This document shows, piece by piece, positions 1-64,000 of a stretch of DNA of 64,000 nucleotides (positions within the stretch are counted from its first letter, which is position 1; each line of letters starts with the position of its first letter). The notes below the pieces were generated by a model. That model was not told where the DNA came from, searched no databases, and was given only the letters and a program-made list of their open reading frames with translations. Source of the stretch: Bacteroidales bacterium (lineage in GTDB: Bacteria > Bacteroidota > Bacteroidia > Bacteroidales > UBA932); contig JAEEQS010000006.1 in NCBI GenBank assembly GCA_016285455.1, positions 1-64,000 of the forward strand, given 5' to 3'. Both the position numbers and the translations under genes were made by a program.

Positions 1-67
1 AACCCCGGGAGGCTTTCACCTCAACAGTTTTCAAGACTGCCGCAATCGACCACTCTGCCATCTCTCC
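1..67 (-). tRNA. tRNA-Ser (anticodon TGA), 3' part outside the window
   Basis: Read on the minus strand, the sequence begins GGAGAGATGGCAGAGTGG, a typical tRNA-Ser acceptor and D arm. An anticodon loop CTTGAAA with anticodon TGA follows, then a long variable arm of the class II type. The T arm and acceptor 3' half are cut off by the left edge of the window. A TAnnTTTG box lies just upstream at 78-85. Confidence 0.9.
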
Positions 68-77
68 AATTGGGCTG

Positions 78-85
78 CAAATATA
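78..85 (-). promoter_or_regulatory. -7 box of the tRNA-Ser promoter
   Basis: The plus-strand sequence CAAATATA reads TATATTTG on the minus strand and matches the Bacteroidota -7 consensus TAnnTTTG. It lies 10 bases upstream of the tRNA 5' end and downstream of the lspA stop. Confidence 0.6.
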
Positions 86-115
86 AGCGATTTAATCAAA
101 ACCGCAAAAAGATTT

Positions 116-763
116 TCAGCCCTGCTTTTTCTCTTCATCTTTTCCGGCGAAATATTTCCGCTGGAAAAGAATCATATAAATCACTCCGCAGGTTATGCAG
201 GAATCGGCGAAGTTGAAAATCGGGCGGAAGAATTCAAACTCGTTTCCCCCTACCCAAGGCATCCATTCTGGCCAAGTCCAGTGCATCATAGGGAAGTAGA
301 ACATATCCACTACCTTGCCCTGAAGGAAAGGAGCATAGCCTTCTCCAAAAGGCACCAGGGTTGCAATTGTGCCGTAGGAAGACTCGCTGAAGATCAGGCC
401 ATAGAAGGCGCTGTCTATCATATTCCCGACAGCTCCTACAAGAACCATAGTCATTCCTATGACAACTCCCCACGGAGCCTTTCCCCTGTTTATGAGGCGG
501 TTGATGTACCAGATGAGAACGCCGATCAGGACAACCCTCAGGCCGGAAAGCAGAATCTTGCCCCAGACTCCTCCCAACTGCATCCCGAAAGCCATGCCGT
601 TGTTCTCTATGAACAGCAGCTGCGCCCACTTGCTGTGGCCGAACATCTCAAATCCCTGCCCGTACGAGTAGTGCAGCTTGACATAGAACTTGATAGCCTG
701 GTCTATGACAAGCAGAACTATCGCGACAAGAACAATTGTCCACTTCTTGCCCCTGGTACTCAT
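116..763 (-). CDS. lspA: Lipoprotein signal peptidase (signal peptidase II)
   Basis: Inner-membrane aspartyl protease that cuts prolipoproteins in front of the lipid-modified cysteine. The 215-residue protein has four hydrophobic segments. The ENNGMAFG motif is at residues 53-60. The two catalytic aspartates are in GNMIDS (D117) and FNFADS (D187). There is an extra loop of about 50 residues between these two motifs, which is common in Bacteroidota LspA. It is the last gene of a minus-strand run ileS - DksA-like - lspA, with a gap of only 4 bases from the preceding gene, so it is probably co-transcribed. The many lipoproteins encoded in this window are its expected substrates. The family assignment is firm. 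Confidence 0.95.
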   Translation of the reverse strand: MSTRGKKWTIVLVAIVLLVIDQAIKFYVKLHYSYGQGFEMFGHSKWAQLLFIENNGMAFGMQLGGVWGKILLSGLRVVLIGVLIWYINRLINRGKAPWGVVIGMTMVLVGAVGNMIDSAFYGLIFSESSYGTIATLVPFGEGYAPFLQGKVVDMFYFPMMHWTWPEWMPWVGGNEFEFFRPIFNFADSCITCGVIYMILFQRKYFAGKDEEKKQG

Positions 764-767
764 AGTC

Positions 768-1724
768 TTATCTGCTCTCCTTGTCCTCTACGTTAAGCGT
801 TGCGTGAGGAACCAGAAGAAGCCTTGCCTTAGGAATAAGCTTGCCGGTCTTGCGGCTGATGCCGTAGGTCTTGTTCTCGATTCTGACCAGAGCCGCCTCG
901 AGGTTCTGGATGAACTTGTACTGGCGGTTTGCAAGCTGGCTGCTTTCTTCCTTAGACAGGGAGAAGGCGCCCTCCTCAATTACCTGGAAAGAAGGAGAAG
1001 TATCTTCTACATCGTTGCTGGTGCGATGGGTAATCGCTGAGCGAAGCATCTCGTAATCGTCTTTTGCCTTGGCGAGCTTCTCTAGTATGATCTTCTTGAA
1101 TTCCTGAAGATCGGCATCGCTGTAGCGAACCTTAGGAACTTGCGGCTCTTCCTTTACCGGAGCTGCAGGCTTTACCTCAGGAACTTTTACGGGAGCTTTC
1201 TTTACTTCTTCAACTTTCTTTGCCGGAGCCTTTGCAACTGGCTTCTTGGCTGGAGCAGCTTTCTTTGCTACAACCTTCTTTACAGGAGCCTTGGCTACAA
1301 CTTTCTTAGCCGGAGCTTTTGCTACAACTTTTTTTGCTGGAGCCTTTGCTGCTGGCTTCTTGGCTGGAGCGGCTTTCTTTGCCACAACCTTCTTTACAGG
1401 AGCCTTGGCTATGGCTTTCTTAGCCGGAGCTTTTGCTACGACCTTCTTTGCTGGGGCCTTTGCAACTGGCTTCTTGGCTGGAGCAGCTTTCTTTGCTACA
1501 ACCTTCTTTACAGGAGCTTTGGCTACGGCTTTCTTTACCGGGGCCTTCTTTACGGGAGCCTTGGCTGCAACTTTCTTTGCAGCCGCCTTTGCAGGCTTCT
1601 TGGCAACAGCTTTTGCCACAGGCTTCTTAGGCTCTGCTTTTTTCACAACGGCTTTCTTTGCTGCCGGTTTTGGGGCAGTCTTTTTTGGAGCCACTTTGGC
1701 TGCCTTCTTCACTTTTGTTGCCAT
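768..1724 (-). CDS. DksA/TraR-like protein with long Lys/Ala/Pro-rich N-terminal tail
   Basis: The C-terminal ~120 residues (about 198-318) resemble the TraR/DksA family. They comprise a helical hairpin and then the conserved stretch TYGISRKTGKLIPKARL followed by VPHATLN. In zinc-binding relatives the serine of TYGIS is a cysteine, and no zinc-finger cysteines remain here. Residues 1 to ~190 are almost entirely K, A, P and V in histone-H1-like KKA/AKAPAKK repeats, built from a 38-residue (114-bp) unit at DNA level. DksA proteins bind the RNA polymerase secondary channel; the basic tail suggests nucleic-acid binding, but that is inference. It lies between ileS and lspA, the usual Bacteroidota position of a short (~125 aa) DksA-like gene, so the tail is the unusual part. 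Confidence 0.85.
   Translation of the reverse strand: MATKVKKAAKVAPKKTAPKPAAKKAVVKKAEPKKPVAKAVAKKPAKAAAKKVAAKAPVKKAPVKKAVAKAPVKKVVAKKAAPAKKPVAKAPAKKVVAKAPAKKAIAKAPVKKVVAKKAAPAKKPAAKAPAKKVVAKAPAKKVVAKAPVKKVVAKKAAPAKKPVAKAPAKKVEEVKKAPVKVPEVKPAAPVKEEPQVPKVRYSDADLQEFKKIILEKLAKAKDDYEMLRSAITHRTSNDVEDTSPSFQVIEEGAFSLSKEESSQLANRQYKFIQNLEAALVRIENKTYGISRKTGKLIPKARLLLVPHATLNVEDKESR
1240..1581. repeat. 114-bp in-frame tandem repeat inside the DksA-like gene
   Basis: The same DNA segment (starting GGCTTCTTGG on the plus strand) begins at 1240, 1354 and 1468, exactly 114 bases (38 codons) apart. The third copy is degenerate. It encodes the AKKPVAKAPAKK-type tail, and repeat number is likely to vary between strains. 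Confidence 0.85.
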
Positions 1725-1745
1725 AATCAGAATTTTTACTTGTTA

Positions 1746-4700
1746 TTATCTCTCAACTTTAATTTTCACAGTCTTGCCGTCTTCCCACTCAACCTCGGAA
1801 GCTCCCTCAAGTTCAGGAGAAGAGGCTTCTGCCAACTTCAGGCTTAGTGCCAGAGTCTGGGCGCATACATAATCGGAGAATCCTCCTTCTATTGCCTCAA
1901 CGATGTCTGGTTTGCGCTCAACAACAACGCTAATCCTGTCTGTCACCTCAAATCCGGAATCCTTCCTGAGATTCTGTATTCGGTTGACAAGCTCCCTTGC
2001 GGTACCCTCTCTTCTCAGGGCATCTGAAATCTGGATGTCCAGAGCCAGAGTCAAAGAGCCTTCGGAAGCAACCAGCCAACCCGGCATGTCCTCTGAAGAA
2101 ATCTCGTAATCTCCTTGCAGGAGAACCACGTCTCCGCTTGGTAGATGCAGGGTGTACTCACCGCTGCGCTCTATCTCTGAGATGTCTTTCTGGGTAAAGT
2201 TAGCAAATGCAGATGATATTTCTTTCATCTGTTTGCCATATTTTTTGCCCAATGTTTTGAACATAGGCTTTATCTTCTTTGTAATCAGGCCCTCAGTGTT
2301 GGTGATATATTCAATTTCTTTCACGTTCACTTCGCTGAGGATGATGCCCTGGACCTTCTCCAGCTGAGCCTGGACCATAGGGTCAATAACAGGAATCATC
2401 AGCTTGGACAGCGGCTGGCGCACCTTGATGTTAACCTTGCGCCTGAGGGCAAGCACCATAGAAGTGCTCTTCTGAGCAAGAGCCATACGGTCTTCCAGAT
2501 CCTTGTCTATAAGGCTCTCATCTTCTTGCGGCATAAGCGTAAGGTGAACAGACTGTTCTTTGTGTCTTTGGGATACTGCGTTGAGATCCAGGAACAAGCG
2601 ATCCGTGTAAAATGGAGCAATTGGAGCAGCTAGAATGGCCACGGTCTCCAGGCAGCTGTAAAGCGTCTGGTAAGCGGCCAGCTTGTCTTGGTTGAAAGCT
2701 CCGCCCCAGAATCTCTTGCGGTTGAGCCTTACGTACCAGTTGCTGAGGTGGTCGCATACAAACTCCTGAATCTTTCTTCCGGCAGTGGTAACGTCGTAGT
2801 CGTCGTAGCAAGCCTTAACGTCTCTGATCAGGGAATTGAGGTAGGAGATTATCCATCTGTCTATCTCAGGCCTCTGTGAAACAGGCACTTCCTTCTCCTG
2901 CCCGGTAAAGCCGTCAACATTGCCGTAGAGGGCAAAGAAGGAATATGTGTTGTAAAGAGTTCCAAAGAATTTGCGGCGGATTTCATCAACTCCGGCCTCG
3001 TCGAACTTAAGGTTGTCCCAAGGCTGTGCGTTGGTGAGCATATACCATCTGAGAGCGTCTGCCCCGTATTTTTCCAGCTGGTCGAAAGGATCCACTGCAT
3101 TGCCAAGCCTCTTGCTCATCTTCTCTCCCTTCTTGTCCAGAACCAAACCGTTGGAAACCACAGTCTTGAACGCAGGAGTATGAGAAACCATAGTATGGAT
3201 TGCGTGCAGGGTGTAGAACCATCCTCTTGTCTGGTCAACTCCCTCGGCGATAAAATCTGCCGTCTGGCCGAACTCAGAAGTTCCCAGAGCCTTGAGGGTT
3301 TCCTGGGCGTATGGCATAGCTCCGGAATCAAACCAAACATCTATCAGGTCGCTTTCGCGGTACATTGGTTTTCCGCTCTCGGAAACCAGAACAATCTCGT
3401 CTATGTAAGGCTTGTGGACATCTATCTTGGCGTAGTTCCCGTCGCTGAAGTCTCCAGGAACAAATCCCTTGTCTTTCAGAGGGTTGCTCTGCATAATCCC
3501 AGCAGCAACAGACTTTTCTATTTCATTGTAAAGCTCAGCAACGCTGCCAATGCACTTTTCCTCTTTCTTGTCTTCTGTTCTCCATATTGGAAGCGGAGTT
3601 CCCCAATAGCGGCTTCTGGAAAGATTCCAGTCCTGGAGATTCTCCAGCCATTTGCCAAACCTTCCGGTTCCTGTGCTTTCAGGCTTCCAGTTGATCTGTT
3701 TGTTGAGCTCTATCATCTCGTCCCTTACGGCAGTGGCCTTGATGAACCAGCTGTCCAGAGGATAGTATAGAACAGGCTTGTCCGTCCTCCAGCAATGAGG
3801 ATAGGAGTGCACGTGCTTCTCTATCTTGAACGCCTTGCCATCCATCTTCATCTGAACGCAGATATCCACGTCAAGTGTCTCTGCATCAGGGCTCAGCGAT
3901 GCGTCGTATGCGTTTTTTACATACCTTCCGGCAAATTTCAGATACTCAGGTTTCACCCTGGTTTTCACGAATTCAGGATCCAGGTCTTCTATCCTGAAGA
4001 ACTTTCCGGTGCGGTCTACCATAGGCCTCCATACGCCCTCCTTGTCTTTGAGGGTGAATGGAGCTATGTTGTTCTGCTTTCCTACGCGATCATCGTCTGC
4101 TCCGAATGTAGGAGCAATGTGAACTATTCCGGTACCTTCTTCCGTAGAAACGAAATCTCCGCAGATTACTCTCATAGTGTTCTCTTCGGGAAGTATCCAA
4201 GGAAGTAGCTGACAGTACTTTACGCCTTCCAGGTCTCTACCCTTGAAGCTGTCTAGAACCTTGTGTTCAACCTTTTTGAAATTGACTTCAACAAGATCTT
4301 TTGCAACTATGTAGATTGCAGGCTTGCCAGAGTAAGGGTTGGAAGAAGCCACCCTGACGTATTCTATGTTAGGTCCAACGCAGAGAGCAACATTAGAAGG
4401 AAGCGTCCAAGGTGTTGTGGTCCAAGCAATAAAGAAGAGTTCCCCTTCGTTGAGCTCATTTGCCGGAGATTCTTCTCCGCTTATGTTCACGCCTTTGAAA
4501 AGGAAGGCGCTCTTTACGTCTTTTACTACCTGGAACTGGACTGTTGCAGTGGTGTCTTTGACATCGCGGTAACAGCCTGGCTGGTTGAGCTCGTGGGAGC
4601 TAAGGCCTGTTCCTGCAGCCGGAGAATAAGGCTGAATGGTGTAGCCCTTGTAGAGCAATCCTTTGTTGTACAGATCTTTGAGAAGATACCACAGAGTTTC

Positions 4701-5168
4701 TATGTAGCGGTTGTCATAGGTGATGTACGGATTATCCATATCTACCCAGTAGCCAATCTGCTCTGTAAGCGCAACCCACTCTGCAGTATATTTCATCACC
4801 TCCTTGCGGCAGGCGTTGTTGTAATCGTCTACTGAAATCTTCTTTCCAATGTCTTCCTTGGTAATGCCAAGCATCTTCTCCACGCCAAGTTCCACAGGAA
4901 GACCGTGGGTGTCCCAGCCTGCCTTTCGGGGAACAAAGAAACCTCTCTGAGTCTTGTAACGGCAATATGCGTCTTTAATGCTTCTTGCCATAACGTGGTG
5001 AATGCCAGGCTTTCCGTTAGCGGAAGGAGGACCTTCAAAGAACACAAAGCGGGGAGAGCCCTCCCTTGCTGAGTTCACTGTCTCAAAACATTTTTCCTCT
5101 TTCCATTTCTTAAGAACCTGCCGGCCTATTTCCACCGGATCAAACTTCTTGTACTCTGCAAAACCCAT
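1746..5168 (-). CDS. ileS: Isoleucine--tRNA ligase
   Basis: Class I aminoacyl-tRNA synthetase that charges tRNA-Ile. The HIGH-type motif is GIHH at residues 55-58, in a context PPSANGKPGIHHVMARSIKD typical of Bacteroidota enzymes. The KMSKR motif is at about residues 683-687. The large CP1 editing domain lies between them and an anticodon-binding domain follows. The ATG at 5168 is preferred; a TTG six bases upstream overlaps a TATATTTG box and is unlikely as a start. Length is 1140 residues, normal for this type. It is the first gene of ileS - DksA-like - lspA, and a TAnnTTTG box at 5202-5209 is the likely promoter. Confidence 0.97.
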   Translation of the reverse strand: MGFAEYKKFDPVEIGRQVLKKWKEEKCFETVNSAREGSPRFVFFEGPPSANGKPGIHHVMARSIKDAYCRYKTQRGFFVPRKAGWDTHGLPVELGVEKMLGITKEDIGKKISVDDYNNACRKEVMKYTAEWVALTEQIGYWVDMDNPYITYDNRYIETLWYLLKDLYNKGLLYKGYTIQPYSPAAGTGLSSHELNQPGCYRDVKDTTATVQFQVVKDVKSAFLFKGVNISGEESPANELNEGELFFIAWTTTPWTLPSNVALCVGPNIEYVRVASSNPYSGKPAIYIVAKDLVEVNFKKVEHKVLDSFKGRDLEGVKYCQLLPWILPEENTMRVICGDFVSTEEGTGIVHIAPTFGADDDRVGKQNNIAPFTLKDKEGVWRPMVDRTGKFFRIEDLDPEFVKTRVKPEYLKFAGRYVKNAYDASLSPDAETLDVDICVQMKMDGKAFKIEKHVHSYPHCWRTDKPVLYYPLDSWFIKATAVRDEMIELNKQINWKPESTGTGRFGKWLENLQDWNLSRSRYWGTPLPIWRTEDKKEEKCIGSVAELYNEIEKSVAAGIMQSNPLKDKGFVPGDFSDGNYAKIDVHKPYIDEIVLVSESGKPMYRESDLIDVWFDSGAMPYAQETLKALGTSEFGQTADFIAEGVDQTRGWFYTLHAIHTMVSHTPAFKTVVSNGLVLDKKGEKMSKRLGNAVDPFDQLEKYGADALRWYMLTNAQPWDNLKFDEAGVDEIRRKFFGTLYNTYSFFALYGNVDGFTGQEKEVPVSQRPEIDRWIISYLNSLIRDVKACYDDYDVTTAGRKIQEFVCDHLSNWYVRLNRKRFWGGAFNQDKLAAYQTLYSCLETVAILAAPIAPFYTDRLFLDLNAVSQRHKEQSVHLTLMPQEDESLIDKDLEDRMALAQKSTSMVLALRRKVNIKVRQPLSKLMIPVIDPMVQAQLEKVQGIILSEVNVKEIEYITNTEGLITKKIKPMFKTLGKKYGKQMKEISSAFANFTQKDISEIERSGEYTLHLPSGDVVLLQGDYEISSEDMPGWLVASEGSLTLALDIQISDALRREGTARELVNRIQNLRKDSGFEVTDRISVVVERKPDIVEAIEGGFSDYVCAQTLALSLKLAEASSPELEGASEVEWEDGKTVKIKVER

Positions 5169-5201
5169 ATTCAAATATATCCTCTCAATTTTTTAAGGCA
5201 A

Positions 5202-5209
5202 CAAATTTA
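5202..5209 (-). promoter_or_regulatory. -7 box of the ileS operon
   Basis: TAAATTTG on the minus strand, 33 bases upstream of the ileS ATG. A second match, TATATTTG at 5172-5179, lies only 3 bases before the ATG and could give a leaderless transcript. Confidence 0.5.
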
Positions 5210-5243
5210 AGAATCTGTTTTCAAAAATCCCTAAGAATCTTCC

Positions 5244-5251
5244 TATATTTG
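5244..5251 (+). promoter_or_regulatory. -7 box upstream of cvpA
   Basis: TATATTTG matches TAnnTTTG. It is followed at 5254 by a 10-codon reading frame (MKVQQQTLQL) whose TGA overlaps the cvpA ATG as ATGA. Confidence 0.5.
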
Positions 5252-5282
5252 CAATGAAAGTCCAACAACAGACATTGCAGTT

Positions 5283-5789
5283 ATGAATATAATAGACATT
5301 GCAGTTATAGCATTAGCGGTTATCGCTATCATATGGGGAGCCTGGAAGGGTTTCATAGCACAGCTGGTATCCATCCTTGGAGTATTCATCGGAATTTGGG
5401 GAGCCTCCAAGCTCACGCCTTATGTTACAAGCATTGTAAGCGGCTGGTTTCCAGAAGACAATTCAGAAGCTATTGTAAAGGCCGTAGTGTTTGTGCTCCT
5501 TGTTATTATTATCATCCTTATCTGCCATCTGATTGGAAAGGGCTTGGAAAAAGTGGCCGGAATCACTGTTCTGGGAGGCGTGAACAGATTCTTTGGAGCC
5601 GTATTCTGCCTGCTGAAGGCCGCTCTTTTCCTGGTTGCCCTGGCTTCTCTGACAGAAAATGCTCTCCAGGCTATGCAAGTTGCTCCTCCTGAGTATCTGA
5701 CCCAAAGCAAAACTTACGCTTTACTTAACCAAGTTGCAGACCAGATCCTGCCTTTTGTCAAGGAAATTTTTGCAAAAATTGCCGGTTAA
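5283..5789 (+). CDS. cvpA: CvpA family membrane protein
   Basis: A 168-residue protein with four hydrophobic segments (roughly residues 5-20, 27-45, 65-85 and 103-125). It has the CvpA layout: an N-terminal IDIAVIALAVIAIIWG helix, the glycine-rich WKGFIAQL turn, and GVNRFFGAVFCLLKA before the fourth segment. CvpA was named for its requirement in colicin V production in E. coli; related proteins are linked to envelope homeostasis. Its position just upstream of a bacteriocin export locus is notable but may be coincidence, since cvpA is widespread in this phylum. A short leader frame overlaps its start. Confidence 0.85.
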   Translation: MNIIDIAVIALAVIAIIWGAWKGFIAQLVSILGVFIGIWGASKLTPYVTSIVSGWFPEDNSEAIVKAVVFVLLVIIIILICHLIGKGLEKVAGITVLGGVNRFFGAVFCLLKAALFLVALASLTENALQAMQVAPPEYLTQSKTYALLNQVADQILPFVKEIFAKIAG

Positions 5790-5821
5790 GTCTCCCAACT
5801 GAAAAAAAGTTGCTCATTTCC

Positions 5822-5878
5822 GTACGATTCCAGAATCGTACACGGTAAATTTTACCGGATGGTTTTGAAAACCCATCC
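5822..5878. promoter_or_regulatory. Cluster of three inverted repeats upstream of the bacteriocin locus
   Basis: Three adjacent palindromes. The first has perfect 9-base arms GTACGATTC/GAATCGTAC with a 2-base centre (5822-5841). The second has arms CGGTAAA/TTTACCG around one base (5843-5857). The third has arms GGATGG/CCATCC at 5857-5862 and 5873-5878 around an AT-rich centre. The first two look like protein-binding operators; the third could also act as a weak terminator for cvpA. A near-consensus -7 box, CATATTTG, follows at 5888-5895. Confidence 0.6.
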
Positions 5879-5887
5879 TCCGCCTTT

Positions 5888-5895
5888 CATATTTG
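5888..5895 (+). promoter_or_regulatory. Probable -7 box of the bacteriocin operon
   Basis: CATATTTG matches TAnnTTTG at 7 of 8 positions. It lies 21 bases upstream of the first ATG of the operon and just after the palindrome cluster. Confidence 0.4.
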
Positions 5896-5916
5896 CATCG
5901 TCAAAGACAACCGGCG

Positions 5917-6096
5917 ATGAAAAGGAAAAAGAAAAGGCAGAAGGACGAAATTCTGGAAAGTTTTTCCAAAGACCTTGAAGCGAGTCCCGAATGGACTGCC
6001 GCCTCTTTGGGGAACGGCTCTCTTATCCTTTATATATTGCTGATTTTAGCCGGATTATGCCTTTGCCTGGGAACTTTGTGCGTTTTGCTCAGATGA
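5917..6096 (+). CDS. Small single-pass membrane protein, first gene of the bacteriocin operon
   Basis: A 59-residue protein not assignable to a family. It has a strongly basic N terminus (MKRKKKRQK), an amphipathic stretch to about residue 35, then one hydrophobic segment (about 38-57, LILYILLILAGLCLCLGTL). Its TGA overlaps the ATG of the exporter gene as ATGA, so the two are translationally coupled. Its size, single membrane span and position suggest an immunity or exporter-accessory protein, which is inference. The ATG at 5917 is preferred over an upstream in-frame TTG because the TTG sits inside the -7 box. Confidence 0.6.
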   Translation: MKRKKKRQKDEILESFSKDLEASPEWTAASLGNGSLILYILLILAGLCLCLGTLCVLLR

Positions 6097-8225
6097 GAAG
6101 GAAGGTACATATAAGGCAGACAGATTCTTACGACTGCGGAGCAGCGAGCCTTGCAGCCGTGGGAGCTTGGTGGAGAGTTAATATGCCGCTGAGCTATATA
6201 AGAAGGGAATGCGGATGCTCTTCAGACGGCATAACGTTGCGCGGGCTTGCAGACGGAGCAAGGGCTATGGGATTGAACGCCAAGCCAATGAAGCCAGAGA
6301 ACACAGACAAGCTGGATCTTGCGGAAAAGATTGCTCTGCTGGAGAGGCTGAAGGAAGCCGGAGCGCCTGTCATAGCCCATACAGTTTCAGAAGAAGGATT
6401 ATTGCATTTTGTGGTCATTTATAAAGTGGGAAGGAAACGTGTGGAGGTTATGGATCCGGCCAAAGAAAGGATCGGGTGGGTGAATATTGCGGATTTTGCA
6501 GGAAGATGGAGCGGTTTTATCGTACTTGTCTGTCCGGGGGAGGGATACCGTGCGGAAGACCAGACAGATGGCAGGAAACTGCGGCTGGTCCGCCTTCTGA
6601 ATATGCATCGCAGAGAAGTAATCCTGGCTTTGGCCGGCTCCATTGTTTTATCTGCAATGGGCATTTGCAATTCACTTCTGATGCAGATGCTCATAGACAA
6701 GGCTCTTCCAAGCGGGAACTTGGCGTATCTGGCTGTTTTGGCGGCGGTTATATTGGCTATGATTCCATTGAGTCTGGCTATAGGCTATCTCAGAGACCTT
6801 TATCTGATAAAGGGCGGATTGGCTATGGATAATTCCCTTGTCATAGGCTTTATGAGAAGGATTCTCAGGATGGATAGCAGATTCTTCCGCGATTATCCAA
6901 AAGGAGAGCTTGAAAGCCGCCTTTCGGATACCGGAAAAATCAGGCTGTTTATATGTGACGGAGTGGTGAGCTTTGGGGTTTGCGCCGTCACCCTTCTTGG
7001 AGTCTGCTTCCTGATGTTCTCTTTTTACAGCCGTCTTGCCGCCTTGCTGATGCTCTGCATTCCCGTTTATGCCCTTTTGGTGGGAGTGGCAGACAAGATT
7101 AACCGCAGGATGAGCCGCAAAGTTATGGCCGCCGCCGCTCAATTTGAAAGCGATGTGCTAGACAGCATAGAGGGACAGGAATCTATCCGCCATTTTGGAA
7201 CCAATCCAGCTCAATTGAGTTTTAACGGCAGCTTTTCCAGCCTGCTTTTTACAAGATTCAGGGCGGGAAAATTGTCTGCTCTGCTGGGCGGAGTCTCAAG
7301 CGCCCTCAACCAGACTATTCTGGGAGCGGTACTGATAATCGGAGGCGCCGCTGTCATTGGAGGAAAAATGACCTTGGGAGAACTGGTCAGCTTCTGGAGC
7401 TTGAGCGCGTTTTTCATCTCTCCGGCAAGCACGCTGGTTCAGTTCGATTCTCTTATGAACGAGGCTCTTGTGGCATCTGACAGAATTTACGGCATAACTT
7501 GTTTCTCAGCGATGGGCAACAGCACGTCTTCCATCAGGATGAAAAAGGGCAATCCCCAGGATCTTGTTCTGGAGGATGTCAGTTTCCGCTATCGCGGAGG
7601 AAAACCATTGATAAAAAACCTAAGCTGCACATTCTCCAAAGGAAGCCTAACGGCCATAACCGGCCCCAACGGATGCGGCAAAAGCACACTAGCCCAGCTT
7701 CTTCTTGGAGAATACTCTCCCGATAGCGGGAGAATTACATATGGTGGCATTGATGTCAGTCTTATCCATTCTACTTGCTGGAGGAACATTATATCTGAAG
7801 TTCCTCAATACTCTCACCTTTTCAATGCCACCATCTTTGACAACATAGCAATGTCCCCGGGAAGAAGGGACTCAAGCATAGATTTGCCTCAAATCAGAAA
7901 AGCCACCCAGGCTCTGGTGGAGGCCGGAGGACAAAACCTCATTAGTCGGACCGACAAGGGGCTTTTGTCTTCCTTGGGAAAGGGAGGAGTGAAACTGTCT
8001 TCTGGAGAGGCGCAGACGGTTCTGATAGCCAGGATGCTGTACTCCGATCCTGATGTCATGATATTTGACGAAGCTTCCTCCAATCTGGATGAAAAGACTA
8101 TGGAAGCCGTCAGGAATCTTCTTCTGGCGGAAAAGGAAAAAGGAAAGTGCGTAATTCTTATTACCCACGACCAAAGAATGGCCTCCTGCTGTGACAAGAT
8201 AATTGAAATGACCGGTCTATCATAG
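6093..8225 (+). CDS. Bacteriocin-processing peptidase/ABC exporter (C39 PCAT family)
   Basis: A 710-residue fused processing and export protein. Residues 1-130 form a C39 cysteine peptidase with Q9, C15 (YDCGAASL), H105 (LLHFVV) and D121 (VMDP), the full catalytic set for cutting after Gly-Gly leaders. Residues ~160-450 are the six-helix ABC membrane domain. Residues ~490-710 are the nucleotide-binding domain with Walker A GPNGCGKST (~522), signature LSSGEAQ (~635), Walker B VMIFDEAS (~655) and switch histidine THD (~691). The start at 6093 is set by the ATGA overlap with the preceding small gene and leaves the catalytic cysteine at the normal distance from the N terminus. Two Gly-Gly precursor peptides follow directly and are its expected substrates. 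Confidence 0.95.
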   Translation: MRRKVHIRQTDSYDCGAASLAAVGAWWRVNMPLSYIRRECGCSSDGITLRGLADGARAMGLNAKPMKPENTDKLDLAEKIALLERLKEAGAPVIAHTVSEEGLLHFVVIYKVGRKRVEVMDPAKERIGWVNIADFAGRWSGFIVLVCPGEGYRAEDQTDGRKLRLVRLLNMHRREVILALAGSIVLSAMGICNSLLMQMLIDKALPSGNLAYLAVLAAVILAMIPLSLAIGYLRDLYLIKGGLAMDNSLVIGFMRRILRMDSRFFRDYPKGELESRLSDTGKIRLFICDGVVSFGVCAVTLLGVCFLMFSFYSRLAALLMLCIPVYALLVGVADKINRRMSRKVMAAAAQFESDVLDSIEGQESIRHFGTNPAQLSFNGSFSSLLFTRFRAGKLSALLGGVSSALNQTILGAVLIIGGAAVIGGKMTLGELVSFWSLSAFFISPASTLVQFDSLMNEALVASDRIYGITCFSAMGNSTSSIRMKKGNPQDLVLEDVSFRYRGGKPLIKNLSCTFSKGSLTAITGPNGCGKSTLAQLLLGEYSPDSGRITYGGIDVSLIHSTCWRNIISEVPQYSHLFNATIFDNIAMSPGRRDSSIDLPQIRKATQALVEAGGQNLISRTDKGLLSSLGKGGVKLSSGEAQTVLIARMLYSDPDVMIFDEASSNLDEKTMEAVRNLLLAEKEKGKCVILITHDQRMASCCDKIIEMTGLS

Positions 8226-8231
8226 GCGGAA

Positions 8232-8254
8232 TCCGGCGCGCCAACTCTGCCGGA
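8232..8254 (+). other. Small hairpin between exporter and precursor peptide genes
   Basis: Arms TCCGGC (8232-8237) and GCCGGA (8249-8254) with an 11-base loop and no T-tract. It may be an mRNA processing or stability element separating the exporter message from the peptide messages. Confidence 0.35.
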
Positions 8255-8275
8255 AATCAAAACACTGTTGACAAA

Positions 8276-8488
8276 ATGGAAGAAAAGAGAATGAAAGGGA
8301 GCGGATTTGTCCCAGCAAGAGATGATGAGCTCTCGTTGTGCGGGGGGATGAACCCCGACACAATCAGGAAGATCGCTAAGATCATCGGCATCATTGTGGA
8401 TTTCATTTCCAGCTATGGGGAAGATTTCTACAAAGGCTACAAGAAAGGGCGTGAGGGCAAACCTCTGTTTGTATTTTCAGGCAAGTAA
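8276..8488 (+). CDS. Double-glycine leader bacteriocin-type precursor peptide 1
   Basis: A 70-residue precursor with a leader ending DDELSLCGG, matching the C39 recognition pattern (hydrophobic residues before Gly-Gly). Cleavage after GG would release a 46-residue peptide beginning MNPDTIRKIAKIIGIIV, with an amphipathic hydrophobic N half and a basic Gly/Tyr/Lys-rich C half containing GYKKG (a GxxxG motif). It has no cysteines, so no disulfide or lanthionine ring. An alternative ATG at 8291 gives a leader MKGSGFV... that lines up with MKGFVEI... of the next gene, so 8291 may be the true start. It lies directly downstream of a dedicated C39 exporter. Confidence 0.7.
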   Translation: MEEKRMKGSGFVPARDDELSLCGGMNPDTIRKIAKIIGIIVDFISSYGEDFYKGYKKGREGKPLFVFSGK

Positions 8489-8493
8489 GGAGG
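8487..8493 (+). promoter_or_regulatory. Shine-Dalgarno sequence of precursor peptide 2
   Basis: AAGGAGG, strong and unusual for this genome, overlaps the stop codon of precursor 1. It is 7 bases before the ATG at 8501 but only 1 base before the ATG at 8495, so it points to 8501 as the start. Confidence 0.65.
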
Positions 8494-8500
8494 AATGGTT

Positions 8501-8695
8501 ATGAAAGGATTTGTTGAAATCTCACAAGCAGACCAGACCCTGGTTTTCGGCGGGAAGGATGCGGATGTTGCCCGTTTTATGGAAGCTTTGGGCTACGGAA
8601 TTGGAGCTTTGGTAAGGGCAATAAAGCTCTTGCTCCAAAACAAGCATAGCGTCACGGAAGTACAGACTGAAATCCTGAGGATGTATGCCAGATAG
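8501..8695 (+). CDS. Double-glycine leader bacteriocin-type precursor peptide 2
   Basis: A 64-residue precursor with an 18-residue leader ending QADQTLVFGG. The predicted mature peptide is 46 residues, the same length as that of peptide 1. It begins KDADVARFMEALGYGIG and continues into a hydrophobic-basic amphipathic helix. GYGIG with the preceding leucine region gives a GxxxG motif (mature residues 13-17), as in class IIb two-peptide bacteriocins. There is no cysteine. The ATG at 8501 is chosen because of the well-placed AAGGAGG. A terminator follows at once, closing the operon. It does not match the cysteine-containing bacteroidetocin pattern known to me. Confidence 0.7.
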   Translation: MKGFVEISQADQTLVFGGKDADVARFMEALGYGIGALVRAIKLLLQNKHSVTEVQTEILRMYAR

Positions 8696-8703
8696 CAATT
8701 GTG

Positions 8704-8733
8704 AAAAAGGGGATGGCAACATTCCCTTTTTTA
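8704..8733 (+). terminator. Terminator after the precursor peptides
   Basis: An AAAAAGGG-type arm, a short loop and a CCCTTTTTT arm running into further T residues: a Rho-independent type hairpin right after the last peptide gene. Confidence 0.7.
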
Positions 8734-8753
8734 TTTTCACTCAGTAATATTTG

Positions 8754-8761
8754 TATATTTG
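8754..8761 (+). promoter_or_regulatory. -7 box of the tolC-hlyD-tsaB transcript
   Basis: TATATTTG, exact TAnnTTTG match. It ends only 6 bases before the tolC-like ATG, so the transcript would have almost no leader. Confidence 0.55.
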
Positions 8762-8767
8762 CACCCG

Positions 8768-10099
8768 ATGAAAAAAATATTGCTCATATCAGCCATTCTG
8801 GTAATGGCTTCAAGCCTGGTCTCCCGCGCCCAAAACGCCCGGCTGTGGACCTTGCAGCAATGCATAGAATACGCCAGGGAGAACAATCTCCAGGTCAAGA
8901 TGGAAGAAATAGGAGTAGAGCAGGCAAAAGGCAATCTCTCCCAGTCCAAATGGGATCTGGCTCCAAGCATAAACGCCGGCCTTAGCCACAGTATGAGCTG
9001 GGGAAGAAGCGTCAATCTCCAGACGCTGGAAATCATCAAGAATAAAAGGAGTATGTCCACCAGCGGAAACCTCAGCGCTTCCGCCACAGTTTTCTCAGGA
9101 TTCGCCAAAACTAATTCCATAAAAAGCAACTACACCTCTCTGCAGATTGCAAAGGAGCAGGTGGAAAAAGTCAAGAACGATATAACCATTCAGATAACAC
9201 GGGCTTACCTTCAGCTTCTGCTTGCCAGGGAGATAGAGCGCTGCGCCATAGAAACTTGCAACAGCACCGCCGAGCAGGTAGACCGCACTTCCAAGCTTGT
9301 TGATGCGGGAAGCCAGGCCTACAGCACTCTGCTGGAGGTTCAGGCTCAGTTGGCAAACGAAAAGTCACAGCTGGTTTCAGCTTCTTCAGATGTAAGGAGC
9401 AATCTTCTGACACTGATGCAGCTGCTGGATTTGCCTGCGGAGGCTGAGAAGGATTTTGACATTGTTTCTCCAGAAGTGAATCCCGATGAAGACCTCCTTC
9501 CTGAAGGCACTGTAGATGGAATCTACGGCCAGGCACTTTCACTTCCTCAAGTTAAAATCGCTGAGTATAATCTTGAAAAAAGCAAATACGACTTCAAGGC
9601 CATAAGGGCAAGGATGATGCCGTCGGTTTCTGTTCAAGCAGGCTACGGTTCCTATTATACAGATGGTCAGAGCGGAGCGTTCTTTACCCAGTTTGAGCAC
9701 AACAAGAATCCGTCTGTGGGAATATCGCTGAGCATTCCTGTATTCAACGGCTTTTCCTACAGAATAGCATCGCGCAACGCAAGGCTTGCCTCTGAGAATA
9801 CAGCCATTATGCTGGAAGTTCAAAAGCAGTCTCTGTACAAGGAAATCCAGACTGCATACAACGAAGCTTTCAACGCTCTTGAGAGGATGAAGGCTGCCAA
9901 GGAAAATATGAGAAGCATCCAGGAATCTTTCACATATACAGAAAATAAGTTCAACGTGGGCATGATGAACGCCACAGACTACAATATTGCAAAAACCAAT
10001 TTGTTCAAGGCTCAAAGTGCCTATTACCAAGCCAAGTACCAGTACCTTTTTGAACTGAAGATCCTGGATTTCTACAAAGGCAAGGCCATCAACCTATAA
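8768..10099 (+). CDS. TolC family outer membrane efflux protein
   Basis: Outer-membrane channel of tripartite exporters. It is 443 residues with a signal peptide (residues 1-23, ending VSRAQ) and two long internally similar halves rich in coiled-coil heptads typical of OEP repeats (e.g. LWTLQQCIEYARENNLQ near the N terminus). It is followed 10 bases later by an HlyD/MacA-type adaptor. The ATG at 8768 gives a clean signal peptide; an upstream TTG is inside the -7 box. It lies directly downstream of a C39 exporter and its peptides but behind a terminator with its own promoter, so it may serve that exporter or another pump. Confidence 0.9.
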   Translation: MKKILLISAILVMASSLVSRAQNARLWTLQQCIEYARENNLQVKMEEIGVEQAKGNLSQSKWDLAPSINAGLSHSMSWGRSVNLQTLEIIKNKRSMSTSGNLSASATVFSGFAKTNSIKSNYTSLQIAKEQVEKVKNDITIQITRAYLQLLLAREIERCAIETCNSTAEQVDRTSKLVDAGSQAYSTLLEVQAQLANEKSQLVSASSDVRSNLLTLMQLLDLPAEAEKDFDIVSPEVNPDEDLLPEGTVDGIYGQALSLPQVKIAEYNLEKSKYDFKAIRARMMPSVSVQAGYGSYYTDGQSGAFFTQFEHNKNPSVGISLSIPVFNGFSYRIASRNARLASENTAIMLEVQKQSLYKEIQTAYNEAFNALERMKAAKENMRSIQESFTYTENKFNVGMMNATDYNIAKTNLFKAQSAYYQAKYQYLFELKILDFYKGKAINL

Positions 10100-10109
10100 A
10101 CATTTTCAA

Positions 10110-11339
10110 ATGGCAAAGAAGAAGAAAAAGAACATCTGGTGGATAGCGGCTGCAATCCTGATAGTGATTCTGATGATTGCGTCCAAGACCTGCAAAAAGG
10201 ACAAGACTCCAGTTGTGGAGACCAGCAAGGTCGAAAGGATGACTATTGTTGAAACCATTCCTGCAAACGGCAAGATCCAGCCTGTTACGGAAGTGAAAAT
10301 TTCTCCAGACGTTTCAGGAGAAATCGTGGAACTTCACGTAAAGGAAGGAGACGCCGTAAAGAAAGGAGACCTGATTATCAAGATAAAGCAGGACATCTAC
10401 CTTTCCGCAGTGGACCAGGCAATGGCATCTCTGAACGCGGCAAGGGCATCCTACAAGCAGCAGCAGGCCCAGACTCTGAGGGCAAAGCAGAATTACGACC
10501 GCTACGCCAAACTCTATGAGCTTAGGACGGTTTCCAAGGCGGAATACGAAGCAGCCAGCGCTGAATGGGATGTTGCACAACAACAGCTGGATGGAGCCAA
10601 GTTCAATATTTCCAGCGCGGAAGCCAGGGTGAAAGAAGCCAGGGAAAATCTTCTCAAGACTACAATTTATTCACCGATGGACGGAATCATTTCCAAGCTC
10701 AGCGTGGAGCTTGGAGAAAGAGTTGTGGGAACCAGCCAGATGGCCGGAACTGAAATGTTCCGTGTTGCCGATTTCAGCCAGATGGAAGTTCTGGTAGACG
10801 TGAACGAGAACGACATCATCCGCCTCAACCCTGGGGACAGCGCCCAGATAACGGTTGACGCCTATACAGACCGTACCTTCAGCGGAGTAGTAACAGAAGT
10901 GGCAAATTCATCCAAGACTTCTTCAACTTCTTCTATAGACCAGGCCACAACATTTGAAGTCAAGGTCAGGATAACCCCTGAGTCTTATCTGGACCTTATG
11001 GCAGAAAATGCCTCTCCTTTCCGTCCTGGAATGAGCGCCTCTGTCCAAATCCAGACCAGCAAGGCCGAGAACGTTCCGGCTCTTCCTATATCCGCCATCA
11101 CTTCAAGGAGCGACATCGCTGCCGGTACCACAGGCAAGGCCTTTGTATTCACATACTCAGCCAAGGACCAGACGGTTCATCCGGTTGCCGTTAAGACTGG
11201 TCTTCAGGACATGACTCACATTCAGATAACAGACGGTATTTCAGATACTTCTGTGGTTGTTGCAGGACCTTTCTCCGCCATCAGCAAAACGCTCAGAGAC
11301 GGTATGAAAGTCAAGGTAAGCGGCCCGGGCATAAAGTAA
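10110..11339 (+). CDS. HlyD/MacA-type periplasmic adaptor (efflux membrane fusion protein)
   Basis: A 409-residue membrane fusion protein. Residues 1-30 hold a basic start and one membrane anchor (WWIAAAILIVILMIA). A biotinyl-lipoyl half-motif (VSGEIVELHVKEGDAVKKGD, ~68-87) is followed by a coiled-coil hairpin (~100-185), the second lipoyl half (IYSPMDGIISKL), then beta-barrel and membrane-proximal domains. It bridges an inner-membrane transporter to TolC. No MacB or RND permease is encoded next to it; the nearest candidate inner-membrane partner is the C39 ABC exporter upstream. tsaB follows after 4 bases, so it is co-transcribed. Confidence 0.9.
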   Translation: MAKKKKKNIWWIAAAILIVILMIASKTCKKDKTPVVETSKVERMTIVETIPANGKIQPVTEVKISPDVSGEIVELHVKEGDAVKKGDLIIKIKQDIYLSAVDQAMASLNAARASYKQQQAQTLRAKQNYDRYAKLYELRTVSKAEYEAASAEWDVAQQQLDGAKFNISSAEARVKEARENLLKTTIYSPMDGIISKLSVELGERVVGTSQMAGTEMFRVADFSQMEVLVDVNENDIIRLNPGDSAQITVDAYTDRTFSGVVTEVANSSKTSSTSSIDQATTFEVKVRITPESYLDLMAENASPFRPGMSASVQIQTSKAENVPALPISAITSRSDIAAGTTGKAFVFTYSAKDQTVHPVAVKTGLQDMTHIQITDGISDTSVVVAGPFSAISKTLRDGMKVKVSGPGIK

Positions 11340-11343
11340 ATTT

Positions 11344-12048
11344 ATGAGCCAGTTTATTCTTCTCATAGAATCTGCGACAGATACCTGCTCGGCAGCGCTG
11401 AGCCAAGGCAGCACCCTTATTGCACAAGAGGTCTGCCGCATCCCACGCTGCCACGATACCGTTCTGGCTCCTTTGGTTGACGGCATTCTGAAAGAAAACA
11501 ATCTCAAGCCCCAAGACCTTGCAGCTGTGGCTGTTAGCGAAGGGCCGGGCAGCTATATGGGCCTTAGGATTGGAGTTTCTCTGGCAAAGGGAATAGCCTA
11601 TGCCGCAAAAACCAGGCTGATAGGAATAAGCACGCTTGAGGTTATAGCCAGCTGCGCCCTTGAAGAAACACCAAAATCTTTCAGTCATATTGTTCCTATG
11701 ATTGATGCCGGCAGGATGGAAGTTTACACTGCTGTGTTTGACGGCAATTGTATCCCGACAGAAAAAACTGAAGCCAAGATTCTGGATGAAAACAGTTTCA
11801 GGCAAATCGTAGAAGAAGGCTCCGTTCTTTTTGCAGGAAACGGAGCCCCAAAATTCGGAAAATTGCTGGAAGAAAAGTTTGGTGCCTTGCCTGAAAACGC
11901 CACGATCCTGGACCAGGCGCCACTTGCCTCAGGCCTCAGGACCGCTGCATCTAAAGCTCTGGAAGAAGGCCGCTTTGCAGACCTTGCCTATTTCCAGCCT
12001 TTCTATCTTAAAGAATTTATTCCTGGCAAACAGAAGAAACTGCTTTAG
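11344..12048 (+). CDS. tsaB: tRNA threonylcarbamoyladenosine biosynthesis protein TsaB
   Basis: Partner of TsaD in adding threonylcarbamoyl to A37 of tRNAs reading ANN codons. The 234-residue protein shows the family start LLIESATDTCSAAL and the SEGPGSYMGLRIG motif near residues 62-74. It is encoded at the end of the tolC-hlyD transcript and overlaps the convergent lipoprotein gene by 32 bases at its 3' end. Confidence 0.93.
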   Translation: MSQFILLIESATDTCSAALSQGSTLIAQEVCRIPRCHDTVLAPLVDGILKENNLKPQDLAAVAVSEGPGSYMGLRIGVSLAKGIAYAAKTRLIGISTLEVIASCALEETPKSFSHIVPMIDAGRMEVYTAVFDGNCIPTEKTEAKILDENSFRQIVEEGSVLFAGNGAPKFGKLLEEKFGALPENATILDQAPLASGLRTAASKALEEGRFADLAYFQPFYLKEFIPGKQKKLL

Positions 12049-13159
12049 CCAGGCCGTTTTTGTCAAAAAGATCTTTGCCCGCAATAGATCCGTCTTTGCT
12101 GAAAATAAAGAGGGCCGGAAGCTTTGTCACATTGTACTGGACGATGCCCTGCGTTGCAGTGCCTTTCCCGTCGCAAACGTTAATCCAAGGGAAGCGGTTT
12201 ACTATTGAGTGCCAGTAAGCCTTGTCTGTTCCCACACATACAGAGTAAATTTCCAGGCCGCGACCCTTGAACTGGTCGTAAACTTTCTCCAGTTCCGCGT
12301 TGAACATCTTCTGGGTGTTGTCAGTTGGATCCCAGAAAATAAGTATGAAAGGCCTTCCGGACAAGTCTGTGAGATTCCTTATCTGAGCCTGGGTGTCAGG
12401 CAGTGATATTTCAGGGAAATTGGTTTGTGGAGCATTCTTCATCCTGTAGCTGAGCTCCATATCGTTGAACAGCGCAACCGCCTCTTTGTCAAGGGCTGCT
12501 ACATATGGAGAAGCGGGATAGTCAACCTTAAGCGAATCTGCCAGCTGGCGGAAGTAAACTCCGTCTGTAAGATCGGCAAACAGCGGGAAGTTTTCGTTGA
12601 GCTGCCTGTAAAGATTCCTCAGGTTTGTAAATGAATGCGGATTGGAAACAAGATGCTTGATTGCTGCCTGCTTTTGAGATACATAAAGTTTTCCCAGTTC
12701 CAGGCGAAGCCTTTTCACGGACTCAATGTCACCGATTTCGTTGCAGGCTATAAGCTGAACGCTGAGGGAATCAAAGGACTTCTGACCCTTGGCAATCTCA
12801 TCGTCCAGTTTTTGGAGAAGCTCACTTTCAGGACTACCGGAAATCTTCAGGCCTCTTCCGTTGGAATCAGCTTCCACCTTAGCCTTGTCTCCAGGGCAAA
12901 GAAGCAGGCTTGCTATGCGTATTCCGTTATAGTCCAGATAGTAGAAGTTAGGAGACTTGTATGGAAGATCCAGCTTGACGGAAGCCTTTCCGGCGGCATC
13001 TGTCTTGAGAGTATCCACCACGTCTACCTTGTTAACATTCAGAAGGCTGAGCACAACTTCCTTTTGGGCGGCCCCATCTATCTTTATCTTCAGCGATGCC
13101 TTGTCAGAAGAACAGGCTGCAAAAGCGAGCAAGGCGGCCAGGAACAAAAACTTTCTCAT
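12017..13159 (-). CDS. Thioredoxin-fold lipoprotein (TlpA/DUF4369-like) lacking the CxxC motif
   Basis: A 380-residue lipoprotein. The signal peptide MRKFLFLAALLAFAAC has its lipobox cysteine at 16. An N-terminal beta domain of the DUF4369 type (residues ~22-110) is followed by a helical linker and a C-terminal AhpC/TSA-thioredoxin-like domain (~240-380) with the cis-proline KLPALFIF. Where TlpA has WCxxC it reads FWDPTDNTQKMF, so the redox cysteines are missing and the domain is probably not an oxidoreductase. The ATG at 13159 is preferred over an upstream one because it gives the signal peptide and follows the HIT stop by one base. Confidence 0.8.
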   Translation of the reverse strand: MRKFLFLAALLAFAACSSDKASLKIKIDGAAQKEVVLSLLNVNKVDVVDTLKTDAAGKASVKLDLPYKSPNFYYLDYNGIRIASLLLCPGDKAKVEADSNGRGLKISGSPESELLQKLDDEIAKGQKSFDSLSVQLIACNEIGDIESVKRLRLELGKLYVSQKQAAIKHLVSNPHSFTNLRNLYRQLNENFPLFADLTDGVYFRQLADSLKVDYPASPYVAALDKEAVALFNDMELSYRMKNAPQTNFPEISLPDTQAQIRNLTDLSGRPFILIFWDPTDNTQKMFNAELEKVYDQFKGRGLEIYSVCVGTDKAYWHSIVNRFPWINVCDGKGTATQGIVQYNVTKLPALFIFSKDGSIAGKDLFDKNGLAKAVSSVCQE

Positions 13160-13160
13160 A

Positions 13161-13556
13161 CTAAAGTTCCTTTCTGATTTTTTCTGCAATCTCTTCCATT
13201 TCTTCTTTGGAAGGATGTAGCTTCTTTGCACCATCAAAATCGAGGTCTCCCTCGTTGTTCATAGGCACCAGATGAATGTGGGCGTGAGGCACTTCCAGCC
13301 CTATCACGGCAACCCCTATCTTGCGGCAAGGGATAGCCCTTTTCTGTGCCTCGGCGATTTTCTTTGCAAATTTCCACAGACCCGCATAGTATTCATCTTC
13401 ATAATCAAAGATATAGTCCTTCTCGTCCTTAGGAACTACCAGAGTATGCCCCATCTGCACCGGGGATATGTCCAGAAATGCAAAGTAGTCTTCTGTCTCG
13501 GCGATTTTGTAACAAGGAATCTCGCCTGCAATAATTCTTGAAAATATTGAAGCCAT
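13161..13556 (-). CDS. HIT family nucleotide-binding protein
   Basis: A 131-residue histidine-triad protein, probably a purine nucleotide phosphoramidase. It has the family opening SIFSRIIAGEIPCYKIAE and the histidine triad HAHIHLVP near residues 98-105. It lies 15 bases downstream of greA on the same strand and is probably in one transcript with greA and the lipoprotein that follows. Confidence 0.93.
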   Translation of the reverse strand: MASIFSRIIAGEIPCYKIAETEDYFAFLDISPVQMGHTLVVPKDEKDYIFDYEDEYYAGLWKFAKKIAEAQKRAIPCRKIGVAVIGLEVPHAHIHLVPMNNEGDLDFDGAKKLHPSKEEMEEIAEKIRKEL

Positions 13557-13571
13557 TTTCTTTGGTATTTG

Positions 13572-14045
13572 TCAGAGTGAAATGTCAAGGATTTCGAACT
13601 TGATGATTCCGGCCGGTGCGTTAACGTCCACAATCTCCCCTTTCTTTCTGCCGAACAGGGCCTTTCCAATAGGAGTAGACACCGCCAGCTTGCCTTCAGC
13701 AAGATTGGCCTCGCTTTCTCCGACCAGCGTGAATACCATCTTGGCGCCGGTCTTCAGGTTCTTGGCCGTAACCTTGTTGAGCATTCCCACCTGCTCAGTG
13801 TTTATCTGGGACTCGTCTATGATCTTGGCGTTTGCTATAAGATCCTGCATCTTGCTTATCTTCAGTTCAAGAAGTCCCTGGGCCTCACGGGCTGCGTCAT
13901 ATTCCGCGTTTTCAGAGAGGTCTCCCTTGTCTCTTGCCTCGGCAATGGCTCTGGAAATAGCCGGTCTTTGGACGGAGATCATATCGTTGAGCTCCTCCCT
14001 GAGTTTTTCCAGTCCTTCTGCCGTTACGTAATGTACTTTTGCCAT
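13572..14045 (-). CDS. greA: Transcription elongation factor GreA
   Basis: A 157-residue Gre factor that restarts backtracked RNA polymerase. It has an N-terminal coiled coil (residues ~1-75) with acidic tip DLSENAEYDAAREAQ and a C-terminal FKBP-like domain ending in STPIGKALFGRKKGEIVDV. The start at 14045 (MAKVHYVTAEGLEKL) is the family's normal N terminus. It has its own -7 box upstream at 14102-14109. Confidence 0.95.
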   Translation of the reverse strand: MAKVHYVTAEGLEKLREELNDMISVQRPAISRAIAEARDKGDLSENAEYDAAREAQGLLELKISKMQDLIANAKIIDESQINTEQVGMLNKVTAKNLKTGAKMVFTLVGESEANLAEGKLAVSTPIGKALFGRKKGEIVDVNAPAGIIKFEILDISL

Positions 14046-14101
14046 AACATAAAAATTAAGAAGAATCCCGGATGGGACTCCCCTGTGTTCCATTAACAGT
14101 G

Positions 14102-14109
14102 CAAATCTA
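14102..14109 (-). promoter_or_regulatory. -7 box of greA
   Basis: TAGATTTG on the minus strand, an exact TAnnTTTG match. It overlaps the ribF 3' end and lies 56 bases before the greA ATG. Confidence 0.45.
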
Positions 14110-14991
14110 CAAAAAATATTTCAGAGAATCCGCCTTGTCTTTCTCAAGCTGCAGCTTAAGCGCCTGCAAATCGGGGAACTTTACCTCGTCCCTTATTCTT
14201 CCAGCAAATTCCAAAACCAGATCCAAGCCATAGATATCCTCATCAAAATCAAGGATATGCGTTTCTATGGAAATATGCTTTCCGGAATTTACCGTAGGCC
14301 TGACTCCTATATTGCAGATTCCCTTGTACTTTTCTTTCCTAAGATATACGTCCACAGCATATACTCCGTTCCCCGGAACCAGCTTCAGCGGATCGTACAG
14401 TCCAAGATTGGCCGTAGGAAATCCTATGGTCCTTCCTAAATGGTTTCCCATTACCACCACTCCCGTCAAAGAGTATTTTCTTCCCAGGAATTCAGCTGCC
14501 TGCCTAACGTTTCCCCTCTCCAGCAGCTTACGAATCTTGGTGGAACTTATAACCTGCCCGTCCAGTTCAAATTCTTCTACCCTTACCGCCTCTATTCCGC
14601 ACCTCCGGCAAGTTTCAATCATCTGAGCTTGGTCCTCGCTGTCGTGGCCAAGCCTGTGGTCATAACCTATTACCAGATGCGTAACTCCGCACTTGTCAAC
14701 CAGATACTGCTTCAGAAACTCTTCCGTAGAAAGCTTGCTGAACTCCTTAGTAAAGTCCAGCACGGTTATCATATCTATGCCCAGGCTCCTGAAAAGCCTC
14801 TCCTTCTCCTGAAGAGAAGTCAGCAGCCTGAGGTCATAAGCCTCCTGCTGAAGCACGCTCCTGGGATGCGGCCAGAAGGTCACAATCTGGCTTTCCACTC
14901 CCAGTTCCTTGGCTTTGGCGCATACCGCTCTCACTACCTTCTGGTGGCCAAGATGCACTCCGTCAAAGAATCCTGTTGCCGCTACACTCAT
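14107..14991 (-). CDS. ribF: Bifunctional riboflavin kinase / FAD synthetase
   Basis: Makes FMN and FAD from riboflavin. The 294-residue protein has an N-terminal nucleotidyltransferase domain with GFFDGVHLGHQKV (residues 7-19) and ISSTKIRKLL (~146-155), and a C-terminal flavokinase domain with GNHLGRTIGFPTANLG. The start is slightly short compared with many homologues (MSVAATGFFDGVH) but contains the whole first motif. Its ATG overlaps the xseB stop as ATGA, indicating coupling. Confidence 0.93.
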   Translation of the reverse strand: MSVAATGFFDGVHLGHQKVVRAVCAKAKELGVESQIVTFWPHPRSVLQQEAYDLRLLTSLQEKERLFRSLGIDMITVLDFTKEFSKLSTEEFLKQYLVDKCGVTHLVIGYDHRLGHDSEDQAQMIETCRRCGIEAVRVEEFELDGQVISSTKIRKLLERGNVRQAAEFLGRKYSLTGVVVMGNHLGRTIGFPTANLGLYDPLKLVPGNGVYAVDVYLRKEKYKGICNIGVRPTVNSGKHISIETHILDFDEDIYGLDLVLEFAGRIRDEVKFPDLQALKLQLEKDKADSLKYFL

Positions 14992-15206
14992 TGTTCCTCT
15001 GTATTGTCTTCGTCATCCATTAGGGCTGCAAACCTTTCTTTGTAGCCTCTTAGCTGGCTCTTGCAGAACCCTATCAGCTGCATTGCCCGCTTGATGTCTT
15101 TTTCAATCCTGTCCAGAGGGGCGTCTTTTTCCTCCACTCTTTCCACGATTTGTTCGAGCTCAGCGATTGCTTTCTCGTAGGTCAGTTCTTCTTTCAGTTC
15201 TTCCAT
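14988..15206 (-). CDS. xseB: Exodeoxyribonuclease VII small subunit
   Basis: A 72-residue helical protein with the family core LTYEKAIAELEQIVERVEE and DAPLDRIEKDIKRAMQLIGFCKSQL. It pairs with XseA, encoded 19 bases upstream on the same strand, and overlaps ribF by 4 bases downstream. Confidence 0.93.
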   Translation of the reverse strand: MEELKEELTYEKAIAELEQIVERVEEKDAPLDRIEKDIKRAMQLIGFCKSQLRGYKERFAALMDDEDNTEEQ

Positions 15207-15225
15207 ATCTAAATACCTTTATCTG

Positions 15226-16569
15226 CTATCTCTTCTTTTCTGCTGTAACGGCGGTGGCGGTGAAGGTGACTTTTCCGTCACACATCATTATCGCGATGCG
15301 GCTTCCTTCTTCTATCTGCTCTATGGCGGTTACCTTTACTCCGTCTTTGAGTATTATGCCATACCCTTTGTAGAGGATTCTGGTCGGGTCCGCTCCTTCC
15401 AGCAGAACCTGCATCCTGTCCAGGCGATGCTCTTCCTGCATAATCCTTTTATTCACGGCTTCCCTTAGGCTCGACTCAAAACCGCCAATATGCATCTCCT
15501 GCCTAAAACAATTCATAGAAACCGCTTCAGATATTCTATGCGCCAGATCTTTCAGAAACACTGCCCGAGATTCGGCAAAGCGGCCCAAAGCGGAAGACAG
15601 CCTCATAGACAACCTGTCCAAAACTGCCGAACCCTCTTCCAGAATCTCTGAATAAGCGTCTGAAAGCCTCTGCTCCAGAGACAATATGGTCTCAGACGCA
15701 TCGGCGAACCTTTGTATAAGGAAATCCGCGGCTCCGGTAGGAGTCTTCACCCTCACGCTTGCTACGTCGTCGCAGATATGGTTGTCTCTTTCGTGCCCTA
15801 CTCCGCTTATAACCGGAAGGTTGCAAAGAGCAATGCTCCTGGCTATGAGATAATCGTCAAAGCAGACCAGATCCAGGTTGCTGCCGCCGCCTCTTATTAG
15901 GACAGCAGCGTCAAACTCATGAGCTCTTGAATTTATGCTTTCAAATGCCTTTTCAATGGAGGCTGGTGCATCGGCTCCCTGCATTGCAGCCTCGAACAAT
16001 TCTACTTCAAACCTGATTCCTGAATCCGAAAGATGCTTCATGAAATCTCCATATCCTGCCGCTCCCTGGGCGCTCACCACGGCTATCCTGTAAGGCAGAG
16101 CAGGAACTTCCAACTCCTTGTTCCTCTCCATCAGCCCTTCCTTCTGGAGCCTCTGAATGGTGGCTCGCCTCTGAGCCTCAATATCTCCCAGAGTGTAGGA
16201 AGGATTCAGATCCAGTACATTCAAGCTCAAGCCGTAAACCGGAGAGAACTGTACCTGAACATACAACATTACCTTTATGCCTTCTCTAAGGTCATCGCCG
16301 GTTCCCAGACGGAAAATATTGTTAAGAACGCTGGCCTTGTATGACCAGATTGTACCCCTGGCTTTTGCCACTGGATTACCCGCCGGATCGCTTTCCACCA
16401 GCTCCAGATAACAGTGCCCCCTGCTCCAGGAAACTTTGGCCAGTTCACACACAATCCACTTGGGAAGCCCTTCGGCATCCTCAATCAGGCCCTGAACTTG
16501 GGCCAGATAAGCGGAAAGCTTCACATACTCTTCCCTGAAAGCGTCCGTATCTAAACTGGCATTCGGCAT
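15226..16569 (-). CDS. xseA: Exodeoxyribonuclease VII large subunit
   Basis: Single-strand-specific exonuclease subunit of 447 residues. It has an N-terminal OB fold (WIVCELAKVSWSRGHCYLEL), the catalytic core with SAQGAAGYGDFMKHL and IRGGGSNLDLVCFDDY, and GVGHERDNHICDDVA, typical of XseA, followed by a helical C terminus. The ATG at 16569 (MPNASLDTDAF) is preferred over an upstream in-frame ATG that would add 23 unsupported residues. It is the first gene of xseA - xseB - ribF. Confidence 0.95.
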   Translation of the reverse strand: MPNASLDTDAFREEYVKLSAYLAQVQGLIEDAEGLPKWIVCELAKVSWSRGHCYLELVESDPAGNPVAKARGTIWSYKASVLNNIFRLGTGDDLREGIKVMLYVQVQFSPVYGLSLNVLDLNPSYTLGDIEAQRRATIQRLQKEGLMERNKELEVPALPYRIAVVSAQGAAGYGDFMKHLSDSGIRFEVELFEAAMQGADAPASIEKAFESINSRAHEFDAAVLIRGGGSNLDLVCFDDYLIARSIALCNLPVISGVGHERDNHICDDVASVRVKTPTGAADFLIQRFADASETILSLEQRLSDAYSEILEEGSAVLDRLSMRLSSALGRFAESRAVFLKDLAHRISEAVSMNCFRQEMHIGGFESSLREAVNKRIMQEEHRLDRMQVLLEGADPTRILYKGYGIILKDGVKVTAIEQIEEGSRIAIMMCDGKVTFTATAVTAEKKR

Positions 16570-16649
16570 AACAAAGCGCAAGGTACGAATTTTGAAGAAT
16601 AGTTTGTTGTTAGCGGCAAAAGTCCGTAAATTGCGCAAAATAATATTCT

Positions 16650-17177
16650 ATGTCTACATCTAAAAGTAAATTCTGGTACATACTACTTGCTATTCTTGTT
16701 CTGATAGCGCTTGTTATCCTGTTTTTTGCCTTGCCAGGTCACGACAGGTTCGGAAAAGACCATCCGATTCCAGAAGGTTTGGAATACAGCCTTCCGCTTG
16801 ATTCAACTTCAACGGCGGTAGCAGACAGTTTAGACTCTAGTACATGGCTGGTTCTGTGGAACGGCGTTCAAGGAGGCATTTACAAATATGACTTCTTTTA
16901 TGGCCCTCTGCCGGCTGGAGAGATTTTCCTGCGTTGTTTTGAGGCTAATGACAATGTTCCGCTTTCTGTTGACAGGATTGAAGAACGCAGCAAAGTAGTC
17001 ATAGATTCAACAGCATCCTTTGCTCAGCTGGCAAACAAGCAAGAATTCACCATCTACGAAGGCGAATGGGAAGATTACTATGCCGCCCGTATTGAAGTGT
17101 GGCACAGAGATGCCGCAACCAAGCAGGAGAAAAAGCTTCTGGAGAAGGTTTACCGTGTAGAAGGCTGGATGAGATAA
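16650..17177 (+). CDS. Hypothetical membrane-anchored protein
   Basis: A 175-residue protein not recognised. It has one N-terminal membrane segment (residues ~8-28, FWYILLAILVLIALVILFFAL) and an extracytoplasmic domain with alternating hydrophobic/charged strands, ending KKLLEKVYRVEGWMR. It is divergent from xseA and first in a run of five same-strand envelope genes. Function unknown. Confidence 0.75.
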   Translation: MSTSKSKFWYILLAILVLIALVILFFALPGHDRFGKDHPIPEGLEYSLPLDSTSTAVADSLDSSTWLVLWNGVQGGIYKYDFFYGPLPAGEIFLRCFEANDNVPLSVDRIEERSKVVIDSTASFAQLANKQEFTIYEGEWEDYYAARIEVWHRDAATKQEKKLLEKVYRVEGWMR

Positions 17178-17208
17178 GTTATTTGAACTATTAAATTTTA
17201 ACATTCAT

Positions 17209-18030
17209 ATGAAGAAACTGATTTCCATTTTTGCTCTCATGGCCCTTCCTTTGGCCATCTTGTCTTGCCGCTCAAACAATACAAATAAAGCAGCAGACAA
17301 TGCTGAAGCAGCCTCTGCCAATGAACAGACGGTATCTGTTACCGCAAACGGCGTTGCTTTCAATATGATTTTTGTTGAGGGCGGTACATTTACAATGGGT
17401 GCCACCGCTGAACAGGGTGACGATGCTCTTGACAACGAGAAACCGGCTCATCAGGTCACTCTCTCTAACTATTACATCGCTGAGACTGAGGTTACCCAGG
17501 CTCTGTATGAGGCAGTTATGGAATCTAATCCTTCTGATAAAGAAGGAGCTGACCTGCCTGTTGAAATGATAGATGAAGGAGATTGTGAACTCTTTGTCCA
17601 AAAACTCAGCGAACTGACCGGCCGCAAATTCCGTCTGCCTACAGAGGCCGAGTGGGAATATGCCGCTAGAGGAGGCAAAAAGAGCAAGGGCTTCAAATAT
17701 TCCGGAAGCGACAATGTCGAAGATGTTGCCTGGTGCGGCGACACCGAAGCCGGAACTCACCCTGTTAAAGGCAAGGCTCCAAACGAACTGGGCATTTACG
17801 ACATGAGCGGCAATGTAGATGAATACTGCGCTGATGAATATGCTCCTTACAGGGAAGACGCCCAGACGAACCCTAAGGTGGAAGCAGACGACTCCCCTGG
17901 ACAGGTAACCCGCGGCGGCAACTTCTGCGACGATTCTGCTCCGGACTGCAGGGTATCCAAGCGAGGCTATTGCTCCGGCTATGTATTCGGCAGCCTAGGC
18001 TTCCGCATTGTTATGATTATTGAAAAGTAA
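17209..18030 (+). CDS. Formylglycine-generating-enzyme (SUMF1)-like lipoprotein
   Basis: A 273-residue lipoprotein with signal peptide and lipobox ending AILSC (Cys20). A SUMF1/FGE-sulfatase fold follows: VEGGTFTMGAT, ETEVTQALYEAVM, FRLPTEAEWEYAARGG, then GIYDMSGNVDEYC and GSLGFRIVM at the end. In many family members the motif reads SGNVWEW; here it is SGNVDEY. True FGE activity needs a specific cysteine pair that cannot be confirmed here; many bacterial members of this fold are not FGEs. It lies in a run of envelope genes of unknown function, with no sulfatase nearby. Confidence 0.85.
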   Translation: MKKLISIFALMALPLAILSCRSNNTNKAADNAEAASANEQTVSVTANGVAFNMIFVEGGTFTMGATAEQGDDALDNEKPAHQVTLSNYYIAETEVTQALYEAVMESNPSDKEGADLPVEMIDEGDCELFVQKLSELTGRKFRLPTEAEWEYAARGGKKSKGFKYSGSDNVEDVAWCGDTEAGTHPVKGKAPNELGIYDMSGNVDEYCADEYAPYREDAQTNPKVEADDSPGQVTRGGNFCDDSAPDCRVSKRGYCSGYVFGSLGFRIVMIIEK

Positions 18031-18050
18031 AACGTTAAAAAATAAAGATT

Positions 18051-18617
18051 ATGAAAAAGATTGCTATTTTCTCAATTCTCGCATTTGCAGCCATCGTGAT
18101 GATTTCTGCCTGCAAAGCTAAGCCTGCTGAAACTCCGGAGCCTCCGAAAGAAGTTCCTGTACTCAACATTACTCCTGAGAATCTGGTAGCATTGGTTAAT
18201 GCCGAATGGAATGCTGTACCACAGGACCTGCTCGACGCTATGGGTGTTAAGCCGCTGAATTCTTTCTTTCAAGAGGTAAAAGATGCACAGTGCGATATTC
18301 AACACTACTATTACGGAAATGGCGCTTCTGTTGAACTTGACAAAGACGGCCAGCTCGTCAAGGTAGATTCAGATGATGACAACGGTGTTGTGGTTTATCT
18401 CACAGCCGAGTCTGTAGCTTACGGAACCATCGCTTTCCGCAATGAGTATGAGTATGACCAGTTCATGAAAAAAGCCAATGAAATCAAGGAGGCCAAGGAA
18501 AAGGCCGGCGAAGAGCTTGACATGGAGTTTGAAGGCATAGGCAAGAATACCGAAGGCAATGAGACTGGATACGAAAAAGACAAATGGTACTTTGTAAACT
18601 TCACTTATAACAAATAA
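18051..18617 (+). CDS. Hypothetical lipoprotein
   Basis: A 188-residue protein, unrecognised. Signal peptide with lipobox MISAC (Cys21), a Pro/Glu-rich linker (KPAETPEPPKEVP), then an acidic domain with a Lys/Glu-rich helix (MKKANEIKEAKEKAGEELDM) and a C terminus WYFVNFTYNK. It is 20 bases downstream of the SUMF1-like gene and probably in the same transcript. Confidence 0.75.
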   Translation: MKKIAIFSILAFAAIVMISACKAKPAETPEPPKEVPVLNITPENLVALVNAEWNAVPQDLLDAMGVKPLNSFFQEVKDAQCDIQHYYYGNGASVELDKDGQLVKVDSDDDNGVVVYLTAESVAYGTIAFRNEYEYDQFMKKANEIKEAKEKAGEELDMEFEGIGKNTEGNETGYEKDKWYFVNFTYNK

Positions 18618-18630
18618 TTGAAACATTAAT

Positions 18631-19476
18631 ATGAAAAAGTTTCTTTTGTTGATCGCGGGACTCCTTATGGCTCTGGCTGTAAGTGCCCAGACCTACAACA
18701 ACCCGCGCCAAAGTTCAAATGACAGCAGGGCAAAGGTGGTCAAGGTGGAAAGAACCGCTAATTCCACAATAGTTTACCTGAAGTTTACTGCAAATAACAG
18801 CAATACCAAAAGCTGGCTTGAAGCTTATCCGACACTGACCGACGCAGCTACGGGCAAGAAATACCAGGCGAAAGAAGCAATGAACTTTAATTGGAACGGA
18901 GTTTCTACCGGAACACGCACATATCAAATCAAATTTCCGGCACTGCCTAAGAGCACTACCTCAGTAACTTACAGGGATGCGGGAAATGACGGATGGGTAA
19001 TCAAGAGTATTGCCTTGCCGGTTCAAAAGGCAAACACCAACAGTCAAGGTTCTTCCAATGGATTTCAAAAGACCTACAATAACCCAAGCCAAAAATCAAA
19101 CAACAAGAGTGTAAAAGTGGTAAAAGTCATAAGAACGAATGAATACACCATCGTACACTTCAGCTGTAATTTGGGCAACTATAATGGCTTGAAAATGAAT
19201 ACGGCAAAAATGACGTTAGTTGATGATGACACAGAAACTGTTTATAGAGCAAAAAAGCCGTTGAATTTCAAAAACGAAACAGTCTATCACGGTAATCCGG
19301 TATTTAAAGTTCAATTTCCACCTCTCCCAAAAAATGTTTCTGTTGTGAGATTCAGAGAGAGTTCCAATGACAATAGTTATTTAAGATGGAGTATAACGGT
19401 GCAACTATCACCTATCCATACTCAGCCTAAGAATAACAATAACAACAACAAGACCATCAATATTAATGTGTATTAA
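18631..19476 (+). CDS. Secreted protein with two tandem homologous domains
   Basis: A 281-residue protein with a signal peptide (ends VSAQ, residue 20). Residues ~21-130 and ~147-262 are two copies of one beta-rich domain. Each starts TYNNPxQxSN, continues VVKVxRTxxxTIV, carries a KKYQAKEAMNF / VYRAKKPLNF motif, and ends in FPxLPK...RxxxND. The C terminus is an Asn run and TININVY. No family recognised. Repeat-domain proteins of this kind are often surface or periplasmic binding modules, but there is no direct evidence. It sits in the 16.6-20.1 kb envelope gene run. Confidence 0.75.
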   Translation: MKKFLLLIAGLLMALAVSAQTYNNPRQSSNDSRAKVVKVERTANSTIVYLKFTANNSNTKSWLEAYPTLTDAATGKKYQAKEAMNFNWNGVSTGTRTYQIKFPALPKSTTSVTYRDAGNDGWVIKSIALPVQKANTNSQGSSNGFQKTYNNPSQKSNNKSVKVVKVIRTNEYTIVHFSCNLGNYNGLKMNTAKMTLVDDDTETVYRAKKPLNFKNETVYHGNPVFKVQFPPLPKNVSVVRFRESSNDNSYLRWSITVQLSPIHTQPKNNNNNNKTININVY

Positions 19477-19498
19477 CAAATAATCACTGTTGAATAAC

Positions 19499-20077
19499 AT
19501 GAAAAAGATATTTTTGATGACAATGGGGCTTCTCGTAGCTTTGGCTTCATGCAAGAACAACGAGCCGAAAGACCAGCCAGCTCAGCAGCCTGAAGCAAAT
19601 GCTCCAGACTCAGCTCTGGTTACCGCTGCCGAGAACAACATCCAGGCCCACCAGGAAGATATCCAGATGTTGTGGGATTTAAGCTATGGAAATGACAGGA
19701 AGATTGCCAACTACTATCTTGCCGGCAACGATGTGCTCATCAACACTGAAGACGGCAAGGACGGTTACCTTCTCTATTTTTACAAGGATATTAAAGATGC
19801 CGACAATTTTGACGGAATCCCTGTTACCGAAGGCAATGAAGTGTCATTCCAGGGCAATGCAGTTGTAATTAACGGTTTTGGCCGGACTACTTATTTCGAG
19901 AGGACCGAAAACGAGGGTTTCAAACAGCTCTTTACCGTCGCTGAGAAGGACGGAAAGAAAGTCTTCACCAACGAAGACGGCGAGCCTTACGACGAAAAAG
20001 AAGCTCAGGCTTTCATAGACAAAATAAGCACAGAGACTGTTACAAAGCTTGCCGACATCCTCAACAAGTGGAAATAA
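19499..20077 (+). CDS. Hypothetical lipoprotein
   Basis: A 192-residue protein. Signal peptide MKKIFLMTMGLLVALASC with lipobox Cys18, a Pro/Gln/Ala linker, then an acidic globular domain with AGNDVLINTEDGKDGYLLYF and a C-terminal helix. The ATG at 19499 fits the signal peptide; an in-frame TTG lies 9 bases upstream. It is the last gene of the run and is followed by a terminator. Function unknown. Confidence 0.75.
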   Translation: MKKIFLMTMGLLVALASCKNNEPKDQPAQQPEANAPDSALVTAAENNIQAHQEDIQMLWDLSYGNDRKIANYYLAGNDVLINTEDGKDGYLLYFYKDIKDADNFDGIPVTEGNEVSFQGNAVVINGFGRTTYFERTENEGFKQLFTVAEKDGKKVFTNEDGEPYDEKEAQAFIDKISTETVTKLADILNKWK

Positions 20078-20095
20078 ACCAGCAGAAATTGAAGC

Positions 20096-20140
20096 AAAGA
20101 AAAGACCGATGCTTTTTGACATGCACCGGTCTTTTTCTTT
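20096..20140 (+). terminator. Terminator closing the envelope gene run
   Basis: Arms AAAGACCG (20101-20108) and CGGTCTTT (20127-20134), perfect 8-base pairing extended by A/T pairs, followed by a T-rich tail. It separates the lipoprotein run from engB. Confidence 0.8.
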
Positions 20141-20160
20141 GCAGTGACTGTCAATTTTCT

Positions 20161-20168
20161 TAAATTTG
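20161..20168 (+). promoter_or_regulatory. -7 box of engB
   Basis: TAAATTTG, exact TAnnTTTG match, 19 bases before the engB ATG and just after a terminator. Confidence 0.6.
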
Positions 20169-20187
20169 TGCCCAAACTTGAACAGGT

Positions 20188-20832
20188 ATGAAAATCAAGA
20201 AGGCGGCATTCGCAGGAAGCAGCACCACCTTGAAAGGCCGTCCGGGCAAGAGATTTCCGGAAATAGCCTTCATAGGGCGCTCCAACGTGGGAAAGTCTTC
20301 CCTAATAAACATGCTGTGCCAAGGCGCCGAGAAGATCACCAAGGGCAAGGAGTTGGCCAGAACCAGCTCATCTCCAGGCAAGACAATATCTGTAAATCAT
20401 TTCCTTATCAACGACAGCTGGTATCTTGTAGACCTGCCCGGATACGGCTACGCCAAGATTTCAGGCAAGCAGAGAGAGGAACTGGCCAGGATGAACAACG
20501 AGTTCATCGGAGGGTCTCAGGAGCTGGCCACGCTGTTCGTACTGCTGGACTCCCGCCACACCCTTCAGCAGATAGATCTTGACTTTATTACCTCCCTTGG
20601 TGAAGAAGGTATTCCTTTTTCCATTATCTTTACCAAGGCGGACAAACCCAGAAAAAACGAGCTGCAGAAGAATATAGAGAGCGTAAAGAACACCCTTTCA
20701 GAATATTGGGAGGAACTGCCCCCTATTTTCACAAGTTCCGCCGAGAAAGGAACCGGAAAAGAGGAGATAATTGCACATATGGAACACGTGCTGAACCTAT
20801 TTAAAGCGGCACAAAAGACAGAAAATTATTAA
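20188..20832 (+). CDS. engB: Ribosome biogenesis GTPase EngB (YihA/YsxC)
   Basis: A 214-residue GTPase involved in large-subunit assembly. G1 is GRSNVGKSSL (~30-39), G3 is DLPGYGYAK, G4 is TKADK and G5 SSAEKGTG. Length is normal. It heads a plus-strand run engB - prs - nadE - small membrane protein - der, with short gaps (9-20 bases). Confidence 0.95.
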   Translation: MKIKKAAFAGSSTTLKGRPGKRFPEIAFIGRSNVGKSSLINMLCQGAEKITKGKELARTSSSPGKTISVNHFLINDSWYLVDLPGYGYAKISGKQREELARMNNEFIGGSQELATLFVLLDSRHTLQQIDLDFITSLGEEGIPFSIIFTKADKPRKNELQKNIESVKNTLSEYWEELPPIFTSSAEKGTGKEEIIAHMEHVLNLFKAAQKTENY

Positions 20833-20841
20833 AACAAGAAT

Positions 20842-21786
20842 ATGGAACATCCAATCAAGATTTTCTCAACCAGAAACTCCAGATACCTGGCTGAGCGAAT
20901 TTCAAAATCGCTTAATCTGGAACTTGGCAAATCTGATGTAACCGTCTTCAGCGACGGGGAATTCCAGCCTATCTACCTGGAAAGCGTCAGAGGCGTTGCG
21001 GTGTTTATCGTATGCTCCACCTTCCCGCCAATGGAAAACCTTATGGAACTGCTGCTTATGATAGACGCGGCAAAAAGGGCATCTGCCTACAAAGTTGTAG
21101 CCGTAATGCCTTATTTCGGATGGGCAAGGCAGGACCGCAAAGACCGTCCAAGGGTATCTATCGGGGCAAAGCTGGTGGCAAACCTGCTGGAAGCATCGGG
21201 TTGCGACCGCATAATGACGGCAGACCTCCACGCAGACCAGATACAGGGATTCTTTGACTTTCCGGTTGACCACATATACGCAAGTTCCATATTCCTTCCG
21301 TATCTGAGGAGCCTGAAGCTGGAAAACCTCTCCATAGCATCTCCTGATATGGGAAGCGCCAAGAGAGTTAACGCTTACTCCAGAATCATAGGATGCCCGA
21401 TGATTATCTGCCACAAGAGCAGGGAAAGGGCTAATGTTGTAGGATCTATGACCGCCATCGGAGAAGTGGAAGGCAGAAACATAGTGATTGTAGATGATAT
21501 GGTGGACACTGCAGGAACCCTCTGCAAGGCCGCCAGTATGCTTGTGGACAAGGGCGCAACCAGCGTTAGGGCACTTGCAACCCATCCTGTGCTGTCCGGA
21601 GCCGCCTACGAGCACATAGCATCCTCTCCTCTGGAAGAATTGGTTGTCACCGATACAATTCCGCTCAGAGCCCCTGAAGGAGCAGACACCAGCAAGATAA
21701 AGGTGATATCTGTCGCTGAGCTCTTTGGAGACGTTATAGACAAGGTTTACCGCGACAAATCCTTTGGAAACACTTTGATGTACTAG
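20842..21786 (+). CDS. prs: Ribose-phosphate pyrophosphokinase
   Basis: Makes PRPP from ribose 5-phosphate and ATP. The 314-residue protein has FSDGEFQP, the flexible loop YFGWARQDRKDRPRVSI, the DLHADQIQGFFD motif and the PRPP loop VIVDDMVDTAGTL (~residues 213-225). Family length and motifs are complete. Confidence 0.96.
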   Translation: MEHPIKIFSTRNSRYLAERISKSLNLELGKSDVTVFSDGEFQPIYLESVRGVAVFIVCSTFPPMENLMELLLMIDAAKRASAYKVVAVMPYFGWARQDRKDRPRVSIGAKLVANLLEASGCDRIMTADLHADQIQGFFDFPVDHIYASSIFLPYLRSLKLENLSIASPDMGSAKRVNAYSRIIGCPMIICHKSRERANVVGSMTAIGEVEGRNIVIVDDMVDTAGTLCKAASMLVDKGATSVRALATHPVLSGAAYEHIASSPLEELVVTDTIPLRAPEGADTSKIKVISVAELFGDVIDKVYRDKSFGNTLMY

Positions 21787-21805
21787 ATATTTTGATTCCC
21801 CGATT

Positions 21806-22654
21806 ATGCTGATCCACAAAGAATTCACTGTAGAAGAGATTCGGCGGAAGCTGGGAGACGGCATCCGCGGCTATTTTGAAGGATGCGGTATGCAGAAGGC
21901 CGTGCTGGGTCTTAGCGGCGGAATAGACTCCGCTGTAGTGGCCGCCCTGGCAGTAGAGGCCCTGGGCAAGGAAAATGTCCACGGAATAATGCTTCCGAGC
22001 GACTTTTCCACCCTTCATTCCGTGCAAGACGCTGTGGATTTGGCGGAGAATCTGGGGATAGACTATGAAGTGGTTCCGATTTCCGATATCTACCACAAGT
22101 TTATGAAAACCCTTGAGCCGGTTTTCAAGGAAAGAAAAGAGTGGAGCGTCACCGAGGAAAACCTCCAGGCAAGAATCAGAGGAACCATACTGATGGCTTA
22201 CTCCAACAAGTTTGACGCCCTGGTTCTCAACACCTCCAACAAGAGTGAGCTATGCACCGGCTACGGTACGCTTTACGGAGATCTGGCGGGAGCCATTATG
22301 GTTATTGCTGACCTTTACAAGGGAGACGTTTACGAGCTGGCATACGAGATTAACCGAGAAGAGGAGATAATTCCGGTATCTACCCTGACCAAGGCCCCGA
22401 GCGCCGAGCTCAGGCCGGAACAGAAGGATTCTGACTCCCTTCCGGACTACGAGGTTCTGGATCCGATACTCTACGAAGTAAACGAAGGCGGAAAAACCTT
22501 TGCCCAGCTTCTGGAAGAAGGCTACGACAAGGCCCTTCTGGACAGGATTAGCTCATTGATCGGCAAGTCTGCGTTCAAGATACACCAGATACCTCCGATT
22601 CTGAACATAAGTTCCGCTCCAGTGGTCTACAAGGAGAAGTGCCTTCTCAAATAG
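21806..22654 (+). CDS. nadE: NAD(+) synthase, ammonia-dependent type
   Basis: A 282-residue synthetase that amidates nicotinic acid adenine dinucleotide. The P-loop is LSGGIDSAVVAAL (~residues 34-46), with NTSNKSELCTGYGTLYGD and the TKAPSAELRPEQKDSDSLPDY loop. There is no glutaminase domain, so it uses ammonia. Located between prs and a small membrane protein gene. Confidence 0.94.
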   Translation: MLIHKEFTVEEIRRKLGDGIRGYFEGCGMQKAVLGLSGGIDSAVVAALAVEALGKENVHGIMLPSDFSTLHSVQDAVDLAENLGIDYEVVPISDIYHKFMKTLEPVFKERKEWSVTEENLQARIRGTILMAYSNKFDALVLNTSNKSELCTGYGTLYGDLAGAIMVIADLYKGDVYELAYEINREEEIIPVSTLTKAPSAELRPEQKDSDSLPDYEVLDPILYEVNEGGKTFAQLLEEGYDKALLDRISSLIGKSAFKIHQIPPILNISSAPVVYKEKCLLK

Positions 22655-22660
22655 CACTTT

Positions 22661-22957
22661 ATGAACACATTGTATGTGATACTCCTGTCTGTCCTGATAG
22701 TGGGACTGTGCGTCTTCGGCCTGTGCTTCAACATTATTTTCCGGAAAGACGGGCGCTTCCCCGATTCGGAAGTTGGGCACAACAAGGAACTGCGGAAAAG
22801 AGGAGTGGTCTGCATGCGTGAAGAAGACGAAAGGATTTGGGGCAAGTCCACCCACATTAAAGTGACCGGAAAGAAAGGCCTCAGGAAGATTCATCCAGAC
22901 TCCGAATGTGAGAGCTGCGACGTGTCCTGCCGCCTAAAAGAATTGATTAACAGATAA
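22661..22957 (+). CDS. Small membrane protein with C-terminal cysteine cluster
   Basis: A 98-residue protein. One N-terminal membrane segment (residues ~3-25), then a cytoplasmic basic domain with RKDGRFPDSEVGHNKELRKR. The C terminus is ECESCDVSCRL: three cysteines, spaced as CxxCxxxC, that could bind a metal. I believe similar small proteins occur in other Bacteroidales, but I cannot name a family. It sits 6 bases after nadE and 9 bases before the der ATG. Confidence 0.75.
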   Translation: MNTLYVILLSVLIVGLCVFGLCFNIIFRKDGRFPDSEVGHNKELRKRGVVCMREEDERIWGKSTHIKVTGKKGLRKIHPDSECESCDVSCRLKELINR

Positions 22958-22966
22958 TTGTATAAT

Positions 22967-24280
22967 ATGGGAATAGTAGCTATAGTAGGAAGGCCAAACG
23001 TGGGAAAATCCACGCTGTTCAACCGCCTGGTGGGGCAAAGAAGGGCTATCGTAGATGAAACGGCCGGCGTAACCAGAGACCGCCACTACGGCAAGTGCGA
23101 GTGGTGCGGCAAGACGTTCTCCGTAATAGATACAGGAGGATACACAACCAATTCAGACGACGTATTCGAAAACGAGATAAGGAAGCAGGTTCTCTCAGCC
23201 ATAGACGAGGCAGATGTAATACTTTTCCTCTGCGATGTGGGAACTGGAATCACAGACTACGACCAGTCAATTGCCAAGATGCTTCGCCGATGCGACAAGC
23301 CCGTGATCCTGGCAGTCAACAAGGTAGACTCAGGAGACAAGATCTACGGAACATACGAATTCCACTCGCTGGGACTTGGAGAGCCCATGGTCATTGCCTC
23401 TGCAAGCGGAGGCGGAACAGGAGATCTTCTGGATAAAATCGTTTCCGAGCTGGAAAAAACCGGCGCTCAGGAAAAGAACGAAGACTTTGCAGGACTTCCT
23501 AGAATCACCATAGTGGGCCGCCCGAACGTAGGCAAGTCTTCTATGACCAACGCCCTGCTCGGTGAAGAAAGGAACATAGTCACTCCAGTGGCAGGCACCA
23601 CAAGAGACTCCATAACAACCCGCTATAACAAGTTTGGTTACGACTTCCTGCTGGTAGACACCGCCGGAATGAGAAAGAAGAACAAGGTTACAGAAGACCT
23701 TGAATTCTACTCCGTGATGAGAGCCATCAGGAGCATAGAAAATTCAGACGTGTGCATCCTAATGATAGACGCCACTGAAGGCATCCAGGCGCAAGACCTG
23801 AACATCTTCTACCTGATCCAGAAAAACGGCAAGGGATGCGTGATTGTGGTCAACAAATGGGACCTGGTGGAAAAGGACACGATGACAATGAAAAACTTCA
23901 CTCAGGACATACTTTCCAAGACTGCTCCTTTCACCGATGTTCCGGTTGTTTTCACGTCTGTTATCAACAAGCAGAGAATCCACGATGTTCTGGAAAAAGC
24001 CATGCAGGTTTACCGGAACTATTCCAGAAAGGTGGACTGGAAAGAACTCAACGATGCGCTTATGCCGCAAATAGAAGAGCATCAGCCGCCTATGTACAAA
24101 GGAAAGGAAGTCAAGATAAAATATATCACTCAGCTGCCTACCAAAGTGCCTTCTTTCGCTTTCTTCTGCAACCTCCCGCAATACATCAAAGACCCGTATA
24201 AACGCTTCTTGGAGAACAGGTTACGAGAACGCTTTGATTTTACTGGCTGTCCAATCAACATTTACTTCAAGCAGAAGTAA
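22967..24280 (+). CDS. der: Ribosome biogenesis GTPase Der (EngA)
   Basis: A double-domain GTPase for 50S assembly, 437 residues. First G domain: [14 protein letters not shown] (~8-21), DTGGY, NKVD. Second: [16 protein letters not shown] (~183), [12 protein letters not shown]. The C-terminal KH-like domain ends [16 protein letters not shown]. The ATG at 22967 gives the standard start [11 protein letters not shown]; a TTG upstream would add three residues. Confidence 0.96.
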
Positions 24281-24323
24281 AGCGCAATCATTTCATTTTT
24301 CAACTAGTTAGAAAAGCGGTTGC

Positions 24324-24354
24324 TGATGCAATCGCAGAGGAAAATGTTGCATCA
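24324..24354. repeat. Inverted repeat upstream of susC
   Basis: Arms TGATGCAA (24324-24331) and TTGCATCA (24347-24354) with a 15-base spacer, in the 177-base gap between der and susC. It is followed by A-runs rather than a T-tract, so an operator or mRNA hairpin is more likely than a terminator. Confidence 0.45.
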
Positions 24355-24414
24355 AAAAGTCAAAAAAAAGTGAAAAAAACACGATTTTTTGTTACTTGTT
24401 TGTTACACTTTTAT

Positions 24415-24422
24415 TAAATTTG
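24415..24422 (+). promoter_or_regulatory. -7 box of the susC/susD operon
   Basis: TAAATTTG, exact match, with several TTG trinucleotides 12-23 bases upstream as -33 candidates. The ATG follows 36 bases later. Confidence 0.6.
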
Positions 24423-24457
24423 TTCAGCAAACCTATTTACTAACTAAAAATTATCCA

Positions 24458-27400
24458 ATGAAAAAGGTCTTACTATTTGTTTTGGCGGCCCTGGTTTCAA
24501 CTATGGCGCTCGCGCAAAACAGGGTTACTGGTACGGTAACCGCTAAAGAAGACGGAGGCCCTATCCCTGGCGTAAACGTTATGGTCAAGGGTACCCGTAC
24601 AGGTTCCTTTACAGACGAGAACGGAAAGTATACTCTTCCGAATGTTCCTGCAAATGCAACTCTCGTCTTCTCTTCAGTAGGATATACCACCGTAGAAATT
24701 CCTGTAGCAGGAAAGGGCGTGGTTAATGCCGTGATGGAGTCTGACGCCATCGGACTGGACGAGACTATCGTGGTTGCTTACGGTACCGCAAAGAAGGGCT
24801 CCTATTCAGGATCCGCAGCTGTAGTTAAGCAAGACGCTATCAAGGACGTTCCGGTTGTAAGCTTCGAGCAGGCTCTGGCAGGAAAGGCTGCCGGCGTTCA
24901 GGCAATGTCCTATTCCGGACAGCCTGGTTCTGAAGTTCAGATCAGCGTCCGCGGTTACGGCTCATTCAACGCCAGCAACATGCCTCTTTACGTTATAGAC
25001 GGTGTGCCTGCAACAAGCGGAGACTGGAGTACCGGAAACATTTCCACCAGTGCAATGAACTACCTCAACCCTTCAGACATTGAGTCTATCACCATTCTGA
25101 AGGACGCAGCCGCCGCTTCACTTTACGGATCAAGGGCATCTAACGGTGTCGTTCTGATTACCACCAAGAAAGGTAAGGAAGGAGATCTCGTATCCACCTT
25201 CAAGGCTAGCGTAGGCGTTTCCTACTTCTCATACAAGAAGAATCTGGAAATGGTATCTGACGCACAGAACGAGGCACTGCAGAGAATGTCATTCCGCAAC
25301 TATGCCGAGGCTAACCCTTCAGCTTGGAGCAGCTACGGCAGCATAGACGCTTACGTAGAGAACCGTATTGCAAAGTACTATCCTGCCTTCGACTATGACA
25401 AGTACATCTACAAAGACTGGGAGAAGGTTCTGTTCCAGAGAGGTATCAGCCAGAATTACGAGTACAGCATCTCCGGCGGTAACGAAAAGGGCAAGATTTA
25501 TGCATCTGTATCCTACACAGACCAGCACGGTGTTGTAAAGATCGACTACCTGCAGCGTTTCACTGCAACCGTAAACGGCGAGGCCAAGCTTAACAATTGG
25601 CTGAAACTGGGCGGTATCATGCAGTATTCTTGGCAGTATCAGGATGGTCACCAGGACGGATGGTCCTCAAAGGACAACCCTATGTTTATGTGGAAGGCTG
25701 TCTTCATCGACAGATGGCCTTACAAATACAAGGATTCAGGTGACCTCTTTGAGGAAACATTCTCTACAAGATTCAACACCATCAACCCTGTTGCCCAGTA
25801 CAAGCATCAGGTTAACGATGCAAAGCAGAACAGAATGATCCTCAAGGGATGGGCCGAAGTTGCCTTCACAGATTACCTGAAACTCAAGACCACTCTCTCA
25901 AGCGACTGGCTGTATGTGCTTGACAAGTTCGGATGGCTCTATGGTCACCCTAACTTCACCGCTTACGGAACAGGTTACGCTTCAGACAAGCACCGCAACA
26001 TCAACAAGGTTGTAAGCTCCACCACCCTGAACTTCGACAAGATGTTCGACGTTCACCACGTATCAGCAATGGTTGGTTGGGAGGCTGAAAGAGAGAAGAT
26101 CAACAGACTCCGTCTGGGCAAGACCGACTTCAGCTACCTGGGAGCAAAGGAAAGTGTAATGGGTACAACATTTGACGAGGGTTATGCCTGGTCAGACGAG
26201 GAAGGCCTGCTTTCAATGTTCGGAAGCGCAAGCTATGACTATGACTCCAAGTATTATGTAACCGGAACATTCCGTCGTGACGGTTCCTCCAGACTTGCTC
26301 CTGACACCAGATGGGGTAACTTCTGGTCCGTATCCGGAACCTGGAGATTCTCAAAGGAGAAATTCCTCGACTTCCCTTGGATGAATGACGGCAAGATCAG
26401 AGGATCTTACGGTACTTCAGGTACACTTCCTTCAGACCGTTACGGATATATGTCTGTTTATGACTACTCACAGTATGGAGATGACGGCGCCAGCTATCCT
26501 GGCAACATCGCCAACACAGATCTGACCTGGGAGAAGAACAAGAACTGGAATATCGGTCTCGATGCAACAATCTTTGACAGGTACACCTTCTCTGTAGAAT
26601 ACTTCAACAGAAAGACCACAGACCTGCTCCTTGACGCATCTGTAGCTTCCACCACGGGATTCAGCTCAACACTGATGAACAAGGGAAGTATGGTTAACCG
26701 CGGTTGGGAAATCACTGCCAACGTTGACATTATCAAGAAGCAGGATATGGAACTGAGCGTAGGAGCAAACTGGAGCCGCGTACACAACGAGGTTCTCAAG
26801 CTCTCCACCGAGGATGAAGCTATCAATAGCGGATGGTTCTGGTGGAAGAAGGGCTACAACTTCTATCAGTTCTACACCAGAGAGTATCTGGGAGTAAACA
26901 AGAGCTCTGAGACCATTAACGGCGTTAAGCCTGGTTATCCTATGTATGCAGAAGGTTCCTTCTATGAGAAAGGAGAGATTGTTGATCAGGACGTAACCCT
27001 GAGAGACGGTACCGTAATAAAGGAAGGCAGCGCAATGCCTTACGACGGATACAACTATGCTCCTGCAAGAAGGCAGAACGCCAGCAATATGGTAATCCAC
27101 GGCAAGAGGGCTATGCCTAAGTACTTTGGCGGTTTCAACGCAAACTTCCGCTGGAAAGATCTCAGCTTCAGCATGGCTTGGACTTACAAGGTTGGCCACT
27201 ATCTCTGCAACTCAACTCAGGATGAGGTTGCAAACGACGGTTACAGAACCTTCGGACAGCCTATCATGAAGACTCAGCTCAATCCTTGGACTCCTGAAAA
27301 TTCAGACTCAGACGTTCCAATGCGTATCTACGACAACAACCAGGGTGGTTACTACAACTCATCCCGTATGCTCGTAAAGGGCGACTTTGCAAGACTGAAG

Positions 27401-27601
27401 AATATGACAATTTCTTACAATCTTCCTAAGAACTTTGTACAGAAACTTTCTCTCCGCGGCGCCCGCGTATATCTATCAGGTGCAAACCTGCTTACTATTT
27501 CCAAGGCTGAGTGCGAACCAGAACTCCAGTCTGACGGTTACTACAACTATGGTATGCCGGCTCTGAGAACCTGGTCATTCGGTGTTGAAGTAAGTTTCTA
27601 A
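24458..27601 (+). CDS. SusC/RagA family TonB-linked outer membrane protein
   Basis: A TonB-dependent importer barrel of 1047 residues. Signal peptide MKKVLLFVLAALVSTMALAQ, a CarboxypepD_reg-like domain (NRVTGTVTAKEDGGPIPGV..., ~residues 21-95), a plug domain with VVAYGTAKKG, the SusC-type stretch PLYVIDGVPA and SDIESITILKDAAAASLYGSRASNGVVLITTKKG, then a beta-barrel ending in an aromatic residue (GVEVSF). The ATG at 24458 gives the signal peptide. It is paired with a SusD lipoprotein 19 bases downstream. No glycoside hydrolase, sulfatase or sensor lies nearby, so the substrate (glycan or peptide) cannot be inferred. Confidence 0.96.
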   Translation: MKKVLLFVLAALVSTMALAQNRVTGTVTAKEDGGPIPGVNVMVKGTRTGSFTDENGKYTLPNVPANATLVFSSVGYTTVEIPVAGKGVVNAVMESDAIGLDETIVVAYGTAKKGSYSGSAAVVKQDAIKDVPVVSFEQALAGKAAGVQAMSYSGQPGSEVQISVRGYGSFNASNMPLYVIDGVPATSGDWSTGNISTSAMNYLNPSDIESITILKDAAAASLYGSRASNGVVLITTKKGKEGDLVSTFKASVGVSYFSYKKNLEMVSDAQNEALQRMSFRNYAEANPSAWSSYGSIDAYVENRIAKYYPAFDYDKYIYKDWEKVLFQRGISQNYEYSISGGNEKGKIYASVSYTDQHGVVKIDYLQRFTATVNGEAKLNNWLKLGGIMQYSWQYQDGHQDGWSSKDNPMFMWKAVFIDRWPYKYKDSGDLFEETFSTRFNTINPVAQYKHQVNDAKQNRMILKGWAEVAFTDYLKLKTTLSSDWLYVLDKFGWLYGHPNFTAYGTGYASDKHRNINKVVSSTTLNFDKMFDVHHVSAMVGWEAEREKINRLRLGKTDFSYLGAKESVMGTTFDEGYAWSDEEGLLSMFGSASYDYDSKYYVTGTFRRDGSSRLAPDTRWGNFWSVSGTWRFSKEKFLDFPWMNDGKIRGSYGTSGTLPSDRYGYMSVYDYSQYGDDGASYPGNIANTDLTWEKNKNWNIGLDATIFDRYTFSVEYFNRKTTDLLLDASVASTTGFSSTLMNKGSMVNRGWEITANVDIIKKQDMELSVGANWSRVHNEVLKLSTEDEAINSGWFWWKKGYNFYQFYTREYLGVNKSSETINGVKPGYPMYAEGSFYEKGEIVDQDVTLRDGTVIKEGSAMPYDGYNYAPARRQNASNMVIHGKRAMPKYFGGFNANFRWKDLSFSMAWTYKVGHYLCNSTQDEVANDGYRTFGQPIMKTQLNPWTPENSDSDVPMRIYDNNQGGYYNSSRMLVKGDFARLKNMTISYNLPKNFVQKLSLRGARVYLSGANLLTISKAECEPELQSDGYYNYGMPALRTWSFGVEVSF

Positions 27602-27620
27602 CCATTAAGATTATACAGAT

Positions 27621-29054
27621 ATGAAAAAGATATTAAGCATATTACTTGTTGCAGTTCTTGCCGTTTCCCTTTCTAACTGCAAGGGATTCCTTGACAAGGA
27701 ACCTACAGACGCTGTAGTTGCCGAGAACGCTCTTGCAACCCTGGAGGATGCCGGTGTTGCAGTAAACGGTATGTACACTCTGCTGAAATACTATACAGTA
27801 TTTGGCAACTATATGATTCAGATGGGTGACTTGAGAGCTGACTTGCTTGTACCAAGTGAGGGCAACTACATTGTTTACTCATATGACTACGATCCTTCAC
27901 AGAATTCATACTTCACTCTGTGGAGAAATTTCTACTCAACCATTACAAGGGCAAATGCCATTATCAAGAACATAGACGCTCTTGAAGTTCCTGCAGAAAA
28001 GCAGAGCATCAAGAACGACTATCTTGGACAGGCATATGCCGTAAGGGCATTCTGCTACTTCAACCTTGCAAGACTGTACGGAAGACCTTACAAGTTCGAC
28101 AGCGGAGCTTCTCTTGGAGCAGTTCTGATTACCGAGCCTGTATCTCCATCAGAGGCAAGAATTCCTAGAAGCACTGTTGCTGAAACTTACACCCAGATCG
28201 AGAATGACATTACCGTAGCTCTTGGCCTTCTTTCAAAGGAAAAGAACACCGGACACTTCAACTACTGGGCTGCTAAGTTCCTGGAAGCAAAAGTTGCTCT
28301 TTACAAGGGCAATAATGACCTTGCTTACTCAGCAGCCAAAGAAGTTATCAACAACGGTCCTTACTCTCTGATACCAAGAGACGAGTACCTTGCTTCCTGG
28401 GCAGAGGTTGGAAACGACGAGTCCATCTTTGAAGGTCTTGTAAACCTCCAGTCTGCAATCGACGGCGATAACGGATTCGGCGGATCATTCTACTACAGCC
28501 TGTGGTTTGGCTATGACAACACCGGAGCATCTGTAGTTCCAACCAAACATTGGAGAGACCTGTTCGCTCTTACTCCTAACGATATCCGTGCCGACTGGAT
28601 TGCTTATGACGATCCTGTAACCGGATACAAGCATACCGGAGAATACTGGCTGAAGAAGTTCATCGGAAACACCGGTTTCACCGCCTTCCTGAACAATCCT
28701 AGGTATATGCGTCTTGCTGAGGCTTACCTGATTGCAGCCGAGGCCGGAAAGGCTACCGGAAAACCAGATGCCGACGCTATGCTGCTTGCTGTTGCCCAGA
28801 GAGCCGATCCTTCTGTTACTGCAATCTCCGCAACAATTGAAAACGTTGAGATTGAGAGACAGAAAGAGCTCATCGGCGAGGGAGACCGTTTCTTTGACCT
28901 TATGAGGCGTAACGGCCACTATGAGAAGAACGATCCTCACAACCCATTCAACGTAGCTCTTACCTGGGCTGACGACAGGGTAATGCTCCCTATCTCTTCA
29001 GACGAGAGAATCATCTATCCTGAACTTGAGCAGAATCCAGGCTACAAGAAATAA
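27621..29054 (+). CDS. SusD/RagB family nutrient-binding lipoprotein
   Basis: A 477-residue surface lipoprotein forming the lid of the SusC channel. Lipobox SLSNC (Cys20), KGFLDKEPTDAVV near the N terminus, TPR-like helices (YLGQAYAVRAFCYFNLARLYG) and the C-terminal SusD motif IERQKELIGEGDRFFDLMR. It is second in the susC operon and is closed by a strong terminator. Confidence 0.96.
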   Translation: MKKILSILLVAVLAVSLSNCKGFLDKEPTDAVVAENALATLEDAGVAVNGMYTLLKYYTVFGNYMIQMGDLRADLLVPSEGNYIVYSYDYDPSQNSYFTLWRNFYSTITRANAIIKNIDALEVPAEKQSIKNDYLGQAYAVRAFCYFNLARLYGRPYKFDSGASLGAVLITEPVSPSEARIPRSTVAETYTQIENDITVALGLLSKEKNTGHFNYWAAKFLEAKVALYKGNNDLAYSAAKEVINNGPYSLIPRDEYLASWAEVGNDESIFEGLVNLQSAIDGDNGFGGSFYYSLWFGYDNTGASVVPTKHWRDLFALTPNDIRADWIAYDDPVTGYKHTGEYWLKKFIGNTGFTAFLNNPRYMRLAEAYLIAAEAGKATGKPDADAMLLAVAQRADPSVTAISATIENVEIERQKELIGEGDRFFDLMRRNGHYEKNDPHNPFNVALTWADDRVMLPISSDERIIYPELEQNPGYKK

Positions 29055-29070
29055 GGTAATCATCCCTTAT

Positions 29071-29108
29071 CACAAAAAAGGCAGACCGAAAGTCTGCCTT
29101 TTTTTGTG
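29071..29108 (+). terminator. Strong terminator after susD
   Basis: Perfect stem CACAAAAAAGGCAGAC paired with GTCTGCCTTTTTTTGTG around a CGAAA loop. It abuts the 3' end of the opposite-strand tRNA-Pro and may work in both directions. Confidence 0.9.
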
Positions 29109-29182
29109 TCGGGATGATCCGGCTCGAACGGACGACCCCTACGTCCCGAACGTAGTGCGCTAGCCAACTGCGCCACATCCCG
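29109..29182 (-). tRNA. tRNA-Pro (anticodon CGG)
   Basis: The 74-base minus-strand sequence folds as a cloverleaf: acceptor CGGGATG/CATCCCG, D arm GCGCAGTTGGCTAGCGC, anticodon stem CTACG/CGTAG with loop TTCGGGA (anticodon CGG), and T arm with GTTCGAGCC. No CCA is encoded. A TATATTTG box is upstream. Confidence 0.95.
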
Positions 29183-29210
29183 ATACCCGCTGTCTTTTTG
29201 AAACGGGTTG

Positions 29211-29218
29211 CAAATATA
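29211..29218 (-). promoter_or_regulatory. -7 box of tRNA-Pro
   Basis: TATATTTG on the minus strand, 28 bases from the tRNA 5' end, in the gap between the tRNA and the C-S lyase gene. Confidence 0.55.
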
Positions 29219-29227
29219 GCAATTTTC

Positions 29228-30514
29228 CTACAACTTGTATTTCTTGCAGAATGCGGCCTTGAGCTGGCCCATAGCTCTTTCCATAGTCTTTCTAGGACAG
29301 CCCACGTTAAGCCTCATAAAGCCTTCCCCACCTGCGCCGAACATAGCTCCGTCGTTGAGCGCAAGATGAGCCTTGTCTACCACAAAGTCCACGAGTTCCT
29401 TCTGGCTCAGGCCGAGGTTTCTGAAGTCTAGGAATATCAGGAAGGAAGCCTGAGGCCTTATCATCTTTATAAGCTGTGTAGTGCCGATCTTTGCTTCGGC
29501 ATATTCCTCAGCCACACCGTCTGAAGTTTCAGTACGTATCTTCTTGCCGCTGAGCTCTATTGTCTGGGCTGTGAAATTGTCTTTGAGGAATTTTTCAACG
29601 TAATCTATATTGCCTTTGATGTAGTCCATTGCCTGGGAGAGCCATTCCTTGCCTTTTTCTGAATAGAAGATGGAAGAAGGCATAAATGAATCATAATGGC
29701 CGGCGTCAAATTCCCCGCCCCTTAGATATGTGGCAAATTTGTCGTGGAGAGCCTTGTCTGTGGCAACCCATTCACTGGCTCCAACTCCCGCGCAGTTGAA
29801 AGTCTTGGAAGGGGCGTGGAAGGTGATGGTGTTTTTTGCCTGCTTCGCGTTTACGGTTGCAAACGGAATGTGTCCCTTGAACGAAAGGTCGCAGTGAATC
29901 TCATCGCTGATGACAAAGACATTGTTTTCCAGGCAAATCTTTGCAATCTTTTGCAGCTCAGCCCTTGACCAAACTCTTCCGCCAGGGTTGTGAGGATTGC
30001 AGAGAATCATAGCCTTGCAGCCTTTGATTTTCTTTTCCAGAAGCTTGAAGTCTATTTCAAAGTCTTCTCCATCTTTAGTTTCCATTATAACCAGGGGGCA
30101 GTCTACCTGCTTGCATTTTGCATAGGCAATCTGGTTTGCAAAGGGGAAATAGACAGGAGGGAAAATAAGAACCTTGTCTCCAGGTTTGGTGAAGCATCTC
30201 AAGGCGTGGGCTATTCCCACTACTATGCCAGGAACAAAACCAAGCTGGTCCTTGGTTATTGTCCAGTTGTAGCGGTCTTTGAACCAAGCGATTATTGAGT
30301 CGTACCATTTTTGTGGACGGCAGCCGTATCCAAGAACCCCGCCGTCTACCCTCTTAATGAGAGCGTCTGTAAAGAATTTTGGAGTTGCAAAGTCCATATC
30401 GGCAATCCACATAGGCAGAAGATTCTTCTTGCCCCAGATGGTTTCCGTCATATCCCATTTGATGCAGCTTGTTCCCTTGCGGTTGAGTTCTTTGTTGAAA
30501 TTATATTTAGCCAT
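29228..30514 (-). CDS. MalY/PatB-type C-S lyase (PLP-dependent aminotransferase fold)
   Basis: A 428-residue fold-type I PLP enzyme, probably a cystathionine beta-lyase. It has MWIADMDFATP near residue 35, GYGCRPQKWYDSI, CNPHNPGGRVW, ISDEIHCDL, and the PLP-lysine motif APSKTFNCAGVGAS. A C-terminal insertion of about 30 residues precedes MIRPQASFLIFLDFR. It is the last gene of rlmH - sensor kinase - lyase, with a 2-base gap after the kinase. Confidence 0.9.
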   Translation of the reverse strand: MAKYNFNKELNRKGTSCIKWDMTETIWGKKNLLPMWIADMDFATPKFFTDALIKRVDGGVLGYGCRPQKWYDSIIAWFKDRYNWTITKDQLGFVPGIVVGIAHALRCFTKPGDKVLIFPPVYFPFANQIAYAKCKQVDCPLVIMETKDGEDFEIDFKLLEKKIKGCKAMILCNPHNPGGRVWSRAELQKIAKICLENNVFVISDEIHCDLSFKGHIPFATVNAKQAKNTITFHAPSKTFNCAGVGASEWVATDKALHDKFATYLRGGEFDAGHYDSFMPSSIFYSEKGKEWLSQAMDYIKGNIDYVEKFLKDNFTAQTIELSGKKIRTETSDGVAEEYAEAKIGTTQLIKMIRPQASFLIFLDFRNLGLSQKELVDFVVDKAHLALNDGAMFGAGGEGFMRLNVGCPRKTMERAMGQLKAAFCKKYKL

Positions 30515-30516
30515 AG

Positions 30517-33500
30517 TTATTGTTGTTTGTTGTCTTCAAATACAGGGAGAGTGAAGCTGAAGCAGGCACCGCCCAGTTCGCTTCGGGTGTACCAGATTTT
30601 TCCACCGCTCTGCTCAATTATGTTCTTGGATATGGCAAGGCCCAGGCCGTTGCCGCTGCTCTTGGTGGTAAAGTTTGGCTGGAAGAGGCTACCTAGGTTC
30701 TCATCGCTGACTCCGTTGCCGTTGTCATCTACGCTTACTTTCCAGAAATCCCCGTCGCGGAGAAGGCTTAGAGTTATGAAGCCCTTGTCATCTGAATTGC
30801 CAAGTTCCTGTACAGCATTGGAAATCAGGTTCACCAGAACTCTCACTATCTGTCCTCTCCTGGCCTTTACCGGACAATCCTCGCTTTCGTGGCTGAAAGA
30901 GATCCTTATGTTTTCGTTGTTATCGAAAATATCTTTCTGCTGGCGTATTACCTCATAGAGATTGAAGATGGAAACTTCCTCTACGTAGAACTTGGCATAG
31001 CTGCTGAATTCGCTGGCGGTGTTGGAAAGAATATCTATCTGTTCCAGAAGAGATGAGGATATTGCATCCAGCTTTTCCTCCCATCCAGGAGCGTTTCTCT
31101 GCTTTAGCATCATAATGCGCTGGATGCTGAGTTTCATAGGAGTCAGCGGGTTCTTTATCTCGTGGGCTATGCGGCGGGCCATATCGCTCCAGGCCTTTTC
31201 CCTCTCTGCCACAGCCATCTTGCGTGTGCTCTCTGCCACGTCGTCTACCATTTTGTTGTAGGCGTCTACCAGAAGCCCTAACTCGTCGTTGCTCTTGTAG
31301 CTGATATGCTCAGGAGCGCTGGAGACGTCCATAGATTTCATCTTGGCGCTCAAGTCCGTAAGCGGGCGAGTAACTCTGGAGAACAGAAGCCGAGAAAGGA
31401 ATAACGCTATGATAAACAGGATGATGCTTATGTTGATGATGGTGGCTACCACGTATGAAAGGTCTCCGTTAAGGTCTCCTCCCTTGGTGAAATAAGGAAT
31501 GTCCGCAATGGCAACCAGTTTTCCATTATGGTTATATATCGGCGAGTAAAGAGAATAGTAACTGTATGAACCTATCTTTTCTTTGTTGAAAATCTGGCTT
31601 CTCTGGCCAACCACCACATCGGAATATGCCTTAGGGTTCATCCTGGAAGAAAGAACATATTTCTGGAACAGGTCCATCTTGGTGGAACGGATAATCATTC
31701 CGGACGGATCGTAGAGGTTTATGTCTGCGTGCGTATCGTTAGCCAGGCGATCCATTACGCTGGCCAGCTCAGATGAGTTTACATCTGTATAATCCTGAAC
31801 GTAAGTAAAGTATGAAGACAGAGTTTTGCCTACCGTCTGGATTTTCTCCTCCATCTGCAGGCGGCTGTTGAGCTTGTAGTAGCTTACGCTGTACCAGAGG
31901 CTTCCCACAGTGGCGGCCAGAAGAGCAGCAGCCACTACAACGGATATCAGGAAGTTCAGCCTTCTTCCCCAGGACTTGCGCGTTGAACGCTTCAAAGCGG
32001 CCGCCGCCCTCCTTCTTGCCCTGCGGATTCTTATGACTGCCATAAAGAACAGGAAGAAGAACAGTATCAGATAGCTCAGCGATACGATATAAGGGAACAG
32101 ACGCCTTTCCTGGCGGCTGATTACCACCGTGTTGTGATCTGTAACCTTGTTAACCCTGTGAAGATATCCGTCTTTAATAACTGTGGAGTGGCCAAATTCC
32201 TTCTCGTACATCGGATAGTCGTACCTTCCGCGGAAAAGCACAAGGCGACCGTCGTGGTACTTGGCGTAAGAAAATCGTGGAGGAATATTGAAATCATCCG
32301 GCTGGATTTCAGAAAAACTGTCCGGATAGCCGGCCTTCCCCTCTTCATACCGGGCGGTTATCTCTATGAAAAGATTCACGGCCCCGTTTTCCGTAAGATA
32401 CGGGAATACGCCCAGATAGCCTACCTGACCGTTGAAGTTGCTCAGGTAATAGAAAGAACTGTTCTCAGATATAGGAACAGCATCATACTGAGCCATCTTG
32501 GCCTTGTAATACTCCAGGCAATTCACCACCATCTGCCCTATCTGGATAGATTCGCTCGGGCGGCATACGGAAAGGTTGATTAGGTATTTCTGCTTGATAG
32601 ACTGGAAATAAAGCTCGGAGAATCTCATCTCAAGCATAGGAAGATTCTCCTGCGGAGCAGAAAGAAGAACCGTGGAAATAGGATCATTCCAAAGCCTTAG
32701 CTCCACATTCCTCAGTTCCAGCTCAAGCCCCAGGTCTCTCTCCACGGAAATGCGGTTTGCCATAAGCCGGCTCCATTCCTTTTCTTTTCTGGAGCTCAGC
32801 TGTGTAACCGTAAGCAGCGTGAACAGAGAAATCAGTATGGTGTAAAGCAGAGTGTTCCGGATTGAAAGAAGACTTCTTTGCCTTCTCATTTTCATCAGCG
32901 ACGCGATTAGCTGAAGACTGAACATAAGCATCAGGAACAGAAGGGCGTAAGATAGGTAGCAAAGAATAGTGTTCAGCGATATTTCCGTCACCTTGTAAAG
33001 CTCCATATTGACGGAGGAATTTGCCACCAGGCTCCTCAGCGTGTAGTTTATGTAGATGCACAGTACAACCGGAATGGCGCAGAGCAGAATAACTCCAACC
33101 CATTTCTTCCATCCTTCTTTGTGACGCAGACTATCTATGTAATAAGACCTGAGCATATAGAATCCCAGGACCAACAGGCTAACATACAGATTGTTCAGAA
33201 GCAGATTGCCCAAAGACGAGAACAATCCGGAATCTGCGTAAACCGTAGGAGAGAAGAATGTAGAAGAAAACGCGCTCCTGGCTCCAAGTCGGAAACTTAC
33301 AACCCAGAGAACTGTCATTCCTATAAGATAGACAGCCAGCCTTCCAAGACTTCTTCTGCGGTGCAGATACAGGAACAGCGCAAATGTTGCAAGGGCCAGG
33401 GCAATCCAGGTAAATGGGCTTACCGCTGAAACTTTTCCTAGGGTAACATCTTTCTGGAGGACAAACAGCAGCTCGCCGTCTCCGCCCATTATTTCCTCTC

Positions 33501-34098
33501 CGCAACTTTCAAAGGTAATAGGCTGGATATCTACATCTTCCGGAATTCCCAGATGAGGATTAACCACGCTCATTCCCAAAGCGTCCGCCACTCTTTTGTC
33601 TGTCTTTACCAGAAGTCCGGCAATGACTCTGGTCTGGTCTTTGACATAGCTCTTGATTACATACCACCGGCTTCCAACATTCACAAACTGTTCCTTGCCG
33701 GAAAGATAGGAGAAAGGATAGAGGAAACGGCTCTGCCCTTCCAGATAATGCTCAGAGCGGAATATCTGATAGATGGAGCCTTCCCTTAGGTCATCGTTTG
33801 CAAACGGAAACTGATGAGCCCAGCTCTGGAGAACATCTCCGACATAGCGATATATGACCATATCCTCAGGCAGGTCAGGCATATCCAGCCATTTATCTGC
33901 CGGCTCATCCAAAGCCTTGTAGGCAAATTCATCCAAAAGAGCCTCTCTCTTGTGAAGATTGTCCTGAAGCCTTGCAGCCTCTGAAGACAGGTCATCTGGC
34001 AATCCGCTCTGAAGAAAACTCAAAAGAAGACACAACGCCACGCACAGAACGGCCAGCGGCAAAAGATTACTTTTTATGAATCCCAGTACCTTCTTCAT
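30517..34098 (-). CDS. Very large multi-pass sensor histidine kinase (NtrY/NtrB-like)
   Basis: A 1193-residue membrane kinase. An N-terminal membrane anchor is followed by a first sensor region (~30-225), a block of about six hydrophobic segments (~230-430), a second extracytoplasmic region, two more segments (~665-740), a further sensor region and a last segment before HAMP (LSRLLFSRVTRPLTDLSAKM). The kinase core has the H box RIAHEIKNPLTPMKLSIQ (His near 980), N box NLISNAVQEL, G1 DDNGNGV, F box LFQPNFTTK and G2 GNGLGLAI. The H box is NtrB/NtrY-like. A sigma-54-type response regulator encoded about 1 kb upstream, beyond rlmH, is the likely partner. Confidence 0.92.
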   Translation of the reverse strand: MKKVLGFIKSNLLPLAVLCVALCLLLSFLQSGLPDDLSSEAARLQDNLHKREALLDEFAYKALDEPADKWLDMPDLPEDMVIYRYVGDVLQSWAHQFPFANDDLREGSIYQIFRSEHYLEGQSRFLYPFSYLSGKEQFVNVGSRWYVIKSYVKDQTRVIAGLLVKTDKRVADALGMSVVNPHLGIPEDVDIQPITFESCGEEIMGGDGELLFVLQKDVTLGKVSAVSPFTWIALALATFALFLYLHRRRSLGRLAVYLIGMTVLWVVSFRLGARSAFSSTFFSPTVYADSGLFSSLGNLLLNNLYVSLLVLGFYMLRSYYIDSLRHKEGWKKWVGVILLCAIPVVLCIYINYTLRSLVANSSVNMELYKVTEISLNTILCYLSYALLFLMLMFSLQLIASLMKMRRQRSLLSIRNTLLYTILISLFTLLTVTQLSSRKEKEWSRLMANRISVERDLGLELELRNVELRLWNDPISTVLLSAPQENLPMLEMRFSELYFQSIKQKYLINLSVCRPSESIQIGQMVVNCLEYYKAKMAQYDAVPISENSSFYYLSNFNGQVGYLGVFPYLTENGAVNLFIEITARYEEGKAGYPDSFSEIQPDDFNIPPRFSYAKYHDGRLVLFRGRYDYPMYEKEFGHSTVIKDGYLHRVNKVTDHNTVVISRQERRLFPYIVSLSYLILFFFLFFMAVIRIRRARRRAAAALKRSTRKSWGRRLNFLISVVVAAALLAATVGSLWYSVSYYKLNSRLQMEEKIQTVGKTLSSYFTYVQDYTDVNSSELASVMDRLANDTHADINLYDPSGMIIRSTKMDLFQKYVLSSRMNPKAYSDVVVGQRSQIFNKEKIGSYSYYSLYSPIYNHNGKLVAIADIPYFTKGGDLNGDLSYVVATIINISIILFIIALFLSRLLFSRVTRPLTDLSAKMKSMDVSSAPEHISYKSNDELGLLVDAYNKMVDDVAESTRKMAVAEREKAWSDMARRIAHEIKNPLTPMKLSIQRIMMLKQRNAPGWEEKLDAISSSLLEQIDILSNTASEFSSYAKFYVEEVSIFNLYEVIRQQKDIFDNNENIRISFSHESEDCPVKARRGQIVRVLVNLISNAVQELGNSDDKGFITLSLLRDGDFWKVSVDDNGNGVSDENLGSLFQPNFTTKSSGNGLGLAISKNIIEQSGGKIWYTRSELGGACFSFTLPVFEDNKQQ

Positions 34099-34104
34099 TG
34101 TATT

Positions 34105-34593
34105 CTAATCATGGTGATAAGGCTCACCTTTAATTATTGTCATAGCCCTGTAAAGCTGCTCCATAAAAAGAAGTCTAACTATCTGGTGGGAAAAAGTCAT
34201 AGATGAAAGGGAAAGAAGGGAATTGGCGCAGTTGTAGACGTCTTCCGAAAAACCGTAAGCCCCGCCTATGACAAAACACATTTCCTTTTCGCTAGAAGCA
34301 TCCTTTTCCAGCCTGGCCGCCCATTGACGGGAAGAAAACCTCTCTCCCCTTTCGTCCAGAAGCACCACAATCTTTCCGGAAGGTTTGCCCTTGGAGACTC
34401 CTATCTCCTTCAGGATCAGTTCTCCTTCTTTTTCCTTAATCTGGTCTTTAGAAAGGCTGGAAGCCCCCTTGAGGGCCGGTATGAAAACCTGGGAAAGCTT
34501 GCAGTAATGCTTAAGGCGGCTGGCATAAAGATCCATCCCCTCTTCCACAAAGGAGAAATCTGTCTTGCCCACGCAAATTAACCTTATCTTCAT
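34105..34593 (-). CDS. rlmH: 23S rRNA (pseudouridine1915-N3)-methyltransferase RlmH
   Basis: A 162-residue SPOUT methyltransferase. It has LDERGERFSSRQWAARL, the glycine-rich knot FVIGGAYGFSEDVY and the C-terminal SLSSMTFSHQIVRLLFMEQLYRA ending KGEPYHHD. Length and motifs are complete. It heads a minus-strand transcript with the sensor kinase and C-S lyase (gaps 6 and 2 bases). Confidence 0.95.
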   Translation of the reverse strand: MKIRLICVGKTDFSFVEEGMDLYASRLKHYCKLSQVFIPALKGASSLSKDQIKEKEGELILKEIGVSKGKPSGKIVVLLDERGERFSSRQWAARLEKDASSEKEMCFVIGGAYGFSEDVYNCANSLLSLSSMTFSHQIVRLLFMEQLYRAMTIIKGEPYHHD

Positions 34594-34612
34594 TTCTTAA
34601 ATTGCCTTCTTG

Positions 34613-34620
34613 CAAATTTA
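34613..34620 (-). promoter_or_regulatory. -7 box of the rlmH operon
   Basis: TAAATTTG on the minus strand, 19 bases before the rlmH ATG, in the divergent gap to the DUF4783 gene. Confidence 0.6.
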
Positions 34621-34688
34621 ACATAAATAGAGCAAAAATGGCGTGATTTTTGCGGTTTTTTCGGCGACCTAGACAATATCATCAAAGG

Positions 34689-35126
34689 ATGAAAACAGGA
34701 CTCATCTTACCCTTGAGAACAAAGGTGGCGGCTCTGATTGGATTAGCGCTGCTCTTTTTCGCGTTCTCCCCTAAGACTCAAGCCCAGACTCAGGGCGGAG
34801 ACGTTTTCATCCCGATTTCCAAGTACATACAGAAAGGAGATGCTGAAAGGCTGAGCGCCTGGTTTGCAGCAAATCTGGAAATAGACATCTTTGGAGCCCC
34901 TACGGAGTGTTCACGTTCCCAGGCCACACAGATAATGAAGAATTTCTTTTCACAATATACTCCAAAGTCCTTCTCCATCATACACAAAAGCGGCAACCCG
35001 CCAATGAAATACGCCATCGGCACCCTAAACACCGGAAGTGAAAATCTCAGGGTTGTTCTTCTGGTCAGGACCAATCCCGACACGCCGCAAATACTGAGAA
35101 TCAGGATAGAAAGATCTTCTATCTGA
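34689..35126 (+). CDS. DUF4783 family secreted protein
   Basis: A 145-residue protein with an N-terminal signal segment (VAALIGLALLFFAF...TQAQ, cleavage near residue 33) and a cystatin/NTF2-like small domain: FIPISKYIQKGDAERLSAWF, SRSQATQIMKNFFSQYTPKSF, AIGTLNTGSENLRVVLLV. This matches the DUF4783 family often found beside rlmH in Bacteroidota. Function unknown. The ATG at 34689 is chosen over an upstream TTG. Its 3' end overlaps the convergent response regulator by 8 bases. Confidence 0.8.
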   Translation: MKTGLILPLRTKVAALIGLALLFFAFSPKTQAQTQGGDVFIPISKYIQKGDAERLSAWFAANLEIDIFGAPTECSRSQATQIMKNFFSQYTPKSFSIIHKSGNPPMKYAIGTLNTGSENLRVVLLVRTNPDTPQILRIRIERSSI

Positions 35127-36291
35127 ACATAGGACTTGCCAGGGCGGTAACGTCTGCCTTGGTTATAGGATTTCCTCCCAATATCATAAGACGCTCAACC
35201 ACGTTTCTGAGTTCTCGTATGTTGCCCGTCCAGGAATGTTTCTTGAGCTCTTCTATGGCATCTTTGTTTATGCCCCTCTTCCCCATTCCGCTCTCATTTG
35301 AAATCTCGTCTATGAAATGCTCAACCAGAAGCGGAATGTCTTCTTTTCTGTCTGAAAGAGCCGGAACCCTAATGACAATCACGCTAAGGCGATGATATAG
35401 GTCTTCTCTGAAAGTGCCCTTCTGGATTTCTTCCGGAAGATTCTTGTTGGTGGCGGCTACCACCCTCACATTCACGTTGATATCCTTGTCGCTGCCCACG
35501 CGGGTTAGCTTGTTTTCCTGAAGCACCCTCAAAACTTTGGCCTGTGCTGAAAGGCTCATGTCACCGATTTCGTCCAGGAAAAGCGTTCCGCCATCTGCCT
35601 GCTCAAACTTTCCCTTGTGCTGCTTGATGGCTGAGGTAAAGCTTCCCTTCTCGTGGCCGAAGAGCTCGCTTTCTATAAGCTCGCCAGGAATGGCGGCGCA
35701 GTTAACTTCTATGAAAGGCATCTTGGCTCTAGGGCTCTTTTCGTGCAGCCATCTGGCAACCAGCTCCTTGCCAGTTCCGTTGGATCCTGTAACCAGAACC
35801 CTGGCATCTGTAGGAGCCACCCTGTCTATCATCTCCTTGACCTGCATTATGGCCTTGCTCTGCCCCACTATCTCCTGAACGGAAGAAGAAGCTGCAACCT
35901 TCTTCTTGAGAGTTTTGTTCTCCTGAATAACTTCCTTGTGATCACAAGCGTTCTTTACAGTTATAAGTATCCTGTTAAGGTCCAGCGGCTTGGATACAAA
36001 ATCATAAGCTCCGCTCTTTATGCATTTAACCGCGGTGTCTATGTCTCCGTGGCCGGAAATCATCACGATCGGGCTCTCCACTCCCTCTTCCACCATCTTC
36101 TCCAGAACCTCGATGCCATCCATTCCAGGCATTTTTATATCGCAGAATATCACGTCAAAACGCTCTGCCGTGGCTTTCTCCAGCCCCTCCTTCCCGTTCT
36201 CGGCCAGAGAGACCTCGTAACCCTCGTCTTCCAGTATGTCTTTCAGAGCCAGACGGATGCTCTTTTCATCGTCGATGATAAGTATCTTCAT
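35119..36291 (-). CDS. Sigma-54-dependent response regulator without a DNA-binding domain
   Basis: A 390-residue NtrC-family activator. Receiver domain (residues 1-115) with phospho-acceptor D51 in FCDIKMPG; AAA+ domain (~140-375) with Walker A GSNGTGKE (169-176), the sigma-54 contact loop GSFTSA (216-221, a variant of GAFTGA) and Walker B GTLFLDE (~235-241). The protein stops right after WTGNIRELRNVVERLMILGG...TALASPMFR, where NtrC relatives normally continue for 60-80 residues with a Fis-type helix-turn-helix. The convergent DUF4783 gene occupies the space beyond. Probable partner of the large sensor kinase. cmk lies 12 bases upstream on the same strand. Confidence 0.92.
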   Translation of the reverse strand: MKILIIDDEKSIRLALKDILEDEGYEVSLAENGKEGLEKATAERFDVIFCDIKMPGMDGIEVLEKMVEEGVESPIVMISGHGDIDTAVKCIKSGAYDFVSKPLDLNRILITVKNACDHKEVIQENKTLKKKVAASSSVQEIVGQSKAIMQVKEMIDRVAPTDARVLVTGSNGTGKELVARWLHEKSPRAKMPFIEVNCAAIPGELIESELFGHEKGSFTSAIKQHKGKFEQADGGTLFLDEIGDMSLSAQAKVLRVLQENKLTRVGSDKDINVNVRVVAATNKNLPEEIQKGTFREDLYHRLSVIVIRVPALSDRKEDIPLLVEHFIDEISNESGMGKRGINKDAIEELKKHSWTGNIRELRNVVERLMILGGNPITKADVTALASPMFR

Positions 36292-36303
36292 AACACTTTT
36301 AGA

Positions 36304-37026
36304 TTAAACCTCCTGGGGCGGAAGCTCCACCTTCAGATTGAAATTCGGAAGCAGTATGCCGTTGATCCACTCAATCTCGTCTTCCAGGCTCATACTACTG
36401 TTATCCAGCTCAATAGCATCCTTGGCCTTGGTCAGCGGGTCCTTCTCCCTGTGGGAATCTATGTAATCTCTCTTCTTGAGGTTTTCCAACACGCTTTCAA
36501 AGGTGTCTTTCTCTCCCTTTGCCTGCAGTTCCTTAAAACGGCGCATAGCCCTGACCTGCTCGCTGGCGGTCATAAAAATCTTCAGCTCGGCGTGCGGGAA
36601 CACGGCTGTACCAATGTCTCGCCCGTCCATCACAAGGCCTTTATCCTGACCCATCCGCCTGAGCATCACGTTAACAAAATCTCTTACAAACGGAATTTCT
36701 GCAATCGGGCTCACGTGAGAAGACACCGTGGACTGGCGGATGTACTTTTCTATGTTGGCTCCGTTGAGGTAAGTCTGGCTATCGCCCTTCTTGTTGGTGC
36801 GAAAGGTTATCTCCACCTTAGGAAGCACTCTCTCCAGATTCTCCTTGTCTATGTTTCCGCTCTCGTCTATAAAGCCGTTGGTATAGGCAAAATACGTTAC
36901 TGCCCTGTAGAGGGCGCCGCTGTCCGCATAAATGTATCCCAGCCCCTTGGCCACCAGCTTGGCGAAGGTGCTTTTGCCCGTAGACGAATAACCGTCTATC
37001 GCTACGATGATTTTTCCGCTTGCCAT
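36304..37026 (-). CDS. cmk: Cytidylate kinase
   Basis: A 240-residue (d)CMP kinase. P-loop AIDGYSSTGKSTFAKLVAKGLGY trimmed to GYSSTGKST (12-20), YADSGALYRAVT, the family VVMDGRDIG-type motif here LVMDGRDIGTAVFPHAELKIFM, and a C-terminal lid with RRFKELQAKG. A serine replaces the usual proline/glycine of GPxxxGKS. The next gene on the strand is the sigma-54 regulator. Confidence 0.94.
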   Translation of the reverse strand: MASGKIIVAIDGYSSTGKSTFAKLVAKGLGYIYADSGALYRAVTYFAYTNGFIDESGNIDKENLERVLPKVEITFRTNKKGDSQTYLNGANIEKYIRQSTVSSHVSPIAEIPFVRDFVNVMLRRMGQDKGLVMDGRDIGTAVFPHAELKIFMTASEQVRAMRRFKELQAKGEKDTFESVLENLKKRDYIDSHREKDPLTKAKDAIELDNSSMSLEDEIEWINGILLPNFNLKVELPPQEV

Positions 37027-37047
37027 AGAACTCGCTGTTTTGATTCA

Positions 37048-37055
37048 CAAATTTA
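37048..37055 (-). promoter_or_regulatory. -7 box of cmk
   Basis: TAAATTTG on the minus strand, 21 bases before the cmk ATG, forming a divergent promoter pair with ispH. Confidence 0.6.
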
Positions 37056-37068
37056 ATCAAATAACACT

Positions 37069-37076
37069 TATCTTTG
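37069..37076 (+). promoter_or_regulatory. -7 box of ispH
   Basis: TATCTTTG, exact TAnnTTTG match, 17 bases before the ispH ATG. Confidence 0.55.
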
Positions 37077-37093
37077 CTATCTGCAATAGACAA

Positions 37094-37996
37094 ATGAAGG
37101 TTAGCGTAGAAATAGATAAAGATTCCGGCTTCTGCAACGGAGTGGTAAGGGCAATCCGCACCGCCGAGCAAAACCTTGGGGAAAAGGCTGAACTTTACAC
37201 CCTGGGAGCCATTGTGCATAACAACTCCGAGCTGGACCGCCTGGAAAAGAAAGGCCTCAAGGTGATAGACAAGGAGCAGATGTCCTCTCTCAGCGATACC
37301 ACCGTCCTCATCCGCGCGCACGGCGAACCACCTTCCACATACGCCATTGCCAAAGAGCGGAACATCAAGCTCATAGACTGCACCTGCCCGGTAGTTCTCC
37401 AGCTTCAGAAGAAGATAGCGGACACAGGCGGGCAGATTGTCATCTTTGGCAAAATCGGCCATGCGGAAGTTAACGGACTTGTTGGAAGAGCTGAGGGTCG
37501 GGCCATAGTCGTTGAAAATCCAGACCAGATAGACAAGGTAGATTTCACAAAGCCGGTAAACATCTTCTCGCAAACTACCAAAGACCCTGTGGAATACGCC
37601 GAGGTCTGCGACAGGATCAGGGAAAGGATGGCTGACAAATCCGCCCTAACTGTTCACGACACCATCTGCCGCCAGGTGGCCCAGAGGCACTCCCGCCTTA
37701 GCGCCTTTGCCCAAAGCCACAACGTCATCATCTTTGTCAGCGGAAAAGAGTCGTCCAACGGCAAGGTCCTATATGACCTTTGCAGAAAACACAACCCAAG
37801 ATCATACAATATCCAATCGCTGAGCCAGATAGACAAAAAATGGTTCAAGAAAGGAGACAACATAGGGGTTTGCGGAGCCACCTCCACGCCAAAGTGGCAG
37901 CTCACCTCAACCGCCAGATTTTTAAAAATCCTCCTAAAGAGTTATATTTGCGGCAAATTTTACAGTATTATTTATGGCAACTACAGCAGATTTTAA
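37094..37996 (+). CDS. ispH: 4-hydroxy-3-methylbut-2-enyl diphosphate reductase
   Basis: Last enzyme of the MEP isoprenoid pathway; an iron-sulfur protein of 300 residues. Cluster cysteines are in DSGFCNGVVRA (C14), IDCTCPVV and GVCGATSTPKWQL, with the AHGEPP and GHAEVNGL histidine motifs. The ATG at 37094 is preferred; an upstream frame overlaps cmk. The 3' end overlaps the efp start by 23 bases and contains the efp promoter. Confidence 0.94.
   Translation: MKVSVEIDKDSGFCNGVVRAIRTAEQNLGEKAELYTLGAIVHNNSELDRLEKKGLKVIDKEQMSSLSDTTVLIRAHGEPPSTYAIAKERNIKLIDCTCPVVLQLQKKIADTGGQIVIFGKIGHAEVNGLVGRAEGRAIVVENPDQIDKVDFTKPVNIFSQTTKDPVEYAEVCDRIRERMADKSALTVHDTICRQVAQRHSRLSAFAQSHNVIIFVSGKESSNGKVLYDLCRKHNPRSYNIQSLSQIDKKWFKKGDNIGVCGATSTPKWQLTSTARFLKILLKSYICGKFYSIIYGNYSRF
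37943..37950 (+). promoter_or_regulatory. -7 box of efp inside the ispH 3' end
   Basis: TATATTTG, exact match, 23 bases before the efp ATG and inside the ispH coding sequence. Confidence 0.6.
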
Positions 37997-38543
37997 GAAC
38001 GGAATTTTCTTCCTTTTCAACGATCATCCTTGCCAGCTGGTTTATTTCCAGCACGTTAAACCAGGCAAAGGAAACACCATCGTTAGAACGAAATTCAAGG
38101 ATCTCCAGACCGGAAAACTTCTGGAGCACACATACGGAGCCGGTGAAAGAATAGACCTCGTATCTGTAGAAAGAAGACCTTACCAGTACCTCTACGCAGA
38201 CGAGACAGGCTATAACTTCATGCACCGCGAAACCTACGAGCAGGTTCATCTTGATAAAGACTTTGTAGAGAACGCAGACCTTATGAAAGAAGGCCAGAAC
38301 GTGGAGATGATGGTTTGGGCAGACAACGAGGAAATCCTCACCTGCGAGCTTCCTTCATTCGTTGAACTTGAGGTTACCTACACAGAGCCAGCAGTAAAAG
38401 GCAACACCGCTTCCACCAATGCTCTCAAGGAGGCCACTCTGGAAACCGGCGCCAAGATTATGGTTCCGCTATTCATCCAGAACGGAGAAAAGATCAGCGT
38501 AAAGGTAGAAGACCGCACCTACGGAGAAAGGGTGAAAGGCTAA
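37974..38543 (+). CDS. efp: Translation elongation factor P
   Basis: A 189-residue factor that rescues ribosomes stalled at polyproline. KOW-like N domain with the acceptor loop VKPGKGNT (K32 at the tip), then RTKFKDLQTGKLLEHTY and YQYLYADETGYNFMHRETYEQ, and a C-terminal OB domain ending KVEDRTYGERVKG. The tip residue is lysine; which modification system acts on it is not visible here. It overlaps ispH at its start. Confidence 0.96.
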   Translation: MATTADFKNGIFFLFNDHPCQLVYFQHVKPGKGNTIVRTKFKDLQTGKLLEHTYGAGERIDLVSVERRPYQYLYADETGYNFMHRETYEQVHLDKDFVENADLMKEGQNVEMMVWADNEEILTCELPSFVELEVTYTEPAVKGNTASTNALKEATLETGAKIMVPLFIQNGEKISVKVEDRTYGERVKG

Positions 38544-38611
38544 CTGGTGGAACGCAAAACCTCCGGCAAATCCGGTGAAGCGCAAAACGCTGAAACATAA
38601 TGAATTATTGA

Positions 38612-38642
38612 ATTAACCCCAGGTAAAAAGCCTGGGGTTAAT
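38612..38642 (+). terminator. Hairpin terminator after efp
   Basis: Arms ATTAACCCCAGG and CCTGGGGTTAAT, perfect 12-base pairing, with loop TAAAAAG. The T-tract is weak. It sits in a 217-base gap between efp and the transglutaminase-like gene. Confidence 0.75.
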
Positions 38643-38705
38643 CTGTTTAACGCCCTAACTGATAATCTGTTACGCTCCACCGCAACAATATTGAAAGATT
38701 ATGAT

Positions 38706-38713
38706 TATATTTG
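38706..38713 (+). promoter_or_regulatory. -7 box of the transglutaminase-like gene
   Basis: TATATTTG, exact match, 47 bases before the ATG. Confidence 0.55.
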
Positions 38714-38760
38714 TATGCAGTGCGCTTTGCGCTGACATTTGACAATAAAACAACCTGCAT

Positions 38761-40482
38761 ATGAAAACTCTTTCAAAACTGCTTGGAGCAGCTGCCGCTT
38801 TGTCTGCGGCTATTCTTGTAACATTCTGCACAACAAACACTCCGCAAATGTCCCCTAAACTGGACGAGGTAACCCTGGATGACCTGATAGAAGAAGGCCA
38901 GTTCACCAAGGCAAACAAGATTCTTGCGGAAGCCCTCAGGTGCGACTCCCTTTCAGAGGCAGACAAGTACCTGATCAACTTTGAAAAAGACAAGATGCAG
39001 AGAATACTCTCCGATTTCAGCAAGACTGAACCGGAAGTTCTAGAGTATATCAAGAAATACATACCTAACGTAACAGAAGCCCAGATGGAAGCTTGGAGAC
39101 AGTCCGGTGCCCTGGAATGCAAGACTATAGACGGGCAGAGGCGCTATTTCCGCAAAGGCCCGGGCAACCTTTTCCTGGTTGATCCTGTATGCGTTGCAGC
39201 AAGAGAAGCCATAGACGGCCCTGAAACCGGAACCACCGGAGATTTCCTCAAGGGTTATCTTCCAAAGGTTATTTCAGACGCCTGCTTCCAGCAAGTCTGG
39301 AGCAAAGATATCCGCGTTAGTTCTTATGTAGATCCTGTCAAGATGACTATCCACGTTCTTATGAGGGTTATGCCAGATGCCGTTCCGGCAGGAGAAGTTG
39401 TTAGAATGTGGCTTCCATACCCTAAGGAGAAGGAAAGGCAGAAAGATATAGAACTCAAGAGAGTGTTCGTAGGCTACAATTCAGACTACAAAGACCTTGA
39501 GCTTCCTGAAGCCAAGCCTGTATTCAAGTTCAGGGGTCTGAATACCAAGATTACCCGCAAGGAAAGCCTTGGATATGCAACCGCGGCAACAGACGGAACT
39601 CTTGCTTCCAAGTTCTTTGAAGACGGACATCAGATAAAGGGAAATGAAGGTGCTTATATGGCAGACGGATACATTATCTCAAGCCCGGACGCTGCCAGAA
39701 GAAGCATCTACTTTGAGATGGTGGCAAACGGAAAAGACACTCTCAAAGCAGGCTATGACCTCAGCTTCACTTCTTTCAACCAGTATTTTGCAAACCTTGA
39801 AGAACAGATAAAGCCTTATGACACCACATCGCTGATCTACAAGACTTATACTGCAGAAAGGGAAAGGCATATTGTTTTCACAGACAAGATAAAGGCTCTT
39901 GCAGACAGCCTTACCGCAGGTGTCACCGAACCATACGAGAAGGTCAAGAGAATCTGGTGCTGGGTAACCGAGAACATTCCGTGGGCAGGAGCCAGAGACT
40001 ACTCCACCATTCCTAACATTCCTATGTATGTTCTCAAAAACGGGCACGGAGATTGCGGACAGGTATCTCTGCTGTTTATGACTATGGCTCGCTACAAGGG
40101 AGTTCCGGCCAGATGGCAGAGTGGATGGATGCTGCATCCTGGTCACGTGAACCTGCACGACTGGGCAGAGGTTTACTATGAAGGCGTAGGCTGGGTTCCG
40201 GTAGACCAGAGCTTCGGCTACAGCGGAGGAGACAGAGACAAGGCAGACACCGCTTCTGTTCTGACAAACGACCAGCAGATGCTCAAGTTCTTCTTCTCCA
40301 AGGGACTTGATGCTTACAGGCTGATTGTCAACGATGAATATGGCAAGTGGGCTCCGCTTTTCCCTGCCAAGATCTATCCTCATTACGATGAGGTTGACTT
40401 CCAAATGGGAGAAGCCGAGTGGAGAGGAGGAAACATACTCAACGGCGGCTGGAAGTGCTGGATGGACGTAGATTACAATTAA
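38761..40482 (+). CDS. Transglutaminase-like (TGc) secreted protein
   Basis: A 573-residue protein with an N-terminal signal segment (LLGAAAALSAAILVTFC; a possible lipobox but with Phe before Cys). A long N-terminal part of ~300 residues is followed by a transglutaminase/protease-like core at ~395-490: NGHGDCGQVSLLFMTMARY (catalytic Cys), LHDWAEVYY (His) and WVPVDQSFG (Asp). Papain-fold members of this type may act as peptidases or cross-linkers; the substrate is unknown. First in a plus-strand envelope run. Confidence 0.88.
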   Translation: MKTLSKLLGAAAALSAAILVTFCTTNTPQMSPKLDEVTLDDLIEEGQFTKANKILAEALRCDSLSEADKYLINFEKDKMQRILSDFSKTEPEVLEYIKKYIPNVTEAQMEAWRQSGALECKTIDGQRRYFRKGPGNLFLVDPVCVAAREAIDGPETGTTGDFLKGYLPKVISDACFQQVWSKDIRVSSYVDPVKMTIHVLMRVMPDAVPAGEVVRMWLPYPKEKERQKDIELKRVFVGYNSDYKDLELPEAKPVFKFRGLNTKITRKESLGYATAATDGTLASKFFEDGHQIKGNEGAYMADGYIISSPDAARRSIYFEMVANGKDTLKAGYDLSFTSFNQYFANLEEQIKPYDTTSLIYKTYTAERERHIVFTDKIKALADSLTAGVTEPYEKVKRIWCWVTENIPWAGARDYSTIPNIPMYVLKNGHGDCGQVSLLFMTMARYKGVPARWQSGWMLHPGHVNLHDWAEVYYEGVGWVPVDQSFGYSGGDRDKADTASVLTNDQQMLKFFFSKGLDAYRLIVNDEYGKWAPLFPAKIYPHYDEVDFQMGEAEWRGGNILNGGWKCWMDVDYN

Positions 40483-40494
40483 AAAAACAATATT

Positions 40495-41073
40495 ATGAAA
40501 CTCAGGTATTTGACAATTGCCCTGCTGGCTCTTATGCTTATGCCGGCAATATCAAGGGCCCAGAACAGCACTGAAAAGCAACTGGCAACAATCCGCGAGA
40601 CATATGCCGGCGCTATGAAAATGCTGGAAATGAGGCTGGATCCAGAATATCCCGCTCACGATATGACGGTCATAAATACAGACGAGATGTGGCCTGGAAG
40701 CGGACAGCATAACGGAAAGCTGGAGTTATTCTATGGCCTGGACATTCAAGAGGAAAGCGACTATCTCCAGAGGTTCCCTGCATTTGCACGCTATACCTAC
40801 AATATCGGCGAACAGAAATACTACTATGAGATCCTATGGCACGACCCGGACGACGGAAATCCTGACCACTGCCAGCCGATATTCTTCTACTTCAAATTTA
40901 CAGACTACCACGGCAAGACCTTTGAGTGCCGCTACTATTTCTGGGACGGGAAACTGCTTAAGACCATATGCAAGGAAGCTGACGAAGAAATCCCTTCTCC
41001 TGAAATGGCACTCAACAGAGCCAAGATAATTGAAAACATTGTCAAGATGAACGAGATCTGGAATAACTTTTAA
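40495..41073 (+). CDS. Hypothetical secreted protein, paralogue of the next gene
   Basis: A 192-residue protein with signal peptide (MKLRYLTIALLALMLMPAISRAQ). The mature domain contains DEMWPGSGQH, YYYEILWHDPDD and TFECRYYFWDGKLLKT. The following gene has the same layout (QEMWSGSGPH, FFLEILYDEKG, YEFRYYWENGKLIRS), so the two arose by duplication. No family recognised. It lies 12 bases after the transglutaminase-like gene. Confidence 0.78.
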   Translation: MKLRYLTIALLALMLMPAISRAQNSTEKQLATIRETYAGAMKMLEMRLDPEYPAHDMTVINTDEMWPGSGQHNGKLELFYGLDIQEESDYLQRFPAFARYTYNIGEQKYYYEILWHDPDDGNPDHCQPIFFYFKFTDYHGKTFECRYYFWDGKLLKTICKEADEEIPSPEMALNRAKIIENIVKMNEIWNNF

Positions 41074-41084
41074 GCTCCTCCGTG

Positions 41085-41645
41085 ATGAAAAACAAACTAT
41101 TAGCCATATTGCTAGCAGCCCTGCTTGCAATCCCGTCAGGCTTACTGGCACAGAAAAACACTAACGATGCCATAGCCAAGATCCGCAAGGATTACGCTAC
41201 GGCACTGGAAAAAATCAAGGCTGCCGGAGATTATTATGACGATATCTTCGTAAACCGCGCCAATGTTGTCATTCAGGAAATGTGGAGCGGGAGCGGACCT
41301 CACAAGGAAACTACCGACTTGTATTACTCTATGGGGCTCAATGAGGAATGGTCTTTTGACCGTACTTTGTTTTTTGTCCGCAGCAAATGGAATGTTGCTC
41401 CAAGAGAATTTTTCCTGGAAATCCTCTATGATGAAAAAGGCCAGCCGGAATTCTACTTCTTCAAGGCTGATGGGTATGACGGAAAAGTTTATGAATTCCG
41501 CTATTACTGGGAAAACGGAAAGCTGATCCGCAGCCTGGTTCCAGATAACGTACCGGAGGAAGCCAGCCTTTCCAGCGATTGCCCTACAGCAGAAGACGCT
41601 TGGAAAGCCGCTCTCAAATACATCGACTACGTAGGTAAACTTTAG
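41085..41645 (+). CDS. Hypothetical secreted protein, paralogue of the previous gene
   Basis: A 186-residue protein with signal peptide (MKNKLLAILLAALLAIPSGLLAQ), then a domain sharing the MWxGSGxH, EILxD and FRYYxxxGKL motifs with its upstream neighbour. A GTG codon lies one codon upstream; ATG at 41085 is preferred. It is followed after 2 bases by the zinc-ribbon membrane protein gene. Confidence 0.78.
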   Translation: MKNKLLAILLAALLAIPSGLLAQKNTNDAIAKIRKDYATALEKIKAAGDYYDDIFVNRANVVIQEMWSGSGPHKETTDLYYSMGLNEEWSFDRTLFFVRSKWNVAPREFFLEILYDEKGQPEFYFFKADGYDGKVYEFRYYWENGKLIRSLVPDNVPEEASLSSDCPTAEDAWKAALKYIDYVGKL

Positions 41646-41647
41646 AT

Positions 41648-42148
41648 ATGGAAGAATTGACCAAACAATGCCCGTTCTGCGGACAAGTAATCAACGCCGC
41701 TGCAATCAAATGCAAGTATTGCGGAAAGTGGCTGGAAGACCCTCAGCCGGTTCATCAGGAAGGATGGAGCCAAACCCAGAACCAAACTCCTCCGCCACCT
41801 CCACCTCCACAGCCTAACTATAATCAGCAATATACCCAGCAGCCTAATTATAACCCGCAATACACTCAGCAGCAAATAGTTTACGCCCAGCAGCCGCGCA
41901 AGACCAACGGACTTGGGATAGCAGGTTTCATTATGGCTCTCATTTCGCTTTTTGTGGGCTGGATTCCTATTATCGGATGGGTCCTCTGGTTCCTCGGCCT
42001 TTTGTTCTCTTTCATAGGAGTATTCAAGGTTCCTAGAGGACTGGCCATTGCCGGACTTGTGATTTCACTGCTTGGACTCTTTGCCATAATTGCCGTAACT
42101 GGAGGAATGTGGGACGCCATTCAACGGGGCATAGCCAATTTGGAATAA
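41648..42148 (+). CDS. Zinc-ribbon, proline-rich, two-segment membrane protein
   Basis: A 166-residue protein. Residues 8-27 form a zinc ribbon (CPFCG...CKYCG). Residues ~35-80 are a Pro/Gln/Tyr/Asn-rich linker with PPPPPPP and two QQYTQQPNYN-like repeats. Residues ~90-155 carry membrane segments (LGIAGFIMALISLFVGWIP and a glycine/leucine-rich second pair), like DUF4190-type proteins. The ribbon is probably cytoplasmic. Its TAA overlaps the next ATG (TAATG), implying coupled translation. Confidence 0.8.
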   Translation: MEELTKQCPFCGQVINAAAIKCKYCGKWLEDPQPVHQEGWSQTQNQTPPPPPPPQPNYNQQYTQQPNYNPQYTQQQIVYAQQPRKTNGLGIAGFIMALISLFVGWIPIIGWVLWFLGLLFSFIGVFKVPRGLAIAGLVISLLGLFAIIAVTGGMWDAIQRGIANLE

Positions 42149-42864
42149 TGAAACTTGTACACATCATAACCCCTGTAAAGGATTCTATTGAATCCACGCT
42201 GGAAACCATAAGGGCAATTCAGGGCTCAGCGATGAGCTTTCCACACGACTATACCGTTTACAACGATTTCTCAACAGAAGAGAACACCAAAAAGCTTGAG
42301 GAAGCTTCAGCCGAATACGGTTTCCGCCTTGTAAACCTTAAGGACCTTACGGACCACCCGTCTCCGAACTATCTTCTGGTTCTTCAGACGGCTCAGAAAG
42401 AATGCCTCCAGGACGAGGCCGGTCTTCTTATTGTGGAAAGCGACGTTACCGTAAAAAACGACACTCTCCAGAGCCTTGTGGAAGGCGCTCTCCAGAGGCC
42501 GGACTGCGCCATAGCCGCAGCCGTAACAGTAGACGACGCCGGAGTCATAAACTACCCGTACAAGCATGCTCTGGGAAAGGAGAACCAGATCATAGACACC
42601 AAGAAGCATTGCAGCTTCTGCTGCTCCATTCTTACTCCCGCCCTTCTGAAAGCCTTTGACTTCAACACCCTGGATCCTAGCAAGAACTGGTATGATGTTA
42701 CCATATCTCACGAAGCCTTGGAACTGGGACTGAAAAACTATCTGTTCACCACTCTGCCGGTAAGGCACAGGCCACACACCAGCCGCCCGTGGAAACAGCT
42801 CAAGTACAAGAACCCTCTGAAGTATTACTGGATAAAATTCACAAAAGGAATGGACAAGATCTGA
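42148..42864 (+). CDS. Family 2-like glycosyltransferase
   Basis: A 238-residue soluble GT-A type protein. It has IITPVKDSIESTLETIRAI at the start, YNDFSTEENTKKL, an acidic metal-site-like LIVESDVTVKNDTL near residues 102-115, and a C-terminal HEALELGLKNYLF region. There are no membrane segments. The start at 42148 is set by the TAATG overlap with the previous gene. The acceptor is unknown. A terminator follows. Confidence 0.78.
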   Translation: MKLVHIITPVKDSIESTLETIRAIQGSAMSFPHDYTVYNDFSTEENTKKLEEASAEYGFRLVNLKDLTDHPSPNYLLVLQTAQKECLQDEAGLLIVESDVTVKNDTLQSLVEGALQRPDCAIAAAVTVDDAGVINYPYKHALGKENQIIDTKKHCSFCCSILTPALLKAFDFNTLDPSKNWYDVTISHEALELGLKNYLFTTLPVRHRPHTSRPWKQLKYKNPLKYYWIKFTKGMDKI

Positions 42865-42892
42865 GAAGGTTTTCCTCAGCGATATAGACAAA

Positions 42893-42923
42893 AAGAAAGG
42901 CGGAAGTTTTTTCCGCCTTTCTT
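42893..42923. terminator. Bidirectional terminator between convergent genes
   Basis: Arms AAGAAAGGCGGAA (42893-42905) and TTCCGCCTTTCTT (42911-42923), perfect, with a 5-base loop. It has A/T runs on both sides and serves the glycosyltransferase and the DUF805 gene. Confidence 0.85.
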
Positions 42924-42944
42924 GTGCTTTACAGCAACTCCGTT

Positions 42945-43481
42945 TTACTGCTGTGGAGGAGTCTGAGGATTCTGAGGAATCTCAGGTTTTCCCTCAGGAT
43001 ATTTAGGAGAAGGACCATACTTGTTAGGGCCCTCGCTGTCCTGAACGCAGTAAACAATCAAGATAATAGCAACAACAAGACCTCCAAGACCTGCGATAGT
43101 GCTAAGAACACCGGTAATGGACATCAGGCCAAGAGAAAGACTTCTTGCTGCATAGTAAGCTATAATTCCAAGGAGAATCGTCACAATAAAGAGAATTACA
43201 TAAGCCTTTACCAGACCATCACTCTTTCCGGCATCATGCAGACGACGCATCATCAAAGGAACGGTTACTAATACTACTGCAATATTAACAATAGATTTTA
43301 GCCAAATACCGATGGCAGGAATAACACCGAGTATAAGACCTACAATAGCTCCGCCTACTCCTACTGCAAGTATTGCCCACCAGAATTCAGATCTGCGTGA
43401 ACGTCCTGTAGTCTCTTTCAGACGGCTGTAAGCAAGCTTTATTGCCTGCATAAAATCCAATTGAGGAACAACTTGTGCCAT
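42945..43481 (-). CDS. DUF805 family membrane protein
   Basis: A 178-residue inner-membrane protein. Cytoplasmic start with TTGRSRRSEFWWA, four hydrophobic segments, the family motif RRLHDAGKSD, and a C-terminal CVQDSEGPNKYGPSPKYPE followed by a Pro/Gln tail. This is the standard DUF805 layout; function unknown. A -7 box is upstream at 43551-43558. Confidence 0.9.
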   Translation of the reverse strand: MAQVVPQLDFMQAIKLAYSRLKETTGRSRRSEFWWAILAVGVGGAIVGLILGVIPAIGIWLKSIVNIAVVLVTVPLMMRRLHDAGKSDGLVKAYVILFIVTILLGIIAYYAARSLSLGLMSITGVLSTIAGLGGLVVAIILIVYCVQDSEGPNKYGPSPKYPEGKPEIPQNPQTPPQQ

Positions 43482-43550
43482 AATGTTGATTTTTAGGTTT
43501 TTATAATAAATGAACTAGTTTATTCCGCTAAAATTCCTTTTCAGTACTTA

Positions 43551-43558
43551 CAAAGTTA
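43551..43558 (-). promoter_or_regulatory. -7 box of the DUF805 gene
   Basis: TAACTTTG on the minus strand, exact TAnnTTTG match, about 70 bases before the ATG. Confidence 0.4.
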
Positions 43559-43594
43559 ATTTTATTTCCGCAAAAATCCAATAGAAAAATGCAT

Positions 43595-44215
43595 CTAAAT
43601 CGCGATTGTTTTCTGAAGAAGTTCAAGATATCTTGCAGCGTGAGCACCGTCCATCTGGGCGTGGTGGAACTGCATGCTTACCTTAAGTTCGGTCTTGAAC
43701 CATCCCCTTTTGCGGTATCTGCTCCAGGCGATGAACGGGTTGTTCCACCGGCCAGAAAACTGATTGATAATCCCATCCAGTTCCGTGTCTAGAAGGGTAG
43801 ATGTCCCCACTATTGCGCACTCATCTCCAAGAAGGCAGTCGCGGCATTCTTTCCGGACCTTGTCCGTCAGACGGATATAGTCTTCGTTGAACTTTGCAAT
43901 ATCTTCTGAATAAGGCACATCGCAGAGGCTGATGCTTCCGTCTGCCGTATCTACCACCACATTCACTGCCAGGCGGTCGTACTTGAAAAGCTTTCCATCC
44001 TGGGGCACAGCATAGAATTCCTCCACACTGCTTGCCGCCTTGCAAAGACACCAGCAAAAGACCATATTGAACCTGTAACCCGTTCGCTTGCAGTAACGCA
44101 GCAGACGGCTCACGTCAAAGGTCTTGAAAAGCGTGACCATAGGCATCGGAGAAGTCATCCACATCTCAAACGCCCTGGCCCTGCTAGTGGTCGCTGGATC
44201 TATTTGGGTTTTCAT
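43595..44215 (-). CDS. CatA-like (chloramphenicol acetyltransferase family) acyltransferase
   Basis: A 206-residue trimeric-type acetyltransferase. It shows the catalytic motif QFHHAQMDGAH near residues 183-193 (HHxxxDG), an N-terminal RARAFEMWMTSPMPMVTLF region and the family helix YCKRTGYRFNMVFCWCLCKA. It is shorter and more divergent than classical CAT, so whether it acetylates chloramphenicol is unknown; many Bacteroidales carry chromosomal CAT-like proteins of unclear role. Its ATG overlaps the upstream lipoprotein stop (ATGA). Last of a three-gene operon. Confidence 0.85.
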   Translation of the reverse strand: MKTQIDPATTSRARAFEMWMTSPMPMVTLFKTFDVSRLLRYCKRTGYRFNMVFCWCLCKAASSVEEFYAVPQDGKLFKYDRLAVNVVVDTADGSISLCDVPYSEDIAKFNEDYIRLTDKVRKECRDCLLGDECAIVGTSTLLDTELDGIINQFSGRWNNPFIAWSRYRKRGWFKTELKVSMQFHHAQMDGAHAARYLELLQKTIAI

Positions 44216-44895
44216 TCAGCCACTTTAACTTCTTTCCAGCCAGGAAGATCTGTTACCAGAACCTGTTTTGCGGACTCTTCCTCCCCAGGAGTGTGCTTTA
44301 TGTACTCTTCCCTTTCAACTTTGCGGTAGTCTGCTTCCTTCAGGTCAAATGGACGATCGGCAATCGCTGAGGAATCAGCAATCCTCAGTTCAACTACTGA
44401 ATCAAAGAGATCGTCTCCTTCTTCCTTTCCGGAGAAAGTTTCCTTGTACCATCCGGAATCCACAACCTTGCTGCCCTCCAGCCGGTAGAAGATCCAATTC
44501 TGTTCCCTGTTGAACTGGCTCTCGTAGATCTCAAAGAATTCAAGCAGATAGCCTCCATCCGCCACCTCATAGTCCATCCTGTCGTGCCATTTGGCGCTCA
44601 GGCAGTTAAGGCTGTCTCCGTCAAAAGCCAAAACAGCCATTGACCAAGGGCCGCGGCTTATGAATAGCTCGTTCTTGCCATCCTTGTCTATGTCATAGAA
44701 CAGGTACTTTATTGTTGGAGTATCCTCTTCAGCCATCCAACCCATTGGATAAGCCTTATCCCAAGCCTTGAGAACAGTGGCCGTGGTGTCCATAATCTCC
44801 ACAGTTTCAGTTTCCCCTACCTTGAAATACTTGCAGGAAGAAACTGCAGAGACAAGCGCAAAAAGCGCTATCGCTGAGTAAATTAAACGTTTCAC
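44212..44895 (-). CDS. Hypothetical lipoprotein (GTG start)
   Basis: A 227-residue protein starting at GTG 44895, with signal peptide (KRLIYSAIALFALVSAVSSC, lipobox Cys21). An acidic globular domain contains YLFYDIDKDGKNELFISRGPW, an FG-GAP/EF-hand-like calcium loop. The GTG overlaps the upstream stop as GTGA, and its own stop overlaps catA-like as ATGA, so all three genes are tightly coupled. Function unknown. Confidence 0.75.
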   Translation of the reverse strand: MKRLIYSAIALFALVSAVSSCKYFKVGETETVEIMDTTATVLKAWDKAYPMGWMAEEDTPTIKYLFYDIDKDGKNELFISRGPWSMAVLAFDGDSLNCLSAKWHDRMDYEVADGGYLLEFFEIYESQFNREQNWIFYRLEGSKVVDSGWYKETFSGKEEGDDLFDSVVELRIADSSAIADRPFDLKEADYRKVEREEYIKHTPGEEESAKQVLVTDLPGWKEVKVAE

Positions 44896-45395
44896 TTGAA
44901 TACAACGGTCTTGAGGATAGGAACAAGCTTGTCTTCCCACTGTGCTGCGCTCTCTTCAGGATAAACAAGGCTTCCGCAAACGCCTACCCTGTCTTCTTTC
45001 AGGTAAGTGAAGTCAATCCTCGGCTTGCCTTCGCAAGTGGACTTTAGGGTAACAAGGTTTCCGTCTACCTTTGGTTCACCGATGGTGGCGTTCTGGTCAA
45101 GCGCGTGAACCATAGCCTTGTAGTTCTCTCCCGTAGTCTTAAGCTGGCTCTTTGTAGGGCCGCCTTCCATAAAGGAAATTGCCAGGCGAACAGCGCCGTC
45201 TTCTGCGGTTGCATTGATAGTTCCCATAGAATTCCAGCTTTCAACCATTCCCTGTGGAACCATAATGGTGAAGTTTTCGCTTTCCATTGTTACTCCATCC
45301 TTGATAGGCTCAACGTTTTCAGTTGAACCGCCTTTGTCTCCGCCGCAAGCTGCAAACATAAGTGCAGCTGCTGCCATAAAGAAAAATCTCTTCAT
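44892..45395 (-). CDS. Hypothetical lipoprotein
   Basis: A 167-residue protein with lipobox MFAAC (Cys17) followed by GGDKGGS, then a small beta-rich domain (NFTIMVPQGMVESWNSMG...GAVRLAISF). The PsbP/DUF-like layout is not assignable. First gene of the operon with the GTG-start lipoprotein and the CAT-like gene (4-base overlaps). Confidence 0.75.
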   Translation of the reverse strand: MKRFFFMAAAALMFAACGGDKGGSTENVEPIKDGVTMESENFTIMVPQGMVESWNSMGTINATAEDGAVRLAISFMEGGPTKSQLKTTGENYKAMVHALDQNATIGEPKVDGNLVTLKSTCEGKPRIDFTYLKEDRVGVCGSLVYPEESAAQWEDKLVPILKTVVFK

Positions 45396-45426
45396 AATGT
45401 TTAATGTTAAATATCTAAATGTTTGA

Positions 45427-46179
45427 CTATTCGATTGGTGTCCACTGGCCTCTCATAGGAGCGCATCCTACATAGAAAGCAGGACAGTTGCTAACCAGAT
45501 AATAATCAGAGTCGTAAGGCTTTACAACCTCAGCCCCTCTCCAGTTCTGGCTCCATCCCTGGCTGTTGATCTGCAGGTACAGCACCGTTCCGCCAAGAAG
45601 CTGGCTCTCTTTGTACTCTACAGCAGGATTAACTCTAACGGATATCGTGTAAGGCTTCCTCGGCTGGTATCCGTTTGCAGGGCTTGCTCCCAGCATCAAA
45701 GCTGCCACAATGTAAGGCTGGGCATAGCTCGGATCCTTTCCAAGCTTTTGCGGAAGCTGGCGCATGCAGTCATTGAAATTGGTTGGAGTGTTGTTGGCTC
45801 TCATAGCCTCCGCTCCTACTGTCTTGTCTCGGCGGTACATTTCAAATGCAATAACCTGAAGGGCCAGAGCTCCCTGAGGCTCAACTCCCAGATCCTTCTG
45901 AAGTTCAAGGAATTCCTCCAGTGTTTCAGGAATGCGTGAGAAAGAAACCGTGCTGGTCTGGGTCTTGTCGTAATCGTCGTGGTTGATTTTTCCGGTCATT
46001 ACGTAATCCACTCCGCCGGCAGTTCCCTTTGCAACCCATTCATTTGTTGCAGAGGTTTGCCTTGTTTCTCCCGGCTTGTTGTTTGGAGCCTGTTTGAAGA
46101 TTTTGCCCAGCTGAGCAGATGCCACGCAAGGCATAATCAATGCAGCCATCAATATGGCCAAGATCGCTTTTGTTTTCAT
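45427..46179 (-). CDS. Hypothetical secreted protein (DUF6935-like)
   Basis: A 250-residue protein with signal peptide MKTKAILAILMAALIMPCVASAQ. The domain contains RIPETLEEFLELQKDLGVEP followed by a helical QGALALQVIAFEMYRRDKTVGAEAM and a C-terminal beta region. This resembles what I remember of DUF6935, but the assignment is uncertain. A TATATTTG box at 46217-46224 lies upstream. Confidence 0.7.
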   Translation of the reverse strand: MKTKAILAILMAALIMPCVASAQLGKIFKQAPNNKPGETRQTSATNEWVAKGTAGGVDYVMTGKINHDDYDKTQTSTVSFSRIPETLEEFLELQKDLGVEPQGALALQVIAFEMYRRDKTVGAEAMRANNTPTNFNDCMRQLPQKLGKDPSYAQPYIVAALMLGASPANGYQPRKPYTISVRVNPAVEYKESQLLGGTVLYLQINSQGWSQNWRGAEVVKPYDSDYYLVSNCPAFYVGCAPMRGQWTPIE

Positions 46180-46216
46180 ATTCTAAAGATTTGTTTTAGA
46201 CTTAAATGTTCACACA

Positions 46217-46224
46217 CAAATATA
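46217..46224 (-). promoter_or_regulatory. -7 box of the secreted-protein gene
   Basis: TATATTTG on the minus strand, 37 bases before the ATG at 46179. Confidence 0.5.
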
Positions 46225-46249
46225 ACAAAAAATCACCTATGATTTTCTA

Positions 46250-46840
46250 TTATTTGCGGCGAATAACGTAGAGGCCGTCTCGTATATCTACAAGATGGCT
46301 TTCCACGCGTCTGTCTGACTCAACCATCTGGTTGAAGGAAGAAATGCCCGAACTCTTGGCATCCGTATGTGAAGAAGTTCTTCCGTACCAGGTAACATTG
46401 TCTGCAAGAATATAACCTCCAGGCTTAACAAGAGGCAGCACAAGTTCATAATATTGAGGATACTGCCTTTTGTCTGCATCTATGAACACCAGGTCATATT
46501 CCTCAGCGATGGAAGGAAGGATTTCAAGAGCATCTCCGTAATGAACCTTCACAATTTCTGAAACTCCAGCTCTCTGAAGTCCTTCTTCAATGATATAATC
46601 AAGTTCCTTGTTTATCTCAATGGCGTCAACTCTGCCGCCCAGAGTTTTTGCTCCATCTGCCAGGCAGGCAAGGGAATATCCGGTGAAAGTGCCTATCTCC
46701 AGCACTCGCCTGCAGTTGTTCTGCATAACAAAATCGCGGAGATACAGACCTTCTTCCTGCCCCACCAGCATCTGAGCGTGATTGGTGCGGGTATGAGTCT
46801 GCCTCTCAATCCAATGCAATGCAGAAAGCAACTGTTCCAT
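46250..46840 (-). CDS. SAM-dependent O-methyltransferase (family 3)
   Basis: A 196-residue class I methyltransferase of the COMT/CCoAOMT type. Motif I is VLEIGTFTGYSLACLA, followed by VDAIEINKELDYI, LVFIDADKRQYPQYYE and GGYILADNVTWYG (metal-site Asp residues). Substrate unknown. It starts 2 bases after the M16 protease gene. Confidence 0.9.
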   Translation of the reverse strand: MEQLLSALHWIERQTHTRTNHAQMLVGQEEGLYLRDFVMQNNCRRVLEIGTFTGYSLACLADGAKTLGGRVDAIEINKELDYIIEEGLQRAGVSEIVKVHYGDALEILPSIAEEYDLVFIDADKRQYPQYYELVLPLVKPGGYILADNVTWYGRTSSHTDAKSSGISSFNQMVESDRRVESHLVDIRDGLYVIRRK

Positions 46841-46842
46841 AA

Positions 46843-48117
46843 TTAGTAGAATACCAGGCGGCTCATTCGGTCTTTCTGGAAGATTTCCCGGGAGACCTCA
46901 AGAATCTGTTCTGCCGTAACGTCTTCAATGTCTTTGCGGATGCGCTCAAGAGAGGTGATGTCTCCTGTCAGAAGCATGCTCTTGCCGATTGTAAGGCTCT
47001 GGGCCTCGGCATTGTCTGAAGCAATGGCCAGCTGACCTATCATCTGCTTCTTGGCAGCGGCCAGAACCCTTGGAGTGAGGGCCTCAGCTGTAAACTTGTC
47101 CAGCTCTTTCCACATCAGCTTCATGCATTTGTCTAGATATTTCTTGTCGCAGCCAAAGTAGATGCAGAACAATCCGGTGTCTTTGTAGGAAACACAGCTG
47201 GCGTCTATGTGATATACCAGGGCGTGCTTTTCCCTCAGGCTCAAGCTCAGCCTTGAGTTGGAGGCAGGACCGCCCAGCATATTGCTAATCAGCGACAGAG
47301 CCGCTTTCTTTTTCCTCTCGTAGTAAGGGTATGCCGTGCAGCCCACAACGCAGTGAGCCTGACGAAGTTTCTTGTCCACGCAGCGGTCAAACTTCTTGCC
47401 TTCCAGGAAAGTGAGCTTGTGCTCGCCTTCTCCGTCGTAAGACTTGTGGGCAAACGGGAGGCTGGTCATAGGCACCTTGCCGTAAGAGCCGTTAAGGCGA
47501 GCTCCAGGGTACCACTTGTCCAGTTCCTTGCTTACTATATCGCGGATCTGGTCTTCATCAAAGTTACCTGCAACAGCAAAAGTCATATTTCCAGGGACAA
47601 AATACTTCTTCAGGTTCTTTGCCAGGATAGCTGGAGTAATCGGTTCCAGGGTCTTCTTGTCGCCGAGAATGGAAAATCCAAGAGGAGTGCCCTCAAAAAT
47701 ATCAGCCTCAAATGTGTCGAAAAGCAGTTCGGACGGAGAGTCCTGGTAAGTGATTATCTCGTCATATACCACTTCCTTCTCTTTCTTGAGTTCGTCTTCC
47801 GGGAAGATGGAAGTGAAAGCCAGCTCAAAGATTAGGCTCACAGCTTTCTTTACATCTTCTTTCAACGTAGTGGAATACAGTACAATGCGCTCCTTGGTTG
47901 TGTAGGCGTTAAGGTCTCCGCCCACTTTTTCAAGTGTGCTGGCTATGTTCACCGACGAGCGTTTAGGCGTGCCCTTGAAGAGCATATGCTCGGTAAGATG
48001 GGCTAGGCCGTTGTACTTGGGATCCTCGTCTCGGGTTCCCATTCCTATGCTAAGTATGCAGTATGCTACCGGGGATTTGGTCTTGGTAAAAGCGAACAGC
48101 AGCGATTCTTTCTTCAT
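46843..48117 (-). CDS. M16 family zinc metallopeptidase
   Basis: A 424-residue pitrilysin-type protease. The inverted zinc motif is HLTEHMLFKGT (HxxEH) near residues 36-40, with the distal glutamate region KKEKEVVYDEI; a second inactive M16 half (C-terminal) follows. The ATG at 48117 is preferred: the upstream ATG at 48156 lies within the -7 box (48154-48161), upstream of the expected transcription start. Divergent from dnaX. Confidence 0.92.
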   Translation of the reverse strand: MKKESLLFAFTKTKSPVAYCILSIGMGTRDEDPKYNGLAHLTEHMLFKGTPKRSSVNIASTLEKVGGDLNAYTTKERIVLYSTTLKEDVKKAVSLIFELAFTSIFPEDELKKEKEVVYDEIITYQDSPSELLFDTFEADIFEGTPLGFSILGDKKTLEPITPAILAKNLKKYFVPGNMTFAVAGNFDEDQIRDIVSKELDKWYPGARLNGSYGKVPMTSLPFAHKSYDGEGEHKLTFLEGKKFDRCVDKKLRQAHCVVGCTAYPYYERKKKAALSLISNMLGGPASNSRLSLSLREKHALVYHIDASCVSYKDTGLFCIYFGCDKKYLDKCMKLMWKELDKFTAEALTPRVLAAAKKQMIGQLAIASDNAEAQSLTIGKSMLLTGDITSLERIRKDIEDVTAEQILEVSREIFQKDRMSRLVFY

Positions 48118-48153
48118 TTGAAGGATATTGGTGATACTTCTTTTTAAGGATGG

Positions 48154-48161
48154 CAAAATTA
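48154..48161 (-). promoter_or_regulatory. -7 box of the M16 protease gene
   Basis: TAATTTTG on the minus strand, exact TAnnTTTG match; 36 bases from the ATG at 48117. It forms a compact divergent promoter with dnaX. Confidence 0.55.
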
Positions 48162-48175
48162 GAAATAATTTGTGT

Positions 48176-48183
48176 TAAATTTG
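48176..48183 (+). promoter_or_regulatory. -7 box of dnaX
   Basis: TAAATTTG, exact match, ending 5 bases before the dnaX ATG at 48189. Transcription would begin at or next to the start codon. Confidence 0.6.
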
Positions 48184-48188
48184 TGCCT

Positions 48189-49937
48189 ATGGAAAAATTC
48201 ATTGTTTCTGCCAGAAAATACCGCCCGGCAACGTTCGGGACTCTTATAGGCCAGGACAGCATTGCCACAACTCTCAAGAACTCAATCAAGAGAGGCCAGC
48301 TTGCGCACGCATATCTTTTCTGCGGGCCAAGAGGCGTTGGCAAGACCACCACGGCCAGAATCTTTGCAAAGATCATCAACTGCATGAATCCGGGAGAGGA
48401 TATGGAGCCTTGCGGACAGTGCGAAAGCTGCAAGTCTTTTGAGGAAGGCCGCTCCTACTGCATCCACGAGCTTGACGCAGCCTCCAACAATTCCGTAGAC
48501 GATATCCGCGCCCTTACGGAGAAAGTGATGATTCCGCCTCAGATTGGAAAGTACAGCGTCTACATCATAGACGAGGTCCATATGCTAAGTACCTCGGCTT
48601 TCAACGCCTTCCTAAAAACCCTGGAGGAACCGCCGCAGCACGCTATCTTCATTCTCGCTACAACCGAAAAGCACAAGATAATCCCTACAATCCTCAGCCG
48701 ATGCCAGGTATATGATTTCAACCGCATCAGCATTCCTGACATCGTCAAGAACCTCAGGATGATAGCCGGCAAGGAGAATGTGCAGATAGACGACAACTCC
48801 CTGCACGTGATTGCCGAAAAGGCAGACGGGGCAATGAGAGACGCCCTTACGCTTTTCGACCAGGTTGTAGCCTATTGCGGCAACACTGTGGATTATCCTT
48901 CCGTTATAAAGAACCTGAACGTTCTGGACTATGAATACTATTTCAAGCTGATAGACAATTCCCTGGAAGGGAGGTTCGCCGATTCGCTTGTTCTCTTTGA
49001 CCAGGTTCTGGCAAAGGGATTCAATGCCCTGTACTTTGTGGGAGGCTTGGGAAATCACCTCCGCAACCTTCTGATCTGCAAGGAAACGGCTTCAGCAAAA
49101 CTTCTGGAAGTATCTCCGCAGCTCGAAGCCAAATACAAGGAGCAGAGCAAGAGATGCCCGCTGATGTTCCTGTTCAAGTCTTTAGCCATTACGGAAAAGT
49201 GCGAGACGGACTATGCCCGCAGCAACAACCAGAGACTTCTGGTGGAATTCATGCTCGTCAGGATGAGCCAGCTCACAGCCCCGCAGAAGGCAGCGCAAAC
49301 TCCTGCCGAACCGCAGAAACCAGCAGAGCCTCAGAAGGCGGAGAGTTTTGCTGCGCCGCGCATAGCGGAGGAAGAGCAAGAGCCGACCAATGAGCAAAAC
49401 TCCGCCCCGAGCGTAGCGCAAGCTGCACAAACCTCTGCCGAACCGCCGAAACCTGCTTTCGCGCCGGGACTTTCCATCAGCGGCCTGATGAACGAAAAAA
49501 AGGAAGAAAAAGAAGCCGAGAAGAAACCGCTTGACTTTATGGGCCCTTCCACGCAGAAGCCTGTAACACAGGAAGCCGCAGACGAAGCCTGGGCAAAGAT
49601 GGTAGCAATGTACGAGCAGAAGAACCCTAAACTCGTGCGCTTTATTGCAATGCTAAAGGAAGCTCATCCTTCTTTAGACGAGGCAACAAGCACCATTTCT
49701 TTCTGCGTAAGCAACTCCAGCCAGAAAGCCTGGATAGAGCAGCAGACCGGAAACCAGATGGCAGCATTTTTGAGAAAGGCCCTGGAAAACGAGAACGTGA
49801 AGCTGGCTGTCAAGATTAAAAGCAGAGAAGACATAGCCAGAAAGATGTATATGCCTCAGGACAAGGACAGATACCTGACTGAAACCAACCCTGAATTTGC
49901 CCAGCTGAAGAAAGATCTGGGCGCAGAACTCAAGTGA
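48189..49937 (+). CDS. dnaX: DNA polymerase III subunit gamma/tau
   Basis: Clamp-loader ATPase of 582 residues. Walker [14 protein letters not shown] (~45), zinc motif CGQCESC (~76-82, plus an upstream Cys), Walker B IIDEVHML, and sensor 1 [16 protein letters not shown]. Residues ~375-475 are a Pro/Ala/Glu-rich linker, followed by a tau-like C-terminal domain. At codons 436-438 the sequence GAA AAA AAG contains a slippery A AAA AAG in the right phase; a -1 shift ends at TGA 49532-49534 and would give a 448-residue gamma-like form. The ATG at 48189 is preferred because the -7 box lies just upstream. Confidence 0.96.
49337..49421. repeat. Hairpin in dnaX sharing two 13-mers with the ftsW-murG spacer
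   Basis: Arms GGCGGAGAGTTTTGCT (49337-49352) and AGCAAAACTCCGCC (49393-49406) pair with a 2-base bulge. GCGCATAGCGGAG (49358-49370) is in the loop and GAGCGTAGCGCAA (49409-49421) just after. Both 13-mers recur in the same order at 60398-60420. Confidence 0.6.
49496..49502 (+). promoter_or_regulatory. Candidate -1 frameshift site in dnaX
   Basis: Heptamer A AAA AAG, in the X XXY YYZ phase, within a run of seven A. A CATCAG/CTGATG hairpin (49475-49490) lies just upstream. The -1 frame reaches TGA after 10 codons. This is the same heptamer as in E. coli dnaX. Confidence 0.65.
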
Positions 49938-49938
49938 T

Positions 49939-50691
49939 ATGAGATTACGTTGCGAAAACCTTGTAAAGAAATACGGCCCGAGAACCGTGGTTAACAATGT
50001 CTCCTACGATGTAGAGCAGGGAGAGATAGTGGGTCTGCTGGGACCTAACGGAGCCGGCAAGACCACCAGCTTCTATATGGTAACCGGCCTTGTAAAGCCA
50101 AACGGCGGAAAAATCTTCCTGGACGAAGAGGAGATAACCGATCTCCCTATGTACCGCAGAGCCCAGAAAGGCCTGGGATACCTGGCTCAGGAAGCATCCG
50201 TGTTCCGCAAGCTCAGCGTAGAAGACAATATAAACGCCGTAATGGAGCTCAGCGATATCCCGTCTTCAGAACGCAAAGACCGTCTGGAACAGCTCATCGA
50301 TGAGTTCAGTCTCCAGAAAGTGAGAAAAAGCTACGGAATCCAGCTATCAGGAGGAGAAAGAAGAAGATGCGAGATAGCCAGGGCTCTGGCAATAAACCCA
50401 AAGTTTATTCTTCTGGACGAGCCGTTTGCTGGCGTTGACCCTATTGCCGTGGAAGATATCCAGCACATAATAGCCAAGCTCAAGAGGAAAAACATCGGAA
50501 TCATCATAACGGACCACAACGTGCACGAAACCCTCGCCATCACAGACAGAGCCTATCTGCTATTCGAGGGAAGAATACTCTACAGCGGCACTCCGGAGGA
50601 ACTGGCATCCAATCCAGATGCCAGAAAGAAGTATCTGGGAAGCAACTTCGACCTCCGCAAGGCAAAGCTCAGCGTAAGGGAAGACGACTAG
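49939..50691 (+). CDS. lptB: LPS export ABC transporter ATP-binding protein
   Basis: A 250-residue ATPase of the Lpt lipopolysaccharide exporter. Walker [10 protein letters not shown] (~35), the Q-loop region [13 protein letters not shown] characteristic of LptB, signature [14 protein letters not shown], Walker [14 protein letters not shown] and the switch TDHNVHE. It starts 1 base after the dnaX stop and is closed by a terminator. Confidence 0.93.
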
Positions 50692-50750
50692 CAATTCCGC
50701 ACTCTGCCTTGCGCACCTAAACAATCGCTGACATAACCATTTAGACACCT

Positions 50751-50780
50751 ACCCCGCCTTTTGAACAAAAGCGGGGTTTT
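50751..50780 (+). terminator. Terminator between lptB and mraZ
   Basis: Arms ACCCCGC and GCGGGGT with inner TTTTG/CAAAA pairing and a trailing TTT. It separates dnaX-lptB from the dcw cluster. Confidence 0.85.
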
Positions 50781-50797
50781 GATTGTTGATAACTTTT

Positions 50798-50833
50798 TGG
50801 GAGAAAAGTGGAATAATGTGGGAGAAAGTGGGA
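50798..50833 (+). promoter_or_regulatory. Probable MraZ operator of the dcw cluster
   Basis: Four TGGRA repeats (TGGGA, TGGAA, TGGGA, TGGGA) start at 50798, 50809, 50819 and 50829, about one helical turn apart. MraZ is known to bind tandem TGGG-type boxes with a 10-base period upstream of its own gene. The array ends 9 bases before the -7 box and would cover the -33 region, so MraZ autoregulation is expected. Confidence 0.75.
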
Positions 50834-50842
50834 AAGAATTCT

Positions 50843-50850
50843 TAATTTTG
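50843..50850 (+). promoter_or_regulatory. -7 box of the dcw cluster (mraZ)
   Basis: TAATTTTG, exact TAnnTTTG match, 35 bases before the mraZ ATG and directly after the MraZ boxes. Confidence 0.65.
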
Positions 50851-50885
50851 CCCTCGGGTTCAATAGCCCCTGAAAAGAAGGAAAA

Positions 50886-51341
50886 ATGGTAAAATTCATA
50901 GGAGAATACGTAGCAAAGCTGGACGAAAAGGGCAGAGTGGTAGTTCCTGCAGCCTTCAAGAACATCGCCGGAAAGCACTCTCAAGGCGGAGAGCTTTCAT
51001 TTGTGATCAAGAAGGACCTGTTTGCCAACTGCCTGAATATGTTCACTTATGAGCAGTGGGACCAGGAGAGCGAGCAGGTTCGCAGCCGTCTGAACCTCTT
51101 CCGCAGGGAAGACGCGGCCTGGTACCGCGAGTATATGATGGATCGTGCCCTTGTGACTCTGGACCAGAAGGTTGGAAGGATAATCATTCCAAAGAACCTC
51201 CTGTCCAAGATTGGCGTGGACAAGGAAATCGTATTCTCCGGCAATGATTTCAAGATTGAGATTTGGGCTAAGGAGAACTTTGGTAAGGGAAGAATGAGCG
51301 AGGATGACTTTACTTCTCTGACAGAGAAGCTATTAGGATAG
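50886..51341 (+). CDS. mraZ: Transcriptional regulator MraZ
   Basis: A 151-residue protein with two AbrB-like SpoVT domains: EYVAKLDEKGRVVVPAAFKN (residues ~7-26) and a second copy ALVTLDQKVGRIIIPKNLL (~83-101). It represses the dcw cluster in species where it was studied. Tandem TGGGA boxes upstream support autoregulation. First gene of the cluster. Confidence 0.95.
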   Translation: MVKFIGEYVAKLDEKGRVVVPAAFKNIAGKHSQGGELSFVIKKDLFANCLNMFTYEQWDQESEQVRSRLNLFRREDAAWYREYMMDRALVTLDQKVGRIIIPKNLLSKIGVDKEIVFSGNDFKIEIWAKENFGKGRMSEDDFTSLTEKLLG

Positions 51342-51345
51342 AACA

Positions 51346-52218
51346 ATGTACCACAAAAGCGTACTGCTGACTCCGAGCGTGGATGCCTTGGGCATAGAGG
51401 ATAGAAGGAACGGTGTCTTTGTAGATGCCACTTTCGGGGGCGGGGGCCACAGCAGAGAAATCCTGGCAAGATTGGGAGAGGGAGGAAGGCTGATAGTGTT
51501 TGACCAGGATGAGGATGCGCTAAAGAATGTACCAGAAGACAAGAGGATTACAAAGATACGGAGCAATTTCCGGTTTCTGGAGAACTATATCAGATATCTT
51601 GGCGTGGGGGCGGTAGACGGGGTGATTGCAGACCTTGGGGTCTCTTCCCACCAGTTTGACACTGCGGAAAGAGGCTTCTCATACAGGTTTGATGCCCAGC
51701 TAGATATGAGGATGAACGCAATGGCAGACCTGACTGCAGCGCAAGTAGTTGAAAACTATAGCGTTGGAGATCTGGCAAAAATTCTTGGAGACTATGGGGA
51801 AGTGGAAGGAGCCGGTAGGGTTGCCTCAGCGATTGCCTCAGCCAGGGAAAAGCGGAAGATAGAAACCACTGGAGACCTGAAAGACGCCCTTGCAAGATTC
51901 TTTACCCCGCAGACGGAAAGGAAATTCCTGGGAAAAGTGTTCCAGGCCTTGAGAATTGAGGTTAACGGGGAGATGAGAGCTCTGGAAGATCTTCTTCAAG
52001 GATGCCTGAACACCCTATCAGACAAAGGAAGGCTGAGCGTAATTACCTACCATTCTCTGGAAGACAGGATCGTGAAGAATTTCCTCCGCAGCGGAAAGGC
52101 CGCCGGAACCTTTGAAATCCTTGCCAAAAAGCCCATTCTCCCTTCTGAAGAAGAGACAGAGGCAAACCCTAGAAGCCGCAGCGCAAAGCTCCGCATCGGG
52201 GAAAGAACAAAAAACTAA
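51346..52218 (+). CDS. rsmH: 16S rRNA (cytosine1402-N4)-methyltransferase
   Basis: A 290-residue methyltransferase. HKSVLLTPSVDAL at the start, SAM motif FVDATFGGGGHSREIL (~26-41), DGVIADLGVSSHQFD and RGFSYRFDAQLDMRM, with TYHSLEDRIVKNF near the C terminus. It starts 4 bases after mraZ. Confidence 0.96.
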   Translation: MYHKSVLLTPSVDALGIEDRRNGVFVDATFGGGGHSREILARLGEGGRLIVFDQDEDALKNVPEDKRITKIRSNFRFLENYIRYLGVGAVDGVIADLGVSSHQFDTAERGFSYRFDAQLDMRMNAMADLTAAQVVENYSVGDLAKILGDYGEVEGAGRVASAIASAREKRKIETTGDLKDALARFFTPQTERKFLGKVFQALRIEVNGEMRALEDLLQGCLNTLSDKGRLSVITYHSLEDRIVKNFLRSGKAAGTFEILAKKPILPSEEETEANPRSRSAKLRIGERTKN

Positions 52219-52230
52219 AACAGCCCAAAG

Positions 52231-52578
52231 ATGGCAAAGAGAAAATTCGACATAAGAAATGATCTGCTCGGCGGACAGTTCCTCACCCGTAGGCAACTGG
52301 CAGGCCAGTGGTTTTTCATTCTCTACATCTTTGTGCTTATTTTCCTTTACATCACCCTGAACCTTGCCGTAATCAACACCCAGAAGGCAAGCAGCCGCAT
52401 TTCCAGAGAGCTGAAAAACCTCAAGGCAGACTACACCAGCAAGGAAGCAAAGCTCCAGGCCCAGAGCAGCCGCAGCCAGATATCGCTGAGGCTAAAAGAA
52501 CAAGGCTCCACCCTCAAAGACCCAACAGAGCCGGCATTCAGGGTAAAAAAATATGATTCAGCCAGCGAAGGATTCTGA
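52231..52578 (+). CDS. ftsL: Cell division protein FtsL-like
   Basis: A 115-residue bitopic protein. Basic cytoplasmic N terminus, one membrane segment (residues ~27-48, QWFFILYIFVLIFLYITLNL), then a periplasmic coiled coil (SRISRELKNLKADYTSKEAK). Sequence similarity to FtsL is low, as is usual; the assignment rests on size, topology and position between rsmH and ftsI. Confidence 0.85.
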   Translation: MAKRKFDIRNDLLGGQFLTRRQLAGQWFFILYIFVLIFLYITLNLAVINTQKASSRISRELKNLKADYTSKEAKLQAQSSRSQISLRLKEQGSTLKDPTEPAFRVKKYDSASEGF

Positions 52579-52592
52579 CAAGGACGCACAGT

Positions 52593-54719
52593 ATGGAAAC
52601 TTTCGAGAAATACAAGCTGATATTCAGGCGCTCGTCTAGAGTGTACCAGATAATCGTTCTGATAGCCCTCATAGTTATCGGAAGGATCATTGTTGTGCAG
52701 TATTTCAAGAAAGACATCAAAGATGGAGGAAAGATTGCCTATAGGATCAAGCAGACTGAACCGGTAAGGGGAGACATTCTGGCAAAAGACGGAAGGCTAC
52801 TGGCCAGCAGCATCCCTTACTACAAAATTTATATGGACTGTACCGTCAGCGAGAAAGACACTTTTGCTAAATACATCGACGGCCTAAGCAAATCTCTGGC
52901 AGACTTCTACAGAGACAAGACTGCAGTCCAGTACAAGAAGCTTATCTCAGACGGAAGAGAAAAGGGAAAAAGGTACCTTAAGATCAACAACCGCCTGCTG
53001 GACTACTCGGAGCTTGCCCAGGTAAAGCAGTTCCCTCTATTCAACAAGGGAGGCAACAACGGAGGAATCATTGTTGAAGAAGAATACAGGCGCAAAAACC
53101 CTTATGGCAGGACCGCCTACAGAACCATCGGCTTTATAAACACCCTGGGCGTAGGAACGGGAATCGAGGGAAGCTGGGACTACTACCTGAAGGGAAGGCC
53201 AGGAAAGCAGACCTACCAGAGGCTGACCGGAGGCGAATGGGTCCCTATCAACTCCGAGCAGAATGTGGCTCCTGAAGACGGATACAGCATCCGCACTACT
53301 TTGGACATAGACCTTCAGGAGGCAGTAGAAGACGCTCTTAAAGAGCAACTTACCAAAGGCTACAACGTAGAGGGAGCAACCGCTGTGGTTATGGAAAGGC
53401 GCACCGGAGCCATCAGGGCCATTGCCAACCTCAAGAACGACGGCAAGGGCGGCTATGACGAGAGTCTCAACTATGCCGTGGGACAGGCCACAGAACCTGG
53501 AAGCGTGCTCAAACTCGTTACTTTGGTGGCTGTGCTGGAAGACGGCAAGGAAACACTGGAATCCATAGTAGACGGCGGCGGCGGAACTTGGACCTATATG
53601 GGCCAAAAGGTTACAGACAGCCATGCCGTGGGAGTGCAGACAGTCAAGGGAGCCTTTGCGCACTCCTCCAATGTCTGCTTTGCAAAGATTGCAACCCGAA
53701 ACTACGAGAAGAATCCTAAAGAATTCGTAAACCGAATCCAGAATATGAAACTGGGAGAAAAGTTCAGGCTGGATATCCAGGGAGAAGGAAATGCAGTTAT
53801 CCACTCTCCAGACTGGGAAGGCTGGACTCCTGGCCTTCTGGCGTCTATGGGATTCGGCTACGGACTGCTTATCACCCCACTCCACACCCTCACTTTCTAC
53901 AACGCCATAGCCAACGACGGCAGAATGATGAAGCCTTATTTCATAGAGGGTTACGAGAAGGACGGCAAGCTCATAAAGAAGTTCAAGCCACAGGAAATAA
54001 GCGGATCCATCTGCTCCAAGAGGACTGCCGAGCAGGCTAGAGAAGCCCTAAGGGCAGTTGTCACCGATGGAACTGGAAAAATGATGAAGAACGAGCCTTT
54101 CCACATTAGCGGAAAGACAGGAACCGCCAGAATCGCATTTGACGGCGGCGGATATGAAAGAGGCGGAATGAGACGTTACCAGGCTACCTTCTGCGGATTC
54201 TTCCCTAGCGAGAATCCGGAATACTCAGTGATAGTGGTTCTGTACTCTGGCAAAACGGCAGGAAGCTTCTACGGGGCAACCCAGGCCGGACCTCCGTTCC
54301 TGAAGATAGCCCGTTTCATCTATGCCAACACCCCGCATTGGAATGAGCAGCTAGACGGCAAGCAGAAAAGCAACAAAAAATCCAACCCGGATATGGCAGC
54401 TGGAATGGGAGAAGCCAGCAGGACTGTGCTGAAGAACGTGCCGGTGACCAATAGCAAGGAAGTTGCTTCGGCGATAGGAAACAACAGATGGGTTTCCTTC
54501 TCCTCAGACACCAGCGCCGTTACGGCACAAAGCATAACGCTGGACCGTGACTCCCTGTCCAGCGTAAAGGGAATGGGACTTAAGGACGCTCTCTACATAC
54601 TTGAGAACCAGGGATACAAAGTTGAATTCAGCGGACACGGAAGAGTTAAGGACCAGTCACCTGCACCTGGATCAGCCGTAGAGAAAGGACAGGTCGTAAG
54701 ACTGACATTGGGAAACTAG
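52593..54719 (+). CDS. ftsI: Division-specific penicillin-binding protein (FtsI/PBP3-like) with PASTA domain
   Basis: A transpeptidase of 708 residues for septal peptidoglycan. N-terminal membrane anchor (~20-38), PBP dimerisation domain, and transpeptidase motifs SVLK (SxxK, ~304), SSN (SxN, ~358) and KTGT (~508). A Lys/Asn linker is followed by a C-terminal PASTA domain (~640-708, MGLKDALYILENQGYKVEF). The PASTA domain is common in Bacteroidota FtsI but absent from E. coli FtsI. It sits between ftsL and murE. Confidence 0.94.
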   Translation: METFEKYKLIFRRSSRVYQIIVLIALIVIGRIIVVQYFKKDIKDGGKIAYRIKQTEPVRGDILAKDGRLLASSIPYYKIYMDCTVSEKDTFAKYIDGLSKSLADFYRDKTAVQYKKLISDGREKGKRYLKINNRLLDYSELAQVKQFPLFNKGGNNGGIIVEEEYRRKNPYGRTAYRTIGFINTLGVGTGIEGSWDYYLKGRPGKQTYQRLTGGEWVPINSEQNVAPEDGYSIRTTLDIDLQEAVEDALKEQLTKGYNVEGATAVVMERRTGAIRAIANLKNDGKGGYDESLNYAVGQATEPGSVLKLVTLVAVLEDGKETLESIVDGGGGTWTYMGQKVTDSHAVGVQTVKGAFAHSSNVCFAKIATRNYEKNPKEFVNRIQNMKLGEKFRLDIQGEGNAVIHSPDWEGWTPGLLASMGFGYGLLITPLHTLTFYNAIANDGRMMKPYFIEGYEKDGKLIKKFKPQEISGSICSKRTAEQAREALRAVVTDGTGKMMKNEPFHISGKTGTARIAFDGGGYERGGMRRYQATFCGFFPSENPEYSVIVVLYSGKTAGSFYGATQAGPPFLKIARFIYANTPHWNEQLDGKQKSNKKSNPDMAAGMGEASRTVLKNVPVTNSKEVASAIGNNRWVSFSSDTSAVTAQSITLDRDSLSSVKGMGLKDALYILENQGYKVEFSGHGRVKDQSPAPGSAVEKGQVVRLTLGN

Positions 54720-54735
54720 AAACAAAGCAATACAG

Positions 54736-56268
54736 ATGAGATTAGGTCAATTACTGAAGGGTATAAGGATTATCAGGGAATTCCAGGGAAGAGAAGAAAT
54801 ATCCCCGGATACAGCTATGTTTTCCTTAGTGAGCAGCCACGATGTAAAGAGTATCAGCGCCGATTCCCGCAAATGCAGCCGTGGCAGCCTTTTCATTGCC
54901 GTCAAGGGAGCGGCCGCAGATGGTGGCAAATACATCCGCGATGCTATTGAAAGAGGCGCCCAGTACGTTGTCTGCGAGAACATTCCTGAAGACGAGGAGG
55001 CTCCTATCAGAAGAGGAGACCGTGATCTTGTCACTTACGTTGTGGTTAAGAGCAGCCGAGAGGCAGAGGCCAAGATTGCAGTAAACAACTTCAGCAATCC
55101 TTCCACAAGGCTAAAACTCATCGGCGTTACAGGAACAAACGGAAAGACTTCCATCGCGACCTTGCTTTACAACACCTTTACAGCCCTGGGTTATAAATGC
55201 GGCCTGCTGTCCACCATTGCCAACTACGTAGGTACAGAAAAATATCCTACCATCAACACTACCCCTGGCCCTCTGGAGCTGAACAAGCTTCTGGACCAGA
55301 TGGTTACAGAGGGCTGCAAGTATTGCTTCATGGAAGTAAGTTCTCACGCAATAGACCAGGAGAGAATCACTGGAGTAAAGTTTGCCGGCGGCATTTTCAC
55401 CAATCTGACTCACGACCATCTGGACTACCACAAGACTTTTGAAAACTACCGCAACTGCAAGAAAAAGTTCTTTGACAGCCTGGAAGCAGACGCGTTCGCC
55501 CTTACCAACATAGACGACCGCAACGGGGAGTTTATGATTCAGAACACCAGGGCCCAGGTTCACACCTACTCCACCCGCAACGTGGCCGACTTCAAGACCA
55601 GGATAATCGAGCAGAGCATAGATGGCATGCAACTGAATATCAACGGCACGGAGGTATGGTGCAATTTCATCGGCGAGTATAATGCAGAGAATCTCACCGC
55701 CATTTATGGGGCAGCCATTCTTCTGGGCGCTCCGCACGATGAAGTGGTAAAGATTATGAGCACCCTCAGAAGTGTTAACGGCAGGCTTGAATATTTCAAG
55801 GGAGATGACGGAATAATTGCAGCAGTGGATTACGCCCATACTCCTGATGCCCTGGAAAACGTGCTCAAGACTCTCAAAGCCCTGAAGCCTAAGGGAGACC
55901 TGATCTGCGTTTTCGGCTGCGGAGGAGACAGAGACAAGACCAAGCGCCCTAAGATGGGAGCCATTGCCGGAATGTATGCAGACCGCATATTCGTAACCAG
56001 CGACAACCCGAGGACTGAGGACCCTATGGCCATTATTGAGAACATAAAGACTGGAATGGACGCAGACTCTGTTCTCAAGGCCAAGTTCATACCGGACAGG
56101 GTGCAGGCTATCCAGAATGCTGTTACCACAGCAGTTCCTGGTTCCATAATCCTGGTAGCCGGCAAAGGGCACGAAGACTACCAGATTATCGGCACTGAAA
56201 AGCGCCATATGGACGACAAGGAAACCGTACGTGAAGCCTTCAGGCTCAGAGAATACGGAAGAAAATAA
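54736..56268 (+). CDS. murE: UDP-MurNAc-L-Ala-D-Glu--meso-DAP ligase
   Basis: A 510-residue Mur ligase. ATP motif GVTGTNGKTSIATLL (~131-145), TTPGPLELNKLL, HDHLDYHKTFENY, and the DNPR motif (TSDNPRTEDPMA, ~421) that marks meso-diaminopimelate enzymes. So the peptidoglycan of this organism should be DAP-type, as expected for a Gram-negative. Confidence 0.96.
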   Translation: MRLGQLLKGIRIIREFQGREEISPDTAMFSLVSSHDVKSISADSRKCSRGSLFIAVKGAAADGGKYIRDAIERGAQYVVCENIPEDEEAPIRRGDRDLVTYVVVKSSREAEAKIAVNNFSNPSTRLKLIGVTGTNGKTSIATLLYNTFTALGYKCGLLSTIANYVGTEKYPTINTTPGPLELNKLLDQMVTEGCKYCFMEVSSHAIDQERITGVKFAGGIFTNLTHDHLDYHKTFENYRNCKKKFFDSLEADAFALTNIDDRNGEFMIQNTRAQVHTYSTRNVADFKTRIIEQSIDGMQLNINGTEVWCNFIGEYNAENLTAIYGAAILLGAPHDEVVKIMSTLRSVNGRLEYFKGDDGIIAAVDYAHTPDALENVLKTLKALKPKGDLICVFGCGGDRDKTKRPKMGAIAGMYADRIFVTSDNPRTEDPMAIIENIKTGMDADSVLKAKFIPDRVQAIQNAVTTAVPGSIILVAGKGHEDYQIIGTEKRHMDDKETVREAFRLREYGRK

Positions 56269-56286
56269 AACTGAAAGCAGAACATT

Positions 56287-57567
56287 ATGTTATATCATCT
56301 TTTCAAATGGTTTGAGAGCATGGGATGGGATATCCCTGGTGCTAACCTGATGAACTACATCACCTTCAGAGGATCTGCCTGCGTCATACTGGCGCTGGTG
56401 ATAGCCTTCTGGATCGGCCCCAAGATTATCCGCCGCCTGCAGGCAAAGCAGATTGGCGAGACCATCCGCGACCTCGGTCTGGAAGGACAGCTTGCAAAGA
56501 AAGGCACGCCTACTATGGGCGGCATCATCATACTGGCTTCCATCCTGATACCGGTTCTGCTTTTCTGCAAGCTCAACAGCATCTATGTTCTTCTTCTGAT
56601 ATTCACCACAGTCTGCCTTGGAGCCATCGGCTTCAAAGACGACTCCATTAAAGTCTTCAAGAAGAACAAGGAGGGTATGAAGGAAAAGTACAAGATCTTT
56701 GGCCAGCTGGCTGTGGGCCTTGTTGTTGGAATAACCCTGCTCGTATCTAAGCAGAACGTCATCCGCCTTTACGATGATACACCTAAAGAGGGAACCCAAA
56801 AAGAAGTCGTAAGCGGAGTGGGAGACGAGAAAGTTATTTATTATCGCGATGTTAAAAGCCGTACTACCACAATTCCTTTCCTCAAGCACAACGAGTTCAA
56901 ATACTCTTGGCTGGCACCGGGAGAAGGAAAGTTCAGAGACTGGGCAACCAACATTATTTACGTGATAATCATCACCTTCATCGTGATTGCGGTATCCAAC
57001 GGCACTAATCTCACCGACGGAATGGATGGTCTTGCCTCGGGTACATCGGCCATTGTGGGAGCCACGGTGGCCATCCTGGCCTACCTGAGCGGCAATGCCG
57101 TATTCGCCGATTACCTCAACATAATGTACATACCTAACACGGGAGAGATTGTGATATTTATGGCAGCCTTTGTGGGAGCCCTAATCGGCTTCCTGTGGTA
57201 CAACACCTTCCCTGCCCAGGTATTTATGGGAGACACCGGAAGCCTTGCAATCGGAGGCATCATAGGAGTGGCCGCCATAATGATAAGGAAGGAATTCCTC
57301 ATCCCTATCTTCTGCGGCATCTTCTTCGTTGAAAGCCTCAGCGTGCTGATCCAGAGATATTACTTCAAGTACACCAAGAAGAAAAAGGGAGAAGGAGTCA
57401 GAGTGTTCAGGATGAGCCCGCTGCACCATCACTTCCAGAAAGAAAACCCGGACGCCATCATTCAGTGGCCGCACCACATCACCCCTGAAGCCAAGATCAC
57501 CGTCCGTTTCTGGATCATCACGATTGTCCTCGGCATACTCTCAGTCATAACACTAAAGATCAGATAA
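56287..57567 (+). CDS. mraY: Phospho-N-acetylmuramoyl-pentapeptide transferase
   Basis: A multi-pass enzyme of 426 residues that makes lipid I. It has GTPTMGGIIILAS, FKDDSIKV with the catalytic Asp pair, NGTNLTDGMDGLASG (~238), FMGDTGSLAIGG (~311) and the LHHHF motif (SPLHHHFQKE). A periplasmic insertion of about 60 residues (~155-215), normal in Bacteroidota, separates two membrane segments. Confidence 0.96.
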   Translation: MLYHLFKWFESMGWDIPGANLMNYITFRGSACVILALVIAFWIGPKIIRRLQAKQIGETIRDLGLEGQLAKKGTPTMGGIIILASILIPVLLFCKLNSIYVLLLIFTTVCLGAIGFKDDSIKVFKKNKEGMKEKYKIFGQLAVGLVVGITLLVSKQNVIRLYDDTPKEGTQKEVVSGVGDEKVIYYRDVKSRTTTIPFLKHNEFKYSWLAPGEGKFRDWATNIIYVIIITFIVIAVSNGTNLTDGMDGLASGTSAIVGATVAILAYLSGNAVFADYLNIMYIPNTGEIVIFMAAFVGALIGFLWYNTFPAQVFMGDTGSLAIGGIIGVAAIMIRKEFLIPIFCGIFFVESLSVLIQRYYFKYTKKKKGEGVRVFRMSPLHHHFQKENPDAIIQWPHHITPEAKITVRFWIITIVLGILSVITLKIR

Positions 57568-57583
57568 AATTGAATTACAGCAT

Positions 57584-58924
57584 ATGGGTAAGAAAAGAAT
57601 TGTGATACTCGGAGGCGGAGAAAGCGGCGTCGGAAGCGCAGTGCTTGCAAAAGTCAAAGGCTTTGACGTATTCCTGTCAGACTCCGGCACCATAAAGCCG
57701 CAATACAAGGAAACCCTCTCCAAATTCCAGATCGAATACGAAGAAGGCGGCCACACAGAAGAGAAAATCCTCTGTGCAGACGAAGTCATCAAAAGCCCCG
57801 GAATACCGGAAGAGAATCCTATGGTGCAGAGCGTAAGGGAATACCGCATACCGGTAATCTCCGAGATAGAATTTGCTGGAAGATACGACAGGGCAAAGAA
57901 AATCTGCATAACCGGAAGCAACGGCAAGACCACCACCACATCGCTGATCTACTATATGCTCAAGAATGCGGGTCTGAATGTGGGACTGGCCGGCAACATC
58001 GGCAAAAGCTACGCCTATCAGGTAGCAACTGAGAATTTCGACTACTATGTAATTGAGCTATCCAGTTTCCAGCTAGACGGAATGTACGCCTTCAAGGCAG
58101 ACATAGCCGTCCTGACCAACATCACTCCAGACCATCTAGACCGCTACCAGTTCAAGATGCAGAACTATGTAGACGCCAAATTCCGTATAGTCCAGAACCT
58201 TACAGACAGGGAATGCTTTGTCTTCTGCGCAGATGACCCTATCACGGCAAAGGAACTGGACCGCATAGTCCTGACCGCCAAGAAACTTCCTTTCACTCAG
58301 AAGAAGAAAGTAGACCAGGGAGCCTTCATAGACGAAGACCGCCTCTTCGTCCGCTATGAAGATGACGAGTACTCTATGTACCTTAAGGAACTTGCCCTCC
58401 AGGGAAAGCATAATGTCTATAACTCTATGGCAGCTGCAATTGCCGCAAAAGCCGTCAACATAGACAACAAAGTCATAAGGGAATCTCTTATGAACTTCCA
58501 GGGAGTGGAGCACAGGCTTGAGAAAGTCCTCTCCATCAAGGGAGTAATGTACATCAACGATTCCAAGGCCACCAATGTAGACTCAGCCTGGTATGCCCTG
58601 GAAAGCATGACAACCCCTGTAGTCTGGATAGCCGGCGGAAAAGACAAGGGCAACGACTACGAGCCTTTGTACCAGTTTGTAAAAGACAAAGTAAAAGTAC
58701 TCATCTGTATGGGACTCCACAACGAGAAACTGCACGAGTGCTTTGCAGACAAGGTAGACAAGATCATAGACGTAACCAGCGCAAAAGACGCTGTAAAAGC
58801 AGCTTACGAGAACTCTGTTCCTGGAGATACAGTTCTTTTGAGCCCGTGCTGCGCCAGCTTCGACCTGTTCAAGAGTTATGAAGATCGCGGAGACCAGTTC
58901 AAGAAAGCAGTAAGAGAATTGTAA
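57584..58924 (+). CDS. murD: UDP-N-acetylmuramoylalanine--D-glutamate ligase
   Basis: A 446-residue Mur ligase. N-terminal Rossmann motif VILGGGESGVGSAVLA, ATP loop ITGSNGKTTTTSLIYY (~108), ELSSFQLDG, NITPDHLDRY and the C-terminal INDSKATNVDSAW and CCASFDLFKSYEDRG. Its stop overlaps the ftsW ATG as TAATG. Confidence 0.96.
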   Translation: MGKKRIVILGGGESGVGSAVLAKVKGFDVFLSDSGTIKPQYKETLSKFQIEYEEGGHTEEKILCADEVIKSPGIPEENPMVQSVREYRIPVISEIEFAGRYDRAKKICITGSNGKTTTTSLIYYMLKNAGLNVGLAGNIGKSYAYQVATENFDYYVIELSSFQLDGMYAFKADIAVLTNITPDHLDRYQFKMQNYVDAKFRIVQNLTDRECFVFCADDPITAKELDRIVLTAKKLPFTQKKKVDQGAFIDEDRLFVRYEDDEYSMYLKELALQGKHNVYNSMAAAIAAKAVNIDNKVIRESLMNFQGVEHRLEKVLSIKGVMYINDSKATNVDSAWYALESMTTPVVWIAGGKDKGNDYEPLYQFVKDKVKVLICMGLHNEKLHECFADKVDKIIDVTSAKDAVKAAYENSVPGDTVLLSPCCASFDLFKSYEDRGDQFKKAVREL

Positions 58925-60348
58925 TGGCAGACATTGAAAAGGACATAAAGGAAAGAGAGGATCAGACCACTCAAGAGGAGGTGATGAGCCGTCTTCACGG
59001 AGATAAGGTCATCTGGGCCATATTCTTCCTGCTCAGCCTGATATCCATAGCCCTCATATATTCAGCCAGCAGCAGCCTGGCATATATGAAGGGCAGCACC
59101 AATTTTGCTATCCTGATGAAACAGGTAAGGTTTGTGGTGCTTGGAGTGGCCGCCCTTTTCATCTGTTACAAGGTTCCGCCAAAATGGTACAGAGCCGTTT
59201 CTATGCTCTCTTTGCTTCTGGCCATAGTCCTTCTGGTTCTGACCCTTGCCGTAGGAGTCAAGACCAACGATGCCCAAAGGTGGCTCTCCATAGGCGGACT
59301 CCAGTTCCAGCCAACGGAATTTGCCAAGATAGCCATAGTGCTCTATCTTGCCAGAGCCCTGGAAATAATGAAGATAGACACCTACAAAAACTTCCTGCTA
59401 AAAATCATCGCCCCTATTGGAGTGTGCATCGTTCTGGTTCTTGTAGGAAGCGTATCGGCAGCCCTTTATCTTTCTCTGATCTGCTTCATTGTCCTCTTCA
59501 TTGCAGGCATCAAACCGTCTTATCTGCTAAAAACGATAGGATTGGGAGCAGCAGCGGTTGTCCTTCTGATTGTTGTTCACCTGGCAAGCAAGCCGTTCAC
59601 CTCCGAGCACAGAGGAGTCTTCCCTAGAATGGACACCGCCATAGAAAGATTCAACCGCTTCTTCCAAAGCGAAGAAAGCGAAAGCGCAAAGAACCTCAGT
59701 CCTAGGGAACTGCAGAAAATAGCCGACGAAACTCTGCAGGCAGATATGGCCCAGATTGCAGTTAAAGAAGGAGGACTTGTGGGCAAAGGCCCGGGCAAGA
59801 GTACTCAGCGATATGTATTGCCTCATCCTTACTCAGACTACATCTACTCTATAATACTGGAGGAATACGGACTCGCGGGAGGTTTTCTGGTAATGATGCT
59901 GTACGTGTGGTTCTTCTACCGTTGCGTGCTTATTGTAAAAGGCTGCCGCACGGTATTTTCGGCCGTAACAGCAGGCGGCCTCGGAGCGGTGATACTGGTT
60001 CAGGCAATGCTGCACATCCTGGTTAACGTGGGTATCTTCCCTGTAACCGGCCACACGCTGCCGCTTATAAGCCTCGGAGGAACCTCGTTCATCATCATAA
60101 GCTGCGCCTTTGGAATCATTCTCTCCATCTCCCGAACCAAGGAAGACGCCGAGGCAATGATCCAGGAAAAGCAGCGCCAGGAAAAAGAGCAGAAACGCCT
60201 TGAACGCGAGCTGAAAAGAGAAGAGGAAAGGCAGGCCGCCCAAGCCGAGCAGCTCAAGCAAGAAGCTATGACTCAGGAAGAAAGAGACGAGTACCTAAAA
60301 CAAAGATACGCAGACCAACTAGGAAGAGAAGAAGACGAACTAACCTAA
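58924..60348 (+). CDS. ftsW: SEDS peptidoglycan glycosyltransferase FtsW
   Basis: A polytopic protein of 474 residues that polymerises septal glycan with FtsI. It has about ten membrane segments, LSIGGLQFQPTEFAKIAIVLYLAR (trimmed core GLQFQPTEFAK), GKGPGKSTQRYVLPHPYSDYI and PVTGHTLPLISLGGTSF. Residues ~400-474 are an unusually long charged, Glu/Arg/Gln-rich coiled-coil-like cytoplasmic tail. Its start overlaps murD. Confidence 0.95.
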   Translation: MADIEKDIKEREDQTTQEEVMSRLHGDKVIWAIFFLLSLISIALIYSASSSLAYMKGSTNFAILMKQVRFVVLGVAALFICYKVPPKWYRAVSMLSLLLAIVLLVLTLAVGVKTNDAQRWLSIGGLQFQPTEFAKIAIVLYLARALEIMKIDTYKNFLLKIIAPIGVCIVLVLVGSVSAALYLSLICFIVLFIAGIKPSYLLKTIGLGAAAVVLLIVVHLASKPFTSEHRGVFPRMDTAIERFNRFFQSEESESAKNLSPRELQKIADETLQADMAQIAVKEGGLVGKGPGKSTQRYVLPHPYSDYIYSIILEEYGLAGGFLVMMLYVWFFYRCVLIVKGCRTVFSAVTAGGLGAVILVQAMLHILVNVGIFPVTGHTLPLISLGGTSFIIISCAFGIILSISRTKEDAEAMIQEKQRQEKEQKRLERELKREEERQAAQAEQLKQEAMTQEERDEYLKQRYADQLGREEDELT

Positions 60349-60377
60349 AAAGAAGCAGAAATTTAAAATAGCGCACA

Positions 60378-60437
60378 GCAGAGAAATTGCTTGTGCAGCG
60401 CATAGCGGAGCGTAGCGCAAACAAGACAATTCTCTGC
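60378..60437. repeat. Large hairpin in the ftsW-murG spacer
   Basis: Arms GCAGAGAAATTGCTTGT (60378-60394) and ACAAGACAATTCTCTGC (60421-60437) pair over ~16 bases with two single-base bulges. The loop holds GCGCATAGCGGAG and GAGCGTAGCGCAA, both also found in dnaX. There is no T-tract. It could be an mRNA processing or attenuation element, or a REP-like repeat. A four-codon frame (MADS, 60445-60459) precedes murG. Confidence 0.7.
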
Positions 60438-60462
60438 GATAAAAATGGCAGACAGTTAAAAT

Positions 60463-62979
60463 ATGGATACGTTAAAAGTAATAGTTAGCGGAGGCGGAAC
60501 AGGAGGACACATCTTCCCTGCAATCTCCATTGCAAACGCCATCCGGCAGCAAGTCCCGAATGCCGAAATACTCTTTGTAGGAGCAAGCGGCAGAATGGAA
60601 ATGGAAAAGGTCCCAGCCGCCGGCTACCCGATAAAAGGAATCCCCGCAAGAGGACTCCACAGGCCCCTCTATTCCCTCTCCAACATAGGCGTAGCCAAAG
60701 ACTATCTAAAATGCCGTCGCCTGGCAAAGAAAATCGTAAAGGAATTTAAGCCGGACTTTGTGGTGGGAGTCGGCGGATATGCCTCAGCAGCAGTGGTCAG
60801 CGCAGCCGCAGCCCTGGGTGTTCCCGTACTGCTTCAGGAACAGAACTCCTTTGCCGGAATCGTAAACCGCAAAAACGCATCCAAAGCCGCCAAAATATGC
60901 GTGGCATACGACAATATGGAACGCTTCTTCCCTAAAGACAGAATCCTGCTGACCGGAAACCCTATCCGCAAGGAAATAGTCCGCTGCACCCCTGAAATGA
61001 GGGAAGAAGGAATACGCTTCTACAACCTGGATCCGCAAAAGAAAACTGTATTTGTTGTAGGGGGAAGCCTGGGATGCCGTACCCTGAACAATTGTATGAA
61101 AAAAGCTATACTGGAAGACTCCATAAAAGGCTTCCAGGTTATTTGGCAGTGTGGCAAGGTCTACAAGAAAGAGATAGACGAGTTTTTGAAATCCAATCCT
61201 CATGAGTGTGTCTGTTGTACCGATTTCATAAGCAGGATGGACCTTGCCTACGCCGCTGCCGACATAGTGGTTAGCCGCGCCGGAGCCGGAACTATTTCAG
61301 AACTTTGTGTAGCAGGCAAATGCACCATATTCGTGCCTAGCCCAAACGTAGCGGAAGACCACCAGACACACAATGCTATGGCGCTGGTAAATAAAAACGC
61401 CGCAATGATAGTCAAGGACGCGGAAGCAGAGCAGAAGCTGATGGATACTGTAAAATCTCTCATCAGCGATGACGCAAAGAGAGCCTCTCTGGAAGAGAAT
61501 ATTCTCACTCTTGCCAAGCCGAATGCAGGAAAAGAAATTGCGGATGAATGCCTCAAACTCTGCAAAGGCAAGACTTTCAAGACCCATGAGCCAAAGAACG
61601 TTTACTTTATTGGGATCGGCGGAATTGGAATGAGCGCCCTTGCAAGATATTACAAGAGCCGCGGATGCAATGTATCCGGATATGACAGAACCCCTAGCCC
61701 TCTGACCAAGGCTCTGGAAAGCGAAGGCATAGCCGTACACTATGAAGATGATCCAACCCAGATTCCGCAGGACAAAGAGAACACCCTTGTAATCTACACG
61801 CCTGCAATACCGGCAGATATGCAGGAACTTGTCACGGTCAATGCCCAGGGATACAAGGTAATAAAAAGGAGCCGCGCGCTTGGCCACATCGCTGAGGGAA
61901 AAACCTGCCTTGCAATCAGCGGCAGCCACGGCAAGACCACAACCAGCACTTTGCTCGCGCATATTTTCCAAGACAGCGGCAAAGGATGCAACGCCTTCCT
62001 CGGCGGAATTTCAAGGAATTACAACAGCAATCTTCTGCTGGCAAAAAATAATACCGTAGTGGCAGAAGCAGATGAATTCGACCGCTCCTTCCACCAGCTG
62101 TTCCCTCACATTGCAGTAGTTACCGCCACAGACCCTGATCACCTGGATATCTACGGAACGGTTGAAAACATGAGGGAAGCATATGCCAAGTTCGCGTCTC
62201 AAGTAGACGCAGACGGATACCTGATAGTAAAGCAGGGCGCCATACTAGATACGTCTAAAGTCAAGGCAAAGATTTTCTCCTACGCTTTCAAAGCCGGGGA
62301 AGGAAAAGTCCCTGATTTCTACGCATCTAATATAGAGCCAATTAAGCAAGCTGGCAAAGAAACCGGAATGTTCCGTTTCACCCTTAACTGCCCGCCATCC
62401 ATAGGAAACGTGGAAGGCTGCACCGTGGGAATCCCGGGATGGGTGAACATAGAGAATGCGGTAGCCGCGTCGTCAGTAGCCCTGCTTGCAGGCATAGACA
62501 AGGAAAGCCTGAAGAAAGCTCTGGCATCCTTCCGCGGAGTGCAGAGAAGAATGGACATCAGGGTGAACTCTCCAAAGGTGGTGTACATAGATGATTATGC
62601 GCATCATCCGCAGGAAATTGCAACAACCATCAGCTCCCTCAGGGAAGCCTACCCGACCAGGAAGCTGACAGCCGTCTTCCAGCCACATCTCTACACCAGG
62701 ACAAGAGACTTGGCAGACGGATTTGCCGAGGCACTGTCTACAGCAGACAGTGTTATTCTGCTGGATATTTACCCGGCCAGGGAACTCCCAATAGAAGGAG
62801 TTACTTCCGAGCTGATATTCAACAAAATAAGCCTCAGCGACAAAATATTGATAACCAAGGAGGAACTCCTAAATACCATAAAACAAAGACTTGAAGAAGG
62901 AAAGATAGATCTTCTGGTGACTTTTGGAGCCGGCAACATAGACCGCTTTGTAGAGCCGCTGGAAAAAATGTTGAAATGA
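60463..62979 (+). CDS. murG-murC: Fused MurG-MurC: lipid II synthase and UDP-MurNAc--L-Ala ligase
   Basis: One 838-residue reading frame encodes two enzymes. Residues 1-~370 are MurG: SGGGTGGHIFPAISIA, VGVGGYASAAVV, QEQNSFAGIVNR, SRAGAGTISEL and VPSPNVAEDHQTHNA. Residues ~376-838 are MurC: VYFIGIGGIGMSALARYY, SGSHGKTTTSTLLAHI (~484), AEADEFDRSF, TATDPDHLDIYG, DDYAHHPQEI and LLDIYPARELP. The junction is a short linker (CKGKTFKTHEP); the only ATG there (61587) is out of frame, so a separate murC product is not indicated. MurC normally acts several steps before MurG, so the fusion joins the first cytoplasmic ligase to the last membrane-surface step. Confidence 0.93.
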   Translation: MDTLKVIVSGGGTGGHIFPAISIANAIRQQVPNAEILFVGASGRMEMEKVPAAGYPIKGIPARGLHRPLYSLSNIGVAKDYLKCRRLAKKIVKEFKPDFVVGVGGYASAAVVSAAAALGVPVLLQEQNSFAGIVNRKNASKAAKICVAYDNMERFFPKDRILLTGNPIRKEIVRCTPEMREEGIRFYNLDPQKKTVFVVGGSLGCRTLNNCMKKAILEDSIKGFQVIWQCGKVYKKEIDEFLKSNPHECVCCTDFISRMDLAYAAADIVVSRAGAGTISELCVAGKCTIFVPSPNVAEDHQTHNAMALVNKNAAMIVKDAEAEQKLMDTVKSLISDDAKRASLEENILTLAKPNAGKEIADECLKLCKGKTFKTHEPKNVYFIGIGGIGMSALARYYKSRGCNVSGYDRTPSPLTKALESEGIAVHYEDDPTQIPQDKENTLVIYTPAIPADMQELVTVNAQGYKVIKRSRALGHIAEGKTCLAISGSHGKTTTSTLLAHIFQDSGKGCNAFLGGISRNYNSNLLLAKNNTVVAEADEFDRSFHQLFPHIAVVTATDPDHLDIYGTVENMREAYAKFASQVDADGYLIVKQGAILDTSKVKAKIFSYAFKAGEGKVPDFYASNIEPIKQAGKETGMFRFTLNCPPSIGNVEGCTVGIPGWVNIENAVAASSVALLAGIDKESLKKALASFRGVQRRMDIRVNSPKVVYIDDYAHHPQEIATTISSLREAYPTRKLTAVFQPHLYTRTRDLADGFAEALSTADSVILLDIYPARELPIEGVTSELIFNKISLSDKILITKEELLNTIKQRLEEGKIDLLVTFGAGNIDRFVEPLEKMLK

Positions 62980-63770
62980 GAAAGACCTGGCGATACATAT
63001 TGGGAGGATTGCTGTATGCCGCTTTGACAGTGGCCGCGGGAGCCTATTTCTGGGCTGCTTCGGGCCTCAGGGAAAAGGGCAAGGCAGAAGAAATTGTCCG
63101 TAGCGTAAAAGTCACGCTTCTGGACAGTTCTCTGAACAAGTTCGTCACCAAGGAAGAGATTGTGGAGATAATAAACCGTTTCAGCGGAAACATTGTGGGA
63201 CGGAGAATAGACAGCTTGCCGCTAAACCAGATTGAAGCCCTGCTGAACCACCGCAGCGTGGTAAAGGAAAGCCAAGCCTTTGTAACCAGAGATGGAGTAA
63301 TGAGCATAGAGATCCGCCAGAGAAAACCGGTGGTAAGAATCCAGACTCCGGAAGGAGGATTCTATATGGACGAGACCGCTTTTGTCTTCCCTTTGATAGA
63401 GAACTACTCGTCTTATGTTCCGGTAGTTACAGGCAACGTGCCGTTTGAGTTGCTGCAAGACGAAAGCCCACAGAGCAAAGACTCAACCTCTATTCTGGGA
63501 AGGATACTGGACCTTGGAATATACCTGGAGAAGCATCCTTTCTGGAACGCACAGATAGAGGAGATTTTCTTCAACGATGAAGGAGAAGTTGAGCTGATAG
63601 CAAGAGCCGGAAACCAAAGGATAATCTTTGGCGATCTTGACAACATCGCCGAGAAATTCGACAAGCTTCACTCCTTCTACAGTTACATTATCCCAAAGGC
63701 AGGATGGGACAAATATTCTGCAGTGAACCTGAAATACCGCGGACAGATTGTCTGCACCAAAAAGAAATAA
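62976..63770 (+). CDS. ftsQ: Cell division protein FtsQ
   Basis: A 264-residue bitopic protein with a short cytoplasmic start, a membrane segment (~7-29) and a periplasmic POTRA-like region (VKVTLLDSSLNKFVTKEEI), then beta-domain motifs VVKESQAFVTRDGVMSIEI and GGFYMDETAFVFPL. Its ATG overlaps the murG-murC TGA (ATGA). ftsA follows after 44 bases. Confidence 0.92.
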   Translation: MRKTWRYILGGLLYAALTVAAGAYFWAASGLREKGKAEEIVRSVKVTLLDSSLNKFVTKEEIVEIINRFSGNIVGRRIDSLPLNQIEALLNHRSVVKESQAFVTRDGVMSIEIRQRKPVVRIQTPEGGFYMDETAFVFPLIENYSSYVPVVTGNVPFELLQDESPQSKDSTSILGRILDLGIYLEKHPFWNAQIEEIFFNDEGEVELIARAGNQRIIFGDLDNIAEKFDKLHSFYSYIIPKAGWDKYSAVNLKYRGQIVCTKKK

Positions 63771-63814
63771 AAACTAACAGATACACAAACACATAACCAG
63801 TAACAACATCAGAT

Positions 63815-64000
63815 ATGGAAAATTTGATTGCCGCCATCGATCTCGGAACCACCAAAATATCAGTGGCCGTAGGAGAAAAGACCAACCTCGGGGTCAAAGT
63901 CGTAGCCTTTGGAGAAGTGCCGTCCAAGGGCATCAAAAGAGGAAGGGTTGAGAATGTCAGGCTTGCCACTCAAGCTCTGAACAAAGCCCTCAAGCAAGTA
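63815..64000 (+). CDS. ftsA: Cell division protein FtsA, 3' part outside the window
   Basis: The first 62 codons of an actin-like division protein: MENLIAAIDLGTTKISVAVG is the phosphate-1 motif of the FtsA fold, followed by GIKRGRVENVRLATQALNKAL of the 1C-domain entry. Reading is open to the window end. Its position after ftsQ fits the dcw order. Confidence 0.93.
   Translation, partial: MENLIAAIDLGTTKISVAVGEKTNLGVKVVAFGEVPSKGIKRGRVENVRLATQALNKALKQV

Follow-up and report, generated by a model that had tools for sequence, protein, structure and literature searches.

A candidate two-peptide operon with a C39 exporter, inherited vertically in one Bacteroidales family

Introduction

Class IIb bacteriocins are made as paired precursors with Gly-Gly leaders, whose amphipathic cores carry GxxxG motifs, and their genes go together with a C39 ABC exporter and a small membrane protein. 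In Gram-negative bacteria, the accessible part of the report on the Cdz system of Caulobacter describes two small glycine-motif proteins, type I secretion and a small transmembrane immunity protein; CdzC and CdzD have 86 and 84 aa and extended GxxxGxxxG zippers, killing was shown, and the authors regard many Cdz-like systems as apparently gained by horizontal transfer (PMC5380434). Among Bacteroidales, bacteroidetocins are named as a class II bacteriocin group in the available text of PMC10352776. In the portion of the main report at hand, they have a Gly-Gly leader, a double-glycine peptidase ABC exporter and a core of 42-48 aa, and consist of a single cysteine-bearing peptide; their regions also encode a protein with five TM segments and, in the majority of cases, a thiol oxidoreductase, and form part of larger genetic elements, an ICE among them (PMC6671954). 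Class II microcins of the ColV type, as outlined in the accessible sections of PMC10233263, combine a Gly-Gly leader with a peptidase-containing ABC exporter, a membrane fusion protein and the TolC route. Among the titles and passages covered by our literature search, mostly from outside the subscription journals, we found no two-peptide system described for Bacteroidales.

Results

Here we analysed a window of 64,000 nucleotides (positions 1-64,000, forward strand, of contig JAEEQS010000006.1, assembly GCA_016285455.1, a Bacteroidales bacterium of UBA932). At 5822-8734 we found a compact unit, in which a dyad is followed by genes for a tail-anchored protein of 59 aa, a C39 peptidase-ABC exporter and two Gly-Gly precursors, with a terminator at the end. 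This gene set of about 3 kb, including the palindromes and the catalytic residues of the exporter, agrees with what a sequence-only reading had proposed. The intrinsic terminator (8701..8734, plus strand) is a hairpin that folds at -18.9 kcal/mol (z -5.2); it is not among the matches of a terminator consensus scan, and an Rfam search of 5000-9000 gave no structural RNA at gathering score.

The exporter (6093..8225, plus strand) has 710 aa, and its Pfam domains Peptidase_C39, ABC_membrane and ABC_tran all score above cut-off. Its closest relatives among solved structures are pneumococcal ComA and 4ry2, an ABC-type bacteriocin transporter, and NCBIfam TIGR01193, a model of peptide cleavage/export ABC transporters, gives 309.3 bits, below its cut-off of 523.85. 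In an alignment of 41 exporters (the window copy plus 40 loci), Q9, C15 and H105 are invariant and D121 is kept in 40, with one E; we take these four to be the C39 catalytic residues. The Walker A lysine, the Walker B glutamate and the signature serine are likewise present in 41/41. Since this C39 domain is the single one found in the source genome (90.9% complete), a dedicated export of both peptides by this exporter fits the data.

PepA (8276..8488, plus strand) is a precursor of 70 aa with a leader of 24 aa (an alternative start lies at 8291) and a core that begins at 8348, while PepB (8501..8695, plus strand) has 64 aa, a leader of 18 aa and a core from 8555. The sequence-only reading had described both cores as 46 residues long, cysteine-free, amphipathic and GxxxG-bearing, and this holds for the window: each core after GG has 46 aa and lacks cysteine, GxxxG is read as GYKKG in PepA and GYGIG in PepB, and, assuming a helix, the best helical moments are matched by only 2.2% and 2.9% of shuffles. 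The absence of cysteine applies to the window cores only; the PepA leader has one, and cores of several relatives carry one or two. Across the families, [G/A]xxxG occurs in all 37 PepA and all 37 PepB cores (14.3 each in shuffles) and strict GxxxG in 33/37 and 24/37 (10.1 and 6.5 in shuffles); an invariant GxxxG in PepA was therefore rejected, as four of the 37 cores are devoid of the strict motif. The mean best helical moments, again with a helix assumed, are 0.618 for PepA and 0.576 for PepB; shuffled cores reach 0.398 and 0.406. Searches of Pfam, NCBIfam and solved structures, a database check of the mature peptides that had been suggested earlier, gave no convincing match covering either family: matches came from 1 to 3 of 37 members and from none of the window. 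A weak match to lactococcin G-beta (E 0.009) and one to Bacteriocin_IIc (E 0.06) came from one member each.

The 59-aa protein (5917..6096, plus strand) has a C-terminal transmembrane segment, and the 3' end of its gene overlaps the exporter start by ATGA. A scan of 35 loci gave an ORF of this type in 29, against a mean of 0.17 in shuffles and 0 in antisense; in the other six, all of which keep both peptides, it was not found. Thus the protein is a candidate for immunity or for an export accessory in most lineages but not in every one. A link between the missing gene and exporters bearing stops was dropped, as no stop occurs within the matched exporter frame at the 40 first-round loci. One TGA is listed in the exporter matches of G003 and G018, yet their matched frame is free of stops.

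The conservation beside the exporter, which the sequence-only reading had pointed to as its test, was addressed in 59 exporter loci that were retrieved from genomes of relatives in two rounds (40 + 19). One PepA and one PepB lie just downstream of the exporter in 50 of them (38/40 and 12/19), across genera. The usual place of the operon is between ileS-cvpA and tolC-MFP-tsaB; positive genomes have one copy in one place, and PepA occurs once per genome in 37/39 genomes of the genus. Three near relatives from the genome scan are all MAGs, two with titles naming buffalo rumen and goat omasum and the third being RUG13464. Pairwise distances correlate with those of IleS (r 0.95 for PepA, 0.86 for PepB). 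Given IleS, the correlation between PepA and PepB distances is 0.02, and with the exporter it is 0.44 for PepA and 0.38 for PepB. Purifying selection acts on both peptides, with pairwise dN/dS between 0 and 0.28, the exceptions being one PepA pair at 0.76, with a dS of 0.07, and two saturated PepB pairs. Because of the fixed locus, the single copy, the PepA distances tracking IleS and the purifying selection, the operon is a vertically inherited, near-core trait of one Bacteroidales family and not a patchy bacteriocin island. An ordinary island gained by transfer is thus highly improbable, disfavoured by synteny, copy number and the IleS correlation. Gly-Gly precursors with a C39 exporter are what such an island would carry, related exporters exist on plasmids (identity at most 32%), and in L135, from one other genus, a different exporter cluster follows the same ileS-cvpA genes; however, PepA and PepB have no match among plasmids and phages.

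The fixed place among housekeeping genes, together with vertical inheritance and purifying selection, would also suit a pair acting on the envelope or surface of the producer itself, in a structural or homeostatic role, with an exporter of bacteriocin type turned to housekeeping. We consider this unlikely, since in one genome of the genus only 156 nt separate the cvpA and tolC matches, with the operon cleanly gone, and of the 25 genera sampled in the family 15 are negative with the PepA profile, though it misses weak members. For the same reasons the operon is not essential.

Next to the unit lie a TolC-type outer membrane protein (8768..10099, plus strand), a probable exporter partner outside the unit lost as a whole, and a MacA/RND-type membrane fusion protein (10110..11339, plus strand), probably the periplasmic adaptor. 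They were rejected as obligate members of the operon, as both remain without it in G010; similarly, G050 and G060, of which 8 and 16 kb were read, show MFP, TolC and TsaB matches and no exporter match. L057 and L062 keep the peptide pair with no TolC or fusion protein adjoining, and a search at E 1e-40 gave no fusion-protein match anywhere in the L062 genome. A connection to Colicin V by way of the adjacent CvpA (Pfam Colicin_V) was also rejected, since CvpA persists at the site that has lost the operon. A thioredoxin-like gene (Pfam Thioredoxin_8) lies on the opposite strand, some 4 kb downstream.

Upstream of the genes we found inverted repeats at 5822-5830/5833-5841, 5843-5849/5851-5857 and 5857-5866/5869-5878. 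The first, an unstranded dyad (5822..5841) with the core TACGATTCCAGAATCGTA, is a candidate operator: it is kept upstream of the operon in near relatives with paired changes, and in the source genome it occurs at 7 exact places and at 15 with at most one mismatch, while the reversed pattern gives 3. The second and third palindromes (5843..5878, also unstranded) may belong to a promoter element repeated in the genome, GTAAATTTTACCGNATGGTTT being found at 12 places with at most three mismatches and its reversed control at 0. The motifs TTTTG ... TATTTG at 5863..5895 (plus strand), in a region conserved in relatives, are what we take to be a likely Bacteroidota-type promoter; a sigma-70 scan did no better than shuffles. 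These repeats may reflect one regulon or a repeated promoter element. The operon dyad also stands upstream of an AraC-type regulator gene, whose product likely has a membrane anchor; 9 of the 20 genomes compared have it at both places.

This raises the possibility of a secreted signal, in which the two peptides would tell cells of their density or kinship and the regulator, binding the dyads, would close a feedback loop. In its favour are the single-copy PepA and the peptide distances tracking IleS, the dyad common to operon and regulator gene (with an identical 18-mer in G000, G027 and G028), and its confinement at the 20 AraC loci to upstream stretches, with 14 dyads in 9.6 kb and 0 in the remaining 58 kb. 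In addition, one of the 37 PepA members, though none from the window, matches the pheromone models ComC (E 3.1e-5) or BlpC (E 4.4e-4), and one member matches the VP1 pheromone model. Nevertheless, paired genes with GxxxG faces are easier to reconcile with a membrane pair, and the pheromones known for this leader type are single peptides. Beside the operon we saw neither a receptor nor a kinase gene, and operon dyads were found in only 10 of the 20 genomes, G022 and G002 having none. A signal seems possible but less likely than not, although this reading, or that of an envelope factor, is the serious competitor of a bacteriocin-like pair.

Discussion

The best reading of this locus, to which we give a probability of about 0.5, is a secreted, membrane-active peptide pair that would work like class IIb bacteriocins. 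The near-core operon would make both precursors, and the C39 domain would cut them after Gly-Gly. The ABC exporter would then secrete both cores, probably via TolC and the membrane fusion protein that neighbour it in most loci. The amphipathic cores would form helices that pair through their conserved G/AxxxG face and act together on a membrane, the target most likely being close relatives that share the niche, if the pair kills. In near relatives, a dyad-binding regulator, probably the AraC-type protein with the same dyads at its own gene, would control the operon. Counted against this class IIb-like reading are that no universal immunity gene was found among the 35 scanned loci, the correlation of 0.02 between PepA and PepB given IleS, L057 and L062 with their missing neighbours, the exporter score below TIGR01193 and the lack of a convincing family match.

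In this sense, the interpretation of the sequence-only reading stands in part: the short genes are real, paired, Gly-Gly-led, amphipathic and GxxxG-bearing, and they stay with the exporter across genera, but the antibacterial function is not supported in the form proposed and the distribution is atypical. One copy, a fixed locus and vertical inheritance are unusual against what is expected of a typical bacteriocin cluster, and such core-like inheritance suggests that the role may be broader than killing. A single-copy peptide pair across the genera of a family would mean a weapon that is rarely traded away, or a Gram-negative peptide signal. More speculatively, and in our view rather doubtfully, a class IIb-like pair that became a vertical family trait may be wired by shared operators to a likely membrane-anchored AraC-type regulator and serve as a lineage-wide signal or self-recognition rather than as a strain weapon. 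With a natural empty site and a candidate regulator available besides the operon itself, the system can be tested directly.

Compared with the systems described so far, the operon shares with ColV-type class II microcins, in the accessible account of them, the Gly-Gly leader, the peptidase ABC exporter and the fusion protein and TolC route, and differs in two short peptides per operon, a MacA/RND-type adaptor and a fixed locus. With bacteroidetocins, as far as their available description goes, it has in common the Bacteroidota host, the Gly-Gly leader, the peptidase ABC exporter and a similar core length. Those have at least two core cysteines, whereas here there are two peptides whose window cores have none, and no thiol oxidoreductase gene lies inside the operon, in accordance with the earlier remark that the peptides do not look like cysteine-bearing bacteroidetocins. 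The Cdz system, as presented in the part of its report consulted, is similar in its Gram-negative host, two small glycine-motif proteins, type I-like export and a small transmembrane protein, which here is a candidate for immunity; the window cores, by reading, have one GxxxG each and no GxxxGxxxG, and killing would here be a putative activity. Unlike class IIb systems of the lactococcin G and plantaricin EF type, the operon is a near-core, chromosomal, single-copy trait of Gram-negative Bacteroidales, with no sequence match beyond the two single-member ones to lactococcin G-beta and Bacteriocin_IIc. It nonetheless shares with them two adjacent small Gly-Gly precursors, a C39 ABC exporter in the operon, a small membrane protein, here not universal, and, in the window, cores that are cysteine-free, amphipathic if helical, and GxxxG-bearing.

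Operon structure and conservation

Four consecutive genes make up the operon. The first (5917-6096) codes for a 59-aa protein and the second (6093-8225) for an exporter that combines a C39 peptidase domain with ABC membrane and ABC ATPase domains; two Gly-Gly-led precursors, PepA (8276-8488) and PepB (8501-8695), follow. Three inverted repeats (5822-5878) lie immediately upstream and a hairpin terminator (8701-8734) closes the row; all the parts named in the sequence-only reading were located, at 5822-8734. A TolC-type gene and then a MacA/RND-type membrane fusion protein (MFP) gene follow downstream. The exporter's C39 domain is the only one found in the genome (2.15 Mb, 90.9% complete). Among neighbours, the names Lsp, IleS, Hit, GreA, CvpA, TolC and MFP were assigned by Pfam match, "TsaB" is a label for a TsaD-family gene and "TlpA" for a thioredoxin-like gene. 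"DksA" is our own label, given by eye to an ORF without Pfam match at 1e-5 (768-1724, minus strand), whose N-terminal part is long, repetitive and rich in lysine, alanine and proline.

We searched the exporter in 118 genomes, the window's own included, and fetched 59 exporter loci in two rounds from the better matches, so that they constitute a non-random sample. One PepA and one PepB gene stood directly 3' of the exporter, in unchanged order, in 38 of the 40 first-round loci, and the pair was found in 12 of the 19 loci of the second, more distant round, some matches being weak (L140, E 3e-5 and 5e-6; L141, PepA 5e-4; L142, PepB 5e-4). The conservation of the short genes beside the exporter, proposed earlier as a check, held up in most of these related loci. 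All 38 first-round pair loci have a cvpA, ileS, tolC or tsaB match inside the fetched stretch, the usual order being lsp, dksA, ileS, cvpA, 59-aa gene, exporter, pepA, pepB, tolC, MFP, tsaB. Surroundings were rearranged in L048, L070, L137, L141 and L151, and L057 and L062 have no tolC or MFP at the locus. Structurally, the case for a conserved operon dedicated to the export of two peptides is strong.

The pair was absent from nine loci (L064, L066, L135, L138, L139, L143, L145, L146 and L153). At one of them, from another genus (L135:4799-8545, genome G054), lsp-dksA-ileS-cvpA are followed by genes for a different fusion protein, for a C39 exporter and for another small protein.

Distribution and inheritance

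A PepA profile built from the window together with 36 of the 38 pair loci (37 rows, near-duplicates L045 and L059 being omitted) gave exactly one match each in 37 of the 39 genomes of the genus. In the family sample 116 of 249 genomes and 10 of 25 genera were positive, and in the order sample 2 of 295 genomes, both from the same family as the window; the profile misses weak members, since G042 and G058 scored negative yet weak pairs were found at their loci. The negative genus members, G001 and G010, are also without a close exporter (best match E 6e-33 and 3e-35, versus 2e-69 or better in the others). G010 presents a natural empty site, with 156 nt between the cvpA and tolC matches; an ATPase-like gene, with a P-loop GRRRVGKT by reading, lies there between ileS and cvpA (L158, reverse complement 5277-6737). 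Three named near relatives are Bacteroidales or Bacteroidia MAGs, two of them labelled buffalo rumen and goat omasum.

PepA and PepB had no match in plasmid and phage sequences. Plasmid-borne related exporters exist, with identity up to 32% among the matches listed. The mobilizable Phocaeicola salanitronis plasmid pBACSA02 (L133) carries consecutively an HlyD-type adaptor, a C39 exporter (31% to the window exporter) and TolC, with small hypothetical genes close by.

Distances were compared at 21 of the 38 pair loci, chosen for long IleS and GreA matches, and correlated with those of IleS (r 0.949 for the PepA core, 0.861 for PepB and 0.932 for the exporter), values attained by 0 of 999 permutations. 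Once IleS was accounted for, there was no residual correlation between PepA and PepB (0.02), and that with the exporter was 0.44 for PepA and 0.38 for PepB. In 27 pairs drawn from six near-relative groups we found no sign of diversifying selection on the peptides: dN/dS ranged from 0 to 0.24 for PepA, except one pair at 0.76 (dS 0.07), and for PepB the 25 unsaturated pairs gave values of 0.03 to 0.28. Pooled pN/pS was lower in core than in leader for both peptides, in both groups split. The TolC gene is under tighter constraint (mean dN 0.058 versus 0.097 and 0.157 for the peptides, first group).

Peptide features and the 59-aa protein

The [G/A]xxxG motif occurs in 37/37 PepA and 37/37 PepB cores (shuffle expectation 14.3), and strict GxxxG in 33 and 24 of the 37, respectively (10.1 and 6.5 expected). 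The mean best 18-residue helical moment was 0.618 for PepA and 0.576 for PepB (shuffles, 0.398 and 0.406), so that both the motif and the amphipathicity first noticed in the window exceed shuffled sequences across the families. Pfam and NCBIfam scans took in all 37 members of each family. Any one model that scored was matched by 1 to 3 members only, and the window PepA and PepB matched none; the models with matches include ComC, BlpC, VP1, lactococcin G-beta, Bacteriocin_IIc and CTB-family. The profiles of both peptides had no meaningful match to solved structures.

Of the 35 loci scanned (the 40 less L047, L055, L060, L064 and L066), 29 have, 5' of the exporter, an ORF whose product carries a transmembrane segment at its C-terminus (shuffles 0.17, antisense 0), a count of ORF type rather than of proven homology. 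Judged from sequence, the 59-aa protein may be an immunity protein or an export helper. It is hardly the sole universal immunity, because six loci that retain the peptide pair (L039, L053, L062, L067, L070 and L071) yielded no ORF of this type.

The upstream dyad and a candidate regulator

The 18-bp dyad just 5' of the operon (5822-5841) has seven exact places in the window genome, two of them in tandem 5' of an AraC-type helix-turn-helix gene (PF12833) whose product has a hydrophobic N-terminus (2.18 over 19 residues). This gene was matched in 35 of 39 genomes, and its best 20 loci were compared. The dyad (at most one mismatch) preceded the AraC-type gene in 12 of the 20 and the peptide operon in 10, and 9 had it at both places. 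As a control, 14 dyads fell in the 9.6 kb of upstream stretches at these 20 AraC-type loci and 0 in the remaining 58 kb, and the reversed pattern gave 0. Within G000 (the window genome), G027 and G028, the operon 18-mer is identical to one at the AraC-type gene, strand allowed for, and those of G027 and G028 differ mutually and from that of G000. Being shared with the operon and concentrated upstream of the AraC-type gene, the dyads point to its product as a candidate operon regulator.

The element also stands 5' of YhcG-type nuclease, MuF_C-domain, HigB-type toxin and IS200-type transposase genes, and may thus be a repeated promoter element. Since one of these is an IS200-like (Y1_Tnp) transposase gene (L084:4186-5018, G000 contig C6), a mobile promoter repeat may be involved rather than a classical regulon.

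The copy before the YhcG-type PDDEXK nuclease (L088:4041-5922, G000 contig C11) is a near copy; this nuclease matches PADLOC PDC-S02 models, and the element also precedes there a weak MuF_C-domain gene, below the Pfam cut-off. At L086:5591-6759 (G000 contig C16), two copies about 700 bp apart precede a MuF_C-domain gene and the HigB-type toxin, followed by an ORF that resembles an HTH partner by reading. Five more places (L096-L100) have GTAAATTTTACCG or GTCAATTTTACCG but lack the dyad upstream of it; the one at L098 lies 5' of a Gp49-like gene that has an HTH partner.

Discussion

A bacteriocin system is plausible, as a candidate function only. There is also a real chance that the peptide pair has a signalling or envelope role, for which the near-core distribution of the operon leaves room. 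Among described systems are Cdz (PMC5380434), the bacteroidetocins (PMC6671954), the products of RiPP mining in Bacteroidales (PMC10352776) and the microcins (PMC10233263). For rumen isolates 21 two-component clusters are described, and the portion of that source considered here does not name Bacteroidota among them (PMC13289728). Bacteriocin genes in Prevotella intermedia are reported to be largely strain-specific (PMC4349605), in contrast to the near-core operon described here.
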